This document shows positions 1 to 64,000 of a stretch of 64,000 bases of DNA, in pieces (the stretch's first letter is position 1; each line of letters opens with the position of its first letter). Origin of the DNA: Anastatus disparis (taxonomy: Eukaryota > Arthropoda > Insecta > Hymenoptera > Eupelmidae); assembly GCA_017163975.1 (NCBI GenBank), contig JAFFSR010000369.1, positions 4,046,001-4,110,000 on the forward strand. The letters are read 5' to 3'. The notes beneath the pieces were generated by a model, which ran no database searches, had not been told where the DNA came from, and saw only the letters and a list, made by a program, of their open reading frames with translations. A program made the translations under genes and the position numbers.

Positions 1-74
1 TGAATCATGTTATTAATAACAATGTTATACAATGCAAAATTCTCATTGGAATCAGAAATTTCAGCTGATGTATA

Positions 75-383
75 TTAATCTATTATTTCAGGTGTCGTAA
101 ATTTATAAGGATTAACTAATGTTAGCAATATGTGCGCATGAGATAATCCGCGCTTTTGAAACTCCACAACATGCACATGGGCAATCGCAACACCAAAATA
201 TTTTTCTTTCGTTATCATTTTAATTAAACGCTCTTTCTTCAAATCAAAAACACGACAACATATATTAGGCCGATCAGAAGTATGCTGTTCGGGAAACAAA
301 TTTTCATGAATTTCACGCCACTGCGAATTGCAAGTCATTGTAATAAATAAATCAGGTTTGCCTGTAATACGAACAATAGACAT
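75..383 (-). pseudogene. Helitron Rep N-terminal domain fragment (HUH motif)
   Basis: A 102-residue open stretch resembles the Helitron_like_N part of Helitron Rep/helicase proteins, which nick and join single strands in rolling-circle transposition. Seen: PDLFITMTCN near the start, then VEFQKRGLSHAHILL, in which HAH is the two-histidine (HUH) metal site. The rest of the Rep domain would lie at lower coordinates, beyond position 1. Upstream on the same strand (400-2230) the frame is full of stops, with recognisable N-terminal pieces at 1627-2202. The gene is therefore a fragment of a dead Helitron. The family assignment is secure from the motif pair; activity is excluded by the broken frame. 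Confidence 0.8.
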
Positions 384-1626
384 GATATCTTGATTATTTT
401 ACATCATATGTCAAGGAGAACCAATAAATGTTGATGGTAATATCACCATCTTACCGACCTGACAATTCATATCATTTGCCATATTATTCATGTAATCGAT
501 TAAACCTTGATAAGAATCAGCTTGCAATTGTTTTTGATTATTTCTACACCATTAAATTATATCTTGTTCAACTTTTACATAATTATCAACTTGTTGATAT
601 GATCGACGTCCATGCAGAAATAGATTAAATTCGCCAGTTCTAATAGCTATTTGGTACTAAATATAAGCATTTCTAGTTACTCGACGACAACGATTATCAT
701 GATTATCTAAGTTCTCATTATCGTTATTTATAATATCATTGTCATTATTATTATAAACAATATCGCTACAATTATTAGAATTCTTCTTCATTATATTCAA
801 GTTCCAGCTACCTTAACTATATGGATAAGATAATGGATATACCATAGCTTCTACATTAGAATCTAATCTGAACTTAATATATATAAAGACTTCGTATTAA
901 TATTACCTATAGTCACATATGATTCGGGAATTTGGCCATCAGTGGTTGTTGAAAATACTGCAGCGACTTCATTAGTTTGCTGAAAATCATATCTATTCTT
1001 ATCATTCGCTGGTTTCACAGAAAATAATAATTGTAACTCTGGTTTAATACCATTTTCAGTAGCATGTAAAGAGATTTCTTATTTCATCATTTCATATGAC
1101 TTGGCTAATATATTATGTTCTCTCATTAAATTCTCTATAATATTTAAAACGTCAATATTTGTTCAAGGATTATTAGCAATTTAATGATCAATCGCTTCTT
1201 GTTGATCTACAATAAATAATTGACCACATGTTGGGTTATCATTATTAGCTGTATACAAAGCCTCATTAATTTGATAATATATCTGTCCATGAATTTGAAA
1301 ACAATAAGGAGCCCTTCCAATAGTTGGAAAATTAACTAAATTAGCGTTAAATAAAACAAAAAAAAATTAACTATTAAAATTTAAGATTTTTCGAGAGAAC
1401 CATCGAATAATGATCGCAATTCATCGAGAAAATCACTAATATTATTCAATTCGGCAGTTCCATGACCACAACAATCATTGAATGAATTAATTTTACCATT
1501 CATTTTTTCATCGCTCAAATGTTTAGCAAAACAATGTTTACATATTTCTGTCATTAAACCTAAATAATGTTCATCATTATCCTCGATGCGTATATTATTG
1601 CGTGCTTCTCTAAATCTAACAACACA
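384..1626 (-). pseudogene. Decayed Helitron protein segment between Rep and N-terminus
   Basis: This stretch lies between the Rep fragment and the basic-repeat segment on the same strand, where the middle of a Helitron N-terminal region is expected. It holds only short open pieces and many stops in all frames. I infer that it is the eroded linking part of the same gene; no domain can be named from what remains. Confidence 0.4.
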
Positions 1627-2215
1627 TTAATTAGTAAGAACCAGTTTATGTTCACTGATATTACTTAATTCATATTGTATACAATACAAATCATTTTCAA
1701 TAATAACATTAGTCTCATTATTAGAAAATCTTTCTCTACATAATTCAGAGACAACTACATGTCGTTCTTCAGAAATTTGTCGAATTCTGTATCTATTTCG
1801 ATTTAATTCATGCTCAATAGTCAAATTATTTTGATTATTTCTTATTCTTTATCGATACCGTCTCTGTTTCTCAGCATTTAATACACGTCGTCCTTTCTGA
1901 GTTTGACTAACTCTAGATCTACTACGATTTTGATCTTGCTCTATGCAAATATTATTTTGACTATTTTGTTTTCTTTGTCGACACCGTCTCTGTCTCTCCA
2001 CAGCTAAAACACGTCGTTCTTCAGAAGTTTGTCTAAATCTAGATGCAATACTATTTCGATCATGATCTATAATAGAATAATAAGGCACAACACTCTTCAG
2101 AAATATGTCTGAATTTAGATCTACTACGATTCTGATCATGCGCAAATGAAATATTATTACCATTATTATTATTGCTTTTTCGAATTCGTCGAATCTCAAC
2201 AATTAAAACACGTCG
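1627..2215 (-). pseudogene. Helitron N-terminal basic repeats, broken
   Basis: Two open pieces (1849-2202, then 1627-1824 in reading order) encode diverged tandem repeats of about 35 residues. Each has a DQNR/HDRN start, a short linker, a (S/Q)EERRVL-type motif and a run rich in Arg, Gln and Lys such as QRRCRQRK. The matching DNA repeat contains acgtcgt near 1760, 1884, 2010 and 2213. Arg/Gln-rich repeats of this kind occur ahead of the Rep domain in many insect Helitron proteins. The segment is in the same orientation as the Rep fragment at 75-383 and probably belongs to the same copy. Stops and a frame change separate the pieces. Confidence 0.55.
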
Positions 2216-2601
2216 TTCTACCATTATTTATGATGCTATAATTAAATTGAAATGAAAATAGTCTCCAAACTAAACTATTCTTATAATTTCACATTAGTCT
2301 ACAAAATTTATAACACAACATTATGATGAAACAAAAATTATCAAATATTTATATGTCATTCCTTGATAAATGATACCTTGACATATAATTCGAATAATCT
2401 AAACTAATTTAATATTGTAATGAAATTAAAATATATTTAATTTAATATAAAGTATAAATGATATCTAATATTGTAATCATGGAATATATTGTATGTGATA
2501 TTGTCACTTCCCTTTAAAACTTCCCAATTTCTTTTTAAATTTTTTGTTTTAATAAATTAGATTTTAAGAATTGATTTTAATTTCTTTTTCTTTTACGCCT
2601 A

Positions 2602-2911
2602 CACTGAAAAGGGAAGTGAACTGTGACTGTACTCTACGGTACAATCGGTGTCATTTTTAAAATACAGTCAGCCTACGCGTCGAAATGCGAACTAGTAGTC
2701 TCTAGAGAAGACTCATTATTCTCTGAGCGAAGACCTGCTCATTTCTTCGAACAAAGAAACATCGCGGAGAACACTCAAAACCTCGCAGAGAGCACTCATT
2801 ATCCTCTAGAAAACACTAGCATCTCTCTCGTACTTCAATGAATGTTCGCTATCGATACTAGCGCCACTCGCCACCATAGAGTACAACCACTGTTCTAACC
2901 CCTTTTCAGTG
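2602..2911. mobile_element. 310 bp MITE with imperfect ~40 bp TIRs and TA duplication
   Basis: The left end CACTGAAAAGGG matches the reverse complement of the right end CCCCTTTTCAGTG, and the match continues imperfectly for about 40 bases through tgtactctayggt. Both ends are flanked by TA (2600-2601 and 2912-2913). It is non-coding; the open frame at 2623-2841 has no recognisable product. A TA duplication suggests Tc1/mariner-type mobilisation, inferred from the duplication only. Confidence 0.7.
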
Positions 2912-3375
2912 TATATGCCCTTCTACATCCGAAGGTGTTAAAAGGTTACTCACATTATACGATTTTCAATTAGGTTAAAAATCTACATAATCATAGGAAT
3001 ATATTTATAAAAGAAATTTAAAATATTATTGTTTTCCGCAACCGTAATTTTAGGAATAACTATCAGTCCAATAGATATAAGTCGTTTACAATAGATATAA
3101 TCTTTTTCAATAATAATTCATATTAATGATTCACAATGCGAATCTAAAAGGATACAAAGAAGAACTTTATCTTTTCTTTACTCTTTTAATATTTTAATAA
3201 AGTTAAATTAATATTATACACTTTTTATCCTTCCAAGGAAAAAAGAAGAAACACCGTGAATGTTCTCGAATGTTCTAGGATAAACTTCTTTATTATATAG
3301 TTATAAGTTAAAATTTATAGATTAAATTTATTTTATAGATTAAAATTTATATTCACGATTACTTTTTATAATTAT

Positions 3376-3396
3376 AAATTTAAGTATTTACTTTAA

Positions 3397-3444
<48 letters not shown>

Positions 3445-3487
3445 TAAAGTAAATACTTAAATTTATATATATATATATATATATATA
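3376..3487. repeat. Inverted repeat around an (AT)n core
   Basis: A 23-base arm at 3376-3398 (taaatttaagtatttac...) is repeated in reverse complement at 3442-3465 across a pure (AT)n tract, followed by a second (AT)n run. It would fold into one long AT hairpin. No coding capacity. Confidence 0.85.
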
Positions 3488-3779
3488 TGCTATTCATAAT
3501 AATCAAATCATTTTTTTTTTATTTTTTTTTTTTAAGGAAATAAAATACCACTAAATATATATATGTATGTATATACATGCAATTTTAATAAATGTAATGT
3601 GTATATGCATCTAATAATTTTATAATTTTTTTTCTAATGTTTTTATATAATTTTAATAATTCTTTTGTAATAAGACAATATGTATTAATCTTTTTTTTGC
3701 GTTAATTCATTAATTTGTTAATATTAAGTTTAATATTTTTGTAACCTATCCTAAAGGAAGGATACCTTAGAGAAAGAAA

Positions 3780-4262
3780 GAAAGAGATTTTCGAGTTACA
3801 ATGATTCTGCTCGGAAATTGCCGAACTTTGGGCCAAGATCTCCTCCCTTTTTGGGCCCGTTCTCAACAAATTTTTAACCAAACTCTGCCTTTTTCGGTCA
3901 TTGACCAATACTTTTTCATCCAATATCTTAATCTCCTAAATAACACCTTCAAGTTCCCTTGGGGAGGGAAACAAAAATTTTGTATCTCGAGAAGATACAA
4001 AACAAAATTAGTTCGCCTAAGGAAGCGACTCGGGCTAGTGTGCAGGCCCTCAGCACTTCCAAACGCTTTCTTATCAAGTTCTCATCAAGTCTTCCTCAGA
4101 GCCTCAACAAGCTCACTACGAATCCTAAATCAAATCTCTTTTTCTACAAATATACCAAGACACTGTTTTTTTCAAGGATCTCCAACACATTAATATTATT
4201 ACACTGCTCTATTTTTTCCAAGGATCTTGTTATCAAATTTTCTCTCTCTACGAGTATTCCAG
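3780..4262 (+). other. Unrecognised GC-richer stretch with overlapping short ORFs
   Basis: Base composition changes from the very AT-rich flanks. Two overlapping frames stay open for 100 to 130 codons (3801-4193 and 3959-4270), but neither shows a known domain. It ends at the TTAA of the next fold-back element. It may be a remnant of a retroelement leader or of a host exon; I cannot tell which. Confidence 0.3.
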
Positions 4263-4266
4263 ACCT

Positions 4267-4655
4267 TTAAGAGGAGGTCGAGTATATCTGTCCTTTTCTA
4301 ATCAAAAAATTGATTTCTTCACAAAAATTAATAATTTTAGCAAAAAATAAGAAGAAAGCCCCATCTCGTATAATAAAAAGCAAGATTTTCTTTTATGAGG
4401 AATAATTATTTTTATCGCTTCGTTTTTAAGAAAACCTTGAAAAACTGAATTGTCCACCCTAACCTCTATTTTTTAAGTTTTTCAAGGTTTTCTTCAAAAC
4501 AAATCGATAAAAATAATTTTTCCTCATCAAAGAAAATCTTGCTTTTTATTATACGAGATGGGGCTATCTCCTCATTTTTTGCTATAATTATTAATTTTTG
4601 CATAAAAATTAATTCTTTGATTAGAAAAGGACAGAGATATACGACCTGCTCTTAA
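4267..4655. mobile_element. TTAA fold-back MITE, family F1, full length
   Basis: This 389 bp element is an almost complete palindrome. It starts TTAAGAGGAGGTCG and ends CGACCTGCTCTTAA, with arms of about 180 bases around a short centre (ccaccctaacctctat). It begins and ends in TTAA, the duplication made by piggyBac-type transposases. Near copies lie at 58639-59027 and 14633-15424, with a relative at 14826-15233 and a half copy at 56454. It is non-coding and must depend on a transposase supplied elsewhere. Confidence 0.85.
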
Positions 4656-5264
4656 GGATAGCAAGTATAGTTTTATTAAATAAACATTTAAGTATTTCAA
4701 TTTAAAATCAAATGGTTTTTATTTACAATCTGCTTTATATATTTATTTTCAACAAATAATTTTATTATTTTTATTTTTCTTTCTTCTCTTTGCATGGTTA
4801 ATCAATCTTAAAGTCATTAATAATTTTTAAAAGTTCTCATTTTATATATTTTTCTTGAAATTTATTATTATATGTTATAACTCCTTCACCTTTCCGCCGA
4901 GATTCGCCAAATTGGATAGGATCTCGACAGTACAAGTAACCTGGATTCTCACGCTTACGGATTCGCTTATACTTAAACCTTTTCCCTATTTCCTACACAT
5001 ACACACCCGAAATAGTTCGCGTTATTTATTTTTCTTTATAAAAAGAGACGGTTAGTGGTTGATTAACCAGGCCGTCAAGTAACCTTTAATACATCGGCGC
5101 TAATAAATGTACGTCCCTCAGACGTCACAATATCTAACATGTATAACAATAAAACATATTACATACTATAAAATAGAATAGCAAATACCCATGACTAAAT
5201 AATTATGAAATGATTACGAATAATATAAATGATTAAAAATAAAATAATAATAATAATAAATATG

Positions 5265-5270
<6 letters not shown>
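4656..5270. other. No gene seen
   Basis: Mostly AT-rich sequence. A more complex patch lies at about 4890-5110 (a short open frame at 4855-5055 without a recognisable product). Nothing supports a functional assignment. Confidence 0.5.

Positions 5271-5318
<48 letters not shown>
5271..5318. repeat. (TA)n microsatellite
   Basis: Alternating TA runs almost without interruption for about 48 bases. Confidence 0.9.
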
Positions 5319-5320
<2 letters not shown>

Positions 5321-5604
5321 ATATTTATAATTAAATGATATGTTTATTGCATTATATATAATATTAATACTGTTAAATTATTATCAAACAATTACAGAAT
5401 GAATTAATATCGCACTTGATTCAATTTCAATTTATGAATTGTCATAATAAGGTTCTAATTGCTTATTCCTGATTATATTATTTCCAAATTCATTTAATTC
5501 TGGTAACATAAGTTCTGGTTGTCTGAATATCATTGTTTATCAGCATATTAAATCATATGGTATCATAATTATCATATCATAATATCAATCATTCTATCAC
5601 TCCG

Positions 5605-6425
5605 ACTTCAGAGGATTATCAACTCTGGTATACGTTACATCTTCGGTGTAGGTAGGCGTGAGCACATCTCTGCTTATAGGTTCTCATTAGGCTGGTTATC
5701 CACTGCGGGTAGAAGAAACTATTTTTCTTCTACGTTTCTGTATAAGATGTTTTTATCTTGTACTCTATCTTATTTGTATTCTATGTATCAGTGGAGCCGG
5801 CCGGTGAGGTCCTTGAGAGGTGATGTGAAACCTTTGACCATTCCTTTTTCATTCACTGAGTATCGCCTACGATCGTTCCTGGTCACTTCCTCGCGGCTAT
5901 GGTATGATTTTCCTGCGACTTTACGCAACTCATCCTCGCTCACGACATTCAAGACATCCTCATTTTCACACTACCTTGCCTTGGAGAGTGGACCTCTGCT
6001 TCATGCTAAATTATAAAACTGTTTTATATTGTATTAATTTTATTGCTGTAAAATTTATTTTATTGTTATATTTTTTTTTTTTTTTTTTTTTAATAATAAA
6101 CGGGCATTTTCTGCCCAATAGCAATTTACGTAAACAATTAAAGACAATACAGTTGACGTATTATTTAACGTGGTGTCAGCCCACGGCAGAGACAGCGAAA
6201 GAGCGACCAGACGGGGAATCGATCCCGCGCTAACGGGGATACGAGTCACGCGCCTTAGCCACTACACCACTGAACTCTACATTTGCTTGATTACTGTTTT
6301 CTTTTTTACTGTTTATTATTATTATTGTGCTTTATATTAATTTTATTAATTCTAATGTATTACTGTAAGTAATTGTACAACATAATGTACATATAATAAA
6401 TTTGGTTATCTATCTATCCATCTAT
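5605..6425 (+). pseudogene. 5'-truncated LINE, ORF2 C-terminus and 3' UTR
   Basis: The reading RREHISAYRFSLGWLST, then QWSRPVRSLRGDV, then TSSRLWYDFP, is the C-terminal part of a Jockey/CR1-like ORF2, downstream of the reverse transcriptase. The same block occurs at 45672-46110. Only the last 130 or so codons are present, as expected for a LINE truncated at its 5' end during target-primed reverse transcription. The 3' UTR is split by a SINE (6071-6290). It resumes and ends with a small hairpin (tgtacaacataatgtaca), an ataataaa signal and a (TATC)n tail near 6400-6425. Confidence 0.8.
6071..6290 (-). mobile_element. tRNA-derived SINE with poly(A) tail
   Basis: Read on the - strand, the element opens with a tRNA-like head: an A box (TAGTGGCTAAGGCG near 6250-6270) and a B box (GGATCGATTCC near 6205-6220) at tRNA spacing. 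A tRNA-unrelated body follows, then a poly(A) tail that appears as the T run at 6071-6092. The A and B boxes form an internal RNA polymerase III promoter. It sits in the 3' UTR of the LINE fragment at 5605-6425, so it is younger than that copy. I could not define its target duplication. Confidence 0.8.
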
Positions 6426-6429
6426 CCGA

Positions 6430-7380
6430 TTCGAATAAGTTTCTTTTATATCAATTAATCTGATTTTTTTAATACTAATGTCCTTATTTGCTAATTGTCT
6501 TAATTGTTCATTGCTTTATAACTAATTGTCTTGTTTATTGATTTTCTTAAAGATCAATTTCCTGAATTACTATACGCCATAATAACTAATTAACTTATAA
6601 AAAAAATTTTCTAAATTCATTCTTCAAGCATTAAATCCATTTATTTATAATTTGTTGCGTAATATTAATAAAACAAAACAAATTTCAATGAATTTTTATA
6701 GTTTTGAAATAATAAATATATCATAAATATCCAAATGTTTTATAAAATAATAACAAATTGATAATACACTATATTCGAAATCAATAATGACGTATATATT
6801 CTTTATAATATTACAAAAAAACGTATGAACGAGAAAAAAAATAAAACAAATTTATGAACAGAAATAATTTAATAAAAATAAAAATTATAAATAATAAATA
6901 TTAATAAACAATTACATAATAAATCAATTTATTAAAAACTAAATTCATTTGTAAATAGTTACGTACAAATTCCATACATGAATTGAACATTTAAATCGAA
7001 AATTCGTAAATAATTCTATACAATAAACTGAAGAAAAATACATGCGATAGCGCGCATAATCAAAGCAAATATACGATAAAAAAACTATTAATTCCACGAA
7101 AATAAATAACCAAAATTATCACCACGTATACAAATTCTATAATACTCAAATAACGATCCAACTAATTACTTAAACGTACATTAGCACGAACGACAAAAAA
7201 ATTAAATTATGCGAAATATTTATTATATTCAATAGTAAATGCTACGAAAAAGACCCAAGCATAAACACGCGTCAAAAATCCATGTAACTTTGAACCGCCA
7301 CTTTTACTCTATATCACTCTCTCTCTCCCTCGCCCACGCACTTTCTTATTCGCCTACTCTAATAATTTCAAATATAATAA
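6430..7380. other. AT-rich, no gene seen
   Basis: Very AT-rich sequence with stops in all frames and no convincing repeat structure. Confidence 0.5.
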
Positions 7381-7410
7381 ATATTATATATAATTAAATT
7401 ATTAATTATT

Positions 7411-7538
7411 AATTAATTGTCAATTATCAATTATTAGTCAATTGTCAATTATCAATTATTAATCAATTGTCAATTATCAATTATTAATTAATTGTCAATT
7501 ATCAATTATTAATTAATTGTCAATTATCAATTATCAAA
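7411..7538. repeat. 25 bp minisatellite, about 5 copies
   Basis: A 25-base unit with the core aattgtcaattatcaattat is repeated head to tail about five times with one or two changes per copy. Confidence 0.85.
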
Positions 7539-8550
7539 CACAATACGTACTAATATATAATAGGATTTCTCAAACATGCGATAATCCTCTGACACATATA
7601 TGCGTACCAAACATTTGAAAATCTTAAAAAAAATCAATCTCATTCACTTTAACTCTCACCCGCTCACTCTCACGCTCTCATCTCTTCACACACTAACTCT
7701 CTAAAATAATTAGACCTTTAATCAATAAATTAAATAAATTAAAATAATTATAATTAATTAATTAATATGCTGTACGCAAAGACGTGCATATATGTTAATG
7801 TTGTTAATGCAATTTCTAAATATGGCTGATTCCATTTCAAATCGAACAGTCAGTATACACTCAAGTCACCAATTACTGCGCTAATGGAGTATGTTATTCT
7901 ACCCTAAAAATAAGGGTATACGTATTTTTTTATTTTGCTGAAATATCAAAATTGCATCAGATATGCACTTTTGAAAATTGCATACAAAAACTAAATGTTA
8001 AAACTGAAAATGTTGAGAATAACTTTAGAGGGCTATCGTTTTACCAATTTTCAATGAATTTTGGTAAACCTTATTTTGTTTTATTATGTTTTAAGCCCTC
8101 TTTAATTCAGTGCAAGAAATTTCAAAAAAGACTAAAAAATGACTAAGATATGTGCATTTTACCAAAAAATGCACTTTTCATGCACATGCATTTTTCTCGA
8201 AAAACCCATTTTTTTTTTGTTGAAATTTTTTGTGCTCATAGAGGACCAAATTACCTATCTAATGGTACTTGGTTGATCCCGTACTTATTTGTTTGAAGCG
8301 AGAAAAAAAATTCACAAATTTTATTGGTGAAAAATTTTTGTATATACGTTCGAAAGTCTTAAGCAATGATCATGTATGTATGTTATGTATGTTTCGATGT
8401 ACAGACAATAGGAGGCTCATTCGCGGACAAATACCTCGCGTAACCAAAACAGCATATTAGAATTGTTATATACAAGCTGGTTATTCTTACGTCTGCTTTG
8501 AAAGGTACTTTTTGGACTTGTAAAAAAATAAACAAAACTCTGCAATTACG

Positions 8551-9150
8551 ATGTCCGAAATTCACTCTTCTACAAGAATTCGATGTCCCGATTTTTTTCA
8601 AATGCATAAGAAGGTAGTTTATAAAAGCGGAAATTTACGTTTTAGACTGTTGGAAGATTTGGCCATTAATTTGGCACAGCTTTATCCAGATTTAAAGATA
8701 CTGCCCTCTACTAATGTATGCAAAAATTGCCATGAACGCATATCAAAAATGATTTTAAGTGATCTTGAATCTACATCTGAAAATGAAATCACTGAACTTA
8801 TTAGCGGAAAACATGATGATTTTATCCCCAAGACACCCGAACGAATACAGGAATTAAACGAGAGTATTAATACAATTTTACCTCAATGCGTCTCGCCGCT
8901 AAAAAGAAAAACTGCAATACCTAAAAATTTAACAGAAAATTACGTATCTAAAAAGAAAAAATCTTTAATTTCAGCTTTTTCTGCTACTGTCGGAAGTAAA
9001 TTAGAAGATTCGTATGGCATTTCAGTTGAATCAATAGAATCGGACAAAAGTTCGACTGAAAACTATTGGAACGAATTTGTCGAAAATTTTAAATCGGCTT
9101 TAGAAAAATGTTCTTCTGTTTTGGAGAAAATAAAACTTCTAACTCTATAA
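8551..9150 (+). pseudogene. Transposase N-terminal part, 199 residues
   Basis: This frame starts MSEIHSSTRIRCPDF and contains a cysteine pair CKNCHERI (around residue 57), a possible zinc-binding or DNA-binding part. It then becomes lysine/serine-rich (KRKTAIPKN, KKKKSL), like a linker. It stops at 9150, and related coding sequence resumes in other frames toward the catalytic part at 9533. An intron or a frameshift could separate them; the repeated frame changes favour decay. Its place inside long TIRs supports a transposase role. No named family domain is evident. Confidence 0.6.
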
Positions 9151-9532
9151 CCTTCAAAATTAAGCAAAAGAAAAATTTGCTCACTATTCCCGAATATAAG
9201 CGAGTATATGATAAAAAAATCAAGAAATCTCGTGAAAAATAAAGGAGTTTATTCGGAGCCAGATTCATATACTGGTCATCCTATTGATGAAAATACAAAA
9301 AATATCGCTATGGAATATTTTTGAATGATGATTTTAATTGTAGTAGACAAAGTCCAAATAAATCTGATGTTGTTACTGTTAAAGTTAATAATACAAAAAC
9401 TAAAAAAGTTAAACGGTTTCTTAACGAAGCTTAAAAGAAACATATAGTCAATTAAGACAAGAAAATCCAAACTCACAAATAGTAAAATCGAAATTCTATA
9501 GTCTAAGACCAAGTTTCGTCTTAACAAGCCCT
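9151..9532 (+). pseudogene. Frame-shifted transposase linker
   Basis: Pieces of coding sequence continue here in changing frames (for example TYSQLRQENPNSQIVKSKF near 9440-9495), connecting the N-terminal and catalytic parts of the transposase. No single open frame spans it. Confidence 0.45.
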
Positions 9533-10408
9533 GTGAAGGAAACTTGTCTTTGTGTACATTGCGAAAATTTTGAACTGTTACTTACAAGTTTAATTCGTTT
9601 TAGAGGCGATAATAATTCTGAATTAGATTTAATTCGTTCAGAAATAACTAACGCAATGTTGTGTTCTGAACCATCTGATTCGTGTTTCTTGCAAGAATGC
9701 AATTATTGCCCCGGTAGTGAGGGTATCACATTAAAATTGTTAAAACTGGAAGAAAATTGTGAAGATGAAATTACGTTTGCTTTGTGGGATAATGGTAATC
9801 TTATCAAACAAACAGTAAGCTTATCAGTTTTTAAAGAAAAATTTTCAATCTGCGCACTAAAAGCAAGTACTCAAGTATACATAAAAAATATTCAACGTGA
9901 AGCTATAAAAAAAGAAAAAGAAGAAGGTAAAGCTGATCCTACTAAATTAATTATCCACGTTGATTTTGCAGAAAATTGGTCTGTAATAAATAATAAAGCG
10001 GTTCAGGGAAATCATTGGGTAAATAACCAAATTTCTATTTTTACTGCAGTCTGTTACCAAGAAGAGATAACGCAAAGCTTTGCGATCGTTAGTGACGACA
10101 AAAAGCATGATACTGCATATGCGCTATTAGCAATAAATAAAATTATCGATCTTTTGAAAAATGATTTAGTTACTAAAGTCACTATTATATCAGATGGAGC
10201 TGCAAGCCAATTTAAAAATCGTTTTCAGCTACATGAATTCAAACATTTTTCTTATCAAATGAAATGGTTATTTTCTGCGACTGGTCATGGGAAAGGAGCC
10301 GTTAATGAAATAGGTGGGCTTCTAAAGCATTATGCTACTTCACATAACTTAAAAAGAGTTCATGAAGAATCGATACAAAATGCTGACGATTTTATAGATT
10401 GGGTTTAA
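9533..10408 (+). pseudogene. DDE-like transposase catalytic part, 291 residues
   Basis: This frame contains a cysteine-rich start (ETCLCVHCENFE, later ECNYCPG). Three acidic positions follow in RNase H-fold order: the first Asp in IHVDFAENW (about residue 145), the second in IISDGAASQFKNR (about 222), and a Glu in GHGKGAVNEIGG (about 261). That spacing suits a DDE/D integrase-type catalytic core acting on the TIRs of 7821-13068. The frame begins without a clear start and runs to a stop at 10408; further lysine-rich coding traces continue to about 10690. The superfamily is uncertain, and assignment of the catalytic residues is inference from pattern and context. Confidence 0.65.
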
Positions 10409-11053
10409 AAGTACACCAGTGCAATCAAAATCATATTATTACCAATAAATGAGATTGAAAAATTTAGAAAAGAAAAAAATATTGAATGGAGTACAGTTCC
10501 TAAATATAATGGGATTCAAAAAAGTCATATGTGGTTAAAACAACTTGGGGAATTGAAATCGCATATATTTGTTGGCAGAACAGCTATACATGCACTGACT
10601 AAAGTGAAAGACAAGAAAAAAAAAGTCTAACGTCGTAAGGCTACACTTAGAACTAAAAATAATAAGTGCAAAAATAAAAAAAAGTAATTATATATAATTA
10701 TATTTTTGACGCATCCCAACAGTGAGAGGCAAGGGGAACTCACTTTAAAAAAGCACCCCGTAGGGAACAGAAACCTTCTACGTCCACGTCGTTGTTCCTG
10801 GGTAATGCTAAAAGAAGGATAGTGTTTAAATCTACATTGCTTAAAATTTCCGAACGTATATACAAAAATTTTTCACCAATAAAATTTGTGAATTTTTTTT
10901 CTCGCTTCAAACAAATAAGTACGGGATCAACCAAGTACCATTAGATAGGTAATTTGGTCCTCTATGAGCACAAAAAATTTCAACAAAAAAAAAATGGGTT
11001 TTTCGAGAAAAATGCATGTGCATGAAAAGTGCATTTTTTGGTAAAATGCACAT

Positions 11054-12735
11054 GGGTAAATCTTTCATAATGTTAAAATTTCACCTGCAACAAATTAAAA
11101 AAAAAAAAATACAGGCACACGTATAAAACTAATTTTCTCTGAATGTTGACGTATTATAATGAAAAAAAAAAATCGTGTTACTCACTTTTAAGGGTAGTCT
11201 TTTTAACAAACATTAAAAGACAGATTTTCGAGTAAATTTTTCATAGTGTTAAAATTTACTTTCAATAAATTAAAAAAAATTGAAGACACATGTATCAAAT
11301 TTATTTTTTTTAAATGTTGATATATTAAAATGATAATAAAAGAAAAAATCGCATTACTCACTTTTGAAGATAGCTTTTTTTAATATAAGACATTTAAATA
11401 TATTCATTATTATCACACCCAGGTATAATATTTTACATATCTCAGATCAGTTTTTTAAGTATTTTGGGCTATAATAGATCATTTTCCATTGAGCTTTTTC
11501 ATTTTTACATGTTTAATATGTTACAGAAAATATTTAAATAAGCAATTTACATTAATAATTACAAAATTTTTTGTAATAAATAAAATATGCCAGAAATGCC
11601 AATTTTTTTGGAAAATTCATTTTTGGCGATTCGGGTATTAAAATTGAGTGATATTAGTTACCCAATGACTTTTGGGATTCCTGATTACAAATCATAAGTG
11701 AGTGGAATATCAATTTATTTTTGCTAAAATTGTCAATCTTAGGGTATGAAATTTGACATGGATTTGTGTAGTTTATGTTTTCGAATAAAAATACTTATAT
11801 TCCTTTTAACCAGATATTTTAGTTTATTTAATAAACATTAAATCTAAAAATTTTAAATTTAAAATCTAGAAACTTCAGTGATGATTCAACTAAACGTTCT
11901 AGGTGTAAGCTATTAAATACATACTAAAACTGAGCTTTTTAAAGTTTAAACTCTTTAGAATTAAAACATTGATAGAAACTAGGTAGTCGATGTAAATTTG
12001 GAAAATTTAATAGCCGGGAAAAATTCAATGATTTCCAGAATACTCGAAATAATACTTCAAAAGCAACTTAAAGATTACATTGAGTATTATAAAATAGTAA
12101 ATTACAAAGTTCACCACAGAGAAAAGGTGAATCAAAGCTTAGGTTTTCATATTAGTGGATAAAAACCTATTTTCAAAAGTGAGTCACGTTTTTTAAGTAT
12201 AATTTCAAACGAACAAAGAACTTTATCTACACTAGGCACACGTTCCTAATAAAAAAATTTCTCTTTGTGATTCTAAATATTACCTTTTGATGTAGTTTAA
12301 AATATCACCGCTGAATAGTCTTTTTTACAGCATCGTATTTTCCAGAAAAAAGTAAAATATATAAATTTTTGGTAACATTTTAATAACCTTTCAGAAAGTA
12401 CTTTTGTTAACAGGCACACACCCATGCTCTTGATTTTCCAAAAGTATGTGTATAGATAAAGCTTTGGTGTGAATTTCAAATCAAAAAAGCAGTAGTCATT
12501 TTTTTTATAGCGGTAATTTATCATTTTACATGGCCTGGTAACATTTAAATTTCAAAAAAAAACCTCTTTTCCCCATCCGCCATAAAATGACACGTCTGAT
12601 TATCATTAAAAATATAACAAAATTAGTTTCTAATAACTCAATAAATCAGTGAACATTTGCTAACAAGATGTGCTATCTCATATTTAGGAGAAATGACGCA
12701 GTAACATGATTTTTAAAAGTATGAAAGAATTACCC
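11054..12735. mobile_element. 1.7 kb non-autonomous transposon nested in the right TIR
   Basis: Aligning the two arms of the 5.2 kb transposon shows an extra 1682 bases here, flanked by ACAT on both sides (11050-11053 and 12736-12739). The uninterrupted left arm carries a single ACAT in reverse complement. The ends GGGTAAATCTTTCATA and TATGAAAGAATTACCC are imperfect inverted repeats. GGG ends with a 4 bp duplication fit the Sola superfamily as I understand it, but no transposase is present. The left part holds a diverged direct duplication (about 11060-11210 and 11225-11380, sharing cacacgtat/cacatgtat and ttactcacttt). Confidence 0.8.
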
Positions 12736-13123
12736 ACATATCTTAGTCATTTTTTAGTCTTTTTTGAAATTTCTTGCACTGAATTAAAGAGGGCTTAAAA
12801 CATAATAAAACAAAATAAGGTTTACCAAAATTCATTGAAAATTGGTAAAACGATAGCCCTCTAAAGTTATTCTCAACATTTTCAGTTTTAACATTTAGTT
12901 TTTGTATGCAATTTTCAAAAGTGCATATCTGATGCAATTTTGATATTTCAGCAAAATAAAAAAATACGTATACCCTTATTTTTAGGGTAGAATAACATAC
13001 TCCATTAGCGCAGTAATTGGTGACTTGAGTGTGTACTGACTGTTCGATTTGAAATGGAATCAGCCATATACGATGATACTATAACATGCGTCTACAAATC
13101 GATTAATCCAAAATTCTTATTAT

Positions 13124-13130
<7 letters not shown>

Positions 13131-13159
<29 letters not shown>
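13131..13159. repeat. (CT)n microsatellite
   Basis: An uninterrupted CT run of about 29 bases. Confidence 0.9.
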
Positions 13160-13162
<3 letters not shown>

Positions 13163-13567
13163 CACAATCACTCACTCACTCACTTTCTAACACAATAGGA
13201 ACATTATTATTATTATTATAGTAATAAATTGATGTAAAAATGTATTACTTGATTATGATGCATTACAAAAACGCGCTCAGATTATTAAAGCTGTTCCTGT
13301 AACACAATAATCTTTCATTGCAAGTCGACATACCAAAATTAAAAAATTTATATCATATATTTCCCTCTCTCTCTCACTCTTTCACTCTCATTCTAATAAT
13401 TATTATTAAATAATAATTTAAATAACGTAAATAACAAAATAAATCCAAAACTACTACTATTCAAAAACCCGCGAAAAAAGCCCGCGCCTAACACATGTAG
13501 AATTAACTCCAGTTACTTATAAACCGAACAATGTCACGTTAACTCTTCCTGTCTCTCTCCCTCCCTT

Positions 13568-13569
<2 letters not shown>

Positions 13570-13644
<75 letters not shown>
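13570..13644. repeat. (CT)n microsatellite, left of a LINE tail
   Basis: A CT run of about 75 bases directly left of the LINE 3' fragment 13645-13779; CT resumes on the other side at 13780-13797. Confidence 0.9.
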
Positions 13645-13647
<3 letters not shown>

Positions 13648-13779
13648 GCTTTTCATCGTTAATTAATTTGAAATATTAATTCGAAATATTATTATTGTTA
13701 TTCGTCGTTGTATTTTCTTATTGTGCTAGACAGGGTGTATACCCTGTCAAGGCCAAATAAAGTTTGTCTATGTCTATGT
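13645..13779 (+). mobile_element. LINE 3' end fragment inserted in (CT)n
   Basis: About 135 bases ending with the hairpin gacagggtgtataccctgtc, the AAATAAAG signal and the short repeat tgtctatgtctatgtc, flanked on both sides by (CT)n. The same end plan is seen at 42481-42541, 45010-45065 and 54757-54812. It is a very short 5'-truncated LINE copy in a microsatellite. Confidence 0.75.
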
Positions 13780-13916
13780 CTCTCTCTCTCTCTCTCTTAT
13801 TCTTCTCTCCACTCCCGTTAGCCCTCACTATCTCTCATTTTCCGATCTCTTTGCCTCTTACCTATACTTCCTTCCCTTTCCTCCTCTCCCCCTTACAGTA
13901 TTCAATATTTATATTC

Positions 13917-14050
13917 TATAATATTACTATTACTACTACTATTACTATTACTACTACTATTACTATTGCTATTACTATTACTACTACTATTACTATTGTT
14001 ATTACTATTACTACTACTATTACTATTACTACTACTATTACTATTACTAT
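13917..14050. repeat. (TAC/TAT)n microsatellite
   Basis: Runs of actact and attactatt alternate for about 130 bases. Confidence 0.85.
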
Positions 14051-14149
14051 TGCTTTACTATATATTTAATTCTAATCTAATTCTAATAGTGTAACTCGCA
14101 ACCTGTGACATACTCATGTTAACGCGTTACATTCTTTCTTAGTATATAG

Positions 14150-14495
14150 GGATTTAATTATTTATGGTTAAAATTCATAATGGAGGCACATTCTTAAGAT
14201 TCTAAAGAACTTATTGCAATGCTAAAAGACAGTATAAAGATAAAAATAAAGACAAAAACTGCATAATAGGATTATCTATGACTACATTGGATAATTAATC
14301 GTATTAAATACTTTTCGTCTTTATTTTTACCCTTACATTGTCTTCCAATATTGCAATAAATCCTTTGGAATGTTAAAAGTGTGCCTCTGCTACGAGTGTT
14401 AGTCATAAATAGTTAAATTTATTAAAATATGATAAAGTGCATAATTCAGATGTAGATAACGTAGAACTCTATGTCGGTATGAGGATTCCCCTTAA
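14150..14495. mobile_element. TTAA fold-back MITE, family F2, left end lost
   Basis: It matches the F2 element at 18175-18579, including the paired blocks ggaggcacattcttaa and gtgcctct, and ends GTCGGTATGAGGATTCCCCTTAA at 14495. The outer part of the left arm is missing. Confidence 0.7.
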
Positions 14496-14632
14496 GTTGT
14501 TAATTATTTTGAATTACCAAAGTGATTCTTAATCAAAAGTATTTACATGGAAGTCATGTATCGTTAAATTACTACCATAAAACTGCCTTTTATTTATAAT
14601 TTATTGGTACAATATATTCAATAATTTATACT

Positions 14633-15424
14633 TTAAGAGAAGGTCGAGTATATCTGTCTTTTTCTAATCAAGGAATTGATTTTATTACAAAAACTAATAA
14701 TTTTAGCAAAAAATAAAGGGAAAGTCGCATCTTGTATCTGAAAAAGCAACATTTTCTTTGATAAGAGAGAATTTATTTTATTGCTTCATTTTCGAGAAAA
14801 TCTTGAAAAACTTAAAAAATAGAGGTTAAGAGGCTGCTGTATCTCTGTCCTTTTCTAATTAAAAAATTGACTTTTTTCCCAAAATTAGCAACAAGAGGCA
14901 AAAATAAAGAGATGGTTTCGATGTGTTTAATAAAATGTAATATTTTCTTTGATTAGTATAAATTAATTTTATTGCTTCGTTTTTAAGAAAAGTTGGAATA
15001 ACTTAAAAAATTAGAAATTAGGGTCAAATAATGGGATTTTCAAGTTATTCCAACTTTTCTTGAAAATAAAGCGGTGGAATTAAATTATTCTTATCAGAGA
15101 AAATATTGCTTTCTATTACACGAATCGAAACCATCTCTTTATTTTTGCCTAAAGCTATTAGTTTTTATAAAAAATAAATTTTAAATAGATTCGGTAAAAC
15201 AGGTAACTGCGTCGGTATACGGCTGACTCTTAAGGTAAACAATTTGGTTTTTTAAGGTTTTCTTGAAAACAAAGCAATAAAATTAATTCTCTCTTATCAA
15301 AAAAAATTTGGCTTTTTCTGATACGAGAGGCGGCTTTCTCTTTATTTTTTGCTAGAGTTATTAGTTTTTACTAAAAATTAATTTTTTTATTAGAAAAGGA
15401 CAGAGATACGTGACCTCCTCTTAA
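14633..15424. mobile_element. TTAA fold-back MITE, family F1, split by a related element
   Basis: The outer copy starts TTAAGAGAAGGTCGAG (14633) and ends CGTGACCTCCTCTTAA (15424). Its centre is interrupted at a TTAA by the element 14826-15233. Taking that out leaves gaggTTAAggtaaacaat, which corresponds to the centre of the intact copies (gaggttagggtggacaat in reverse complement). So a TTAA element inserted into the loop of another of the same broad group. Confidence 0.8.
14826..15233. mobile_element. TTAA fold-back MITE, F1 subtype, nested
   Basis: This 408 bp palindrome begins TTAAGAGGCTGCTGTATCTC and ends GTATACGGCTGACTCTTAA. The inner sequence resembles F1 (ctgtccttttctaat) but the arms differ enough for a subtype. 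TTAA is duplicated at both sides. The half copy at 56454 resembles this subtype. Confidence 0.8.
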
Positions 15425-15674
15425 TTGTTACTTTTATTCAATTAGGATTCAAGTTTGATATTGCACCTTCTTTATAGATTTGTAATTTCAAAGAATTCGA
15501 TTTTATAAGTTTATTATTAAATTGATAAATTACAGATTTTATTTAATAATAATTAATCTTCTTTATTTCGTCAACGCCAAGTACAATGTGTACATCCACT
15601 TTTGAAAATGATATTATTATAATATTTATTTTATATTTAAGTTTTGCATGAACGAAGAATTGTTTTAAAAGCGA

Positions 15675-16003
15675 CCCTACAAAAAAATCTCAGGTGAGAA
15701 ATCAGGTGATTTCTCATGCTAAAATCTCATGTGACAATTTTATTCGTGTTTTAGTTATTGCAAATCATTTTTAATCGATTAAGGACTATTTTTCAAAATT
15801 TTGGACTTGGAAATTTTTTTTTTAAATTCGGACCTAGAAATTTTTTTGAAAAATCAATCCAAATTTCCTAAGTCCAAAATTTTGAAAAATAGTCCTCAAT
15901 CGATTAAAAATGATTTGCAATACCTAAAAAACGAATAAAATTGTCACATGAGATTTTGGCATGAGAAATCACCTGATTTCTCTTCTGAGATTTTTTAGTA
16001 GGG
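15675..16003. mobile_element. Fold-back MITE, about 330 bp
   Basis: The left end CCCTACAAAAAAATCTCAG pairs with the right end CTGAGATTTTTTAGTAGGG, and the arms continue to the centre near 15820-15840, including aaaattttgga and its complement. The target duplication is unclear (GAC lies on both sides). Superfamily not assigned. Confidence 0.7.
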
Positions 16004-16199
16004 GACGTACTCTGGGCGTCAAAGGATTGAATAATATAATAATATTTTTATTTTAAAATCACAATAATATCATTTATTTTTTCATTTTCAGCTTTTAATA
16101 AAATAATTAACAACAGAATCGTTTTCCACGCAGAATGAAATAATGTAGTGGAACGTTCACTGAAATATTGCGCTAAAACGTTATCATAAGGTTACAGCA

Positions 16200-17180
16200 A
16201 CCTGTTCTATACACCGCTAAAAGGTTTCATGAAAAATAGCAGTGCAATGTAACTGCAACCTTGCTGCAAGATTTCAGAAAATAATTTAAGAAACATTTCA
16301 GAATAGGTTTTCGAAACATTTCTGCAAGGTTTTATGAAACGTTTCAAGAAACATTGCAAAAAATCTTTCATGAAAGGTTCCAGCAAGGTTTCTGCAAGGT
16401 TTCATAGAATATTTCAAGAAATTTTGCAGAAATCTTCCATTAAAGTTTTCTGCAAGGTTTTCAGCCAGGTTTCGAGAACATTACGCGGAATATTGCAAGA
16501 AAATTTTTATGGAAGGTTACAGCAAGATTTCATGGAATATTTACAGAAACTTCGCAAAAATCTTTCATAAAAGTTTTCTGTAAGGTTTCCAGCCAAGTTT
16601 TGAAAACATTGCACGAAATGTTGCAAAAAATCTTTTATGATAGGTCGCTGCAAGGATTTTAGCAAGTATTGTGAAACATTTTAAGAAACCTTTCATAAAA
16701 GATTCCATCAGGGTTTCGGCAAGGTTTCATGAAACGTTTGAAAAATAATTCAAGAAACCTTTAATAAAAGATTGCTGCAAGGTTTCTATAAGGTTTTATA
16801 AATAAGTTTGAGAATCTCTGCAAAGTCTTGTCATGAAAGGTTTAGGCTAAGCTTTTGACAAGGTTTTAAAAACTTTTTAAGAAATAACAAACTTTAATGA
16901 AAGGTTGATGCATGGTTTCCGATAAGGTTTCGTGAAGTAAGTTTGCACAAGCTTTATATAAAAGTTTTCTGCAACATTGGCAATCGAATTTCATTTTATG
17001 AAAGGTTGCAGCAAGATTTTCAGCAAGATTTCAGAAACATTTCGAAAAATCTTTAATAACAGGTTTCAGCAGGTTTCTGCAAGGTTTTAGCAAGGTTTCA
17101 TAAAACATTTCAAGAATTATTGCGAGAAATTTTTCGTAAACAATTTTTGCAATGTTTTCGGCAAAGTTTCAAAAACAATT
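16200..17180. repeat. Degenerate tandem repeat, unit about 65 bp
   Basis: A motif close to tttcatgaaaggtt...gcaaggtttctgcaagg recurs near 16368, 16432, 16502, 16558, 16628, 16689, 16760, 16829, 16890, 16996 and 17051, mostly 56 to 71 bases apart. Related sequence lies at 23710-23790 and 56341-56450. The open frame at 16334-16570 is a by-product of the repeat. Confidence 0.75.
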
Positions 17181-17393
17181 TTAAAAAATCGCGTAATGTG
17201 TACTAGATAATTTAAAGACGTCTACATTGAAATGTAAGCACACATTACTTGCATATTAATAAATTTATTTCATGAATGCAGTAAATTTGATTTATATTTA
17301 CATAAATTCCAAAGTTAAATTGCTATATAGGCAACTATAAAATGGAAGTATCGCCATCATAAGTTTTATGTTATTTAAGGTATCAGGGCTGAG

Positions 17394-17803
17394 TTAAGAG
17401 CATGACGAAGCTGTCCGCCTTCTAATAATATTTCCAATTCTAACTTATGAATAAACAATGCGTTTAATCGAGTTTTTTTGCTACGAAGAAAAAATTTCTA
17501 AGATTAAACTCTAGTGCGGACAGCTCAAGAAATCCACCAAAATATTATACATACAAAGTTATAATAAAAACTTTCAATGTTTCGTATTTTTAGGTTAGGT
17601 TTGTCGAGTTTGATATCTAATTTCCAATTCAAGCTCATAAAAAAATAACAAGTCCAAATGATTTTTTATTTTAACAAAAATTATTGTATTAATATAGCTT
17701 TAGTGCGGACAAGTCATTATATTTATTTAATTTATGAATTTAAAAAGATATTGATAAAATAAAAAGGCAAAACTCGATTGCTGCAGCTCCTACATCCCGT
17801 TAA
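17394..17803. mobile_element. TTAA element, family F4, first in a chain
   Basis: It starts TTAAGAGCATGACGAAGCTG and ends CAGCTCCTACATCCCGTTAA. Two other copies lie at 18966-19377 and 21042-21829. Unlike F1 to F3 it has only short inverted ends. Its right TTAA (17800-17803) is also the left TTAA of the next element. Confidence 0.8.
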
Positions 17804-18178
17804 GGGGAGACACAAGTAAAACACACAAAAAATGAGGTTTTTTAGTTTTAACTTTTGATCCGTAGCACCTACAATGTTATCCATACGTAATGTTGTTCAA
17901 AATCATCTAAAGAATCTATAAAAAAATTTTCAGCTTGAAATATTAAAAACTGTGGGACTAGTTCCATTTTAACGACTGCTCGATTCAGTGATAAGTGAGG
18001 AAGCGTTAAAATGGAACTAGTCCCACAGTTTTTAATATTTCGAGCTGAAAATTTTTTTATAGATTCTTTAGATGATTTTGAACAACATTACGCATGGATA
18101 ACATTGTAGGTGCTACGGATCAAAAGTTAAAACTAAAAAACCTCATTTTTTGTGTGTTTTACTTGTGTCTCCCCTTAA
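17800..18178. mobile_element. TTAA fold-back MITE, family F3, near-perfect palindrome
   Basis: It starts TTAAGGGGAGACACAAG and ends CTTGTGTCTCCCCTTAA. The arms are about 165 bases and nearly identical, with a loop of roughly 30 bases around 17975-18003. The high arm identity suggests a young copy or arm homogenisation. It shares a TTAA with both neighbours. Confidence 0.85.
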
Positions 18179-18579
18179 GGGGAATCCTCATACCGACATA
18201 GAGTTCTACCTTATCTATATTTAAATTATGAATATTATTAAAAATTTAACTATTCATGACTGAAATTCGTAGGAGAGGCACATTCTTAACATGCCAAAGA
18301 ATTTATTGCAACGTTAAAAGACAATATAAGGGTAAAAATAAAGGCGAAAACTGCTTAATACGATTAACTTTTCAATGTAGTTATGAATAATCGTATTATG
18401 CAGTTTTTTTCTTCATTTTCACTGTTATTCTGTCTTTTAACGTTGCAATAAATTCTTTAGAATGTTAAGAATGTGCCTCTTCTATGAATTTTAGTCAAAA
18501 ATAATAAAATTTTTATTTAAATGCATAATTTAAATATAGATAAGGTAGATCTCTGTGCCGGTATGAGGACACCCCTTAA
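18175..18579. mobile_element. TTAA fold-back MITE, family F2, full length
   Basis: It starts TTAAGGGGAATCCTCATACCG and ends CGGTATGAGGACACCCCTTAA, with arms of about 180 bases. It shares TTAA 18175-18178 with F3 and TTAA 18576-18579 with the next element. A second, truncated copy lies at 14150-14495. Confidence 0.85.
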
Positions 18580-19645
18580 AGGCTGAAAAAAATCAAATTT
18601 AAATCAATTGATAAACTTTTTTCTTTTAATATTTATTAATGAAATGTTCTTAATATTAAATATATGTTAAATACAAGATTTTGGTCTATAAATAATTTTA
18701 AAAAATCTTATCTGATGATTGAAATCTTTTACTTTAGTCAAACACTTGATTTTGGTGATTACCACAGGCTTCCTCCGGAAATTTTTATCAAGTTGACTTT
18801 GAAATTTCCAGAGATTTTCACAAAATAACAGTCTAAGTTTCGAAAAAAAAAAGAATTTAAAGGTTTTGTTTGGAGAAAGTAGATATTTTTGTGAATTTTA
18901 TGTATGTAATTTGATTCAACATTTACTTAAACTTGTTTCATCAAAATGTCAGCACTGTTTTTTTGTTAAGAGCATGACGATGCTGCGCGCCTCCTAATAA
19001 TATTTCCAATCCTTACTTATGAATAAACGATGCGTTTAATTGAGTTTTTTTTACTACAAAGGAAAAATTTGTAAGATTAAACTCTAGTGCGAACAACTCA
19101 AGAAATCCACCAAAATACTATACATAAAAAGTTATACTACAAACTTTCAATGTATCGTATTTTAAGGTTAGATTTGTTGAGTTTAATATCTAATTTCCGA
19201 TCCAAACTCATAAAGAAGTAACAAGTCTAAATGATTTTTTATTTTAACAAAAATTATTATATTAACATAGCTTAAGTGCCGACAAGTCATTATATTTGTT
19301 TAATTTATGAATTGGAAAAGATATGAATAAAATAAGAAAAGCAAAACTCGATTGTTGCAGCTCCGACATCCCGTTAAGATATATAAATTGAAGATCTCTG
19401 GAAATTTTGAAGTTAATTTGTTCAAATGGCCTGAGAAAGCCCCCGTGGTAACCACCAAGATAGACAAAATCAAGATATTTAAACAAAAAATGTTAAGCAT
19501 TGGATAAGATTTTTTTAAATCATTCCTGGACTAAAAAACTCTTGTATTTAATATATGTTTGAGTTAAGAAAAAGTTTCATCAATAAATATTATAAGAAAA
19601 GAAATTTATTATAACATTTAAATTTGATTTCGTTTCAAGCTTTAA
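18576..19645. mobile_element. TTAA fold-back element, family F9, split by an F4 copy
   Basis: The left arm (18576-18850, starting TTAAAGGCTG) and right arm (about 19385-19645, ending AAGCTTTAA) are reverse complements with moderate divergence; both contain atctctggaaatttt-type and gtggtaa-type blocks. The centre is occupied by the F4 copy 18966-19377. It shares its left TTAA with F2, completing a run of four joined elements. Confidence 0.8.
18966..19377. mobile_element. TTAA element, family F4, nested in F9
   Basis: It starts TTAAGAGCATGACGATGCTG and ends CAGCTCCGACATCCCGTTAA. It is close to 17394-17803 over its whole length and lies in the loop of the F9 palindrome. The open frames at 19262-19500 are chance frames in the repeat. 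Confidence 0.8.
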
Positions 19646-19853
19646 CTCAGTCCACTATTAAAAATGCGTATATGTGCAAGAAATTTCAAACAGTTTAAGT
19701 TTTGCCAAATAAAATATTCTTTAAATTTATACAGTCAAATTTTTACTAATTTTATAAGTGTTAAGACATTTTACTGAGATTCAATAGAACAATCAATTTT
19801 TCTGTGAATTAAGAGATTAGATTCACTAATTAATCAATAATTATATGCCAGTA

Positions 19854-20291
19854 CACGGAAAGACTGACGCACCGCTATATGTAATGTTCGTCACAGGTTT
19901 TAGCAGTGAACGACACCATAATAGCAATGATTTTTCTTACCAACTTACCTGATATTATAAATATGTTGGCTGTTTTGTTAAAAATACAGATTGAATAACG
20001 CAAGGGATTTTTTGTGCAGAAAAATTAAATTTTCCTGTGTATGAAAATTGAAAGAATGAAATTTTGAATATTTGCTTCATATTTTTAAGTATAAATGCAT
20101 ATGCATAACCTATAACTGTCTAATGTTTTATGGATAGCAGCAATACATAGTACGATAAATGACAAACATATCGCATCGAAATGACATACATCGCCAAACG
20201 CTGTGAAGAGCACAACGCTCAGCGATGTATTTTTTTACACGTTCATGATGATACGTGACATTACAAATACAGATGTGTTAGTTTTTTCGTG
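19854..20291. mobile_element. 438 bp MITE with CACGGAAA/TTTTTCGTG ends and TA duplication
   Basis: The left end CACGGAAAGACTGACGCACC pairs imperfectly with the right end in reverse complement, and both continue into tgtaatgt blocks. TA flanks both ends (19852-19853, 20292-20293). An inner hairpin lies around 20190-20230 (cgctgtgaag...acgctcagcg). Probably Tc1/mariner-like by its duplication. Confidence 0.65.
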
Positions 20292-20424
20292 TAAGATACA
20301 AATTCTTAAACAATTTTGATGGCACTAAATAAGTCATAAACAATTAGGCAAATACATTGATGAAGAAATAAATAATTTTTTCGTGTATAATTACTTTCCC
20401 AGAGAAAATAATTTTTGCAGACAA

Positions 20425-21014
20425 CCCTAATAAAAATTTAATTTGTTCATAACTATTAAAAATTATTTTAATCAATTCACAACTGTTTAAAAATGATGAA
20501 AATCCTTCAAAATAATCGAAAAGTGTAAATTTTCGGGTCTCTAAAACAGTTATAAATAGTCTTGAACGGTTTTAAAAAGCTTTGAACCGTTTTAAACTGT
20601 TTTAAAATTTTTTAAACTTTTGATTTGTTAATTATTTGGTTTTTGAAAATTTAATCAGTTGAAAATTGTTTTAAATTGTTTTAAACTGTTCAAAATAGTT
20701 CGAAACTGTTTAAAACTATTTAAAACTGTTCAAAACTGTAAAAAATTGTTGAAACTATTTAAAACCGTTTAAAACGTTTATATCTGTGTAAAATTATTCC
20801 AAAAAATAATTCACCATGCTTAGTAAACTTTAAATAAAAAAGCTAAGAAGTGTTTAAAACTGTTCGAAATTGTTCATAACTGTTTAGAATTGATCAAAAC
20901 TCTTTAAAACTGTTTGAAATTGTTTGGAATGTCTGAAAATTTATCCTATTAGACAGTTTTACGCAGTTTTGAACAATTTTAAACAGTTTTAAACAAATTA
21001 TATTTTTATCAGGG
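20425..21014. mobile_element. 590 bp MITE built of degenerate ~10 bp units
   Basis: The ends CCCTAATAAAAATTTAATTTG and its partner CCCTGATAAAAATATAATTTG (reverse complement of the right end) form the TIR. The interior is a long run of variants of tgtttaaaac in both orientations. No coding capacity; target duplication not defined. Confidence 0.65.
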
Positions 21015-21041
21015 AGGAAAATTTAAATTGTATTAAAATAC

Positions 21042-21829
21042 TTATGAACATGACGAAACTGCTCCTCCTCTGATAATATTTCCAATCCTAGTTTAAGAGT
21101 AAACGGTGCGATTAATCGAATTTTTTTGCTATAGTAAAAAAATTTGTAAAATTAAACTTGAGTGCAGACAATTCAAGAAATCCACCAAAATACTATACAT
21201 AAGTTATATACAAACTTTCAGTTTATCGTATTTTGAGGTTAGGTTTGTTGAGCTTGATATCTCATTTCCAATCCAAGTATATAAAAAAAATACAAGTCCA
21301 AATGATTTTTTATTTTAACAAAAATTATTGTTTTAAGGACATATAAAACGGATACTACACCTGTACTCTTAATTTTGACTATCTTTTAATTTTATTGCAA
21401 TATTTTAAGAAAAAAAATGCATTAGCTTGTACTATGTACCGTGAAGATCATTCAGCTGAATTTTCAAATGAATTCATTCATTAATTTTTTAGAATTTCAG
21501 ATTTCTTTTACAAATTCTAAAAATGTTAAACTTTAATTTTGGAACCCAAAATTCTAAAAAATTAATGAATGAATTTATTTCAAAATTTAACAAAATAATC
21601 TTCATAGTAAATACTACCAGCAGAAGCATTAATTTTCCTCAAATTTTGCAATAGAATGAAAATATAGACCAAATTCATGAGTACGGGTGTAGTGTCTGTT
21701 TCATATCCTTTTAATATAGCTTTAGTGCGGACAAGTCATTATATTTGTTTAAATTATTATGAATTAAAAAACATATCAATAAAATAAAAAAAAGCAAAGT
21801 CGATTCCAGCTGCTCCGTCATCCCGTTAA
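21042..21829. mobile_element. TTAA element, family F4, split by an F5 MITE
   Basis: The left end is degenerate (ttatgaacatgacgaaactg) and the right end is tgctccgtcatcccgTTAA. An F5 MITE (21333-21714) sits at the TTAA that in the other F4 copies reads attgtattaatatagc, giving a direct empty-site proof of TTAA duplication. Confidence 0.8.
21333..21714. mobile_element. TTAA fold-back MITE, family F5
   Basis: It starts TTAAGGACATATAAAACGGA and ends TCATATCCTTTTAA. Both arms carry ctacacctgtactc or its complement and pair toward the centre. A second copy, enlarged by insertions, is 57112-58642. The host F4 element gives the empty site. Confidence 0.85.
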
Positions 21830-22346
21830 GCGAACTAATCAATGAATTATTCTACAAAAAATCAGATAAATTTTTTTTTGTTTTTATTAAATAATTAAAT
21901 TTGGTTTAAATCATTTTTACACAAAAAATTATGTGATTATATGAAAAAAATTTAATTTGTTAACATAAGAAAAATAATTTCACCGACCTTCATTTTTCAC
22001 GCTTTTTATTAATTATATATATCTTTATGAGTTAGTATTGTTCTACGTGGGTCGTTAAATATCATTTCAATACTACAGGTCTTTAATTTTTATTTCTTTT
22101 TCTTATTAAATATGTGAAATTTAAACATTAAAAAATTATTTTTATTTGTGGTGTGATTAATCAAGATATTAAATATTATATATTTCTTATATTTGAAATT
22201 TTATAAACTCTTTAAGTCATGTTTCATATTTTAATTAAGTAATTAATCAATTCATCAAAAAAACGACAAATTATGCAACCAGAATGGAGTTGCTAGATAC
22301 AAGCTAAAATCAGATGAAGAAAAATTAATACAACAATAACTAGCTC

Positions 22347-22432
22347 GCCACAGCGGCCCAAAGGGCCCAAAGGGCCGCTGTGGCTCGCACCTCGGGCTTT
22401 GCATTGCGAATCAATGCAAGGCATGCAAAAAG
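22347..22432. repeat. GC-rich double hairpin in AT-rich DNA
   Basis: GCCACAGCGGCCC (22347-22359) pairs exactly with GGGCCGCTGTGGC (22372-22384) over a 12 base loop. Next comes a weaker hairpin between gggctttgcattg and caatgc...aaaagccc (22393-22432). The surroundings are strongly AT-rich. It could be a transposon end (a Helitron-like subterminal hairpin was considered) or a structured RNA; neither is proven. Confidence 0.7.
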
Positions 22433-22669
22433 CCCCGCTTCTTGCATATAAGACACTATTTAAATTAGCATTATTTAAATTTTTCTTGTGAATTAAATTG
22501 ATTGATTTCGAAAAAATTTATGTTATGTGAAAGACATATTTTCATTAATGGAAACTTTTTAAAGTTTTAGATAGGATAATCTATCAAAAGTTATAAGAAA
22601 AAAAAAATTATTTTATAGTTCAGTACCTTAAAAGTAAAGTTTTGTATAAAGTTTTTATTTGATCTGAAG

Positions 22670-23170
22670 CATTCCCACGGGGGATGATTTAAAACAATAA
22701 TACAAATAAATGTTGGCAGTTAAAAAAGAAGTTGTTATCCCTTTAGAGGTTAAAGAAACGATTTTTTGCTAATAACTTGAAAAAAACGAATTTTGAAAAA
22801 AAGTATATGAAATAAAATTTATAGAAAAAAATAAGATACATCTTTTCAATATTATGTATATATTTTTTAAAAATAATATTTATCAAATTATCATTAAAAC
22901 GTCTTTGATTTCAACATTTTTCATGAACAATTTGAAAAATATTAACTTTAGAGAAAAATCTATAATATAAAAAAGATTTATTTTTTTATATTCTATAACT
23001 TTTATATTATATACTTTCAAAAAAAAATCGTATTTTTCAAGTTGCTACCAAAAATCCATTTTTTTGACCATTTAAAAGGCGCCTATTTAAAAACACTTCC
23101 AACGATTTTTTTCTTAATAGGAACGTTTACTTGTGTTATTATTTAAAATAATTCCCCGTTTGAATTATTC
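22670..23170. repeat. Fold-back element, about 500 bp
   Basis: The left arm (gatctgaagcattcccacgggg...) pairs with the right arm (...ccccgtttgaattattcagatc). The match continues through cttgaaaaaaacgaattttg and its counterpart near 23020-23045. Termini and target duplication are not sharp. Confidence 0.55.
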
Positions 23171-23329
23171 AGATCGGATAACAATTCGTCGAGAAAATTC
23201 ATTAACTTGATTTCTCACATACATACATTCATACATACATTTTAAGGAAGCCTCGTTATAGTCTTATTTTGCTATAAAAATAAGTTTTTTTATCATAAAA
23301 TAACATATTTAAAGGGTTATATTTATCGC

Positions 23330-23650
23330 GATGTCGAAAATATAAGGCACTTCCGTAGAGCGGTCGTGCCTAAAAACCGGTTACGAGTCACCATAGATCA
23401 TAAACAACCCCTCATGGGTCACCAAGGGGGGGTAACAGAAAAGACGAAATTTAGTTGTAGTACACTTAATTCGTTGGACCCGTTTACTCTTTTGAATTTG
23501 TGGTGATAAAAAACATCTCCAGAAAATTTTCCGTTAAGATAAAAGTCAAGGAATCACCCCCAGCGCGATATAAAGGGAATGAAAATCTGTTCTGATTTTT
23601 TATCTCGCTGACTTGCTTCGTTGGACCCATTTTCTCTTCAATTTTTCATT
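23330..23650. other. Unassigned stretch with a 22 bp direct repeat
   Basis: ttcgttggacccgtttactctt (23471) and ttcgttggacccattttctctt (23611) lie 140 bases apart within less AT-rich sequence. No open frame or family recognised. Confidence 0.4.
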
Positions 23651-23790
23651 AGTTATAATAAAAGACTATCGCATAAATTTTTATATACAACATTAAAAAC
23701 TACATTGAAATATTTCATCGAAATATTATTGCAAGGTTGCAATAACCTTACGTAAACGCAGCTAAAAGGTTTCATGAAACATTACAATGT

Positions 23791-24859
23791 CTTAAATAAC
23801 TAATAAACAGATATGCAAATTAATTACTTGATTTAAACTCAATTCTTTATGCACAATTATTTTCTAGCAAGAAATAATTTTTTCATTCAAGAAAAATCAA
23901 ATAATGTAGAAATACTGAAGCAAACCAATAAATTAATTATTTTTCTACAAGAAAATCAGATAAAACTATTTTTTTTGTATCAAAAACATTAGATTTGTTT
24001 TGTAGAAAAATAAAATTATTAATAATTAAGTTAATCAATTAAATATTTTTTTATACAAAATTATTTAATGGCAGGAAAAAAATAATTTTTTTAATTTAAG
24101 AAAAATAATTCTATTGAGCTTCATTTATTCTTCATAATTAATAGTTACTTATATTTAATTAATAATTTGTTTGATTTAAATTTACAAATTATCTACTCTG
24201 TATATATAATCCAGTGAAAATTTCACCATTTGATTCAGTGGATATGATTTCACTGAAAAATCAGTAAAAAATTTACTGAAATTTCAGTTCCTCCTTTATT
24301 CTACTGAAATATTATTAAAAATTCAACTTGACTTCCATTTTCTCTTTTATTCCACTGATAATTCAGTAAAAATTTCACTGATTGAAAAAGTAAGGATCAA
24401 AATTCATAAGGGTGGCAGTGCATGTGTTATGGAAACGATATGTGAAATACAGATGTCGCTCAGCATGGCCGTATGTTGGATTGTCGGTCTGTGTTGACCG
24501 GGATTATGGGTGGCCGCACTCCACCTTTAGCGTGATCGAGGATGAGAATACAAAAGGTATCTACTACCTGAATGAGAACAACGAAAAATTATTAGTAAAG
24601 ATGTTTTATTGAATCGCCAAACTCTCGGCTCTCGTGTATATAGCCAGCTTGAGGCACGACACACGACTGACTATTGCGGCTTTGCCGCCTTCCTTGCTTG
24701 CTTTACAGGTCTCTCCTTCTCTCTCTCTCCTGACTGCGCTTGCGCGTTAGCGCGTACATATGTAGCCTGCCTACATGACTCCCCCCTAAATGACGTCTAC
24801 ATTTTTAAATCATATTTTTACGAAAAAGATTTTAATTATTATTTATTGGTTTGCATGAA
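23791..24859. repeat. Left arm of a long-distance inverted repeat
   Basis: This 1.07 kb matches 55209-56338 in reverse complement. It begins tcttaaataactaataaac and ends ggtttgcatga. It consists of a repeat family containing cagtgaaa/actgaaatttcagt motifs, broken by the LTR-like module at 24448. Part of the same repeat family without that module lies at 48826-49090. Confidence 0.8.
24448..24859 (-). mobile_element. LTR-like module at the 3' side of the Gypsy/kinase block
   Basis: Read on the - strand: a polypurine-like tract TTTAGGGGGGAG (about 24779-24790), then a possible LTR from TGTAGGCAGGC (24775) to CTCATTCA (24569). Inside are TATATA (near 24640) and CAATAAAAC (near 24608). About 120 bases of leader-like sequence follow and end at 24448 beside the target motif GATATGTGAAA (24437-24447). 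Its orientation and place suit the 3' end of the retroelement block 25188-33030, but no matching 5' LTR was found in the window. The same module lies at 55187-55619. The chance frame at 24609-24899 is not a gene. Confidence 0.55.
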
Positions 24860-25187
24860 GTTTACAAAATACGTTTTTCAAAAATATAATCTTTTTTAAC
24901 AAACTGTTTTGACTCTGATATTTGATATCCGACTCCATAGAATATTATTCTTTTGAACGATTACAATAGTTATTTTTTACATATTTTTACATGGATAAAG
25001 TCTTTTCTTTTTTATTTACATTGCGTTACCTTAGCTTTTTATTATTTTAAATCACATTTTGTTTTTAATATACATGAGTTTTTTTAGCTGCTATTTTCCA
25101 GCTTACAAATTGCATGTGATTACTTAAACTGCTATTTTCCAGTCTTTTGATTTACATTATACTGTTGTTTTACAGTCTTTTCTATAG

Positions 25188-26969
25188 TTAATCATTTACA
25201 TTAAATTTGAATGTGTATGTATTATCTTTCTCTACACTTGTAATTCTGCTGTTGTCAAACCTTTTAATCATTGATGAGTTTAAACTTATATTACACTTTA
25301 CAAAATGAGCGTACAGTTTTTTGGTCCATTTGACAATAGATTCAATGAATTGAACTTTTAGAAATTTGGTTTTTTTCTTGCCAAGAGTGTTGATTACTAA
25401 GATCTCTTCAATTGGCAGAAGTTTGATTGATTCAAGGGTTTGACTTACAGCTGAATAGTAGCTTATTTTTATAATTTTGAGTGATTTAAGCATTGATAAT
25501 ACTAATGCGTAATCTATCTTAATGCCTAGCAAATTTAATTTAACTACATTTTTTACATTATTGATTATATTAGGAACTATTTTTTCCATGCTGCCGTTAT
25601 TTGACAGGTCTAATTTAATTACATTTGGATTATCATTGAAACCAGGTAAGTAATCGAACTCTACCATGGTGTCTTTTGGCACTGAGTAGTTAAAAGTTAT
25701 GTTTCTAAGTTGATTTTTGCTTGACAAAAAGGCTTCGATTAGTCTAAAAAAATGTAGATGTGGATCGATGGTTTTACAATCTGTAACTACAATAGTCGTT
25801 ATTGTCTGATTATACCAGATAAAATCAAATAGGCATGAGCTAAGGATTTTATAACAATTATTTATTGTTAGCGATTTTAAATTAGTGCAAGCATCTGGTA
25901 GTAAAAATTTTAGTCTAGTTTCTTGGCTGTTTTCTAACGTTAAATTATGTACATTGTTATATTTAAAATTTTTATCAAAACATTCAGTAAAGTTACCCAA
26001 GCACAGTGTATGTGACTCAAACAACTCATCCACTAACGATAGAAGTTGCAAGGTTGCGTTTATACCTCTTAAATCTATCATATCTATGACTATTTTGCCT
26101 GCGCAATTTGCTTTGGTATCGAATGTGTTATACTGCACTTAGAAAAAATCTATTACTGTGGAGACTTTAATAGGGACTGAATGTCCTTGAAACTTAATTT
26201 TAGTAAATTTAAAGTTACCTGCATCTTCTTGAATGATTTTAAGGTAATTTGCCGAGTTATACCGATTAATCGATGAATCGAATGTTGTTGTAAAGGAAAA
26301 GAACGCTGGGTGAAAACGTGTGGTTTTAAAGAAATTAAAGAAGTCGTTTGTGTTTAATCTTTCGACAATTAACTCTAAGGCAATGTTACTGTTTAACAAT
26401 TAAGCTACTGTTAAAGGCATCACACGATAATCAGCTTTTCTGTAAGTTAGTGGTTTATGGTTGTGCATATGGCACGATTCGTCAGGTTTGCACCTGAGAA
26501 AGCTACTTTCTCCTTTATCGTATTTAAATTCAAATTTATTACAGCATATGTCACCTTGAAGTCTGGCTGATATTGGCAGGTCTTCGCAGCTGACTACAAC
26601 GAAAGATCGGTTGTTTTTATGAAAAATTTTGTCTATTTTGACTTTATTGATAAAACGAGAGATTAACATCGCGTAGATTTCTTCTTTGGTCACGCCTTTA
26701 AATATATTATATAAAAATAGTTTCTGCACGAGGCGTTTATTTACGAACAGTTACAGAATACGGTGATTAATCACTATAGTCTCGTTTAAATACACGCGAC
26801 GTTGATGAAGGTTTAATTTCCGCTCTCACCTGTCGGCTAACTTTTGGAAGTGGTCCCTAAAGTGATTAAGGTAGACATCGGCCATAAAACAGTTCGCTTT
26901 AATAGCTTGGTCTGTTTGTTGCTTTTTGAATGTTTCCAATTCTTGAAAGACTTGGTCTAATTATTCCAT
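25188..26969 (-). pseudogene. RRM-like/F-box-like/LRR protein, one frame with five internal stops
   Basis: One frame of 594 codons runs from ATG 26969 to TAA 25188 with no frameshift but five internal stops (26961, 26826, 26751, 26400, 26139). Residues 4-45 look like a coiled coil (LDQVFQELETFKKQQ). Residues 84-140 resemble an RRM (LFLYNIF, then helix, then SFVVVSCEDL). Residues 150-175 are Cys/His-rich (CKPDESCHMHNH). Residues 194-225 resemble an F-box (IALELIVERLNTNDF). The remainder has irregular leucine-rich repeats (NLKSLTINNC, VIKLDLSNNG, VVKLNLLGIKI). Domain names are inferred from pattern. A pyrimidine-rich tract ending in AG lies just upstream (about 26980-26995), a possible splice acceptor. 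It follows the kinase gene in the same orientation and precedes the LTR-like module. An F-box/LRR protein would recruit targets to ubiquitin ligase; this is untested here. Confidence 0.6.
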
Positions 26970-27087
26970 GTTGCGAGATCTGTAGGGGAAAAGGATGTCT
27001 AATTAGTTGATCGTTCATTTTCAACACGTAAAAATTCTCGTTAACTAGTTAGTAACTTAGATTTATATTAGTAGTTGTTAAATTTGT

Positions 27088-28095
27088 TTATTTATCTAAA
27101 TTGGGATAGAGATCTTTAAATGGGAAGTGCCCTAAGTTACACATTCCGGCGAATAAAATTGTTTGGATTTTGCTATTATTAGGAGATTCATGGTGCTCAT
27201 ATTGAGATATTTCATCGAAATACGTATCAATTAATTGAGGGTGATTTTTGCCATTGAAACAGCTTTCTATGAATCCTGAAATGTCTGCAAAAGCTAAGTT
27301 TTTGAGCTTAAAAACAGCTTCTTGGTCATCGAGTCCTTTGTACCAAGTTAATTTGCCACCTGCCCATATGATCATGTTGTATCCCAAGGATTCAAAATCT
27401 CCTCTTCTTGTGGGGACTCCTTGATGGGCATCACGACTTAAGAATTCAAGTGTGCTATTGTTAGCTTTTTTAGGGTCAGGTTTGAAGACCATACTGGTTT
27501 TAAATTTACAAGACAGACCAAAATCTGCTAGGTATACCATATTTCTGTTGTTTTTATCTATGAGAATGTTGGTATTTTTTATATCATTGTGGACGTAACC
27601 TTTTTTATGCATATACTGCAGAGCTATTGAAATTACCCACGTTAAGTGGTAGACTATATATTCAGGAAACACTTTATCTGTTTTCAAGAGCAGTTGCTCT
27701 AGGTTGAGGTCGTATCTTTTTAGAACTACAAATCTGTAGTCTTCCTTATTTATTTTATAGCTTCCTACGCCAAGATACTGGGGTAATCCTATTCCTGGGA
27801 TTGATTCGTCCTCTGCCCATTTTGTTATCATTTTTGGAAGGGCTGTCTGCATGTAAAAGTGCATCTCGACAAACAGAGGTCCATTTTCATGTTCTATTTT
27901 TATTACTGCTGCGTAATCTTTTGGGATTTTGCCTGTATATTGGGTAGCAGCGTAAATTTCGCCAAATCCACCAACGCCAATTGATGGTCCAATAATTCAT
28001 CTTTTTTGTTTAAGATCCGTAAAAATCTCATTCAAAGAGATTGGTTTGGGCATAGCACACCTTTTTTCAGCTAACTCTTTTAGAGGAATCTCCAT
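27088..28095 (-). pseudogene. VRK/CK1-group protein kinase, one internal TGA
   Basis: From ATG 28095 to TAA 27088 one frame of 336 codons is broken only by a TGA at 27997-27999. Motifs in order: glycine loop IGVGGFGEIYAA, catalytic lysine in AAVIKIE, helix-C region GPLFVEMHFY, catalytic loop YVHNDIKNTNIL, metal loop LADFGLS, and RRGDFESLGYNMIIW in the C-lobe. The last motif with the GPLF.E block is characteristic of vaccinia-related kinases (eukaryotic VRKs and their poxvirus relatives), which phosphorylate serine/threonine, often on nuclear proteins. The catalytic residues are retained; only the stop breaks the gene. It starts 92 bases after the integrase stop codon, in the same orientation. 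Its presence directly behind pol suggests capture by the retroelement; chance insertion of the element beside a host gene is the alternative. Confidence 0.8.
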
Positions 28096-28186
28096 TACTT
28101 GGTTTTGCTGACTGAATTTAATTTTCTTTTTGTTTACATACTGTTTAAGAGGAGCTCGCACGTTGCTCTTAACGGGCGCTAGTGCA

Positions 28187-29430
28187 TTACTCTCTTGTAT
28201 ATTTTTGGGTTTTTGTGATTTTACTGAGGCCTGAGACCTTGTGTTTTCTTATAGGTGGGTTTAAGTCTATGTCAGGCATGACAGTATCCTGATCACAGCT
28301 TTCTGATCTCGACTCAGCATGTTGGCTTTCGTCAATCACCTGAGGTGGTTCAGTGGTACGTCTAATAAGATCGTAATTATAACTATTGCCATACGTATTA
28401 CAATTTTGTTCGTATATATCTTCTGGTCCTAGGACTAATTCTACAAGGTCATCTGGGACGTAGTGAGCTGGTTTAATTAACTCAACCGCTACTGTTTTCT
28501 GATTGCCATTAATGTCTATGACGAAATTACGTCCATTATTGTTACGCGAAATAACCTTGTGAGGTCCAGTGTATGGTTTATCAAGACCAGTTTTAGGAGC
28601 TTTATTACGGTAAAATACATGGGTGCATGACGCGAGTTCCTTGTAAACAAAAGGTTTAATCGCGTGTTTATGCGCAACCGGTACAGGTTGTATTTTACGA
28701 ATGTACTCTCGGAATTCTTCCAAGAATATTTGTCTGTTTGGCTCAAATTCTCCGAACGCGAAGAATTCGCCAGGTAATCTTAGAGATGTACCAAATACAA
28801 AATCTGCGGGACTTGCTTCAGTATCCATACGCAAACTAGTGCGAAGACCTAGCATAACTGAGGATAGGACGCGTGACCAATCATAATCGTCAGTGTTACA
28901 TTTTATGGCAGCTTTAAGGACTTTATGCCACCTTTCTATCATTCCATTTGCCTGGGGGTGGTAAGCTGTTGTTCTAATGCGCTGACAGCCAATGAGTTCT
29001 AGTAATGCTCTGAACAGCTGAGATTCAAACTGTGAGCCTTGATCTGTCGTTAGGACTGCTGGAGATCCGTAACGAGATATCCATATGTCAAAAAATGCAC
29101 GAGCTACTACGGGCGCAGTGATTTCTGACAATGGAATGGCTTCTGGCCAGCATGAGTACCGATCTATCATGGTCAATATATATCGATTGCCTTTGCTTTC
29201 AGGTAGTGGTCCTACTATGTCCATATGTACATGTGAAAAATCTGTTATCTGGAACTACGAAACGTTCCGGCAAGAGTTTGTTATGCCTGGTTACTTTAGA
29301 GGTTTGACACCTGATGCATTCTTTGCACCAAGTTCGAATATCTTTCGATATGTTAGACCATACGTATTCCTGCCTTATAAGTTTGTCTGTGACATTAGCA
29401 CTGGGGCGTGAACAAGAGTGATAAATGTCA
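28187..29430 (-). pseudogene. Gypsy integrase with broken N-terminal zinc finger
   Basis: The main frame (28187-29224, 345 residues) carries the integrase core of a Ty3/Gypsy element. DIVGPLPES begins the core with the first Asp, LTTDQGSQFES holds the second, and AYHPQANGMIERWHK the Glu; a C-terminal tail follows. Upstream (about 29225-29430) the zinc finger part, including CKECIRCQTSK, is in another frame, so the gene is frameshifted. Integrase inserts the cDNA into the host genome. It lies downstream of RT/RNase H and directly before the kinase gene. Confidence 0.85.
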
Positions 29431-29594
29431 AATATTTCTCTTCGAAGAGATACAGGTACATACGGTCTTATTACATTTTTGTGAATGTCACAATATAAAA
29501 GGTACTCCTCTCTACGCCATATAAGCCTTTGTAGCTTATGTGGGTGATCAGGATCTTCTAAGATCTCTGTGAGTTGCTCGTCACTCGCTTGTTC

Positions 29595-30290
29595 TTAACT
29601 AAGTTGTTCTGGAGTGAACAACATGGGAACTTGTATTGCGTCTATTGAGTGTGTTATGTCTTCGTACTTTGCATGGAGTATAGTTTCTGAATTATCCCAG
29701 TCTATCTCTGAAGCACTGCAGAAGGAGTCTATTCTCGATAAGGCGTCTGCTACGACGTTATTATCGCCAGGGATGTACTGGATTTGAGCGTTAAACTCTG
29801 AAATGTATGATATTTGGCGTATTTGCCTTTTACTTGCTTTTTCAGTACTTTGAGATAGTGCAAAAGTCAAAGGTTTATGGTCTGTTACTATAGTGAATTC
29901 ACGCATATCAAGATAGTAATGGAAGTATTTAAGCGCTTCATAAACAGCAAAAAGTTCGCGATCGTATAACGAATAATTTAACTGAGCAGGTGAGAATTTA
30001 CGTGAAAAGAATGCTAAGGGTCGCCAATTATCATTTTCTTTCTGTCCTAAAACTGCTCCCATTGAGATCTCTGAGGCGTCTGTGGCTAACCGTGTCTCTG
30101 CTGAAGGGTCAGGGAAGGCTAAATATGTGGTCTCAGCTAACTCCTTCTTTGCCTGCTCAAACGCCGTTTCTGAAGCATGATCCCAAACTATGGGTGTTTT
30201 ATCTTTTCTTTTAGCATTTCTTATATGCTGATTAAGTGCTGCGTGTGTTTTAGCTGCATTAGGAATGCAGCATCTGTAGAAATTCACCAT
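29595..30290 (-). pseudogene. Gypsy RNase H and connection domain
   Basis: 231 residues with the connection motif MVNFYRCCIPNAA, FEQAKKELAE, LATDASEISMGAVLGQ (first Asp of RNase H), YDRELFAVYEAL (Glu), FTIVTDHKPLTFAL (Asp) and NVVADALSR near the end. RNase H removes the RNA strand during reverse transcription. It is out of frame with the RT part (30386) and with the integrase part (29224), so pol carries at least two frameshifts. Confidence 0.85.
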
Positions 30291-30385
30291 TCCAAGGAAT
30301 CTTCTCAGATCATCGATAGTCTGAGGTTTGGGGTAATTGACAATAGCTTCAACCTTTACTTTTGCAGGCTTAAAGCCTTCTGAGC

Positions 30386-31510
30386 TTATTCATAACTCAG
30401 AAAGGTGAGCTTCGGTACACCAAAGGTGCATTTGTCTATATTTAGAAGTAGATGATACTCTTTGAGTCTCTCTAAAACTGTTTTGAGATGCTCCTCATGC
30501 TCCTTTTCATTATTGGAAACGATAAGGATGTCATCTATATAGAAAAAAACGAAATCAAGGTCGCTAAGAGCCTTGTTTACATATCTTTGAAAAGTTTGCG
30601 CAGCGTTACGCAAGCCGAAAGTCATAACCACGAATTCGAATAATCCGAAAGGTGTTATTACTGCGGTTTTAGGAATATCGTCCTTATCCACGGGTATTTG
30701 ATGGTATGCCCTTTGAAGGTCAAGACTAGTAAAGATGGTTTTACCGTGGAGTAGAATAGGAAAGTCCTGAATATGCGGTACTGGGTACCTATCTGGTATT
30801 GTTACAGAATTAAGTTGACGATAATCGCCACAGATACACCAAGTTTTGTCTTTCTTGGGTACCATATGGATTGGGCTTGCTCAAGGGCTACTGGAAGGTC
30901 TGCATATACCTAATTCACAGAGATCCTTGAACTCTTTCTTTGCAGCAGCTAGCTTTTCTGGGCCTAACCTGCGAACGCGTTGTGCTATAGGGGGTCCGTT
31001 AGTTTTAATACAGTGAGCAGCACCTTGCTCTAGGATGGATGTAGGATTATCTGCGCCAATTACTTCCTGAAACTGGGATAGTAATTGAGCATATTTACAG
31101 TCAGGTTTAATGACTGATATTTTAATCTCATTTATTTTATGATAGTGTAGACCGGTAGTGAGGAATGTCTCTCCATCAACTAACCGTCTCTTTTTTAAAT
31201 CAGGTAACAGGTGGTAATGTTCGAGAATGTCACCTCCTAGTATAGGGTAAGGAATATCTGCGACTACAAAGTGCCATTTTATGGTTTTACGAAGATTTAA
31301 ATTTAATTCAATATATTCGGTTCCGTAGGTATTAATGACCGTGTTGTTAGCTGCGTACAGTTTGAACGCGTGTGGTGTTTCTTTACTGTCGCGCGCTCGC
31401 GGTATTACTGACACTTCAGCACCAGTGTCAACTAGGAACATTTTTTGTGATTTACGGTCGAAAACATGGAGACCTACTGATTTTACACCCGGTATACTCG
31501 TCTCCGCGAC
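30386..31510 (-). pseudogene. Gypsy protease and reverse transcriptase, in-frame stop
   Basis: Protease: FLVDTGAEVSVIP holds the DTG aspartate, and the later ILGGDILEHY is the typical second half. Reverse transcriptase follows: [33 protein letters not shown], then [11 protein letters not shown] with the YIDD catalytic pair. A TGA at 30881-30883 interrupts the frame between protease-side and RT-side parts. The frame is lost again after 30386. The order protease, RT, RNase H, integrase is Ty3/Gypsy, not Copia. Confidence 0.85.
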
Positions 31511-31545
31511 TACTGGGTGCTTGGGTTTTCCTTATTCTATTATAA

Positions 31546-33030
31546 TTATATATTACCGCCTCCTTTCCAACCACAAGGGTCTTCACAAGTCCTTGCTTTC
31601 TCTTTAAACCAATAATGGTAATAACAGAGCAAATGTGGTTTGTCAGATGAAGGAGAGCGAAATGGAGATCTCTTTCGGTTACTATTTTGATTACGCGTAC
31701 GCGATCGACTTCTGTTATTTTGTCGTTGATTATTTATGTTATTCTGTTTTGGTGTAAAGTTCCGTTTTAACTCGTCTATACTATTTTTGATTGAATTGAG
31801 GTCGGCTTCTTTACGTTCTACTTGATTAGTTTGACTGGGGTTTGTATCGACCGCGTAAACGTGCTTAGAGTGTCTATTCATTAATTCGTATATGTGATCT
31901 GCGACACTGACTAGCCGATCCTGATTCTGTTCGTTGATTGGCTCTGGCATGGCCTTTTGCGTGTCTAGTGGTAGTTCTTCTTTCCAACGTACCAAGACTG
32001 CTTTTAACGGAATGTCTTTACCCGCAAGTTCAATTAATTCATTAAGGTAGTCTGACGGTTTATTATTACCTAATTTGCATCCACCGAATAGTTTAGCCGT
32101 TCTAACTTCATACGAGATTTTATATTTATCTAGAACTCTTTGTTTAAGAGTTTGGTATTTATTACCGTCGGGTAGGTTTTGAAGTACGTGTGTGACTTCC
32201 TGCATGATGTTTGAACCGAGATTATTAAATAAGTTAATGTACTTAATATTATCTTGCGTAATTCCGTATATATTTAGCTGTTCTTCAAACGACGTGAACC
32301 ACGATTCCGGTCTGCTAGTCCAAAATGGAATAAATTTAAATTCTTGTATTTGATTATGATATTGCTTAAAGGGAGTAGCTGGAGCACGAAAATTAAAATT
32401 TTGGTTAAATGTTTCATTTACGGTTTGTTTAGGCTGAATGGATGTTTGATTTTGTGCGTTTTGAAAATTACCACGTTTCTGGTTTATTACGTAGTTACCG
32501 TCGTCTCCTGGTATTTCTAGTTTCTTATTGTGCAAGTGCGCATTACTACCGGCAAAGTTTAAGAGTGGCGCGTTTCTGGGTGGTTTATCATGGAAAGTAT
32601 TTGGCGCGTTATTGTTGTTAATTTGATTACTTAATCGGCCTAATTGCAGCGCGTACTCGTTCTTGTGTGCGTTTGCGTCCGGCACTTTATAATTATTCGT
32701 GTTTGGGTTTGCTAAGTTACGATCTCTTGTATCCTGCGCGAGTTCTCTTGTTAAATGTGTTTGCACCAGGTTTGTTAGGTTTTCCACCGCGCTTTCTAAT
32801 CTTTGGACTCTTTTGGTTTGATCTAAATCGTCATGTTTCGCGTCAAGAATCGAAGGAGATGTTTTACCCGAGGAGGTTGGCTGGAAGTTATTGTCTTTTT
32901 TATCATTGTTAATCGGGATATTGTTTTGCTTATCGCTGTCTTCATTGTTGTCTCCTGCCATGTTTCTTTCTTTACCACTACGCAGGACCATTGGGGATCT
33001 GCCTGCCAGAGTACTTTTTTTCAAATCCAC
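31546..33030 (-). pseudogene. Gypsy gag, 494 residues
   Basis: The N-terminal half is polar and Asn/Gln-rich. A central block (about residues 230-400: FIPFWTSRPESWF, then INLFNNLGSNI, then VLVRWKEELPL) matches the capsid-like gag seen in arthropod Gypsy elements. The C-terminus has a zinc-knuckle-like LCYYHYWFKEKARTCEDPC. No in-frame ATG opens this frame at the expected place: an upstream ATG at about 33036 is in another frame across a run of seven A, so a 1-base slip is likely. Gag forms the particle that packages element RNA. The protease frame starts after a stop and frame change near 31546. Confidence 0.8.
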
Positions 33031-33039
33031 TCATTTGTA

Positions 33040-34440
33040 TACTGAAGCTTCACAAGCTTAAAAAGCCGAACTTCAATATCGCACGCGGGCACACATCCTT
33101 TTTGTTAAAAATTAACTGAGTGACTTTGCTTTGATTTACCTTATAATTAATTTGCTTTATTTACTGTTGTTTAAACATTCAAATTTAATATAATGAATTC
33201 ACTCTGTTAATTTTTCATACTATTTTGCAGTGTTTACTGAACTCATTGAGCATTACAAAGTTTTTTTTTTTTTTTTTAATTATTTAAATTGAATAGGTTA
33301 AGTACCTTGTAAAATATACTTATGTGTTTTAATTACATTGATTCAGTAAACTCTACACATTTGTCACACACACTATGCTTGGTGATTTTAATTTTCACCT
33401 ATTTGTGCTTATTATGTTCTTTTTACTTAATTGCGCATATCGTTTTGCCTATGTAAGAGTATCCTGTTAGCGATGTAGGTTTGACTAAATTTATTGACTT
33501 TACATTCAAATTACTTGTTTTTATTTTTTTACAACTTAACATTTACACAGACGAGCTGCCTGCCCGGTGTCGGTTACGCTGCTGTGCTTCAGAGTGTCCG
33601 AAGACGCCGTCTTGTTTGCACCCCTAGCACCAAGGCCTTAGCGCCTCAGCTGCCCCAACTGTTGTTAGGAGCATTGGACGCGTGTGTTGCTCTTACATAC
33701 GCTTTCTCTTTTGATTTTTTTACTATTAAGCACTTTTTAAATTTTTATTTTATTTTTACTTAATTTCTACTGTAATTCACCAGATTCTGTTTTATTTTCT
33801 TTTCTAAATGAATTTCATCTTTCGCAAAATAGAAAATTAAAATGTATGCTTTGCACTTAATCGCTTCAATTTTTCTTTTTTCTAAATTTTGCTTTTTTTT
33901 CACTGTTCACTGTCAATTAGTTCTTCATAGTTTTTTTCACTCAGGCACTGTTCTTTTTATTCACTTTCACGTTTGTTTACTTTGTTTCTTAGAATTTCCT
34001 TTTTACGTTTTTTTGTGTTTGTACTATTTTTATTTTGCAGATCTTTGTGTTAATTTTCATGTTATTTTTCATTAATTGTTTTTTTTTTAATTTTGAATTT
34101 TATGCACGTTTGCTTTGTGTCAAAAAGAAAGCAGATTTTTGCATTTATATCTTGTTCTTTTTTCCTTTTTTTTTGTTAAATTTGCTAGGTTTTATTTAAA
34201 AATGATTTTACTTTTGTGTTTCTTTTACTTGAATTTACTTTTGCTTGCTTTACTTTATTTGTAGGTTAGTGAAAATAAAAGAATGTCGTTAGATATGTCA
34301 ATGCTTATACAAATTCATATAAAATCTTAACTTTAAAAAATGTTTTGTTTAAACAAATTTTCAAAGTTAAACAGTTAATAAGTAAAAAAGTAAATAATGA
34401 CATTGTTTACTTTTTTTAAATAAAATATATATCATTAATT
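33040..34440. other. Region upstream of gag, no gene seen
   Basis: In the element's orientation this is where leader and 5' LTR should lie. It is T-rich with one GC-richer patch (33550-33700). I compared it by eye with the LTR-like module at 24448-24859 and saw no match. The short frames at 33494-34075 have no recognisable products. Confidence 0.4.
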
Positions 34441-34494
34441 TAAAAAAATCATTTTCAATGTTCCTCATACGGCTTATAACGACATAAACTTATT

Positions 34495-34649
34495 TACGTA
34501 ACTTGGGTGTACGAAGGATTCTGAATCCAGGCTTGACTAAAGTACTTGTCGCTTGAGTAACAGTCGATCGAGGGCGCGTGAAGCGTTTAACGAAGTGCTT
34601 TTAGCACTTTAGTCTCACCTTTACTCATCCTTCGTACTCCCAAGTTACG
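34495..34649. mobile_element. 155 bp MITE truncating a LINE ORF2
   Basis: The left end ACGTAACTTGGGTGTACGAAGG pairs with the right end CCTTCGTACTCCCAAGTTACGT. Inside, aaagtgctaaaagcactt forms a small palindrome. It lies at the very end of LINE copy A, so the last residues of that frame come from MITE sequence. Confidence 0.7.
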
Positions 34650-36650
34650 TATATAACTAATATATATATTACATTCATTCAGAAAGAGCTTATCATACAG
34701 AGATCGTTTGAAAGAGAAAGAAGCTTCAGGAGAGAACAACTCCAATGAAGATAGCTCTTTGTTGAAGTATTCAGCTGCCGAAAAGGCAAAAGAATGCTGA
34801 AAAGCCGCAGTACGAATGTTCGGACATATAAATAATCTAGGAGGAAGCCTAGATGAAGAACGCACTGATGCGTCAACATGTTGCCTAGAGGCTAAGTAAG
34901 ATGGATTACCATGAGCAGTCACGTTATAAGCCAAAGAAATTTTCAGATGAAGGCGTCTATTCTGTACAGAAAGCCAACGATAGTCTAAACGAAAGGGCGT
35001 AACCCTACTACGTCTACCTATGTGGCCATGAACAAAACGAATGCAGGCGTTAAAAGCTCTATGCAAGCGTAGATTTAAGGGTTGAGGAAGGTCATCATAG
35101 GCAACTGCAGCATAATCAAAAAGTGGAAAAATCAGGGACTCAACTAATTGTTTCCTCGTTTCTTGAGCTAAAGCATGCTTATAGAACTTCAGTGAACGAA
35201 GAGTAGCGTGCACCTTACGGATGGTAAAAGTAACCTGTTTGTTCCAATTAAGTGTAGAGGAAATCCACAAACCAAGGTTTCTAACTACTAAAGAATAAGG
35301 AACGACTATATCGCTAATCACAATATTAGGAACAGAAATCTCCTTTAAACAAGGAATATACTGATCACTTCCGATAAAAATTACTTGGGTTTACTCTATA
35401 TTGAGAAGGAAACCATTTTCAATTGCCCAATTAACCACAGAAGCAACTTCATGATTAATGAGATTAACCTTCTCTTCTTGCTTATTAAGCAATTTTTTAT
35501 AAGGAACTCTATCAAACGCCGGAGAAATCAAACAGAAGTAACAATGTAATCATACGACGCTCAATAGCAGTTCTACAGTCATCGAGTAACTGCAGTAGTG
35601 CTGTTTGAGTACTGTGACCCTTCCTGAACTTAGCCTGCCATGGATCAAGTAAAGGATTTGACTCAAAGTGCGATGAAAGCTGAGAGTGAACAACTCTCTC
35701 CAAAACTTTAGATACTTTACAGAGCTTAGCAATGGGACGTGTTTGCGATGGACTGTCCATCTTAGCTTGTTTGGCCAGTGGTAAAAGAAAAGCTTTTTTC
35801 CAAGCTGTTGGAAAATAGCCAAAGACAAAAGAGTCATTAATAATTTGAACTAAGCCATCAGTTATTGAGCCATCCACCATCTTCAGCATATCAGCTGAAA
35901 CTTGATCAGGATCAACTGCCTTAGAATTTGCTGAGTGTAAGATGTCAATTAAGTTTAAAGAGTTTGTTGGAACAAAGTCCAAAACAGAAACGTCAGACCT
36001 GAGTGGGGTCAAGAGTACTCGCTCGATATCAGAGTCAGATAACATTGGTCTAGAAGAAGAAACCAAGATATAGTGTTTCAGAAGTACTGAAGAAGAAAAA
36101 TATTTAAGGGGAGAAGGTAAAACGTTATTAACTAGGCCCGATTTCCGAAGTTTTGACCATTTATTTTTGACTGATGATGCTGAGGAAATTTTGCCAGTAA
36201 TTAAATCATTTTTAAATTTATTAAGAGAATTTGAGACTTGATTTCGAAGAGATTTAAATCTAGCGTAATCGACAACCGAGCTGGATCTCTGTGCCAATCG
36301 ATAGTAATTATCACGGTTTTTCATGAGCAAACGTAGGTCATAAGAAACCATGGCTTGCGTTTACTAGAAGTCCTAGTTACTCTTACTGGAGCAAATTTAT
36401 CAAAAACATTAATAATATTCGAAGTGAAGACATCTACGCTACCATCAATGAATTTACCATTTAGAACTTGAGGTAGATGATTAACAGCATTTTGATCAAG
36501 ACTAGTAGGACAAGAAGAAGAATCTGTAGAAGAACATAACGAGCTCGCAGGGAAACATAAAGAAAAACTATTACTAACAGCAACCTTCAGAGTATTAATA
36601 TTACAACCACTAAGTTTGTGAGATACTAGAGATTTGATTTCTCAAAAGAT
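34587..36650 (-). pseudogene. LINE copy A, ORF2 with internal deletion of the RT active site
   Basis: From about 36650 downward the frame carries the linker, then RT motifs (RPIAKLCKVSKVLERV, FRKGHSTQTALLQLLDDCR, MITLLLLFDFS). It breaks at 35512 and resumes (AFDRVPYKKLLN) only to join directly to the region after the active site (VVNWAIENGFLL, LGLWISSTLNWN, then LFPLFDYAAVAYDDL). The segment that in copy B holds PQGSVLG and FADD is absent. The C-terminal part (34587-35321) is 244 residues. Jockey/CR1-like group without a visible RNase H. It cannot encode an active RT. Confidence 0.8.
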
Positions 36651-36828
36651 AGTAATGCTGAACTATCGATGATGGCGAATAAATATAATCAAGTATGAGA
36701 ATCATAAGAGAGAGAGAGTTCCAGTGAAGGAGTGCGGAGAGAGCGAAATTTAACGAAAATTATTTTGAGTTTAAAAAAAATAAGTTAAGTGTAATATAAT
36801 ATAAAGAATTATAGTATACATATATGTA

Positions 36829-36868
<40 letters not shown>
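36829..36868. repeat. (AT)n microsatellite
   Basis: A pure alternating run of about 40 bases. Confidence 0.9.
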
Positions 36869-36872
<4 letters not shown>

Positions 36873-36879
36873 TATGAAT

Positions 36880-37234
36880 GAGGTATTATGCAGACAAAAT
36901 CATAAATGAATCGTGACTTATGCAGACATTAGCGTACTTATGCTGACGTCCGCATAATGCCACCCGTTTTTCATTTATTTATTGATACTTGTGCTGACAA
37001 TTCCATACAGTAGATTTTTCTTGAGTTGAGTTACGAAAAAATTCTACAAAACAAAAACGCGCCCACCAATCAAATTTCGAGAACAAATGTGCCCACCAAT
37101 CAAAGTTTTAATAAATTCGTATTTAACATATGCGTAAGTAACAAAGGAAGGGATAACATAGGAGACTGCCACACACCCGCGACGTGTGCAGGACACTAAA
37201 CAAAGGCTGTACTGTATGAGTCAGCATAATGCCG
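36880..37234. mobile_element. MITE-like element with GaGGtATTATGC ends
   Basis: The left end gaggtattatgcagac pairs imperfectly with the right end gtcagcataatgccgc. Motifs atgcagac and atgctgac recur inside, and cccaccaatcaaa occurs twice (near 37073 and 37092). Termini are uncertain. Confidence 0.5.
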
Positions 37235-37654
37235 CGTACATACGTTTATATATGTATATATATAGAATGGGCTATATATATATATCGCCCATTCTCTGTC
37301 CAATCGGAGGACGAAAAATTTTTTTTGCTAAAAATTGGTAAAATGATTCTTTTCCATATTATAGATCACTCAGAATTCTTTCAGATTTCATTAGTACATA
37401 TTTTTAGAGCTACAAAGCTTCAAAGTTGGGCTAAACCCATATTTTTGATATTTTTTACTAATTTTAGGCTTAAATCACTCAATTGGATTGCGTTTTAGGA
37501 ATATATTACTAAAAAACTTTTTTGTTAAAAATATTCTAAATTTTGAGGAAAAAGTAGTTCATAGAGTTTCATAGAGGATTACCATAGCCCAATCCAATAG
37601 TTGTCTAACATCAAATAGACTTGTCTATTATTATACTTAATAATCAGGTAGCTA

Positions 37655-37927
37655 CATGGAAAAAAATTAATTTAGTAGACTAATTCTTTTTTGTCTGGAC
37701 GAATAGCGCCCCCATAGCTTTTCAGCCATATTTCTATCAAATCGGCAGAATATTTGTGCCGAGAAAATGTGATTGGTGTATACTTCAGTCGATATAGCGG
37801 TTCTGTTTTGATTTTAGACGATCTTGGCACAATAATTCTGACGATTCGTTAGGAATATCGTTGAAAAGCTGGGGGGGCGCTGTTCAGCCAGACAAAAAAG
37901 AATCAGTGTGTCAATTTTTTTTCCGTG
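37655..37927. mobile_element. 273 bp MITE with TA duplication
   Basis: Arms: CATGGAAAAAAATTAATTT...attcttttttgtctgg and, on the right, ccagacaaaaaagaat...TTTTTCCGTG; both include a gcgccccc block. TA flanks it at 37653-37654 and 37928-37929. Confidence 0.75.
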
Positions 37928-38049
37928 TATTATAATTAAGGCAAAATTCATCTTTTGGGGATGAACTTAAAAAGTCATTCTTAATTTTGCATTCAAATTG
38001 GAAAAGTGTGAATCAATTTACGTAATCAAATATTATGTATGATGTTAGA

Positions 38050-38278
38050 AACTTAAGCTTAGGCGCTTATATGTCCCAATTGTTATCGGTTTAATAAATT
38101 AAGTTTATTTTAATTTTGGCTTTAATAAACAAAGGGCGTTAAGCTTAAGCGCTTGTATGTCCCAATTGCTAAGCTAAAATATTCTACGGCCAAGAAATTA
38201 ATATTAGATTCTTAATTAAATGTCAGCTCAGGTAAACAAAGGGCGTTAAGCCTAAGCGCTTGTATATCCCAATTGTTA
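38050..38278. repeat. Three copies of a ~40 bp motif (…gcgcttgtatgtcccaattg)
   Basis: A motif near aagcttaagcgcttrtatgtcccaattg occurs at about 38051-38083, 38128-38169 and 38234-38278. The last two copies share the leading block aaacaaagggcgttaagc. The spacers differ, so this is not a simple tandem array. Confidence 0.75.
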
Positions 38279-38465
38279 CCTGTCTGAGTTGATTCAAGAA
38301 TAAGGCGCGCGAGTCAGCAAGATTCGTGCTTTTATACGCGCAGAGCTTCTCTCCATCTCTCTTACAATGGTGGGGAGCTTTTAAAGTTGCGCGCGCTTAC
38401 AGGCTTTACAAAGTTTCGGAGTTTTATTTCTCCGTCTTGCTCGCTCTTATATGCTTAAATATTAA

Positions 38466-38544
38466 GACATAGTAAGCGCGCTGTAAGCCAGCTGTGTGTT
38501 GACCTATATACAACCTTGTATATAGGTCACGCGCTTACTATGCC
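38466..38544. repeat. Nested hairpin next to the triple motif
   Basis: catagtaagcgcg pairs with cgcgcttactatg, and inside lies the perfect stem gacctatatacaa/ttgtatataggtc. The surrounding sequence is rich in gcgcg and taagcgc motifs. Confidence 0.75.
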
Positions 38545-38579
38545 TTTATGCGCTTATAGCTTAAAATTTATTAATAAAA

Positions 38580-39700
38580 GAATAAAATGTATATTTTAAT
38601 AAAATTAAAATATAAATAACTAATAATTTAATAAATAAAAATATATTATTTAAAAGAAAATAAATAATTGGAAAATAATAATTAAGAAAATAAATTATTT
38701 GAAAATAATGAAAAATAAATTAAAATTTAAATGAAAAAAATCTAATAGTAAAATTTTTAAGTAATTAAATAATAAAAAATATAGCAATTAATATTGAAAA
38801 ATTAAATTAAATAAAAATACAAATAATATACAAAAAAAAAATAAAAAAGTAGAAAATAGGGCGCTTTGGGGCGTCAGATGGTTTTGAAGAAAACATCTAG
38901 GTGCATTGGAAGCGATGATATAACGATTTTAATCGCAAAATTCTAAATTTCGTAAAACGACAGTTTACAGATTTGGTACTTTGAAATTCACTATAAATTG
39001 AACTGGTCATTGCATCGCTCCCATAGCACCCAAAGACTTTATCCAGTGTTTAAATTAAAGGTTAGGAGGTCTTATTTTATAATTTGTAGTATAATTTGTA
39101 CTTCAAAATGTAAGAGAGCAAAACCTCTAGTCGATTTAGTTTACCTGGAACGCAAAATACTTGAAAATACTTGATTTTCAACGTCTAAAATAAGTAACCT
39201 AAAGGCAAACACCCAAAGCTTTCTCGATAGTAAGTTATTGTTGATAAAAAAAGTATTCTCAAAAAAATTGTTGTGCAATTCGGAGTTGATAGAAATAAGC
39301 ACCATGACTTTGAAAATGGCGATAACGTGATTTTTATGAAAATTGCAATATTTAAACCGTAGTTTTTTTTTAAAGGTAATACCTTTAAAAAAACCTGCTG
39401 GAAGTATTTTCATAAAAAAAATTGCCTCCGGCAGCAGTTTTAATATTGATAGTTTTTTAATTTTTTTACTTTACTTAATTTTTCCGTGAAAAGAAGGTAA
39501 GTAATCAATAATTCTGAAAAAATTTTTATGAATAACTGGCAAAAAATACGAAAAAAATTGAAGGTTGTGGATTAAAATAGGTTTACTGAGTGACGAGTTA
39601 TAAAATTTTAAAAATAGGTAAAAAAGGCTATTATTACCCTTTTGGGGCTATACCTTCGATTCTAGGGCCACTATAGAGGGCTGAAATTGTCACCGTATAC
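38580..39700. other. AT-rich, no gene seen
   Basis: A weak inverted repeat may lie at about 38870-39060 (gtgcattggaagcgatg against catcgctcccatagcacc). Otherwise nothing is recognised; the open frame at 39141-39413 has no family resemblance. Confidence 0.4.
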
Positions 39701-39850
39701 TTATTTCATATGATAAAAGAACATAATAAATTTGGTACAGATCCAAGAACCCCCTTCCCTTTCCACAAATCTCACCGAAAAGTTAAAAATTTGTTCATAT
39801 ACGCACACAGACACACACATATATACTCTTTCTCTGTCTCTCTCTCTCTC

Positions 39851-42538
39851 AATGCTAACATCTCCGCTTTCACTTTCTGGGCAACAGCCAATGGCCTTAC
39901 CATCAATGCAGCTAAAACTGACCTATTTGTTTCGCACACTCTACTTGATCTTTTCATTGTTGGCTCTGCGGATTCAGTGGCTTCATATACCAAAACTGAC
40001 TCGCCCTTCATTGCCGGTCATGATCTGATTGAGTTGTGTTTTAGGTTTCATCGGCTCACCTCCGTTCCTAAACGTTTTTGGTCTCGTAAGCTGGATACCT
40101 TAGATGTAGTTAATTTTAATTCTAGTCGTAAGTCTTCTCTAGTTAATAAGGTTCAAGGGTTCCTTGATGACCTGACTGTCGCTGTTGACGGCATGGTTTT
40201 GCCTCCTCTCGTTGATTTGACTCATATATAGCCCTTAGAGACTCTCTACCACAATGTCATTCTTGACAAGTTGGTAGACAGCTGTACTAAAGTCTTGGTC
40301 GACACTTTCGATGTTCACACTCTTCTGAAACTAACTACAATACGGCCTCGTAGCAAACCTTGGGTTTCTAACGATCTGCGTCTACTTATGCGTCAGCGTG
40401 ATCGTGCATATAGATGGGTGGTCAGATCTGGAAAATCGGCGGACATTGAAAGATACAGAACTTTGAGGAACTCTATCTCAAATAAGCTCGATACAGCTAA
40501 GTTTCTGTACATATCTGATCGCATTGAACGGGCGAATGATTCGAGAGCAAAATGGTCGACTCTTCACAAATTGGGTCTTGCTAACAAGGCGCTTCCCTCT
40601 CCTCTTCAATACTTCTCGGCATCGGCTCTTTTATCTCATTACTCTGACATCTCTCGGTGTGGTCCACCTTTATCTTCATTGAATGTCAAAGATATTCTTA
40701 ATATTCCTTTGTCTGACTCGTTACCGGTCTTTGAGTTTCGAGAAGTGGGCACCGAGACGGTCAGCAGTCTCACTGCTGCGGCAGAGTCTAGGTCTTCTGG
40801 TCCGGATGGTATCACGGTGCCAATGTTAAAGTTGGCCGCTTAATCCTTTGCTGAACCATTGACCCAGTTAGTTAATGCCTCTTTAGGACTCTCAGCCTTT
40901 CCATCTAGTTGGAAGAAGGCCTACCTACTCCCATTGGCTAAGCTAAGGTCCATGGACGATCCGGGCCAAACTAGGCCGATTGCTAGGTTATGTGAGCCAT
41001 CGAAGGTCCTAGAGAGGGTGGTGAATCGTCAGCTTCTCAACCACATCAATGCAAATAACTTGCTTCACGAGCACCAGGCGGGCTTTCGAGCGGGCCACAG
41101 CACGCAGACAGCACTCCTCAATATCTTAGAGGACGCTCGCACGGCCATTGACAGGAGAATGGTAATAGCCCTCCTCTTGTTTTATTTTTCAAAAGCCTTT
41201 GATACGGTTCCTCATAGGCTAATTCTTCGCAAATTACGTTGTCTTAATTGCTCAGATAAGGTAATACTCTGGTTTGCTTCCTACCTTCAGGGCCGTACGC
41301 AGGCAATTGAGGATCCAGCGAATGGCATGGCAGGTGAATGGGCGTTCTTAAACACTGTTGTACCACAGGGTAGCGTGTTGGGCTCTTTGCTCTTTTCTAT
41401 CTCCATTGATGACCTCCCTAGTGTCCTACGTTTTTGCAGACACACGTTGTTTGCTGATAATTTGCAAATTTATCGCTTCTTCTTTCCCAATGATTTCTCT
41501 GATGAGTTGATAAATATCAATGCTGACATCTCCGCTTTGACTCTCTGGGCAACTGCCAATAGCCTTACCATCAATGCAGCTAAAACTTAGGCTATTATCA
41601 TTGGTAGCGAGCAATATGTCTCTCGTCTCTCTCACCAAGATTCCCCCTCTTCTCTGATAGTTAATGGCGAGTGCATATCATTTGCCACTGAGGTCAAGAG
41701 CCTTGGTGTCTGGATAAACCAGACCTTAAATTGGGAGAAACAAGTGTTGTCTATTATTTGTAGGGTCCATGGTTCACTTCATTCGCTGAGATTCTACAAA
41801 CGCTCTCTCTCTCGAGGCCTTAGGCAGAGGCTGGTTGAATCACTCATCTTCCCGATCTTTGACTATACCTGTGTTATCTATGACGACCTCTTTCAGTATC
41901 AGAACCTGAAACTTCATAGGGCCCTTAATGCATGTGTCAGATTCGTTTTCGGTAACATCAAGGCCCAGGAAAGAGTGTCGCCATACAGGCTTGAGCTTGG
42001 TTGGCTGTCGGTCGAGAGAAGAAGAAGCTATTTTCTTCAACCCTTGGCTTTCTCAATAATCTCCTCAGGGTGTCCGTCCTACTTGGCTCGACGCTTTTCG
42101 AGAGCCAACCATGATGTGGTTGTTAGGTCATCATCTTCTAAGCCCCCCAGAGTGCTGATCTGTCCCACTGCTCGCACTAGTGCCCTTCAATAATATTTTA
42201 TTAATCGGGCTACTAATCTACTTAATGAGGCTACTGTAAGCAGTGAAGCACCCGTGGTTTTCGATATGGGCTTAATCCCTCGATTTAAGAAGCACACCTT
42301 CGACCACCTAATGAACGCCGATCTTGGGGACTGGGAGGTATCACGATGACCCCCATCATGGTTTTGCTTTATTATGTTTTTTCTTTTATACTACACATCA
42401 ATTATACTTGTTAATTTTGCTTTTGTTAATTACATTTTTATTTTTATTTATAGTTATTAATACATATGTATATGCTACATTGAGCCATACGCGGTTTAAC
42501 CCTATGGCTAAATAAATATTTATCTATGTCTATGTCTA

Positions 42539-42541
<3 letters not shown>
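39851..42541 (+). pseudogene. LINE copy C, ORF2 with chimeric 5' end, inserted in (CT)n
   Basis: (CT)n flanks both sides (39827-39850 and 42542-42591). After the first ~75 bases (see findings) come the end of an APE-type endonuclease (SPFIAGHDLIEL), the linker (KPWVSNDLRLLM), and RT motifs (TRPIARLCEPSKVLERV, HQAGFRAGHSTQTALL, PQGSVLGSLLF). The catalytic box reads HTLFADNLQIY, so the second Asp is Asn and the enzyme would be dead. The C-terminal part follows (LGVWINQTLNW, FDYTCVIYDDL). Several frameshifts and stops occur (40230, 40840, 41590, 42193). The 3' end has a hairpin (gagccatacgcggtttaaccctatggct), AAATAAAT and (TCTATG)n. Confidence 0.85.
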
Positions 42542-42585
<44 letters not shown>

Positions 42586-42591
42586 CTCTCG

Positions 42592-43885
42592 GCTTAGTGA
42601 GACGTGCTGTTTGTCGCTCCGTATTTAAGGTGTTTTTTAGCTGTGAAGAAGGGCTATTTGTGATTGAGTTGTTGCAGATCAAGATAGAGTTGTTTCTGAG
42701 CATCATTGTTATGCAAGTTGGCTTTTTCCTGGTTGTCCCAAAGGAGCAGAATTGAAGTGCAAAATTTTAAAGAAATCTCGCTAAGGCTAAGGAAGAGGTT
42801 AGACATGTTTGTTGCCGTGTGAGACGAAGCTGCGCCGGCACGTGTGAATTTTGGTGGTGCTTTTGTACCTTTAAGGCTTCTCCACAATTGTGCAGCGCAT
42901 GTATTTTGCATGTGCCCACGCGTGTAAGTATTCTTTTTGCACCTTTATGGCCTTTTAATCTTACACGCTATTGGAATTGCATATTGGCTTTTTATTTTCT
43001 TCCTTCAATCAAACTAACCTTGGCGAGGGGTTTATTATCATCTAAGTCGTACGGGTTTTGTAGAAGCATCAACCTTTCTTAAAGCCACGTGTTGCTGAGT
43101 CGATTGCTGCTTGTAATTATTGAAGGCATTGACGTTTCCGTGCAGTACGCATTTTAAATTAATGTGTGCTCACGGTGGTACGTATATTTCCTGTATTTAG
43201 CCTTATTCTGTATCGATATTTTTTACAATCGTTAATCTCAATCATACATTTTGAGGTCATATTTGCGGTGTTTATACAATCATCTGTGCTCCAAATTCCA
43301 TGGTCAAAAGCGAACGAAACGCCACTTTTTCACGCTGCATTTCCACCTACTGATAATTACTTGATGCTCGACTTATTGTGTGCTGGTTGCTGCACTAAAA
43401 GAAGATTCTTGCCGTTAGGACATTCAGTTTTCGTATCCAAACACTTGCGTCAATCATAAGGTTGCATCTCCACTCGCTGACACTTTACCTGGTGATGAAT
43501 ACTCTGTGAGCAGATTATTATTATACTGAAGGCTCAACTGTTCCCGTGCAATGCGCATTAATATTAATTTACACTCTCGGTGGTACGTATTCAACTATAA
43601 TTATAAGTCAAACATTTTATGCAGTTTTTATATAAAATCCATATGATATTTTCATGTGGCCGCACGTGTTTGGGTTTGACTCTTGAGAGGAGCTATAAGC
43701 TGGTATTGTCGACAGCGGCATCATTTTTCGCATCAAGAAGTTCATAGTTTCCTACATTACCAACTCTAGCAGCAAAGTACTCGGCTTCATTTCAGAATCA
43801 ATCCATCATTAGTTAAACTTTATTTTAACTACGAACTTATTTCTGATTTGTACTGCGCACTGTCAGCTGCCCTTGCAACTGTGAT
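42592..43885. other. Unassigned, possibly LINE 5' leader
   Basis: It begins directly after (CT)n and runs up to the LINE D coding remnant. The frames at 42819-43082 and 43166-43459 have no recognisable product. It may be the 5' UTR of LINE D joined to its 3' part by an internal deletion; this is inferred from position only. Confidence 0.35.
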
Positions 43886-45065
43886 TTGCCTGGTAAGTGC
43901 TATTTGTTATGCCGATTTTTAGCGTTGCGAAAGATTCACGGCACCTTGAGATCTCTTAAGTTTTACAAGCATGCATTGGCCTTGGACACGAGAAAGCAAT
44001 TAGTGGAGTCTCTTATTTTTCCAATTCTTGACTATGCATCAGTTGCCTATGATGATCTGCCTCAAACGCAGAATTTACGTCTGCACAGAGCCTTTAATGC
44101 CTGTGTCAGATTTGTCCATGGCCATATTGGTTAGCGCAGCAGAGTTACACCTTATAGACTTGATTACCGGTGGTTGTCTGTTCAAAATAGACGCTTATAC
44201 CTTAAGGTGTCTCTTGCTTTTAATGTGATTTCACACAATTCTCCATCTTACTTAGCCTCAAGGTTCATAAGGCAACATGTTGATGCATCAGTGCGTTCAT
44301 CAACGAGACTACCACCCAGGCTGTTTATTTGTCCAAATTTACGTACTGCTGCTTTTCAACACTCATTTGGCTTCTCGGCAGCAGAGTATTGTAATAAGGA
44401 GTTATCCTCTTTGGATTTTTTTTCTCCTGAGGCTTCACTTTCTTTTAAGCGTTTCCTGTATGATAGACTTTTATTGAGTGAATGCGAGTCGTGGCAACTG
44501 GAGATTGGTATAGGCTAAATTTTATTGTAGTTAAATTTGGCTGAAACTTAATTTTCAATTTCTTAATTTTTGATGATATACTATCGCATTAAACTTAATT
44601 TACTTTGAGCGTGAGATTATCTAATAACAACTATACTCACTTAGTTAATTATAAATTGTTACTCAAATGAAATTATTATTGCTATTGGCAAAATGATTAT
44701 TCATTTTCTTATGTAATACTAGAAATATCACTTATTTGATTTGCGTTATAATTATTTTGTAATATTACTTTTGAAATCTCATTGTTTTTTTTTCTTATTT
44801 AGATACTATATTGTAATCATTATGCTTTGTTGATATTGTTACTTATTTTACACATGATATTCTATTTGATTTTCCATATGTTCACTATCTATATCATTGT
44901 TGTTTTTCTTATTTTAAATATAATTAGAAAATGTATTTTATGCTTTAAATTGGATCTCTTACTTGATATTATTATTATACAATGTAATACGTCGTTGTAA
45001 CTGATTCTGTAGTGCCAGACAGGGTTTTACCCCAAGGCCAAATAAAAAAGTCTAAGTCTAAGTCT
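43886..45065 (+). pseudogene. LINE copy D, ORF2 C-terminus and 3' end
   Basis: The frame begins RKIHGTLRSLKFYKHALAL and continues FPILDYASVAYDDLPQ, HRAFNACVRFVHGHIG, then a stop and FICPNLRTAAFQHSF to 44518. It closely matches the C-terminal part of copy A. The 3' UTR ends with a hairpin (ccagacagggttttaccccaaggcc), AAATAAAA and (TCTAAG)n at 45040-45065. Confidence 0.8.
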
Positions 45066-45249
45066 AAGTGGCATAGTGAAACTTGAAGCTTAAAGAGTAT
45101 ACTTTTGTTATAAAATCTGTTCTCCACCACCATAAATGTAATACGGACCTCATATGGTTGCGTGAACTGTTTTGTTGCGAAATTACAATGTTTGCTATAA
45201 TTTAAGTTAGTTATGGTCAAATTGATTATTGAGAAGTCAAACTTCTTTT

Positions 45250-45443
45250 GTTAAATCTGATATAATGTTTTGCCTATCGCAGAATTCTATTTTTCAATTA
45301 GATTATTAACTACTGCTATCGAAATTATTATTGTTATTATTATAATATAACTTTTTATGTATATACTATGTATCTCAAATGGGTCATACGGGATTGAACC
45401 CCACAACCTTAAATAAAAAGTATCAATCAATCAATCAATCAAT
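45250..45443 (+). mobile_element. LINE 3' end fragment with (ATCA)n tail
   Basis: It ends tcatacgggattgaacccc, AAATAAAA and (TCAA)n, then runs into (CT)n (45443-45500). Short 5'-truncated copy of the same LINE group. Confidence 0.6.
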
Positions 45444-45671
45444 CTCTCCCTCCCTCTCTCTCTCTCTCTCTCTCTCCCTCTCCCTCCCCCTCTCCCTCTC
45501 TTTACTATACGCATACTCTGTTTCTTCGAATGTCATGGGAAAATCCCGTGGCTCGCAAGGAAAAATAGTGTCGTTCAGAGTCACAGTAACCTAACTTGGA
45601 AATCAAGGGATATTACTGTGACGGAAACAAAAATATAACGTGCTAATACTCTAAGCTAAAAAAACTTGAAT

Positions 45672-46112
45672 TCGTGCTATTATAAGAATAAAAATGACCA
45701 GAATTATAACGTAAACTTTTGTCACGCTATAATAGCTAGATTTTTCGCTCCGTGTAGGCGTGAGCACATTTCAACTTATAGGTCCTCATTGGGCTGGCTA
45801 TCCACAGCAAGTAGGAGAAAGTATTTTACAACTTCTTTTTTGTTTAAAATGTTCTTAACACGCTCACCATCATATTTATATTCTAGGTATCTGTGGAGCC
45901 GTCCTGTGAGGGCACTGAGGAGTGATGTGAGGTCACTGACTATTCCGTTTTCATCCACTGAATATCATCAAAGGTCATTCCTGATCACTTCATCAAGACT
46001 ATGGAATGATCTTCCAACTGCACTTCGCCAGTCATCATCATTTCTCACATTCAAAGCATTGTCATTTTCTCATTACCTATCCTTGGAGAGTGGGCTCTTG
46101 CCGCCAAATTAA
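45672..46112 (+). pseudogene. LINE copy E, ORF2 C-terminus
   Basis: RREHISTYRSSLGWLST, then SRPVRALRSDVRSLTIPFS, then TSSRLWNDLPTALRQSSS and a stop at 46112. Same family as 5605-6425. Its 3' UTR is probably split by the element 46161-47795 and ends near 48010, where the same terminal hairpin type (tgtacaacatactgtaca) and (TATC)n occur. Confidence 0.8.
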
Positions 46113-46273
46113 AGTGCTAAATTTAAATTTAAATACATTTTCTTTTTTTCTTTTAATTTTGCTTTCTCATAGAGAAAGCATTATATCGATAAAAAATTTT
46201 TTTTTCTATTTTTTCATTAATTTGTACATATTTAAACTCGGTGAGTAGAAAAAAATGGTTTCCAGAAAATGTC

Positions 46274-46275
<2 letters not shown>

Positions 46276-46331
<56 letters not shown>

Positions 46332-46348
46332 TGTGTGTGTGTGTGTGG
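46276..46348. repeat. (GT)n microsatellite
   Basis: A GT run of about 70 bases with one gcgcgc interruption. Confidence 0.9.
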
Positions 46349-46382
46349 ATGTATGATTTCAGTTAGTAAACTGTATCTCAAG

Positions 46383-47500
46383 AACTACTCGATGGATTTG
46401 CTTCTAATTTTGCATGGAATTTAGTTTTTTGACTAACTTGCTGGGAAGCTATTCATAATTGGTTCTTCTAGCTTAATTTTCATTTTAGAGTTTTTTAAAA
46501 AAAAAAAAAAATTTCGATTTTTCGTTTTTTGTTTTTTTTTTGTTTACTACTCGATGAATTTACTTCAAAATTTGCACGGAAATTATTTGTGATTGCCCGA
46601 ATTGAATACAATTCAATTTTTCGATCAACTGGCGCGGAAGCTATTGAGTATTGGTTTTCTTAGCGTAGTTTTTTTTTAGAATCATTTTAAGAATTTTTAA
46701 AAAATTTCGTTTTTTCACTTTTTTTGTATTTTACGTAAACTACTTAAAGAATTTGTTCGAAAATTTGTATGGAACTTAATTTCGACTGCCAAAAGTATAA
46801 AAAATTTTGTAATCTAATTTTCTTAGTGCACTTTTAATTTTAGAGCATTTTAAAAATTTCTTAAAGAATTTTTAATTTTCTTCTATTTTACTAAAACCAT
46901 TTGATAGATTTGCTCCAAAATTTGTATGCAATTTATTCGCTACTGTCTGAAGAAAACAAGCTTTGGAAAACTAATTTTGTCAGCGCAGTTTTAATTTTAG
47001 AACACTTTGAAAATTTTCAAAAAAATTTTCATTTTTCATTTTCTATTTTGCGTAAACCATACTATAAATTTTTTCCAAAATTTTTATACAATTAATTTGC
47101 TATTGTCTGAAAAAAATAAGCTTTTAAAAACTAATTTTCTTAGCGTGGTTACAATTTTAGAGAATTTTAAAGATTTTAAAAAAAATTTCGATTTTTCTTT
47201 TCTTATTTTTTTTATTCTACGTAAAGTACTCGATAGATTTGTTCTAAAAATTGCAGGGAAATTATTTGCGACTGCCAAAAGAAGGGAAATTTTCAAAAAT
47301 TGATTTTTATAGCGTAGTTTTAAAATTTTGAAAAAGAAATTTTGAAAAGAAAATTTTATTTATTTAACCAGTTAGATCTCGAAAATTACTCGATGGATTT
47401 GCTTCAAATTTTGTATACCATCTATGTTTTTGTATAAGTAGACGGGAAGCTATTGGAAATTGGTATTCATAGAGTAGTTTTTTTTATAGAGCCATAAACA
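46383..47500. repeat. Tandem array, ~165 bp unit, about 7 diverged copies
   Basis: The phrase actactcgatggatttgctt, or a variant, recurs at about 46383, 46545, 46738, 46893, 47053, 47223 and 47384, at intervals of 157 to 193 bases. Between them each unit has aaatttg(c/t)a(c/t)gg, a cttagcg(t/c)agtttt block and a ttttaaaatttt block. The short frames here are by-products. Confidence 0.8.
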
Positions 47501-47878
47501 TGAACTGTATTTATGTATAAATATGATTGCATTTTATAAAGATTAGAAATTTTGTTGTCATCATTCTTTTTATTACTACATTATATCATTTTTTTAATAG
47601 AACCAATTTTTTTATATTAATTGATGATTTAAAATAAATTATAAATGTTGAAAAAACAAACAGCTAGCATATATGTTCGAAATTTATAAAGTACAATATG
47701 AGTAAATATTAATGTTAGACAATTTTTTAATATTAAAATCACATTTAAATAAATATCAAAAAATTAATGAAATTCAAAGAGCTCTATGAGAAAGCATTCC
47801 GCCAAAGCACTTGGCAGTGTTTTTTATGTACTTGTTTATACATTTAGATTTTTTTATTATTGATTTATATTTACTTTT

Positions 47879-47885
<7 letters not shown>

Positions 47886-47923
<38 letters not shown>
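47886..47923. repeat. (TA)n microsatellite
   Basis: A pure alternating run of about 38 bases. Confidence 0.9.
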
Positions 47924-47925
<2 letters not shown>

Positions 47926-47959
47926 TTGTTTTATTTTATCTATGTATCTTTACTCATTG

Positions 47960-48010
47960 TTTTTGTACAACATACTGTACAGTAATAAATTAATTATCTA
48001 TCCATCTATC
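47960..48010 (+). mobile_element. LINE 3' terminus, probably of copy E
   Basis: Hairpin ttgtacaacatactgtacag, TAATAAAT and (TATC)n, then (CT)-rich sequence. The same end lies at 6380-6425. Confidence 0.6.
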
Positions 48011-48059
48011 TCTCTCTTTCTCTCTCTCCCTATATATATAATACACATACATATACACA

Positions 48060-49090
48060 TATATGGTAATTACTTGTATTATGTTACACTTACCTATTTT
48101 ATTTAAAAACTTCAAATGATTCTCCTCAAAATCAAAGTTAGATACTCTTACAAGGAGAGCACCCCACCTCCGGGGAACGGATTCGGCTGAAACTGCAGAA
48201 TATGATTTCTCGATAAAAAAAATGAACTCGTGTTTTTTCTTTTCGTCGAATAGGCCCTCTGGGCAAGGATATAGACATTTTTTCAAAAATATGCTGAATA
48301 AGGGCCTTTATAAGAACTTAAATAACCAAAGAACTAAGACTCTTACAAAAAATGCATTAAAAATAAAATGAAGCAGGAATTGAATGCTTTAATTTAAGCT
48401 TTGTTGCATCAAAAAATCTTTAGTGGTTCAAAAGTTACAGGCAATTAAAATATGTCAATGAAAAAACGTGAAAAATTGATCATATTTCATATGCTAAAAA
48501 TATTAAGTAAATACATTGTAATATTGAATTAAGAATAACTTTTGAACAACAAAAGCTTTTTTAATGCAACAAAGCTTAAATCAAAGCATTCAATTTGTGC
48601 TTTATTTTATCTTTTATGCATTTTTTTGTAAGAGACTTAGTTCTTTGGTTATTTAAGTTCTTATAAAGGCTTTTATTCACCATATTTCTGAAAAAAATTT
48701 CTATATCCTTGTCTAGGGGGCCTATTCAATGAAAAGAAAAAACACGGGTTCATTTTTTTTCATCGAAAAGTCATATCCTGCAGTTTCAGCCGAATCCGTT
48801 TCCAGGAGGTGGAGTGCTCTCCTTGTTAGTGTTAAGATTATGGCGAGAAAAGACTTGAGAGCACCGCTCTTGCTGTTACGACGCATGCTCTCACATATCG
48901 TTTCCGGAACACATGTACTACCACCTTTACGAATTTTAGCCCTTACTTTTTCAATCAGTGAAATTTCTACTGAATTATCAGTGGTATAAAAAAGACACTG
49001 AAAGTTAAGTTGAATTTTCAATAATATTTCAGTGGGATAAAAGAGACCTTGAAGTTTCAGTAAACTTTTACTGATTTTTCAGTGAAATTA
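48060..49090. repeat. Repeat R, copy 1, split by a Harbinger-like MITE
   Basis: 48060-48150 and 48826-49090 match 55035-55186 and 55620-55810. Both copies contain gattctcctcaaaatcaaag, gcaccgctcttgctgttacg and cagtgaaa-type motifs. Copy 1 carries the insertion 48151-48825. Copy 2 is empty at that site but carries a different insertion (55187-55619). Confidence 0.75.
48151..48825. mobile_element. Fold-back MITE with TTA duplication, PIF/Harbinger-like
   Basis: The ends CAAGGAGAGCACCCC and GGAGTGCTCTCCTTG start arms of about 300 bases. TTA flanks both sides (48148-48150, 48826-48828). The empty site at about 55113-55120 reads actcttagtgttaag with one TTA. A 3 bp TTA duplication is typical of PIF/Harbinger. 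The frames in the arms are not genes. Confidence 0.8.
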
Positions 49091-49235
49091 TATCGACGTC
49101 TCCTATTCACAATATTTTATCTCAAAGAACCGATGTTACAAAGTCGTATCTTATAGAAAATTCTAGACAATTGTAACTAAACTTTTAAAGTAAGATGATC
49201 GTATCATTACAGTGGATTCAACATAATCGTAATTT

Positions 49236-50039
49236 AAACCTCTATGCAACTCTTCTCTCTCTGCGTAGGCGAGTACGGCTGGTTGTGTTCTGTGTCTGCC
49301 CGTCTTTATTTTGAGACTTGTTGCTGCTTAATTTTGCCTGCGGGCGTTTGTTACAGGTTTTCTTGCGTGCTAAATTGCAAGGCATCATTACAATATAAAA
49401 ATTGTGTTCAGTTTTTTGTGCCTTGCATCTTAAATCAACTTTTTCCAAGGGCCTGAGAAGTGAGTGTTTGAGGTTATGTGCTCATAAGAAAGCTGACTTG
49501 CAGAATTTTTGATCGACTCTTGCACCTCTACTGGATTTACTACTGATTCTTGTTACAGCTGACTGCTGTCAGGGAGGGTGCCTACCTTACCATCAGCTCT
49601 TTACTACGAATAACCATACTACTGCGTTCCTGTCTTCTGCTGGCTTTTGCTGCATGTTGTCTACATCTCTACTGCTACTGTTTTGTAGGTTAGTATTTTT
49701 ACTCTCGTTGCCACGATATGTGAATGTGTGATGGTTTTGTGTGCTGTGTGTGGCTCTGAAATAAATCGTGCAACTCCTTCTTATCAGTGCGCGATTCAAA
49801 GTAAGCTCTACCATTCTTCTTACTGCAATTCTTAGTGATTTAGGGGGGAGCATAGAGTGGAGTGTTGTTCGGCATCGACACGTGCATACAGACCACGAGA
49901 CATTATTAATAAAGAATTATTAGGTGCGATTGATGATAGTGTTTCTGTGTTTAGTGTGACGTCGTTCTAAATTAGTAAAAGGGGAGGGGCTTCACCAAAT
50001 ACCTCGCTTGAGCCTTCTCCGCGTAGACATTGCCCTACT
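49236..50039 (+). other. Probable 5' UTR of LINE copy B
   Basis: Less AT-rich sequence upstream of LINE ORF1 in the same orientation. No ORF with a recognisable product. The true 5' end is uncertain; the change of composition near 49236 is the only sign. Confidence 0.4.
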
Positions 50040-50978
50040 TTGGAGGATAGCCTCTCCCACCCTGATCTTTCACCTGTGCTAGGCGGTGCATCGACACCTA
50101 CTAAAGCTAATTTATCTTCGCAGTTTGCTGCTAAGCCCTCAGCTCCCACCAGTGAGAGGGCTAGGCCCCTGTTTTCACGATTCGCGAATCTTGTAGCTAG
50201 CTCCTCAATGTCCACTGTATCTGGTTCTTCTGAATTAAAGGACGAAGATCCACCAGTTTGGCTCGCTGCTTTTGAAAATAAATTGATGGGCATTCTAAAT
50301 AACATCTCGAGTGATGTTAGGTCTATTTCAGATCGCTTGGATGGGTTTGAAACAGTACTCAATATAGTTAGGAGTGAGTATACAGCAAATGCTCGTAAAC
50401 TTGACAGTTACATGGCTCGTTCTGAGGCCTTGCTTAGTAGACTATACAAGGACTCTTGTGAACTGCTTGTGTCTGGCATACTATCGAAAGTTGACCCCTT
50501 AAATCTTGATAGTTTTCTAAAAATTCTAATGCCTATGGGTCTCAACATAGATAAAGCTCACTTCCTTAGTGTTCGTAAGTGGACTGCAAAACCCTCAAAT
50601 GAAGCTATGGCTATGGAAATCGATAGTGCTAATGCTAATACTGATGTAAATACTAATGCTGATACAAATTCAGTTGTCATACAATGCTCTTCTAGCCATA
50701 TTCGGGATCGCATTGTGGGGGCTACATCTAAGCTCCGAGAGTTTCCTTTTCAGCGCATCTTTGCGTGCGGAGGAATATCTAGCATTTATGTTTGTGCTAT
50801 TTGGCCTAAAAAGATTTACAATTTGTTGGTTAAGGCCAGGAAAGCTTGCTATGAACTGAATTATGAAAGGCCATTTGTTTCTGATCTTAAGGTGTATATA
50901 AAGAAGACTGAAGATTCACCCTCTATTTTATTGGCATCAGAAAATGATTTGGCTGTTTTAAAACCAAATCCGATTTAA
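50040..50978 (+). CDS. LINE copy B, ORF1 protein, 312 residues
   Basis: It starts MEDSLSHPDLSP and has a Ser/Pro-rich N-terminus. A probable coiled coil follows (about residues 75-140: ENKLMGILNNISSDVRSISDRLDGFETVLN), as is usual for LINE ORF1 proteins that trimerise and bind element RNA. The C-terminal half (VVIQCSSSHIRDRIVGATSKLR, FVSDLKVYIKK) resembles the RNA-binding C-terminal part of ORF1 proteins found with Jockey/CR1-like ORF2. The frame is intact from start to stop, the only LINE frame in the window that is. ORF2 begins 288 bases downstream across a MITE. Function is inferred from position and structure. Confidence 0.65.
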   Translation: MEDSLSHPDLSPVLGGASTPTKANLSSQFAAKPSAPTSERARPLFSRFANLVASSSMSTVSGSSELKDEDPPVWLAAFENKLMGILNNISSDVRSISDRLDGFETVLNIVRSEYTANARKLDSYMARSEALLSRLYKDSCELLVSGILSKVDPLNLDSFLKILMPMGLNIDKAHFLSVRKWTAKPSNEAMAMEIDSANANTDVNTNADTNSVVIQCSSSHIRDRIVGATSKLREFPFQRIFACGGISSIYVCAIWPKKIYNLLVKARKACYELNYERPFVSDLKVYIKKTEDSPSILLASENDLAVLKPNPI

Positions 50979-51044
50979 AATGGAACATGAGTTTGTCCAG
51001 GCTCGCAGGTTGTTTTGTCCAGTAGTGTGTTAAGTAATAGGCCT

Positions 51045-51257
51045 TTAAGGCGACTACGGAAGTTCGGTTCGATTTCATTTTGTAGTTTACAAATTACTCT
51101 TTCAGTTTCTAAAATTTTTTGAATTTTTTAATTTTCCACCATTTATTATAATCCGTAGAATGGTGGAAAATTAAAAAATCTGAAAAATTTTACATATTGA
51201 AAGAGTAATTTGTAAACTCAAAAATAAAACCTAACCTAAAATCCGAAGTCGCCTTAA
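51045..51257. mobile_element. TTAA fold-back MITE, family F7, between LINE ORF1 and ORF2
   Basis: It starts TTAAGGCGACTACGGAAG and ends TCCGAAGTCGCCTTAA, with arms through agtttacaaattactctttc and a central hairpin around attctac/gtagaat-type sequence (51134-51160). TTAA at both ends. It separates ORF1 from ORF2 in LINE copy B. Confidence 0.85.
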
Positions 51258-51265
51258 GTAATTAT

Positions 51266-53640
51266 ATGTATATAGCCCATGCCAATGTCAATAGAGTTAA
51301 AACTCATTTCAATGAAATTGAATTCCGTTGTAAGTTAAAAAACTATGATGTCTTCGCAGTCACTGAGACTTTTCTTACTGACTTAGATGCTAGCTCTGTC
51401 ATTGGTATCGAGGGATATGAATTTTTTCGTGTGGATAGGCAGGGCAAGATTGGTGGTGGTGTTAAGGCATATGTGCGTAGTTGCTTCAAAACTCACATAG
51501 TTTACCAATCTGATCCTATGTTTGATGATACATCTGAATTTCTTTTGCTAGACATCAATGATGGTGCCAACTCTATCCTAGGCTGTATAGTGTTTGTCAG
51601 ACCCAAGGCTTCAGCTTTGGAGAATTTGTTCAATGCCTTATCTAATTATACATATAATTACAAAAATATTGTCATCGCTGGAGATTTCAACATAAACTTA
51701 CTCCAATCTTCTTTTTCCTCTGAAGCTCTTAGATCTCATTTTGAATCTCTATCTTTATTCTTGGTGCCTTCGGAGGCTACTCATCACGCATTCACCCCAG
51801 ATCATGTCTCTCACACCTGGTTGGACTTGTTTGCAATAAATGATAGTTCAGAATTGAGGGCGTGGAAACGAAAAGGGCTTATAGCCAATGTTATTTAAAT
51901 GGGCTATAAGCCCTTTTCGTTTCCAGGCCCTCAATTACTATCATACGAAAAGTCGGCCTCACCTTTCATTGCAGGACATGATGTTCTAAAAAATGCTGTA
52001 AACTTAAATTTAAATTTTTATCCATGTTTCTCTGCGAGACCTCTGAACTCTCCTTCTTCTATCTCAGTGTTGTCTAATTGTTCTTCTAATTTTAATCCTC
52101 TTTTATCATGGCAATCACCTCGTAACTCTAATGCTCAACAGATTGATGATAAGGTTAACTTATTTTCATCTAGTATTGTTAATGCTTTCGACAAACATGC
52201 CTCAGCAAAAGAAGTGAGAATCTCCAGTAAACATAAACCATGGGTCTCTCAAGACTTACGCATGCTTATGAAAAAACGAGATAATCTCTATCGTGTGGCT
52301 CGTAGAACTGGTTCAGTTGAGGACTATGCTAAGTTCAGGTCCCTCCGAAATCAAGTCTCTAATTCTCTAAACAAGTCAAAGAATGACTTTATTACTGATA
52401 AACTTGCTTCAGCGCTTACAGCTAAAAATAAATGGTCTGAGCTTCGAAAGTTGGGACTTGCTAGCAAGACACTACCATCACCTCTCAAATACTTTGCCTC
52501 AGCTGTGTTACTGAGGCATAACACTTTAATTTCATCCAGTAGCCCAGCCTTAACCGACTCTGATATTGAACACGTGTTGGCGATGCCGCTCAGATCCGAC
52601 ATACTCATTTTTGACTTCACACCAGCCTCATCTACGAATCTGTTAAATATCATACGCTCGGAAAACTCCAAAGCATCTGGACCCTATCAGATTTTAGCTA
52701 AGATGCTAAAAATGATTGACAGTTCTATCTTTGGTACCTTGACCTCAATCATAAATGATTCTTTTCTAGTCGGTCACTGTCCATCAGCCTGGAAAAAGCC
52801 TATCTTTTACCTCTGGCAAAGCAAACAAACATGGACAATCTATTTCAAACCCGTCCTATAGCCATGTTATGTGAAGCGTCTAAGGTTTTAAGAAGAGTTG
52901 TGCATACACAGTTTTTAAATCATCTTGAGTCTAATTTTATATTAGATTGTCATCAGGCCGGTTTTAGAAAGGGTCATAGTACTCAGACGGCCTTATTGCA
53001 TCTATTAGATGATTGCAGAAGGGCGATAGATCGCCGTATGATCACTTTGCTTTTATTATTTGATTTTTCTAAAGCGTTTGACAGAGTTCCATATAATAAA
53101 CTCCTAGTTAAACTTTGTGACATGAACTGTTCAGATATGATAATCAGATGGTTCTCTTCTTATTAGAGTGGTCGTTCCTATGCAGTGGTTGACAATTCAA
53201 ATAATACAACTAACTGGTCTCAAGTAATGGCTGGAGTCCCTCAGGGTAGCGTCTTGGGGCCGCTCTTGTTCCTGGTTTACATAAATGATGTTTCCGAAGC
53301 ACTTTCATCTACCAAGCATATTTTGTTTGCTGATGACCTACAGATATATAAATCTTTTTTACCGGAGAACCTTTCTGATAAGATAGCCGTTGTTAATCAT
53401 GATGTTGCTTCTGTATTCATCCTCTAGGCTTCCACTTAGACTTTTCATATGTCCCAACGTTCGTACTGCTGCACTTCAGAACTCTTTTGCTTTTTCATCG
53501 GCAACTTATTTCAATAAGGATCTTTTTACATTGGAGGGTTTCTCTTCAGAGAACTCCATTTCCTTCAAAAGGCACTTGTATAAAAACCTTTTATCGAATC
53601 AATGTGAATCGTGGCAGCGTGAGTTGAATGCTGTCTGAAA
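51266..53640 (+). pseudogene. LINE copy B, ORF2 (endonuclease + reverse transcriptase)
   Basis: APE-type endonuclease (51266-51840): HANVNRV, TETFLTD, GGGVKAYVR, VIAGDFNINLL, HTWLDLF. A 77 bp palindrome then adds an in-frame TAA (51896-51898). The linker continues to 52861, where the frame changes. RT motifs: TRPIAMLCEASKVLRRV, HQAGFRKGHSTQTALL, LLLFDFSKAFDRVPY, a stop at 53164-53166, VPQGSVLGPLLF and HILFADDLQIY (FADD intact). At about 53412 the frame jumps from NHDVASV to SSRLPLRLFICPN, so roughly 200 codons of the thumb and C-terminal part are deleted. The last block ends at 53638. It makes and uses nicks at the target for reverse transcription in the intact family; this copy is dead. Confidence 0.85.
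51856..51932. mobile_element. 77 bp palindromic insert with AATT duplication
   Basis: GAGGGCGTGGAAACG...TATAGCC pairs with GGGCTATA...CGTTTCCAGGCCCTC over a 14 base loop. AATT flanks both sides (51852-51855, 51933-51936). The insert plus duplication is 81 bases, so the host LINE frame is kept, but a TAA in the loop stops it. Confidence 0.85.
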
Positions 53641-54808
53641 ACTATTGCAGTCACTTCATATGATCATGCAGCTGGCCTGATTTTTCATTAGTATATTAGT
53701 ATGTAACAAGAATAAAAAATTAACCATATGCAGACGACTTACGTACTCACCTACTTATTTTTCTACTTATTTTACCACGTTTTTATTAGCTTCTCTTCAT
53801 GTCTGTCTGTCTGTCTGTTCGGGTGAAATTTTGTTATCGATTTAAAACTAACTTCCCGATGAACTAGAGACTTGAAATTTTAAACATAGCTCAAGTTCCG
53901 ATGACAATGAAATATTATAGAAAAAAATTTATATATTTCTACTAATTTATATATTAATATATCGATTATATGCGGAGATGTTTACATAATTGAAAATTTG
54001 AAAATTTTATATATAGATATACTTTTAACATTAGTGTCAAAAAATCTTCGAAAATTTTTTTAATTCTTTATTTAATATATTAATATATTGATATATTCAA
54101 TATTATATTTTTGCATGCATTGTTGGATAATACAATAAAATTTATATATTTCTACTGATGTATATATCGATAAATTCAACTGTATGCGGAAATGTTTGCA
54201 AAATTGAAAATTTGAAAATTTTATATATAGATATACTTTTAACATTAGTGTCTAAAAATCATTGAAAATTTTTAAAATTCTTTAACTTGTCATATATCGT
54301 AATATGACATAAATTACAGCATTTTCCATTATTTTTATCAGTCTTAACATTAAATTTTATCGATTTTATCGTCCATCAATGGATAAAATATGATATATTA
54401 TTAGAATTTCCATTAGCGTCATAATCTTCAATCAACATGCGACCACGTGTTCTCTAAAAATAGTCTAGATGTTGACTTGTCCAAAAAAAATTTCATTTCA
54501 AACAAAAAAAATTTTACACACACAAAACCAAAAAGAAGAAAATAATATTAAAATTAAAAAAAAAATTTTAAATAACACGTTTAAAAAAATTTTTTTTTTT
54601 ATTTAAATATTTTTTTTTTGAAAATATTGTCAATTTAATTAACTATTATGTTTTTTGTTTTTTATTTTAATACAAATTCTATTATGTACTTTTCATATAT
54701 TGTTGCATCTTAAAGATATTTATAAATTGTACACGGCGTTATATACTCATATTAATGCCAGACAGGGTTTTTACCCCAAGGCCCAATAAATTTTATCAAT
54801 CAATCAAT

Positions 54809-54812
<4 letters not shown>
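53641..54812 (+). other. 3' UTR and tail of LINE copy B
   Basis: AT-rich sequence with a diverged direct duplication (53930-54065 and 54140-54275, sharing gaaaattttatatatagatatac). It ends with a hairpin (ccagacagggtttttaccccaaggcc), CAATAAAT and (ATCA)n at 54795-54812, then (CT)n. Confidence 0.65.

Positions 54813-54850
<38 letters not shown>
54813..54850. repeat. (CT)n microsatellite between two LINE ends
   Basis: A CT run of about 38 bases joining the tail of LINE B to the truncated LINE at 54851. Confidence 0.9.
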
Positions 54851-54853
<3 letters not shown>

Positions 54854-54979
54854 CGTTAATTTTGCTTTAGTTAATTACATTTTTATTTTTATTTATAGTT
54901 ATTAATACATATGTATATGCTACATTGAGCCATACGGGGTTTAACCCCATGGCTAAATGAATATTTGTCTATGTCTATG

Positions 54980-54980
<1 letters not shown>
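54851..54980 (+). mobile_element. LINE 3' end fragment, flanked by (CT)n on both sides
   Basis: 130 bases nearly identical to the end of LINE copy C (42410-42541), including attgagccatacggggttta, the aaatgaat signal and (TCTATG)n. CT lies left (54813-54850) and right (54980-54997). An extreme 5' truncation. Confidence 0.8.
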
Positions 54981-55011
<31 letters not shown>

Positions 55012-55186
55012 ATACGCATACACATATATAATAATTACTTGTATTATGTTACACTTACCTATTTTATTTAAAAACTTTAAATGATTCTCCTCAAAATCAA
55101 AGTTAGATACTCTTAGTGTTAAGATTATGACGAGAAAAGACTTGAGAGCACCGCTCTTGCTGTTACGATGCATGCTTTCACATATC

Positions 55187-55619
55187 ATTTAAAAATTTTC
55201 AATTTCCCTCATGCAAACCAATAAATAATAATTAAAATCTTTTTCGTAAAAATATGATTTAAAAATATAGACGTCATTTAGGGGGGAGTCATGTAGGCAG
55301 GCTACATATGTACGCGCTAACGCGCAAGCGCAGTCAGGAGAGAGAGAGAAGGAGAGACCTGTAAAGCAAGCAAGGAAGGCGGCAAAGCCGCAATAGTCAG
55401 TCGTGTGTCGTGCCTCAAGCTGGCTATATACACGAGAGCCGAGAGTTTGGCGATTCAATAAAACATCTTTACTAATAATTTTTCGTTGTTCTCATTCAGG
55501 TAGCAGATATCTTTTGTATCCTCATCCTCGATCACGCTAAAGGTGGAGTGTGGCCACCCATAATCCCGGTCAACACAGACCGACAATCCAACATACGGCC
55601 ATGCTGAGCGACATCTCTA
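55187..55619 (+). mobile_element. 433 bp LTR-like module with 11 bp target duplication
   Basis: TTTCACATATC lies on both sides (55176-55186, 55620-55630); the related repeat at 48891-48899 is the empty site. Inside: ~90 bases of internal-like sequence, TTTAGGGGGGAG, TGTAGGCAGGC...CTCATTCA with a TATATA and CAATAAAAC, then ~120 bases of leader-like sequence ending cgacatctcta. It is the reverse complement of 24448-24859. An 11 bp duplication is too long for normal LTR integration. Confidence 0.65.
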
Positions 55620-56338
55620 TTTCACATATCGTTTCCATAACACATGTACTACCACCCTTACGAATTTTAGCCCTTGCTTTTTCAATCAGTGAAATTCCTA
55701 CTGAATTATCAGTGGGGTAAAAAGACACTGAATGTTAAGTTGAATTTTTAATAATATTTCAGTGGAATAAAGGAGACATTGAAGATTCAGTAAACTTTTA
55801 CTGATTTTTCAGTAAAAAAAATTGAAAAAATTGAAAAAAAAATTGAAAAAAAAATTTTTTTTTAAATTTAGAAAATTATTCACTGAATCAAATAGTGAAA
55901 TTTTCACTGAAGTATATTTAGAGAGTAAATAATTTGTAGATTTAAATTAAACAAATAAAGAATTAAAAATAAGTAAGTATTAACTATCAAGAATAAATGA
56001 AGCTCAATAAAATTATTTTTCTTAAATTAAAAAAATGATTTTTTTCCTGACATTGAATAATTTTGTATATAAAAATATTCAATTGATTAACTTTTTTATT
56101 AATAATTTTCTTTTTTTACAAAACAAATCTCATGTTTTTGATTAAAAAAAAATAGTTTTATCTGATTTTCTTGTAGAAAAATAATTAATTTATTGGTTTT
56201 CTTCAGTATTTCTATATTATTTGATTTTTCTTGAATGAAAAAATTATTTCTTGCTAGAAAATAATTGTGCATAATGAATTGAGTTTAAATCAATTAATTA
56301 ATTGGCATATTTGTTTATTAGTTATTTAAGACAATATA
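55209..56338. repeat. Right arm of the long-distance inverted repeat
   Basis: Reverse complement of 23791-24859 with scattered changes and small indels (for example the poly-A expansions near 55800-55860). The arms are about 30 kb apart. Confidence 0.8.
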
Positions 56339-56453
56339 AAAAGAAGGTTGCAAATGTCTGCCTTACCTACATTTACTGAATTTTTACTGGAAACCTTGCA
56401 GAAATCTTACATGAAAGGTTTCTTGCAATGTTTCATGAAACTATTTAGAATTG

Positions 56454-56645
56454 TTAAGAGGATGCTGGATCGCTCTATCCTTTTCTAAATTAAAAATGAA
56501 GATTTTTGGTAAAACTAGTGATAATTAATAGAAATTAAGGATTGTCCGCAACTTGTATAGTAAAAAACAATATTTTGTCTGATGAGAGCAAATTAATTTT
56601 GTTGCTTTGTTTTCAAGAAAGGTTTGACATATTCAAAAAATCATT
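56454..56645. mobile_element. Half of a TTAA fold-back MITE (F1 subtype)
   Basis: It starts TTAAGAGGATGCTGGATCGC and follows the left arm of 14826-15233 to about 56645; no right arm follows. Confidence 0.65.
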
Positions 56646-56649
56646 AATC

Positions 56650-57110
56650 AGTTCGGACCAGAGAATATGATGTTTAAGTTATGTTCATGTTAATTAATAT
56701 TCTCAATCATAAAAAATTATCTATTCGTAAGTAAAAAACATGACTTTTGAAAGATACCAAGATGAAACAAAATTTTTCATAAATTAACGTATATTCAAAA
56801 AAAGCTAATTTTGATGCTAAAGAAATGGGTATGATTGAAAAAAATATTCAAAAACAATTAATTATTAAACAAAGAAGTATGATTGATTTATATAACAGAC
56901 AAAAGAAAACGTGCAATGATTCTATTACTATTATGAAAATAGATGACCAAACACCGTCTTACAATTCATTTGATCATACTAATATCATTATACAAATCCA
57001 ATATATATGGACAATTCTAAAAAATTTTGAAATTTGGACTTAAAAAAGAAATTTTTTCTGGTAACATGTTTTAAATATACAAGCAATATTTGACCCTGGT
57101 GATTCATTTT
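56650..57110. other. No gene seen
   Basis: AT-rich; the 72-codon frame at 56825-57043 has no recognisable product, though its Lys/Gln/Asn-rich reading could be a Helitron-type remnant. No support beyond composition. Confidence 0.35.
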
Positions 57111-57402
57111 ATTAAAGAGATGTAAAACGGACACTACACCTGTACTTATAGATATTAGCTTCCTTTCCATTTTATTGCTGAATTTCCAGAAAAGAAATGC
57201 ATTAGCTTGTAGTACGTACCATGATGATTATTCAGATAAATTTTCAAATAAATTCATTCATTAGTTTTTAAGATATTTGGATTCTTGTACAAAATTGAAA
57301 AATTTGAATAAATAATTTTGGAACCCAAAATTCTCAATAACTAACAAATGAATTTATTTAAAAATTTAACCGAAAAATCTTCATGGTACATACTACAAGC
57401 TA

Positions 57403-58549
57403 CCCTGGTAGAAAGTTGAGCATATTTTCAGTATACCATCCCGTATTTTATGGGCAGTCGCGATCATATGCTTTTAGATATCGCGATAAACCTCCATTAC
57501 TCTTAACGAATTATCGCGATGGTATCGGGAGAATATGGTCAATGTTGAATTATACTATATTCATAAACAGCATATTACAAAGTGTGAGTGAGCACGCATA
57601 TGGGAACACAGTTAGTGAGAAAGAGAAAGGCTGTTCACTCCTTGTTTCCTTTTCAGTTCCTAAACGGACAGTCTTACACTGTAAAAAAAATAGCAGAAAA
57701 TCACGTTGTTGGTCGACGATTTCAATGCGACCATGCACCGTCGAGGTTATTTAACTCCGTTCAACGGCGACATTTTAACGTGCTTTGCGTGATTTCACGT
57801 AAACTGAACACAAGATTTTTAGATTAAATCAGTTAGATTTTGCGCTTCAACAATGTTAATTAACATCGACGGTGCATGGTCGCATTGAAATCGTCGACCA
57901 ACGACGTGATTTCTCGCCATTTTCTTTTACAGTGTATTCTCTCACACTAAATTTACATATGCACTCGCTCACTCGCACTTCGCACTCACTGATTTTACAT
58001 GGATATTTTATTCATAATCATACTGTATATGTTCGCAAATAAATTTAAGTTATACAATAAAGAACAGAAAATGTTGACACTATTACAATAACAGTATATG
58101 CATCTTTAATAATTTTAAAGTTAAGTCAAGTCAATCTAACCTGCACATATAGTGATGAAGATAGATGCTTATAGAAGACGAAGCGTCGAGTGATGCGCGC
58201 GCAGCTAACATTCAGTATTCACAACTATAGGATATATTTTACGATTGTACAAACAGGCGCCATCGCGGGCAGCATGTATATATACAGATTCGCTTTCTAT
58301 AAACGATTTTAATTGCAAAATTATTTACAACTCATATGAATTGTAATAATGAATATTATAATATTTATAATTTATTTCGAATCAGAAGAAAAAAATTTTA
58401 ATTATTTTAGTGATTATATTTTATATCAACTCTGTAATCTTTAATATATTATCGTGTATTTATCGGTCACTTATCGCGACTGCGTAGCGACGAGATATAG
58501 CCAACAGTTAGTTATCTGAGCATATCTTATCCTTAATTTTCTACCAGGG
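57403..58549. mobile_element. 1.15 kb element with CCCTGGTAGAAA ends and TA duplication
   Basis: The ends CCCTGGTAGAAA and TTTTCTACCAGGG are flanked by TA (57401-57402, 58550-58551). The undisturbed left-arm counterpart near 57195 (aatgcattagcttgtag) shows the empty site. No transposase is seen. It itself contains a MITE at 57677-57934. Confidence 0.8.
57677..57934. mobile_element. 258 bp MITE with CACTGTAAAA ends and TA duplication
   Basis: The ends CACTGTAAAAAAA and TTTTCTTTTACAGTG are flanked by TA. Arms of about 90 bases include cgacgatttcaatgcgacc and its complement. The frames at 57383-57827 run across this repeat and are not genes. Confidence 0.8.
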
Positions 58550-58638
58550 TAATGCATTTTTTTATTGAAAATTTTGCAATAAAATGTAAAGATAGTGAAT
58601 ATTTATGAGTACAGGTGTAGTGTCCATTTTATATCCCC

Positions 58639-59027
58639 TTAAGAGGAGGTCACGTATCTCTGTCCTTTTCTAATCAAAGAAATGATTTTTTCACAAAAAT
58701 TAATAACTTTCTCAAAAAATGAAGAGAAAGCCGCATCTTGTATCAAAAAAAGCAATATTTTCTTTGATAAGAAAAAATTAATTTTATTGCTTCGTTTGCA
58801 AGAAAACCTTGAAAAACTAAATTGTCCACCCTAACCTCTATGATTTAAGTTTTTCAAGGTTTTCTTGAAAACGAAGCAATAAAATTAATTCTTTCTTATC
58901 AAAGAAAATATTGCTTTTTTTATTACGAGATGCGGCTTTCTCTTCATTTTTTGCTAAAGTTATTAGTTTCTGTAAAAAACTCAATTCTTTGATTAGAAAA
59001 GGACAGAGATACGTGACCTCCTCTTAA
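58639..59027. mobile_element. TTAA fold-back MITE, family F1, full length
   Basis: It starts TTAAGAGGAGGTCACGTATC and ends GATACGTGACCTCCTCTTAA; the arm ends are perfect complements. 389 bases, the same length as 4267-4655. It shares a TTAA with the F5 element. Confidence 0.9.
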
Positions 59028-59159
59028 CGAGTTTATATTAATAAAAAATCAATCGATAAAAATATGTTAAATATTAATAAATTGAATAAAACGAGTCGAA
59101 ATATTTTAAGTAAATAAATATTTTATTAAACAAGTAAACAAAATTTAATATTGCAACAG

Positions 59160-60205
59160 TATTTAAATCCAATAGATATCCATTATAAAAATGAAAAAAT
59201 GTTGGTGTTGAAATAATTTACAAAAATAAATATACAGGAAGGTTTGCAGATAATGGATTTGTTGTTCCTTATAATCCTTCCTTATTAATGAAATTTAATG
59301 CGAACATAAACGTAGAAGTATGTTTCATTATACACTGTATTAAGTATTTATTCAAATATTATTATAAAGGTCATCATTGTGCATACATCAGAATGCATAA
59401 ACCAAATGTCAATTTTTGACTAGGAAATAAAGAAACTGTTAAAAGTGATAATCGTGGAAAGTTAAATATGAATATGATACACTTAAACAATACCTAAATA
59501 CACGATATTTATGTTCACCTGAAGCAATGCATAGATTATTAGAATATTCTTTACATGTAATTTAACATACTATAGAACGATTAAGTGTTAATGAAGAAAA
59601 TTGAAAAAAAATGTATATTTCAGAGAAGGCAACAATAACAGCATTTTTTAAATTAAATCAAGAAGATACAAAGCACAAAATTACTTGAATACAGAAATAC
59701 CAAATTTTTATACATTTGACAAAAAACTAAAAAAGTGAATTGGAAGAAAAAAATAAGAAAACCAATACTTCGTAAAATGTATTTGAAAAATTCAAAAAAT
59801 CGACGTTATTTTATTAAATTACGTATTAAAGGAGCAACATCTTTTTAAGCTTTGCGTACTGTTGATAATGATTCATTTTATGAAGCAGCTAAAGCTGAAC
59901 AATTAATTAATGAAGATAAAGAAGGGAATAGATATTTGGAAAAAGCATCATCAACAGAATTCCCTTTTGCTCTTTGCGAATTGTTTGTTATTATTTGCGT
60001 TTTTCATAATGCTATCATTGCAAGAGATTTATATGAAAAATGCAAAGATAAGTTTTACTATCCTAAATACGAAAAAAATATAGGCGAAAACTTTGCATCA
60101 GACGTTATTGAAAATAATTTAGATATCAACGGATTTTCCTTAAACGATTTTAATTTACCTGTCATAAGCATATACATAGAAGAACATAATGATGAAACAA
60201 TATAA
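59160..60205 (+). pseudogene. Helitron protein, part between Rep and helicase
   Basis: Pieces in order: NGFVVPYNPSLLMKFNANINVEVC, CIKYLFKYYYKGHHCAY, YLCSPEAMHRLLEYS, then LRTVDNDSFYEAAKAEQLIN and PFALCELFVIICVFHN (59852-60205 is the longest frame). These match the region that follows the Rep domain in Helitron proteins and leads to the helicase. Several stops and frameshifts. Cut off from the helicase part by a MITE at 60225. Confidence 0.8.
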
Positions 60206-60224
60206 AATCATAATGAAAACATTC

Positions 60225-60370
60225 TTAACCTTCTGACAGCCGGCATTTTTCCTATTGAAAAAGTATAAATTTCTCGAAATTTTCCAAATAAATGTTTCTT
60301 AATTAATAGGTTATGTGGGCCGATCATGAAATGACGCCATATGGGGTCATCCCGGCTGTCAGAAGGTTAA
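60225..60370. mobile_element. TTAA fold-back MITE, family F6, 146 bp
   Basis: It starts TTAACCTTCTGACAGCCGG and ends CCCGGCTGTCAGAAGGTTAA. Short arms; TTAA on both sides. It sits within the Helitron coding remnant. Confidence 0.8.
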
Positions 60371-61770
60371 TGAATTAATATTAAAAACAATCTCTTCAAA
60401 AGAGAAATAAAGACAAATATTTGACTCCATTATAGAATGCTTAAACAGCTAAAGCAAAGAAAAATGTATTTTTATTGATAGATCAGGTGGAAGTGGGAAA
60501 AATTATTTACTTAACATTTCAATAACTTATTGCAAATATCACAATATACATTATTTATGTATGGCTTGGACCGGTATAACAGCTAATTCATTAGTCGATG
60601 GAAAAACAGTGCACACCATATTTAAACTACCGTTAAATATAACAGATAGTACAACATCTAATGTTAAGCCTAACTCTGCAAAAGGCAGAAAATGGAAACA
60701 CAAATAATCACTTGGGATAAAATATCCATGACTTCGAAATTTGCTGTTGAAGTAGTTGATCGTCTTTTTCAAGATTTATGTGATATAAACCAACCTTTCA
60801 GCGATAAAACTGTAATTGTGTCAGGAGATTTTAGACAAACATTACCAATTGTTCGACATGGAAGCCGTATAAACATTATTAAAAATTCATTTGAATTTAG
60901 ATAATTATGTAAAATTTTATGCATACGAATTTAGGTGAAAATCTGCTAACTTTAGATAATGATGATAATTTTAAACAATGGTTATTAAATAAAGAAGAAG
61001 GAAAATGATGTAATCTTTTTGAAGATGATAATGGACTAGGTACTATTCCTGATAATTTTATTATTAAAGAAAATCTTGTCGAAAAAATATTTGGAAATGC
61101 AATTAAAATAAACGATACAAATCTACCAGAGAAAGTTATTTTGGCTCCTAAAAATAATGACATTATTTAAATCAATAATGATGTTTTGAATATAATGGAA
61201 GGAGACTATGTTAAATATTTAAGTATTGATACAGCCGAAGATTATAACAAAGAAAATTTAAATATTATGTTATATACAGAATTTTTAAATAAGTCGATTC
61301 CTAATTGATTTTTGCTATATAAATTGCATTTAAAAGTAGGGGCTCATAATTCTTTTAAGAAATTTGAATGTCAGTGAGGGTCTTTTTAACAAAACAAGGT
61401 TAATAATAAAAAAAATTTTTCAAATGGAATTGGCAAATGGTAATAACAAAGATAAATTAGTTTTTATTCCAAGAACTAGTTCATTTCCATCTAAGAAAGA
61501 AATTCCCTTTAATATAACGAAAATGGTTTTCTATCAGATAAGGTTTTGCAATGTCTATTAATAAATTCCAAAGACAATTTTAGGAACGATTTGGTATCTG
61601 TTTGCCATCACCAGTTTTCAGTCATGGACGATTATACGTTGCTCTTTCAAGGATGAAATATATAAATAATTTGAAATTATTTTTAAGCAAAAATGCTATC
61701 GTTAAAGGGAATGCTAAAAATGATGAAAATACAATTTATACAAAAAACATTGTTTATAAAGTCACATTGT
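60371..61770 (+). pseudogene. Helitron PIF1-type helicase part
   Basis: Motifs in order: Walker A FIDRSGGSGKNYLL (60470-60510), DGKTVHTIFKLP, the Walker B-side ITWDKISMTSK, FSDKTVIVSGDFRQTLPIV (60810-60860), KVILAPKNNDII, GLFNKTRLIIKKIF and KDKLVFIPRTSSFPS, then FSHGRLYVALSR-like sequence near 61620-61655. This is the SF1B helicase of Helitrons, which unwinds the displaced strand. Frame changes and stops are frequent. It continues the fragment 59160-60205. Confidence 0.85.
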
Positions 61771-61784
61771 AAATTTAGATAAAT

Positions 61785-62360
61785 TCATGTGTTTGTGAGG
61801 TCGCTGAGTCCAAATCCATAGTCAAAATTATAATCATTACCTAAATATATATCAACTAACACTGGTTGCAGAAATGCTTGTATGGGATATGGGGACTCAT
61901 AAGAGGATGCGCTGTAGGATTGGTTGCATACGGGGATGCGTTGTTGAATCGACTGCATATGGGAACGCGCTTTTCTTTTGGTTAGAATTAAAAGGCAAAT
62001 GAAAGATTCGCAATAAATGAAAAGATGCAAATAAGCAGGACAGTGCCTGTTAAGAAAAAATAAGAAAAATAAACTCCACTGATAAATCCTATTAAAAATA
62101 AAAAGGTTGGATGAAACGCTTTGTTAATCGTAACAGCAAAAGTGATGTAGATATTGATGCGAGTATCATAATTAATTGTGAGAACGTACGTATAAAAATG
62201 TACATATATTAATATGTGAAAATTTTAATATGTAAAAATACATAAAAAAGAGGAAAATGGTAAAAGATCAGAATACGCAGAAAAAGGAAAAGGCAGCGTA
62301 ACACAAAAAATGAGAGATAGCGTAAGAAAAAAGAGGGCAAAAGTGACAAAAGGATGAAAG
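61785..62360. other. No gene seen
   Basis: A short direct repeat (atacggggatgcg / atatgggaacgcg, near 61929-61972) and nothing else of note. Confidence 0.4.
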
Positions 62361-62369
62361 GGGAGAGTG

Positions 62370-62480
62370 AGATTTGATTTGATTTGTTTGATTTGACAAT
62401 TTTATTAATGATGGAGTAATAAGGAGCCTATATGATTCAACAAGTACACAAAAATACAATAAATAAACATAATATAAACG
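62370..62480 (-). mobile_element. LINE-like 3' end with (CAAAT)n tail
   Basis: On the - strand, ctccttattactccatc, ATTAATAAAATTG and then repeats of caaat/caaaca. This is the same 3' end plan as other LINEs in the window, but from a different family. No coding part is visible. Confidence 0.5.
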
Positions 62481-62693
62481 AATGTAATTAAATCAAAAAC
62501 CGAAAATCTCAAAATTGAATGACAGTGAATAAAAATAAAAATGAAGTTATATATAGTTGTTATTAGGAAATTTTAAATATTACTTGAAAAACTAGATTGA
62601 GATATCTTGCTCCTAACGTTGCTTGGTTTTTTTGTGACATTTATAAAGAACATATTTTATTTTTTTATTATTTAAATTTTAAAGTATCTATTT

Positions 62694-62920
62694 TCATGAT
62701 ATACATATACACATATATGTATGTGTATGTGTATGTGCAAGTGTATATATAAGTTTAAATGTATGTGTGTCTGTGTATATGTGTATGTGCATGTGTGTAT
62801 GTCGATAGATATATATGTAAGTGTATCTGTGTAAGTGCAAGCATGTGTGTATAAGTGTGTGTATGTTAAAGCGTGTGAATAAGTAAGTGTACATGTGTTA
62901 ATGCTTACATATAATTACGT
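62694..62920. repeat. Imperfect (GTAT/GTGT)n microsatellite
   Basis: Mixed gtatgt, gtgtat and gtgtgt units for about 220 bases. Confidence 0.8.
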
Positions 62921-63077
62921 ATGCGCAAATTTGTATATCTAAGTAATAAATTTTATATGTGTATGTGTATATGTATAAAAATGGCTATTTTAATTACAAC
63001 TAACTTATGCATATTATAAAATGCGCTAATCCGAAGAACCGGAGAAACGAAAAAAAGGTGATTTCACTTTAATGTAA

Positions 63078-63200
63078 GGGGTCGTTCACAAATTACGTAA
63101 CACCGTGAGGGGGGGGGGAGTTTACTTAAATGTTATGCTGGATTATAGGAGTCACAGATACGTGTTACGAAACATTAAAAAAAGATTTTTCAATATAAAA
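63078..63200. other. Possible single transposon end (ggggtcgttcacaaattacg)
   Basis: A motif of the type ggggtcgttcacaaattacgtaac followed by a G run. Related phrases begin dispersed DNA repeats in many animals, but I see only one end here. Confidence 0.35.
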
Positions 63201-63623
63201 TTTAATTAGTTCTCAACAAAGCGTAATACCAACTTCATTTTGGTACGTGTACGTGCACACTTCGTAATGTAACTAAGCCGCGCTTTTTCATAAACTTTTA
63301 CGTTCTATAGCGTTAATGATATTTATAAAAGCTTTTACTTTCATGAACTTATTTTTATGGGAAAAATAAATTCAATATTATATTGAATTAAGGGTTTGAG
63401 TTTTCAGGAAATGAAATTTTCAAATTGTTTATGAATAAGTACACTGAGAAAAAAGATTTCTTGAAACAAGGAGAAACTCCAATGTGATCTGATTGTTTTG
63501 ATGAAAAATTAAATTTTTCAGATGTAAGTAACTAAATGTTTAAATCAAATCCGTGTGATTTTTGTTTCAAACATTAAAATATCATCGTTCGAAACGAATC
63601 GATTGAAAATCTTTTTATACTCT

Positions 63624-64000
63624 TTAAGAGCAGGCCGGAGCAGATTCGATACCGACCGAGAATCGAAAATCTGTTGTTTGATTTTCTCCTACTATACGTA
63701 ATGGAATACATTTAAATTTTAAATACATTCACGAAATTTATTTCTCTATTGCGCTTGACAAAAATAATTTAGGAAAATTTAAAAAAATTTAAAATTTTAT
63801 ACTACAGCTGTTTATTAAACTGTAGGTACTGTTACTTTTTGTTTAAAATATGGTGAAATTTATGAAAAAAACGTCTATTATACAATCATGTATGTACAAA
63901 AAATTGCGCTCGATAACAATTTCTTTTGAAAACAGTCACGGTTAGAAATATTAACAGACACGTCTGTTAAAAACTGTTTACAGACAAAAATGTCTGTTAC
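63624..64000. mobile_element. Possible TTAA element, left end only
   Basis: TTAAGAGCAGGCCGGAGCAG resembles the left ends of the other TTAA families (TTAAGAG...). No right end is seen before the window stops. Confidence 0.35.

What the first reader, a model, noticed from the sequence alone, without database searches (positions are those of the whole stretch)
24448..33050. Gypsy-type element with a VRK-like kinase and an F-box/LRR-like gene behind integrase
All on the - strand and in order: gag, protease/RT, RNase H, integrase, then 92 bases later a vaccinia-related-kinase-like gene (glycine loop, YVHNDIK, ADFGLS, RRGDFESLGY), then a 594-codon gene with RRM-like, F-box-like and leucine-rich parts, then a TTTAGGGGGGAG tract and an LTR-like sequence. 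The two extra genes sit where env would be in a retrovirus-like element. Kinase and ubiquitin-ligase-adaptor cargo in a Gypsy element is unusual; I know of no described family with this pair. Seen: order, orientation, motifs. Inferred: that all parts form one element. Against: no 5' LTR found in the window.
Basis: partly seen in the sequence, partly recalled or inferred. Interest (0 to 1): 0.88.

Follow-up and report, generated by a model that had tools for sequence, protein, structure and literature searches.

The report
Jumping gene carrying a host-derived kinase
A family of retrovirus-like jumping genes in an insect genome carries, fused to the end of its own polymerase-integrase protein, a kinase related to insect VRK1, an enzyme known to switch off a DNA-binding guard protein, which suggests that these elements bring their own tool for handling that guard.

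Summary
In other copies LTR pairs with 4-bp target duplications enclose the set; two pairs are 100% identical, so recent. Main correction: the kinase is no separate env-position gene. In uninterrupted copies it is the in-frame C-terminal domain of Pol (PR-RT-RH-IN-kinase). It has the VRK1 fold and catalytic residues, is under purifying selection (dN/dS about 0.1) and groups with hymenopteran VRK1. The arrangement recurs in divergent lineages of the genome (kinases 25-39% identical); 12 relatives have ORF3 but no room for a kinase. A Bel/Pao polyprotein from another source also holds a VRK-like kinase. The host has its own VRK1 and BAF genes. Most likely work, inferred only: the kinase phosphorylates BAF to control its grip on element DNA. 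ORF3 is no Env; its LRR fold is supported, RRM and F-box are not shown.

The parts
24474..24775 (-). 3' LTR (TGTAGG...CCAACA), 302 bp
   Evidence: positions checked; ends set by comparison with LTR pairs of other copies that have target duplications
24779..24790 (-). polypurine tract TTTAGGGGGGAG next to the 3' LTR
   Evidence: same tract before the 3' LTR in L009, L012, L030, L031
25188..26969 (-). ORF3 remnant (LRR C part; N part of uncertain fold), interrupted
   Evidence: 67% identical over residues 1-590 to the open 592-aa ORF3 of L030, with 1 TGA and 4 TAA; LRR fold of the relative's model
27064..28080 (-). VRK1-like kinase domain, the C-terminal part of Pol in uninterrupted relatives; here broken by a TGA at 27997-27999; the TAA at 27090-27088 may be its natural end
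   Evidence: VRK1 by PDB search E 2.7e-56; 71% to the L030 kinase; motifs
28187..29594 (-). integrase (H2C2 zinc-binding part and rve core), frame broken between the two parts and again before the kinase
   Evidence: PF17921 E 1.1e-13, PF00665 E 7.5e-14
29595..30389 (-). RNase H
   Evidence: PF17917 E 6.1e-32
30386..30880 (-). reverse transcriptase core, frame broken on both sides
   Evidence: 88% to pol of L030 over pol 223-386; RVT_1 in the relative P0001 E 1.4e-35
30881..31531 (-). aspartic protease
   Evidence: PF00077 E 4.2e-5; 88% to pol of L030
31546..33030 (-). gag, 494-codon stop-to-stop frame
   Evidence: DUF7041 E 2.1e-14; 47% to gag of L030

Best explanation
The window holds a decayed copy of a Ty3/Gypsy LTR retrotransposon lineage that took a VRK1 (nucleosomal histone kinase 1) kinase domain of hymenopteran type into the 3' end of pol and also has a third ORF. 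SHOWN from sequence: in uninterrupted copies the kinase is the C-terminal domain of the Pol frame (protease-RT-RNase H-integrase-kinase), without the host gene's gaps and tail; it has VRK fold and catalytic residues, has stayed under purifying selection and has descended with pol. INFERRED: Pol, made by a -1 frameshift at the 25-nt gag/pol overlap, carries the kinase into the particle; protease may free it; there, or on the pre-integration complex, it phosphorylates BAF (barrier-to-autointegration factor), the known VRK1 and poxvirus B1 substrate, so that BAF lets go of the element's cDNA at the right moment on the way to integration. ORF3 probably works as a soluble, basic, LRR-bearing accessory protein, not as an envelope.
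Against: No activity, substrate, transcript or particle was measured. Removing BAF is not plainly good for an integrating element: the passages of PMC4063967 say that BAF on retroviral pre-integration complexes protects the DNA from self-integration in vitro, and list a paper on MoMLV pre-integration complexes and VRKs that I could not read; in PMC12718190 (abstract) active VRK1 carried with DNA cut BAF clusters but lowered reporter intensity by 72%, and an earlier direct fusion did not reduce clustering. VRK1 has other substrates, such as histones (recalled). The kinase evolves about twice as fast as RT or IN (dN 0.08 against 0.04 and 0.03, A-B). L021 has DFS for DFG and L022 a changed glycine loop. 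In 12 of 81 distant integrase matches ORF3 follows with no room for a kinase, and copy C46 lacks it, so not all of the group need it.
Confidence: 0.5

Rival explanations
1. The kinase works on chromatin: fused to integrase, it phosphorylates histones as NHK-1 does, so that the integration complex binds or opens mitotic or meiotic chromatin.
For: Direct fusion behind integrase, where some Gypsy elements carry chromatin-reading domains (recalled); nearest relatives are insect VRK1 / nucleosomal histone kinase 1.
Against: The Bel/Pao polyprotein P0007 carries its VRK-like kinase before RT, away from integrase, so closeness to integrase is not shared. No substrate data.
Confidence: 0.2
2. The kinase regulates the element's own proteins (Gag, integrase or ORF3), timing particle assembly or uncoating.
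For: It lies in the same polyprotein and descends with pol; mosaic copies keep IN and kinase together.
Against: Gag changes fastest (dN/dS 0.236) while the kinase is conserved; VRKs have a known host substrate on incoming DNA.
Confidence: 0.15
3. The kinase is a decoy or sponge: it binds BAF or other VRK1 partners without needing catalysis.
For: Very divergent kinases (25-39% identity) exist in related elements; single catalytic changes occur in L021 and L022.
Against: Key catalytic residues are present in the 9 element rows aligned apart from those changes and purifying selection acts. The distant kinases' motifs were not read.
Confidence: 0.07
4. Chance neighbourhood: an ordinary Gypsy copy beside a VRK retrocopy and an LRR gene, later duplicated together.
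For: The window copy alone, with broken frames and a single LTR, would allow this.
Against: LTR pairs with different 4-bp target duplications and unrelated flanks at C18 and C301 bracket all parts; Pol-kinase is one frame; same order in divergent lineages.
Confidence: 0.01
5. On origin: several captures rather than one. The close group took a hymenopteran VRK1, the distant Gypsy groups and the Bel/Pao element took theirs independently.
For: Distant kinases are about as far from Trichomalopsis VRK1 (31-38%) as from the close group (25-39%); Bel/Pao has the kinase at another place in pol.
Against: Same place between IN and ORF3 in the Gypsy groups; the AU test does not reject one clade of element and Bel/Pao kinases (p 0.153); the distant kinases could not be read, so no tree holds them.
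Confidence: 0.4

Closest known systems
Ty3/Gypsy (Metaviridae) LTR retrotransposons of insects
   Same: LTRs with 4-bp target duplications, gag, PR-RT-RH-IN order, polypurine tract
   Different: VRK1-like kinase as C-terminal Pol domain; LRR-type ORF3 without a membrane segment where env may lie
Errantiviruses / env-bearing Gypsy elements
   Same: a third ORF downstream of pol
   Different: ORF3 has no membrane-spanning stretch (highest 19-residue hydropathy 1.43) and an LRR fold
Poxvirus B1 kinase
   Same: genetic parasite carrying a VRK-family kinase; B1 blocks BAF (PMC4063967, passages)
   Different: retroelement, kinase in Pol, of hymenopteran VRK1 type; substrate untested
Insect VRK1 / nucleosomal histone kinase 1 (ball)
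   Same: close-group kinases 42-55% identical to Trichomalopsis VRK1, motifs shared
   Different: no gaps such as introns make, no C-terminal tail, fused behind integrase
Retroviruses with captured kinases (oncogene carriers, recalled)
   Same: host kinase taken into a retroelement
   Different: here the kinase sits in an otherwise complete Pol, kept and multiplied with it
Bel/Pao polyprotein P0007 (unnamed Logan contig of 8732 bases)
   Same: VRK-like kinase inside a retrotransposon polyprotein, best PDB match VRK1 E 1.2e-68
   Different: other retrotransposon order; kinase lies before RT; its LTRs and further copies were not examined

Membership tests
Ty3/Gypsy LTR retrotransposon | paired LTRs with short target duplication | tested here: met
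   LTR pairs found at 5 of 25 fetched loci, all 5 with a 4-bp duplication: C18 CAAA, C301 GATT, C204 TAAT, C254 TTAC, C46 TACT; none for C382 despite a 5' extension, none in the other 19 stretches, most of which do not hold both ends. In the window itself no 5' LTR remains
Ty3/Gypsy LTR retrotransposon | pol order PR-RT-RH-IN | tested here: met
Ty3/Gypsy LTR retrotransposon | polypurine tract and primer-binding site | tested here: inconclusive
   polypurine tract present; a TGGTGA-type stretch follows the 5' LTR, matching tRNA not identified
Errantivirus (env-bearing Gypsy) | membrane-anchored Env | tested here: not met
   no hydrophobic span, net charge +23 (L030 ORF3); LRR fold
VRK kinase family | VRK-type kinase domain by sequence and fold | tested here: met
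VRK kinase family | BAF kinase activity | not testable with these tools
   needs an enzyme assay
VRK1/NHK-1 | C-terminal regulatory tail | tested here: not met
   element kinase ends shortly after the domain
F-box/LRR protein (FBXL) | LRR domain | tested here: met
F-box/LRR protein (FBXL) | F-box | tested here: inconclusive
   no Pfam match; region of low model confidence
RRM protein | RRM domain | tested here: inconclusive
   strand-helix-strand-strand-helix order at residues 84-142 of the model at low confidence; no Pfam match

The most novel reading that the evidence does not exclude
A diversified lineage of Gypsy retrotransposons carries a BAF-inactivating VRK kinase as a standing domain of Pol, a counter-restriction enzyme like poxvirus B1, and a Bel/Pao element reached the same solution on its own; the host's several BAF-like genes may be the other side of that contest.
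Probability: 0.4. Interest if true: 0.93.

Novelty: new variant of a known kind. Interest (0 to 1): 0.84.

Why it matters
Retroelements are rarely reported to keep a captured host enzyme (recalled). Here one is built into Pol, conserved, present in divergent lineages, and of the kinase family whose known substrate, BAF, is named for its action on retroviral DNA. That makes a direct test possible of whether BAF restrains or serves retrotransposons in insects, and whether elements evolve to control it. Nine full-text searches of the open PMC library, eight of them joining retroelement with kinase, VRK, BAF or LRR terms and one on BAF and B1, listed no paper whose title or abstract start describes a VRK kinase in an LTR retrotransposon; only listings were judged, and subscription papers and preprints were not covered.

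Tried and rejected
Chance neighbourhood of unrelated genes: rejected by LTR pairs and by the single Pol-kinase frame. ORF3 as Env: rejected. ORF3 relatives in public proteins: none at E up to 0.01 among the 7999 candidates scored; none in PDB by profile at E up to 1. Kinase in viral contigs: 9 stretches matched a pattern, none confirmed. P0004-P0006 and P0008, found with the Pol-length query, show no retroelement domain in the Pfam list (P0008 has no Pfam entry at all) and read like host VRKs. One shared clade of element and Bel/Pao kinases was not rejected (AU p 0.153), so independent capture rests on the different element order and place in pol, not on the tree. Rows kept in the trees, of 78 trimmed kinases: 75, 38, 45 (33 dropped before building, long-branch and redundant rows, P0007 among them). 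The host VRK1 search with P0069 did not complete and was dropped.

Tables typed: 113 of the 119 kinase rows (six second fragments of the same copies left out) and all 74 ORF3 rows, all 106 integrase rows, 116 kinase rows (113, three) and 59 ORF3 rows (58 rows as they stood and the two C214 rows run together; 14 rows of close copies left out, none near a listed integrase by my inspection). The lists are capped by the tool (74 of 863, 118 of 328, 84 of 371 and 106 of 9704 candidates scored), so 'not listed' is not 'absent'; only the 786-805-base gaps speak against a kinase.
Full report
What is there. The window is G000:C361:4046001-4110000 of a 939-Mb, 399-contig genome. On its - strand, 33030 to 24474, lie gag, protease, RT, RNase H, integrase, a VRK-like kinase, an LRR-like frame, a polypurine tract and an LTR. 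Most frames are broken: six interruptions lie between the protease frame and the main kinase frame, one of them a TGA at 27997-27999, and ORF3 has 1 TGA and 4 TAA. The LTR probe finds no 5' LTR; the second match, at 55268-55619, is part of an inverted 1.1-kb copy of the 3' end and flank. Upstream of gag, at 34587-36351, are frames that read like a non-LTR reverse transcriptase (my reading).

Is it one element? A DNA search with window 26000-28000 gave 48 matches in the genome. I read 25 stretches of 9.9 kb round such matches, plus the window. Integrase followed by kinase on one strand is seen in 24 of 26, and integrase, kinase, ORF3 in 23 of 26; L012 lacks the kinase, L011 lacks integrase and most of the kinase, L018 lacks ORF3. 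Self-comparison of the 25 loci, with 5' extensions for five of them, found LTR pairs at five places, each with a 4-bp target duplication read by eye from the printed ends: C18 (CAAA, LTRs 100% identical over 300 bases), C301 (GATT, 100%), C204 (TAAT, 98.4%), C254 (TTAC, 94.8%), C46 (TACT, 91%). C18, C301 and C204 enclose gag to ORF3; C254 encloses RH, IN, kinase and ORF3; C46 is the copy without kinase. At C382 the extension gave no pair, and the other 19 stretches, most of them without both ends, gave none. C18 and C301 have flanks that do not match each other, so they are separate insertions, and recent ones.

Anatomy of uninterrupted copies. In L030 (C301) gag is 477 aa, pol is a 1499-aa stop-to-stop frame overlapping gag by 25 nt in the -1 frame, and ORF3 is 592 aa, with 87 bases between the pol stop and its ATG. 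The pol frame runs protease-RT-RNase H-integrase-kinase. It is uninterrupted over 1492-1499 aa in L025, L026, L028 and L030, 4 of 26 loci; whole integrase and kinase share a frame also in L009 (the window's own subfamily), L022 and L024, and the end of integrase and the kinase in L020 and L021.

Selection and descent. Pairwise NG86 dN/dS at dS 0.5-1 has medians: gag 0.236, PR 0.075, RT 0.054, RH 0.064, IN 0.055, kinase 0.105, ORF3 N part 0.107, ORF3 C part 0.123 (only copies with open frames over at least 90% of the domain, which leans towards conserved copies; at dS above 1 the kinase median is 0.150). Between subfamilies A and B mean dS is PR 1.08, RT 0.86, RH 0.74, IN 0.60, kinase 0.77, ORF3 0.66-0.78, gag 1.11: the kinase has descended with pol. 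Between the window's subfamily and A the picture is less even: kinase 1.06 and PR 1.25, but ORF3 2.3-3.2 and gag 2.9, from few pairs and near saturation, which may reflect exchange between elements. L024 and L025 are mosaics, with gag/PR/RT near one subfamily and IN/kinase of another.

A wider group. With the L030 kinase as query the genome gives 119 matches (118 of 328 candidates scored). Of the 113 rows that I tabulated, 34 have 60% identity or more, 77 have 25-39%, and two are host VRK1 exons. Six close and six distant matches have no stop inside and lie in frames that the tool gives as 1488-1499 and 1438-1456 aa; for four close ones this agrees with my own stop-to-stop reading, and for four distant ones the integrase search gives the same frame length (C298, C87, C65, C368). 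Trichomalopsis VRK1 finds the distant ones at 31-38%. Of the 74 ORF3 matches, 40 have a listed kinase directly 5' on the same strand; of the 41 distant ORF3 matches (under 40% identity), 15 do. With the L030 integrase as query, 106 matches were scored of 9704 candidates; 50 have a listed kinase 172-658 bases downstream on the same strand (24 of 25 close, 26 of 81 distant at 58-63% integrase identity), 23 of these with ORF3 listed behind it. Fifteen distant integrases have ORF3 but no listed kinase; in 12 of them the gap from integrase to ORF3 is 786-805 bases, too short for a linker and a kinase of about 900. Forty distant ones show neither in these capped lists. So the kinase is an optional module between integrase and ORF3, present in several divergent lineages. 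Some close copies (C342, C243, C346, C211, second copies on C350 and C371) have the kinase but no listed ORF3.

Outside this genome. Searching 5.8 billion proteins for Pol-length proteins with this kinase gave 11 hits among 1359 candidates; one, P0007 (1594 aa, 7 member sequences), is a Bel/Pao polyprotein with kinase (169-427), RVT_1, A17 peptidase, H2C2, rve and DUF5641, its kinase closest to VRK1 (E 1.2e-68). The other ten look like host kinases or weaker kinase matches. ORF3 has no relative there at E up to 0.01.

How it most likely works. VRK1 and vaccinia B1 phosphorylate BAF at its N-terminus and stop it from binding DNA; BAF binds foreign DNA in the cytoplasm and also sits on retroviral pre-integration complexes, where it protects against self-integration in vitro (PMC4063967, passages seen). 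The host genome has six BAF-family matches at three gene-like places (the tool's 14 control genomes had none). A kinase that travels in Pol would reach BAF on the element's own cDNA. That the kinase is active, that BAF is its substrate, and that this helps the element are inferences. Against a simple benefit: VRK1 carried with DNA reduced BAF clusters but lowered reporter intensity (PMC12718190, abstract), and BAF protects retroviral DNA. Timed release rather than plain removal therefore fits best.

Verdict. A real element, correctly noticed, with an important correction: the kinase is part of Pol. A new variant of Ty3/Gypsy element; the mechanism is open but directly testable.

Noticed in passing
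window 55209-56339 against 23782-24858: The 3' end of the element plus flank is present again in inverted orientation, 88.8% identical over 1132 bp.
   Followed up: partly
window 34587-36351 (-), 40271-42193 (+), 51266-53166 (+): Open-frame pieces that read like non-LTR reverse transcriptases and an endonuclease (my reading, no family search made).
   Followed up: no
window 20450-20935 and 21371-21675: Tandem units of about 10 bp and a 127-bp inverted repeat.
   Followed up: no
P0007 (unnamed Logan contig, 8732 bases): Bel/Pao polyprotein with a VRK-like kinase before RT: a kinase in another retrotransposon order.
   Followed up: partly
G000:C287:3993530, C43:1327328, C88:348902 and nine others: Gypsy relatives with ORF3 786-805 bases after integrase, with no room for a kinase.
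   Followed up: partly
G000:C342:7187942, C243:1516586, C211:4409799, C346:182634: Close Pol-kinase copies (frames to 1488 aa) with no ORF3 in the capped list: perhaps a different third ORF.
   Followed up: no
L024, L025: Mosaic elements: gag/PR/RT near one subfamily, IN/kinase of another, as template switching between co-packaged RNAs would make.
   Followed up: partly
G000:C227:2260168-2260520, C224:2805651-2810496: Six BAF-family matches at three gene-like places, two of them neighbours on C224; more than the one BAF gene I recall for most invertebrates.
   Followed up: no
G000:C44:255604-257349: A distant ORF3 match lies in a frame given as 1477 aa, so ORF3 may be fused to something there.
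   Followed up: no
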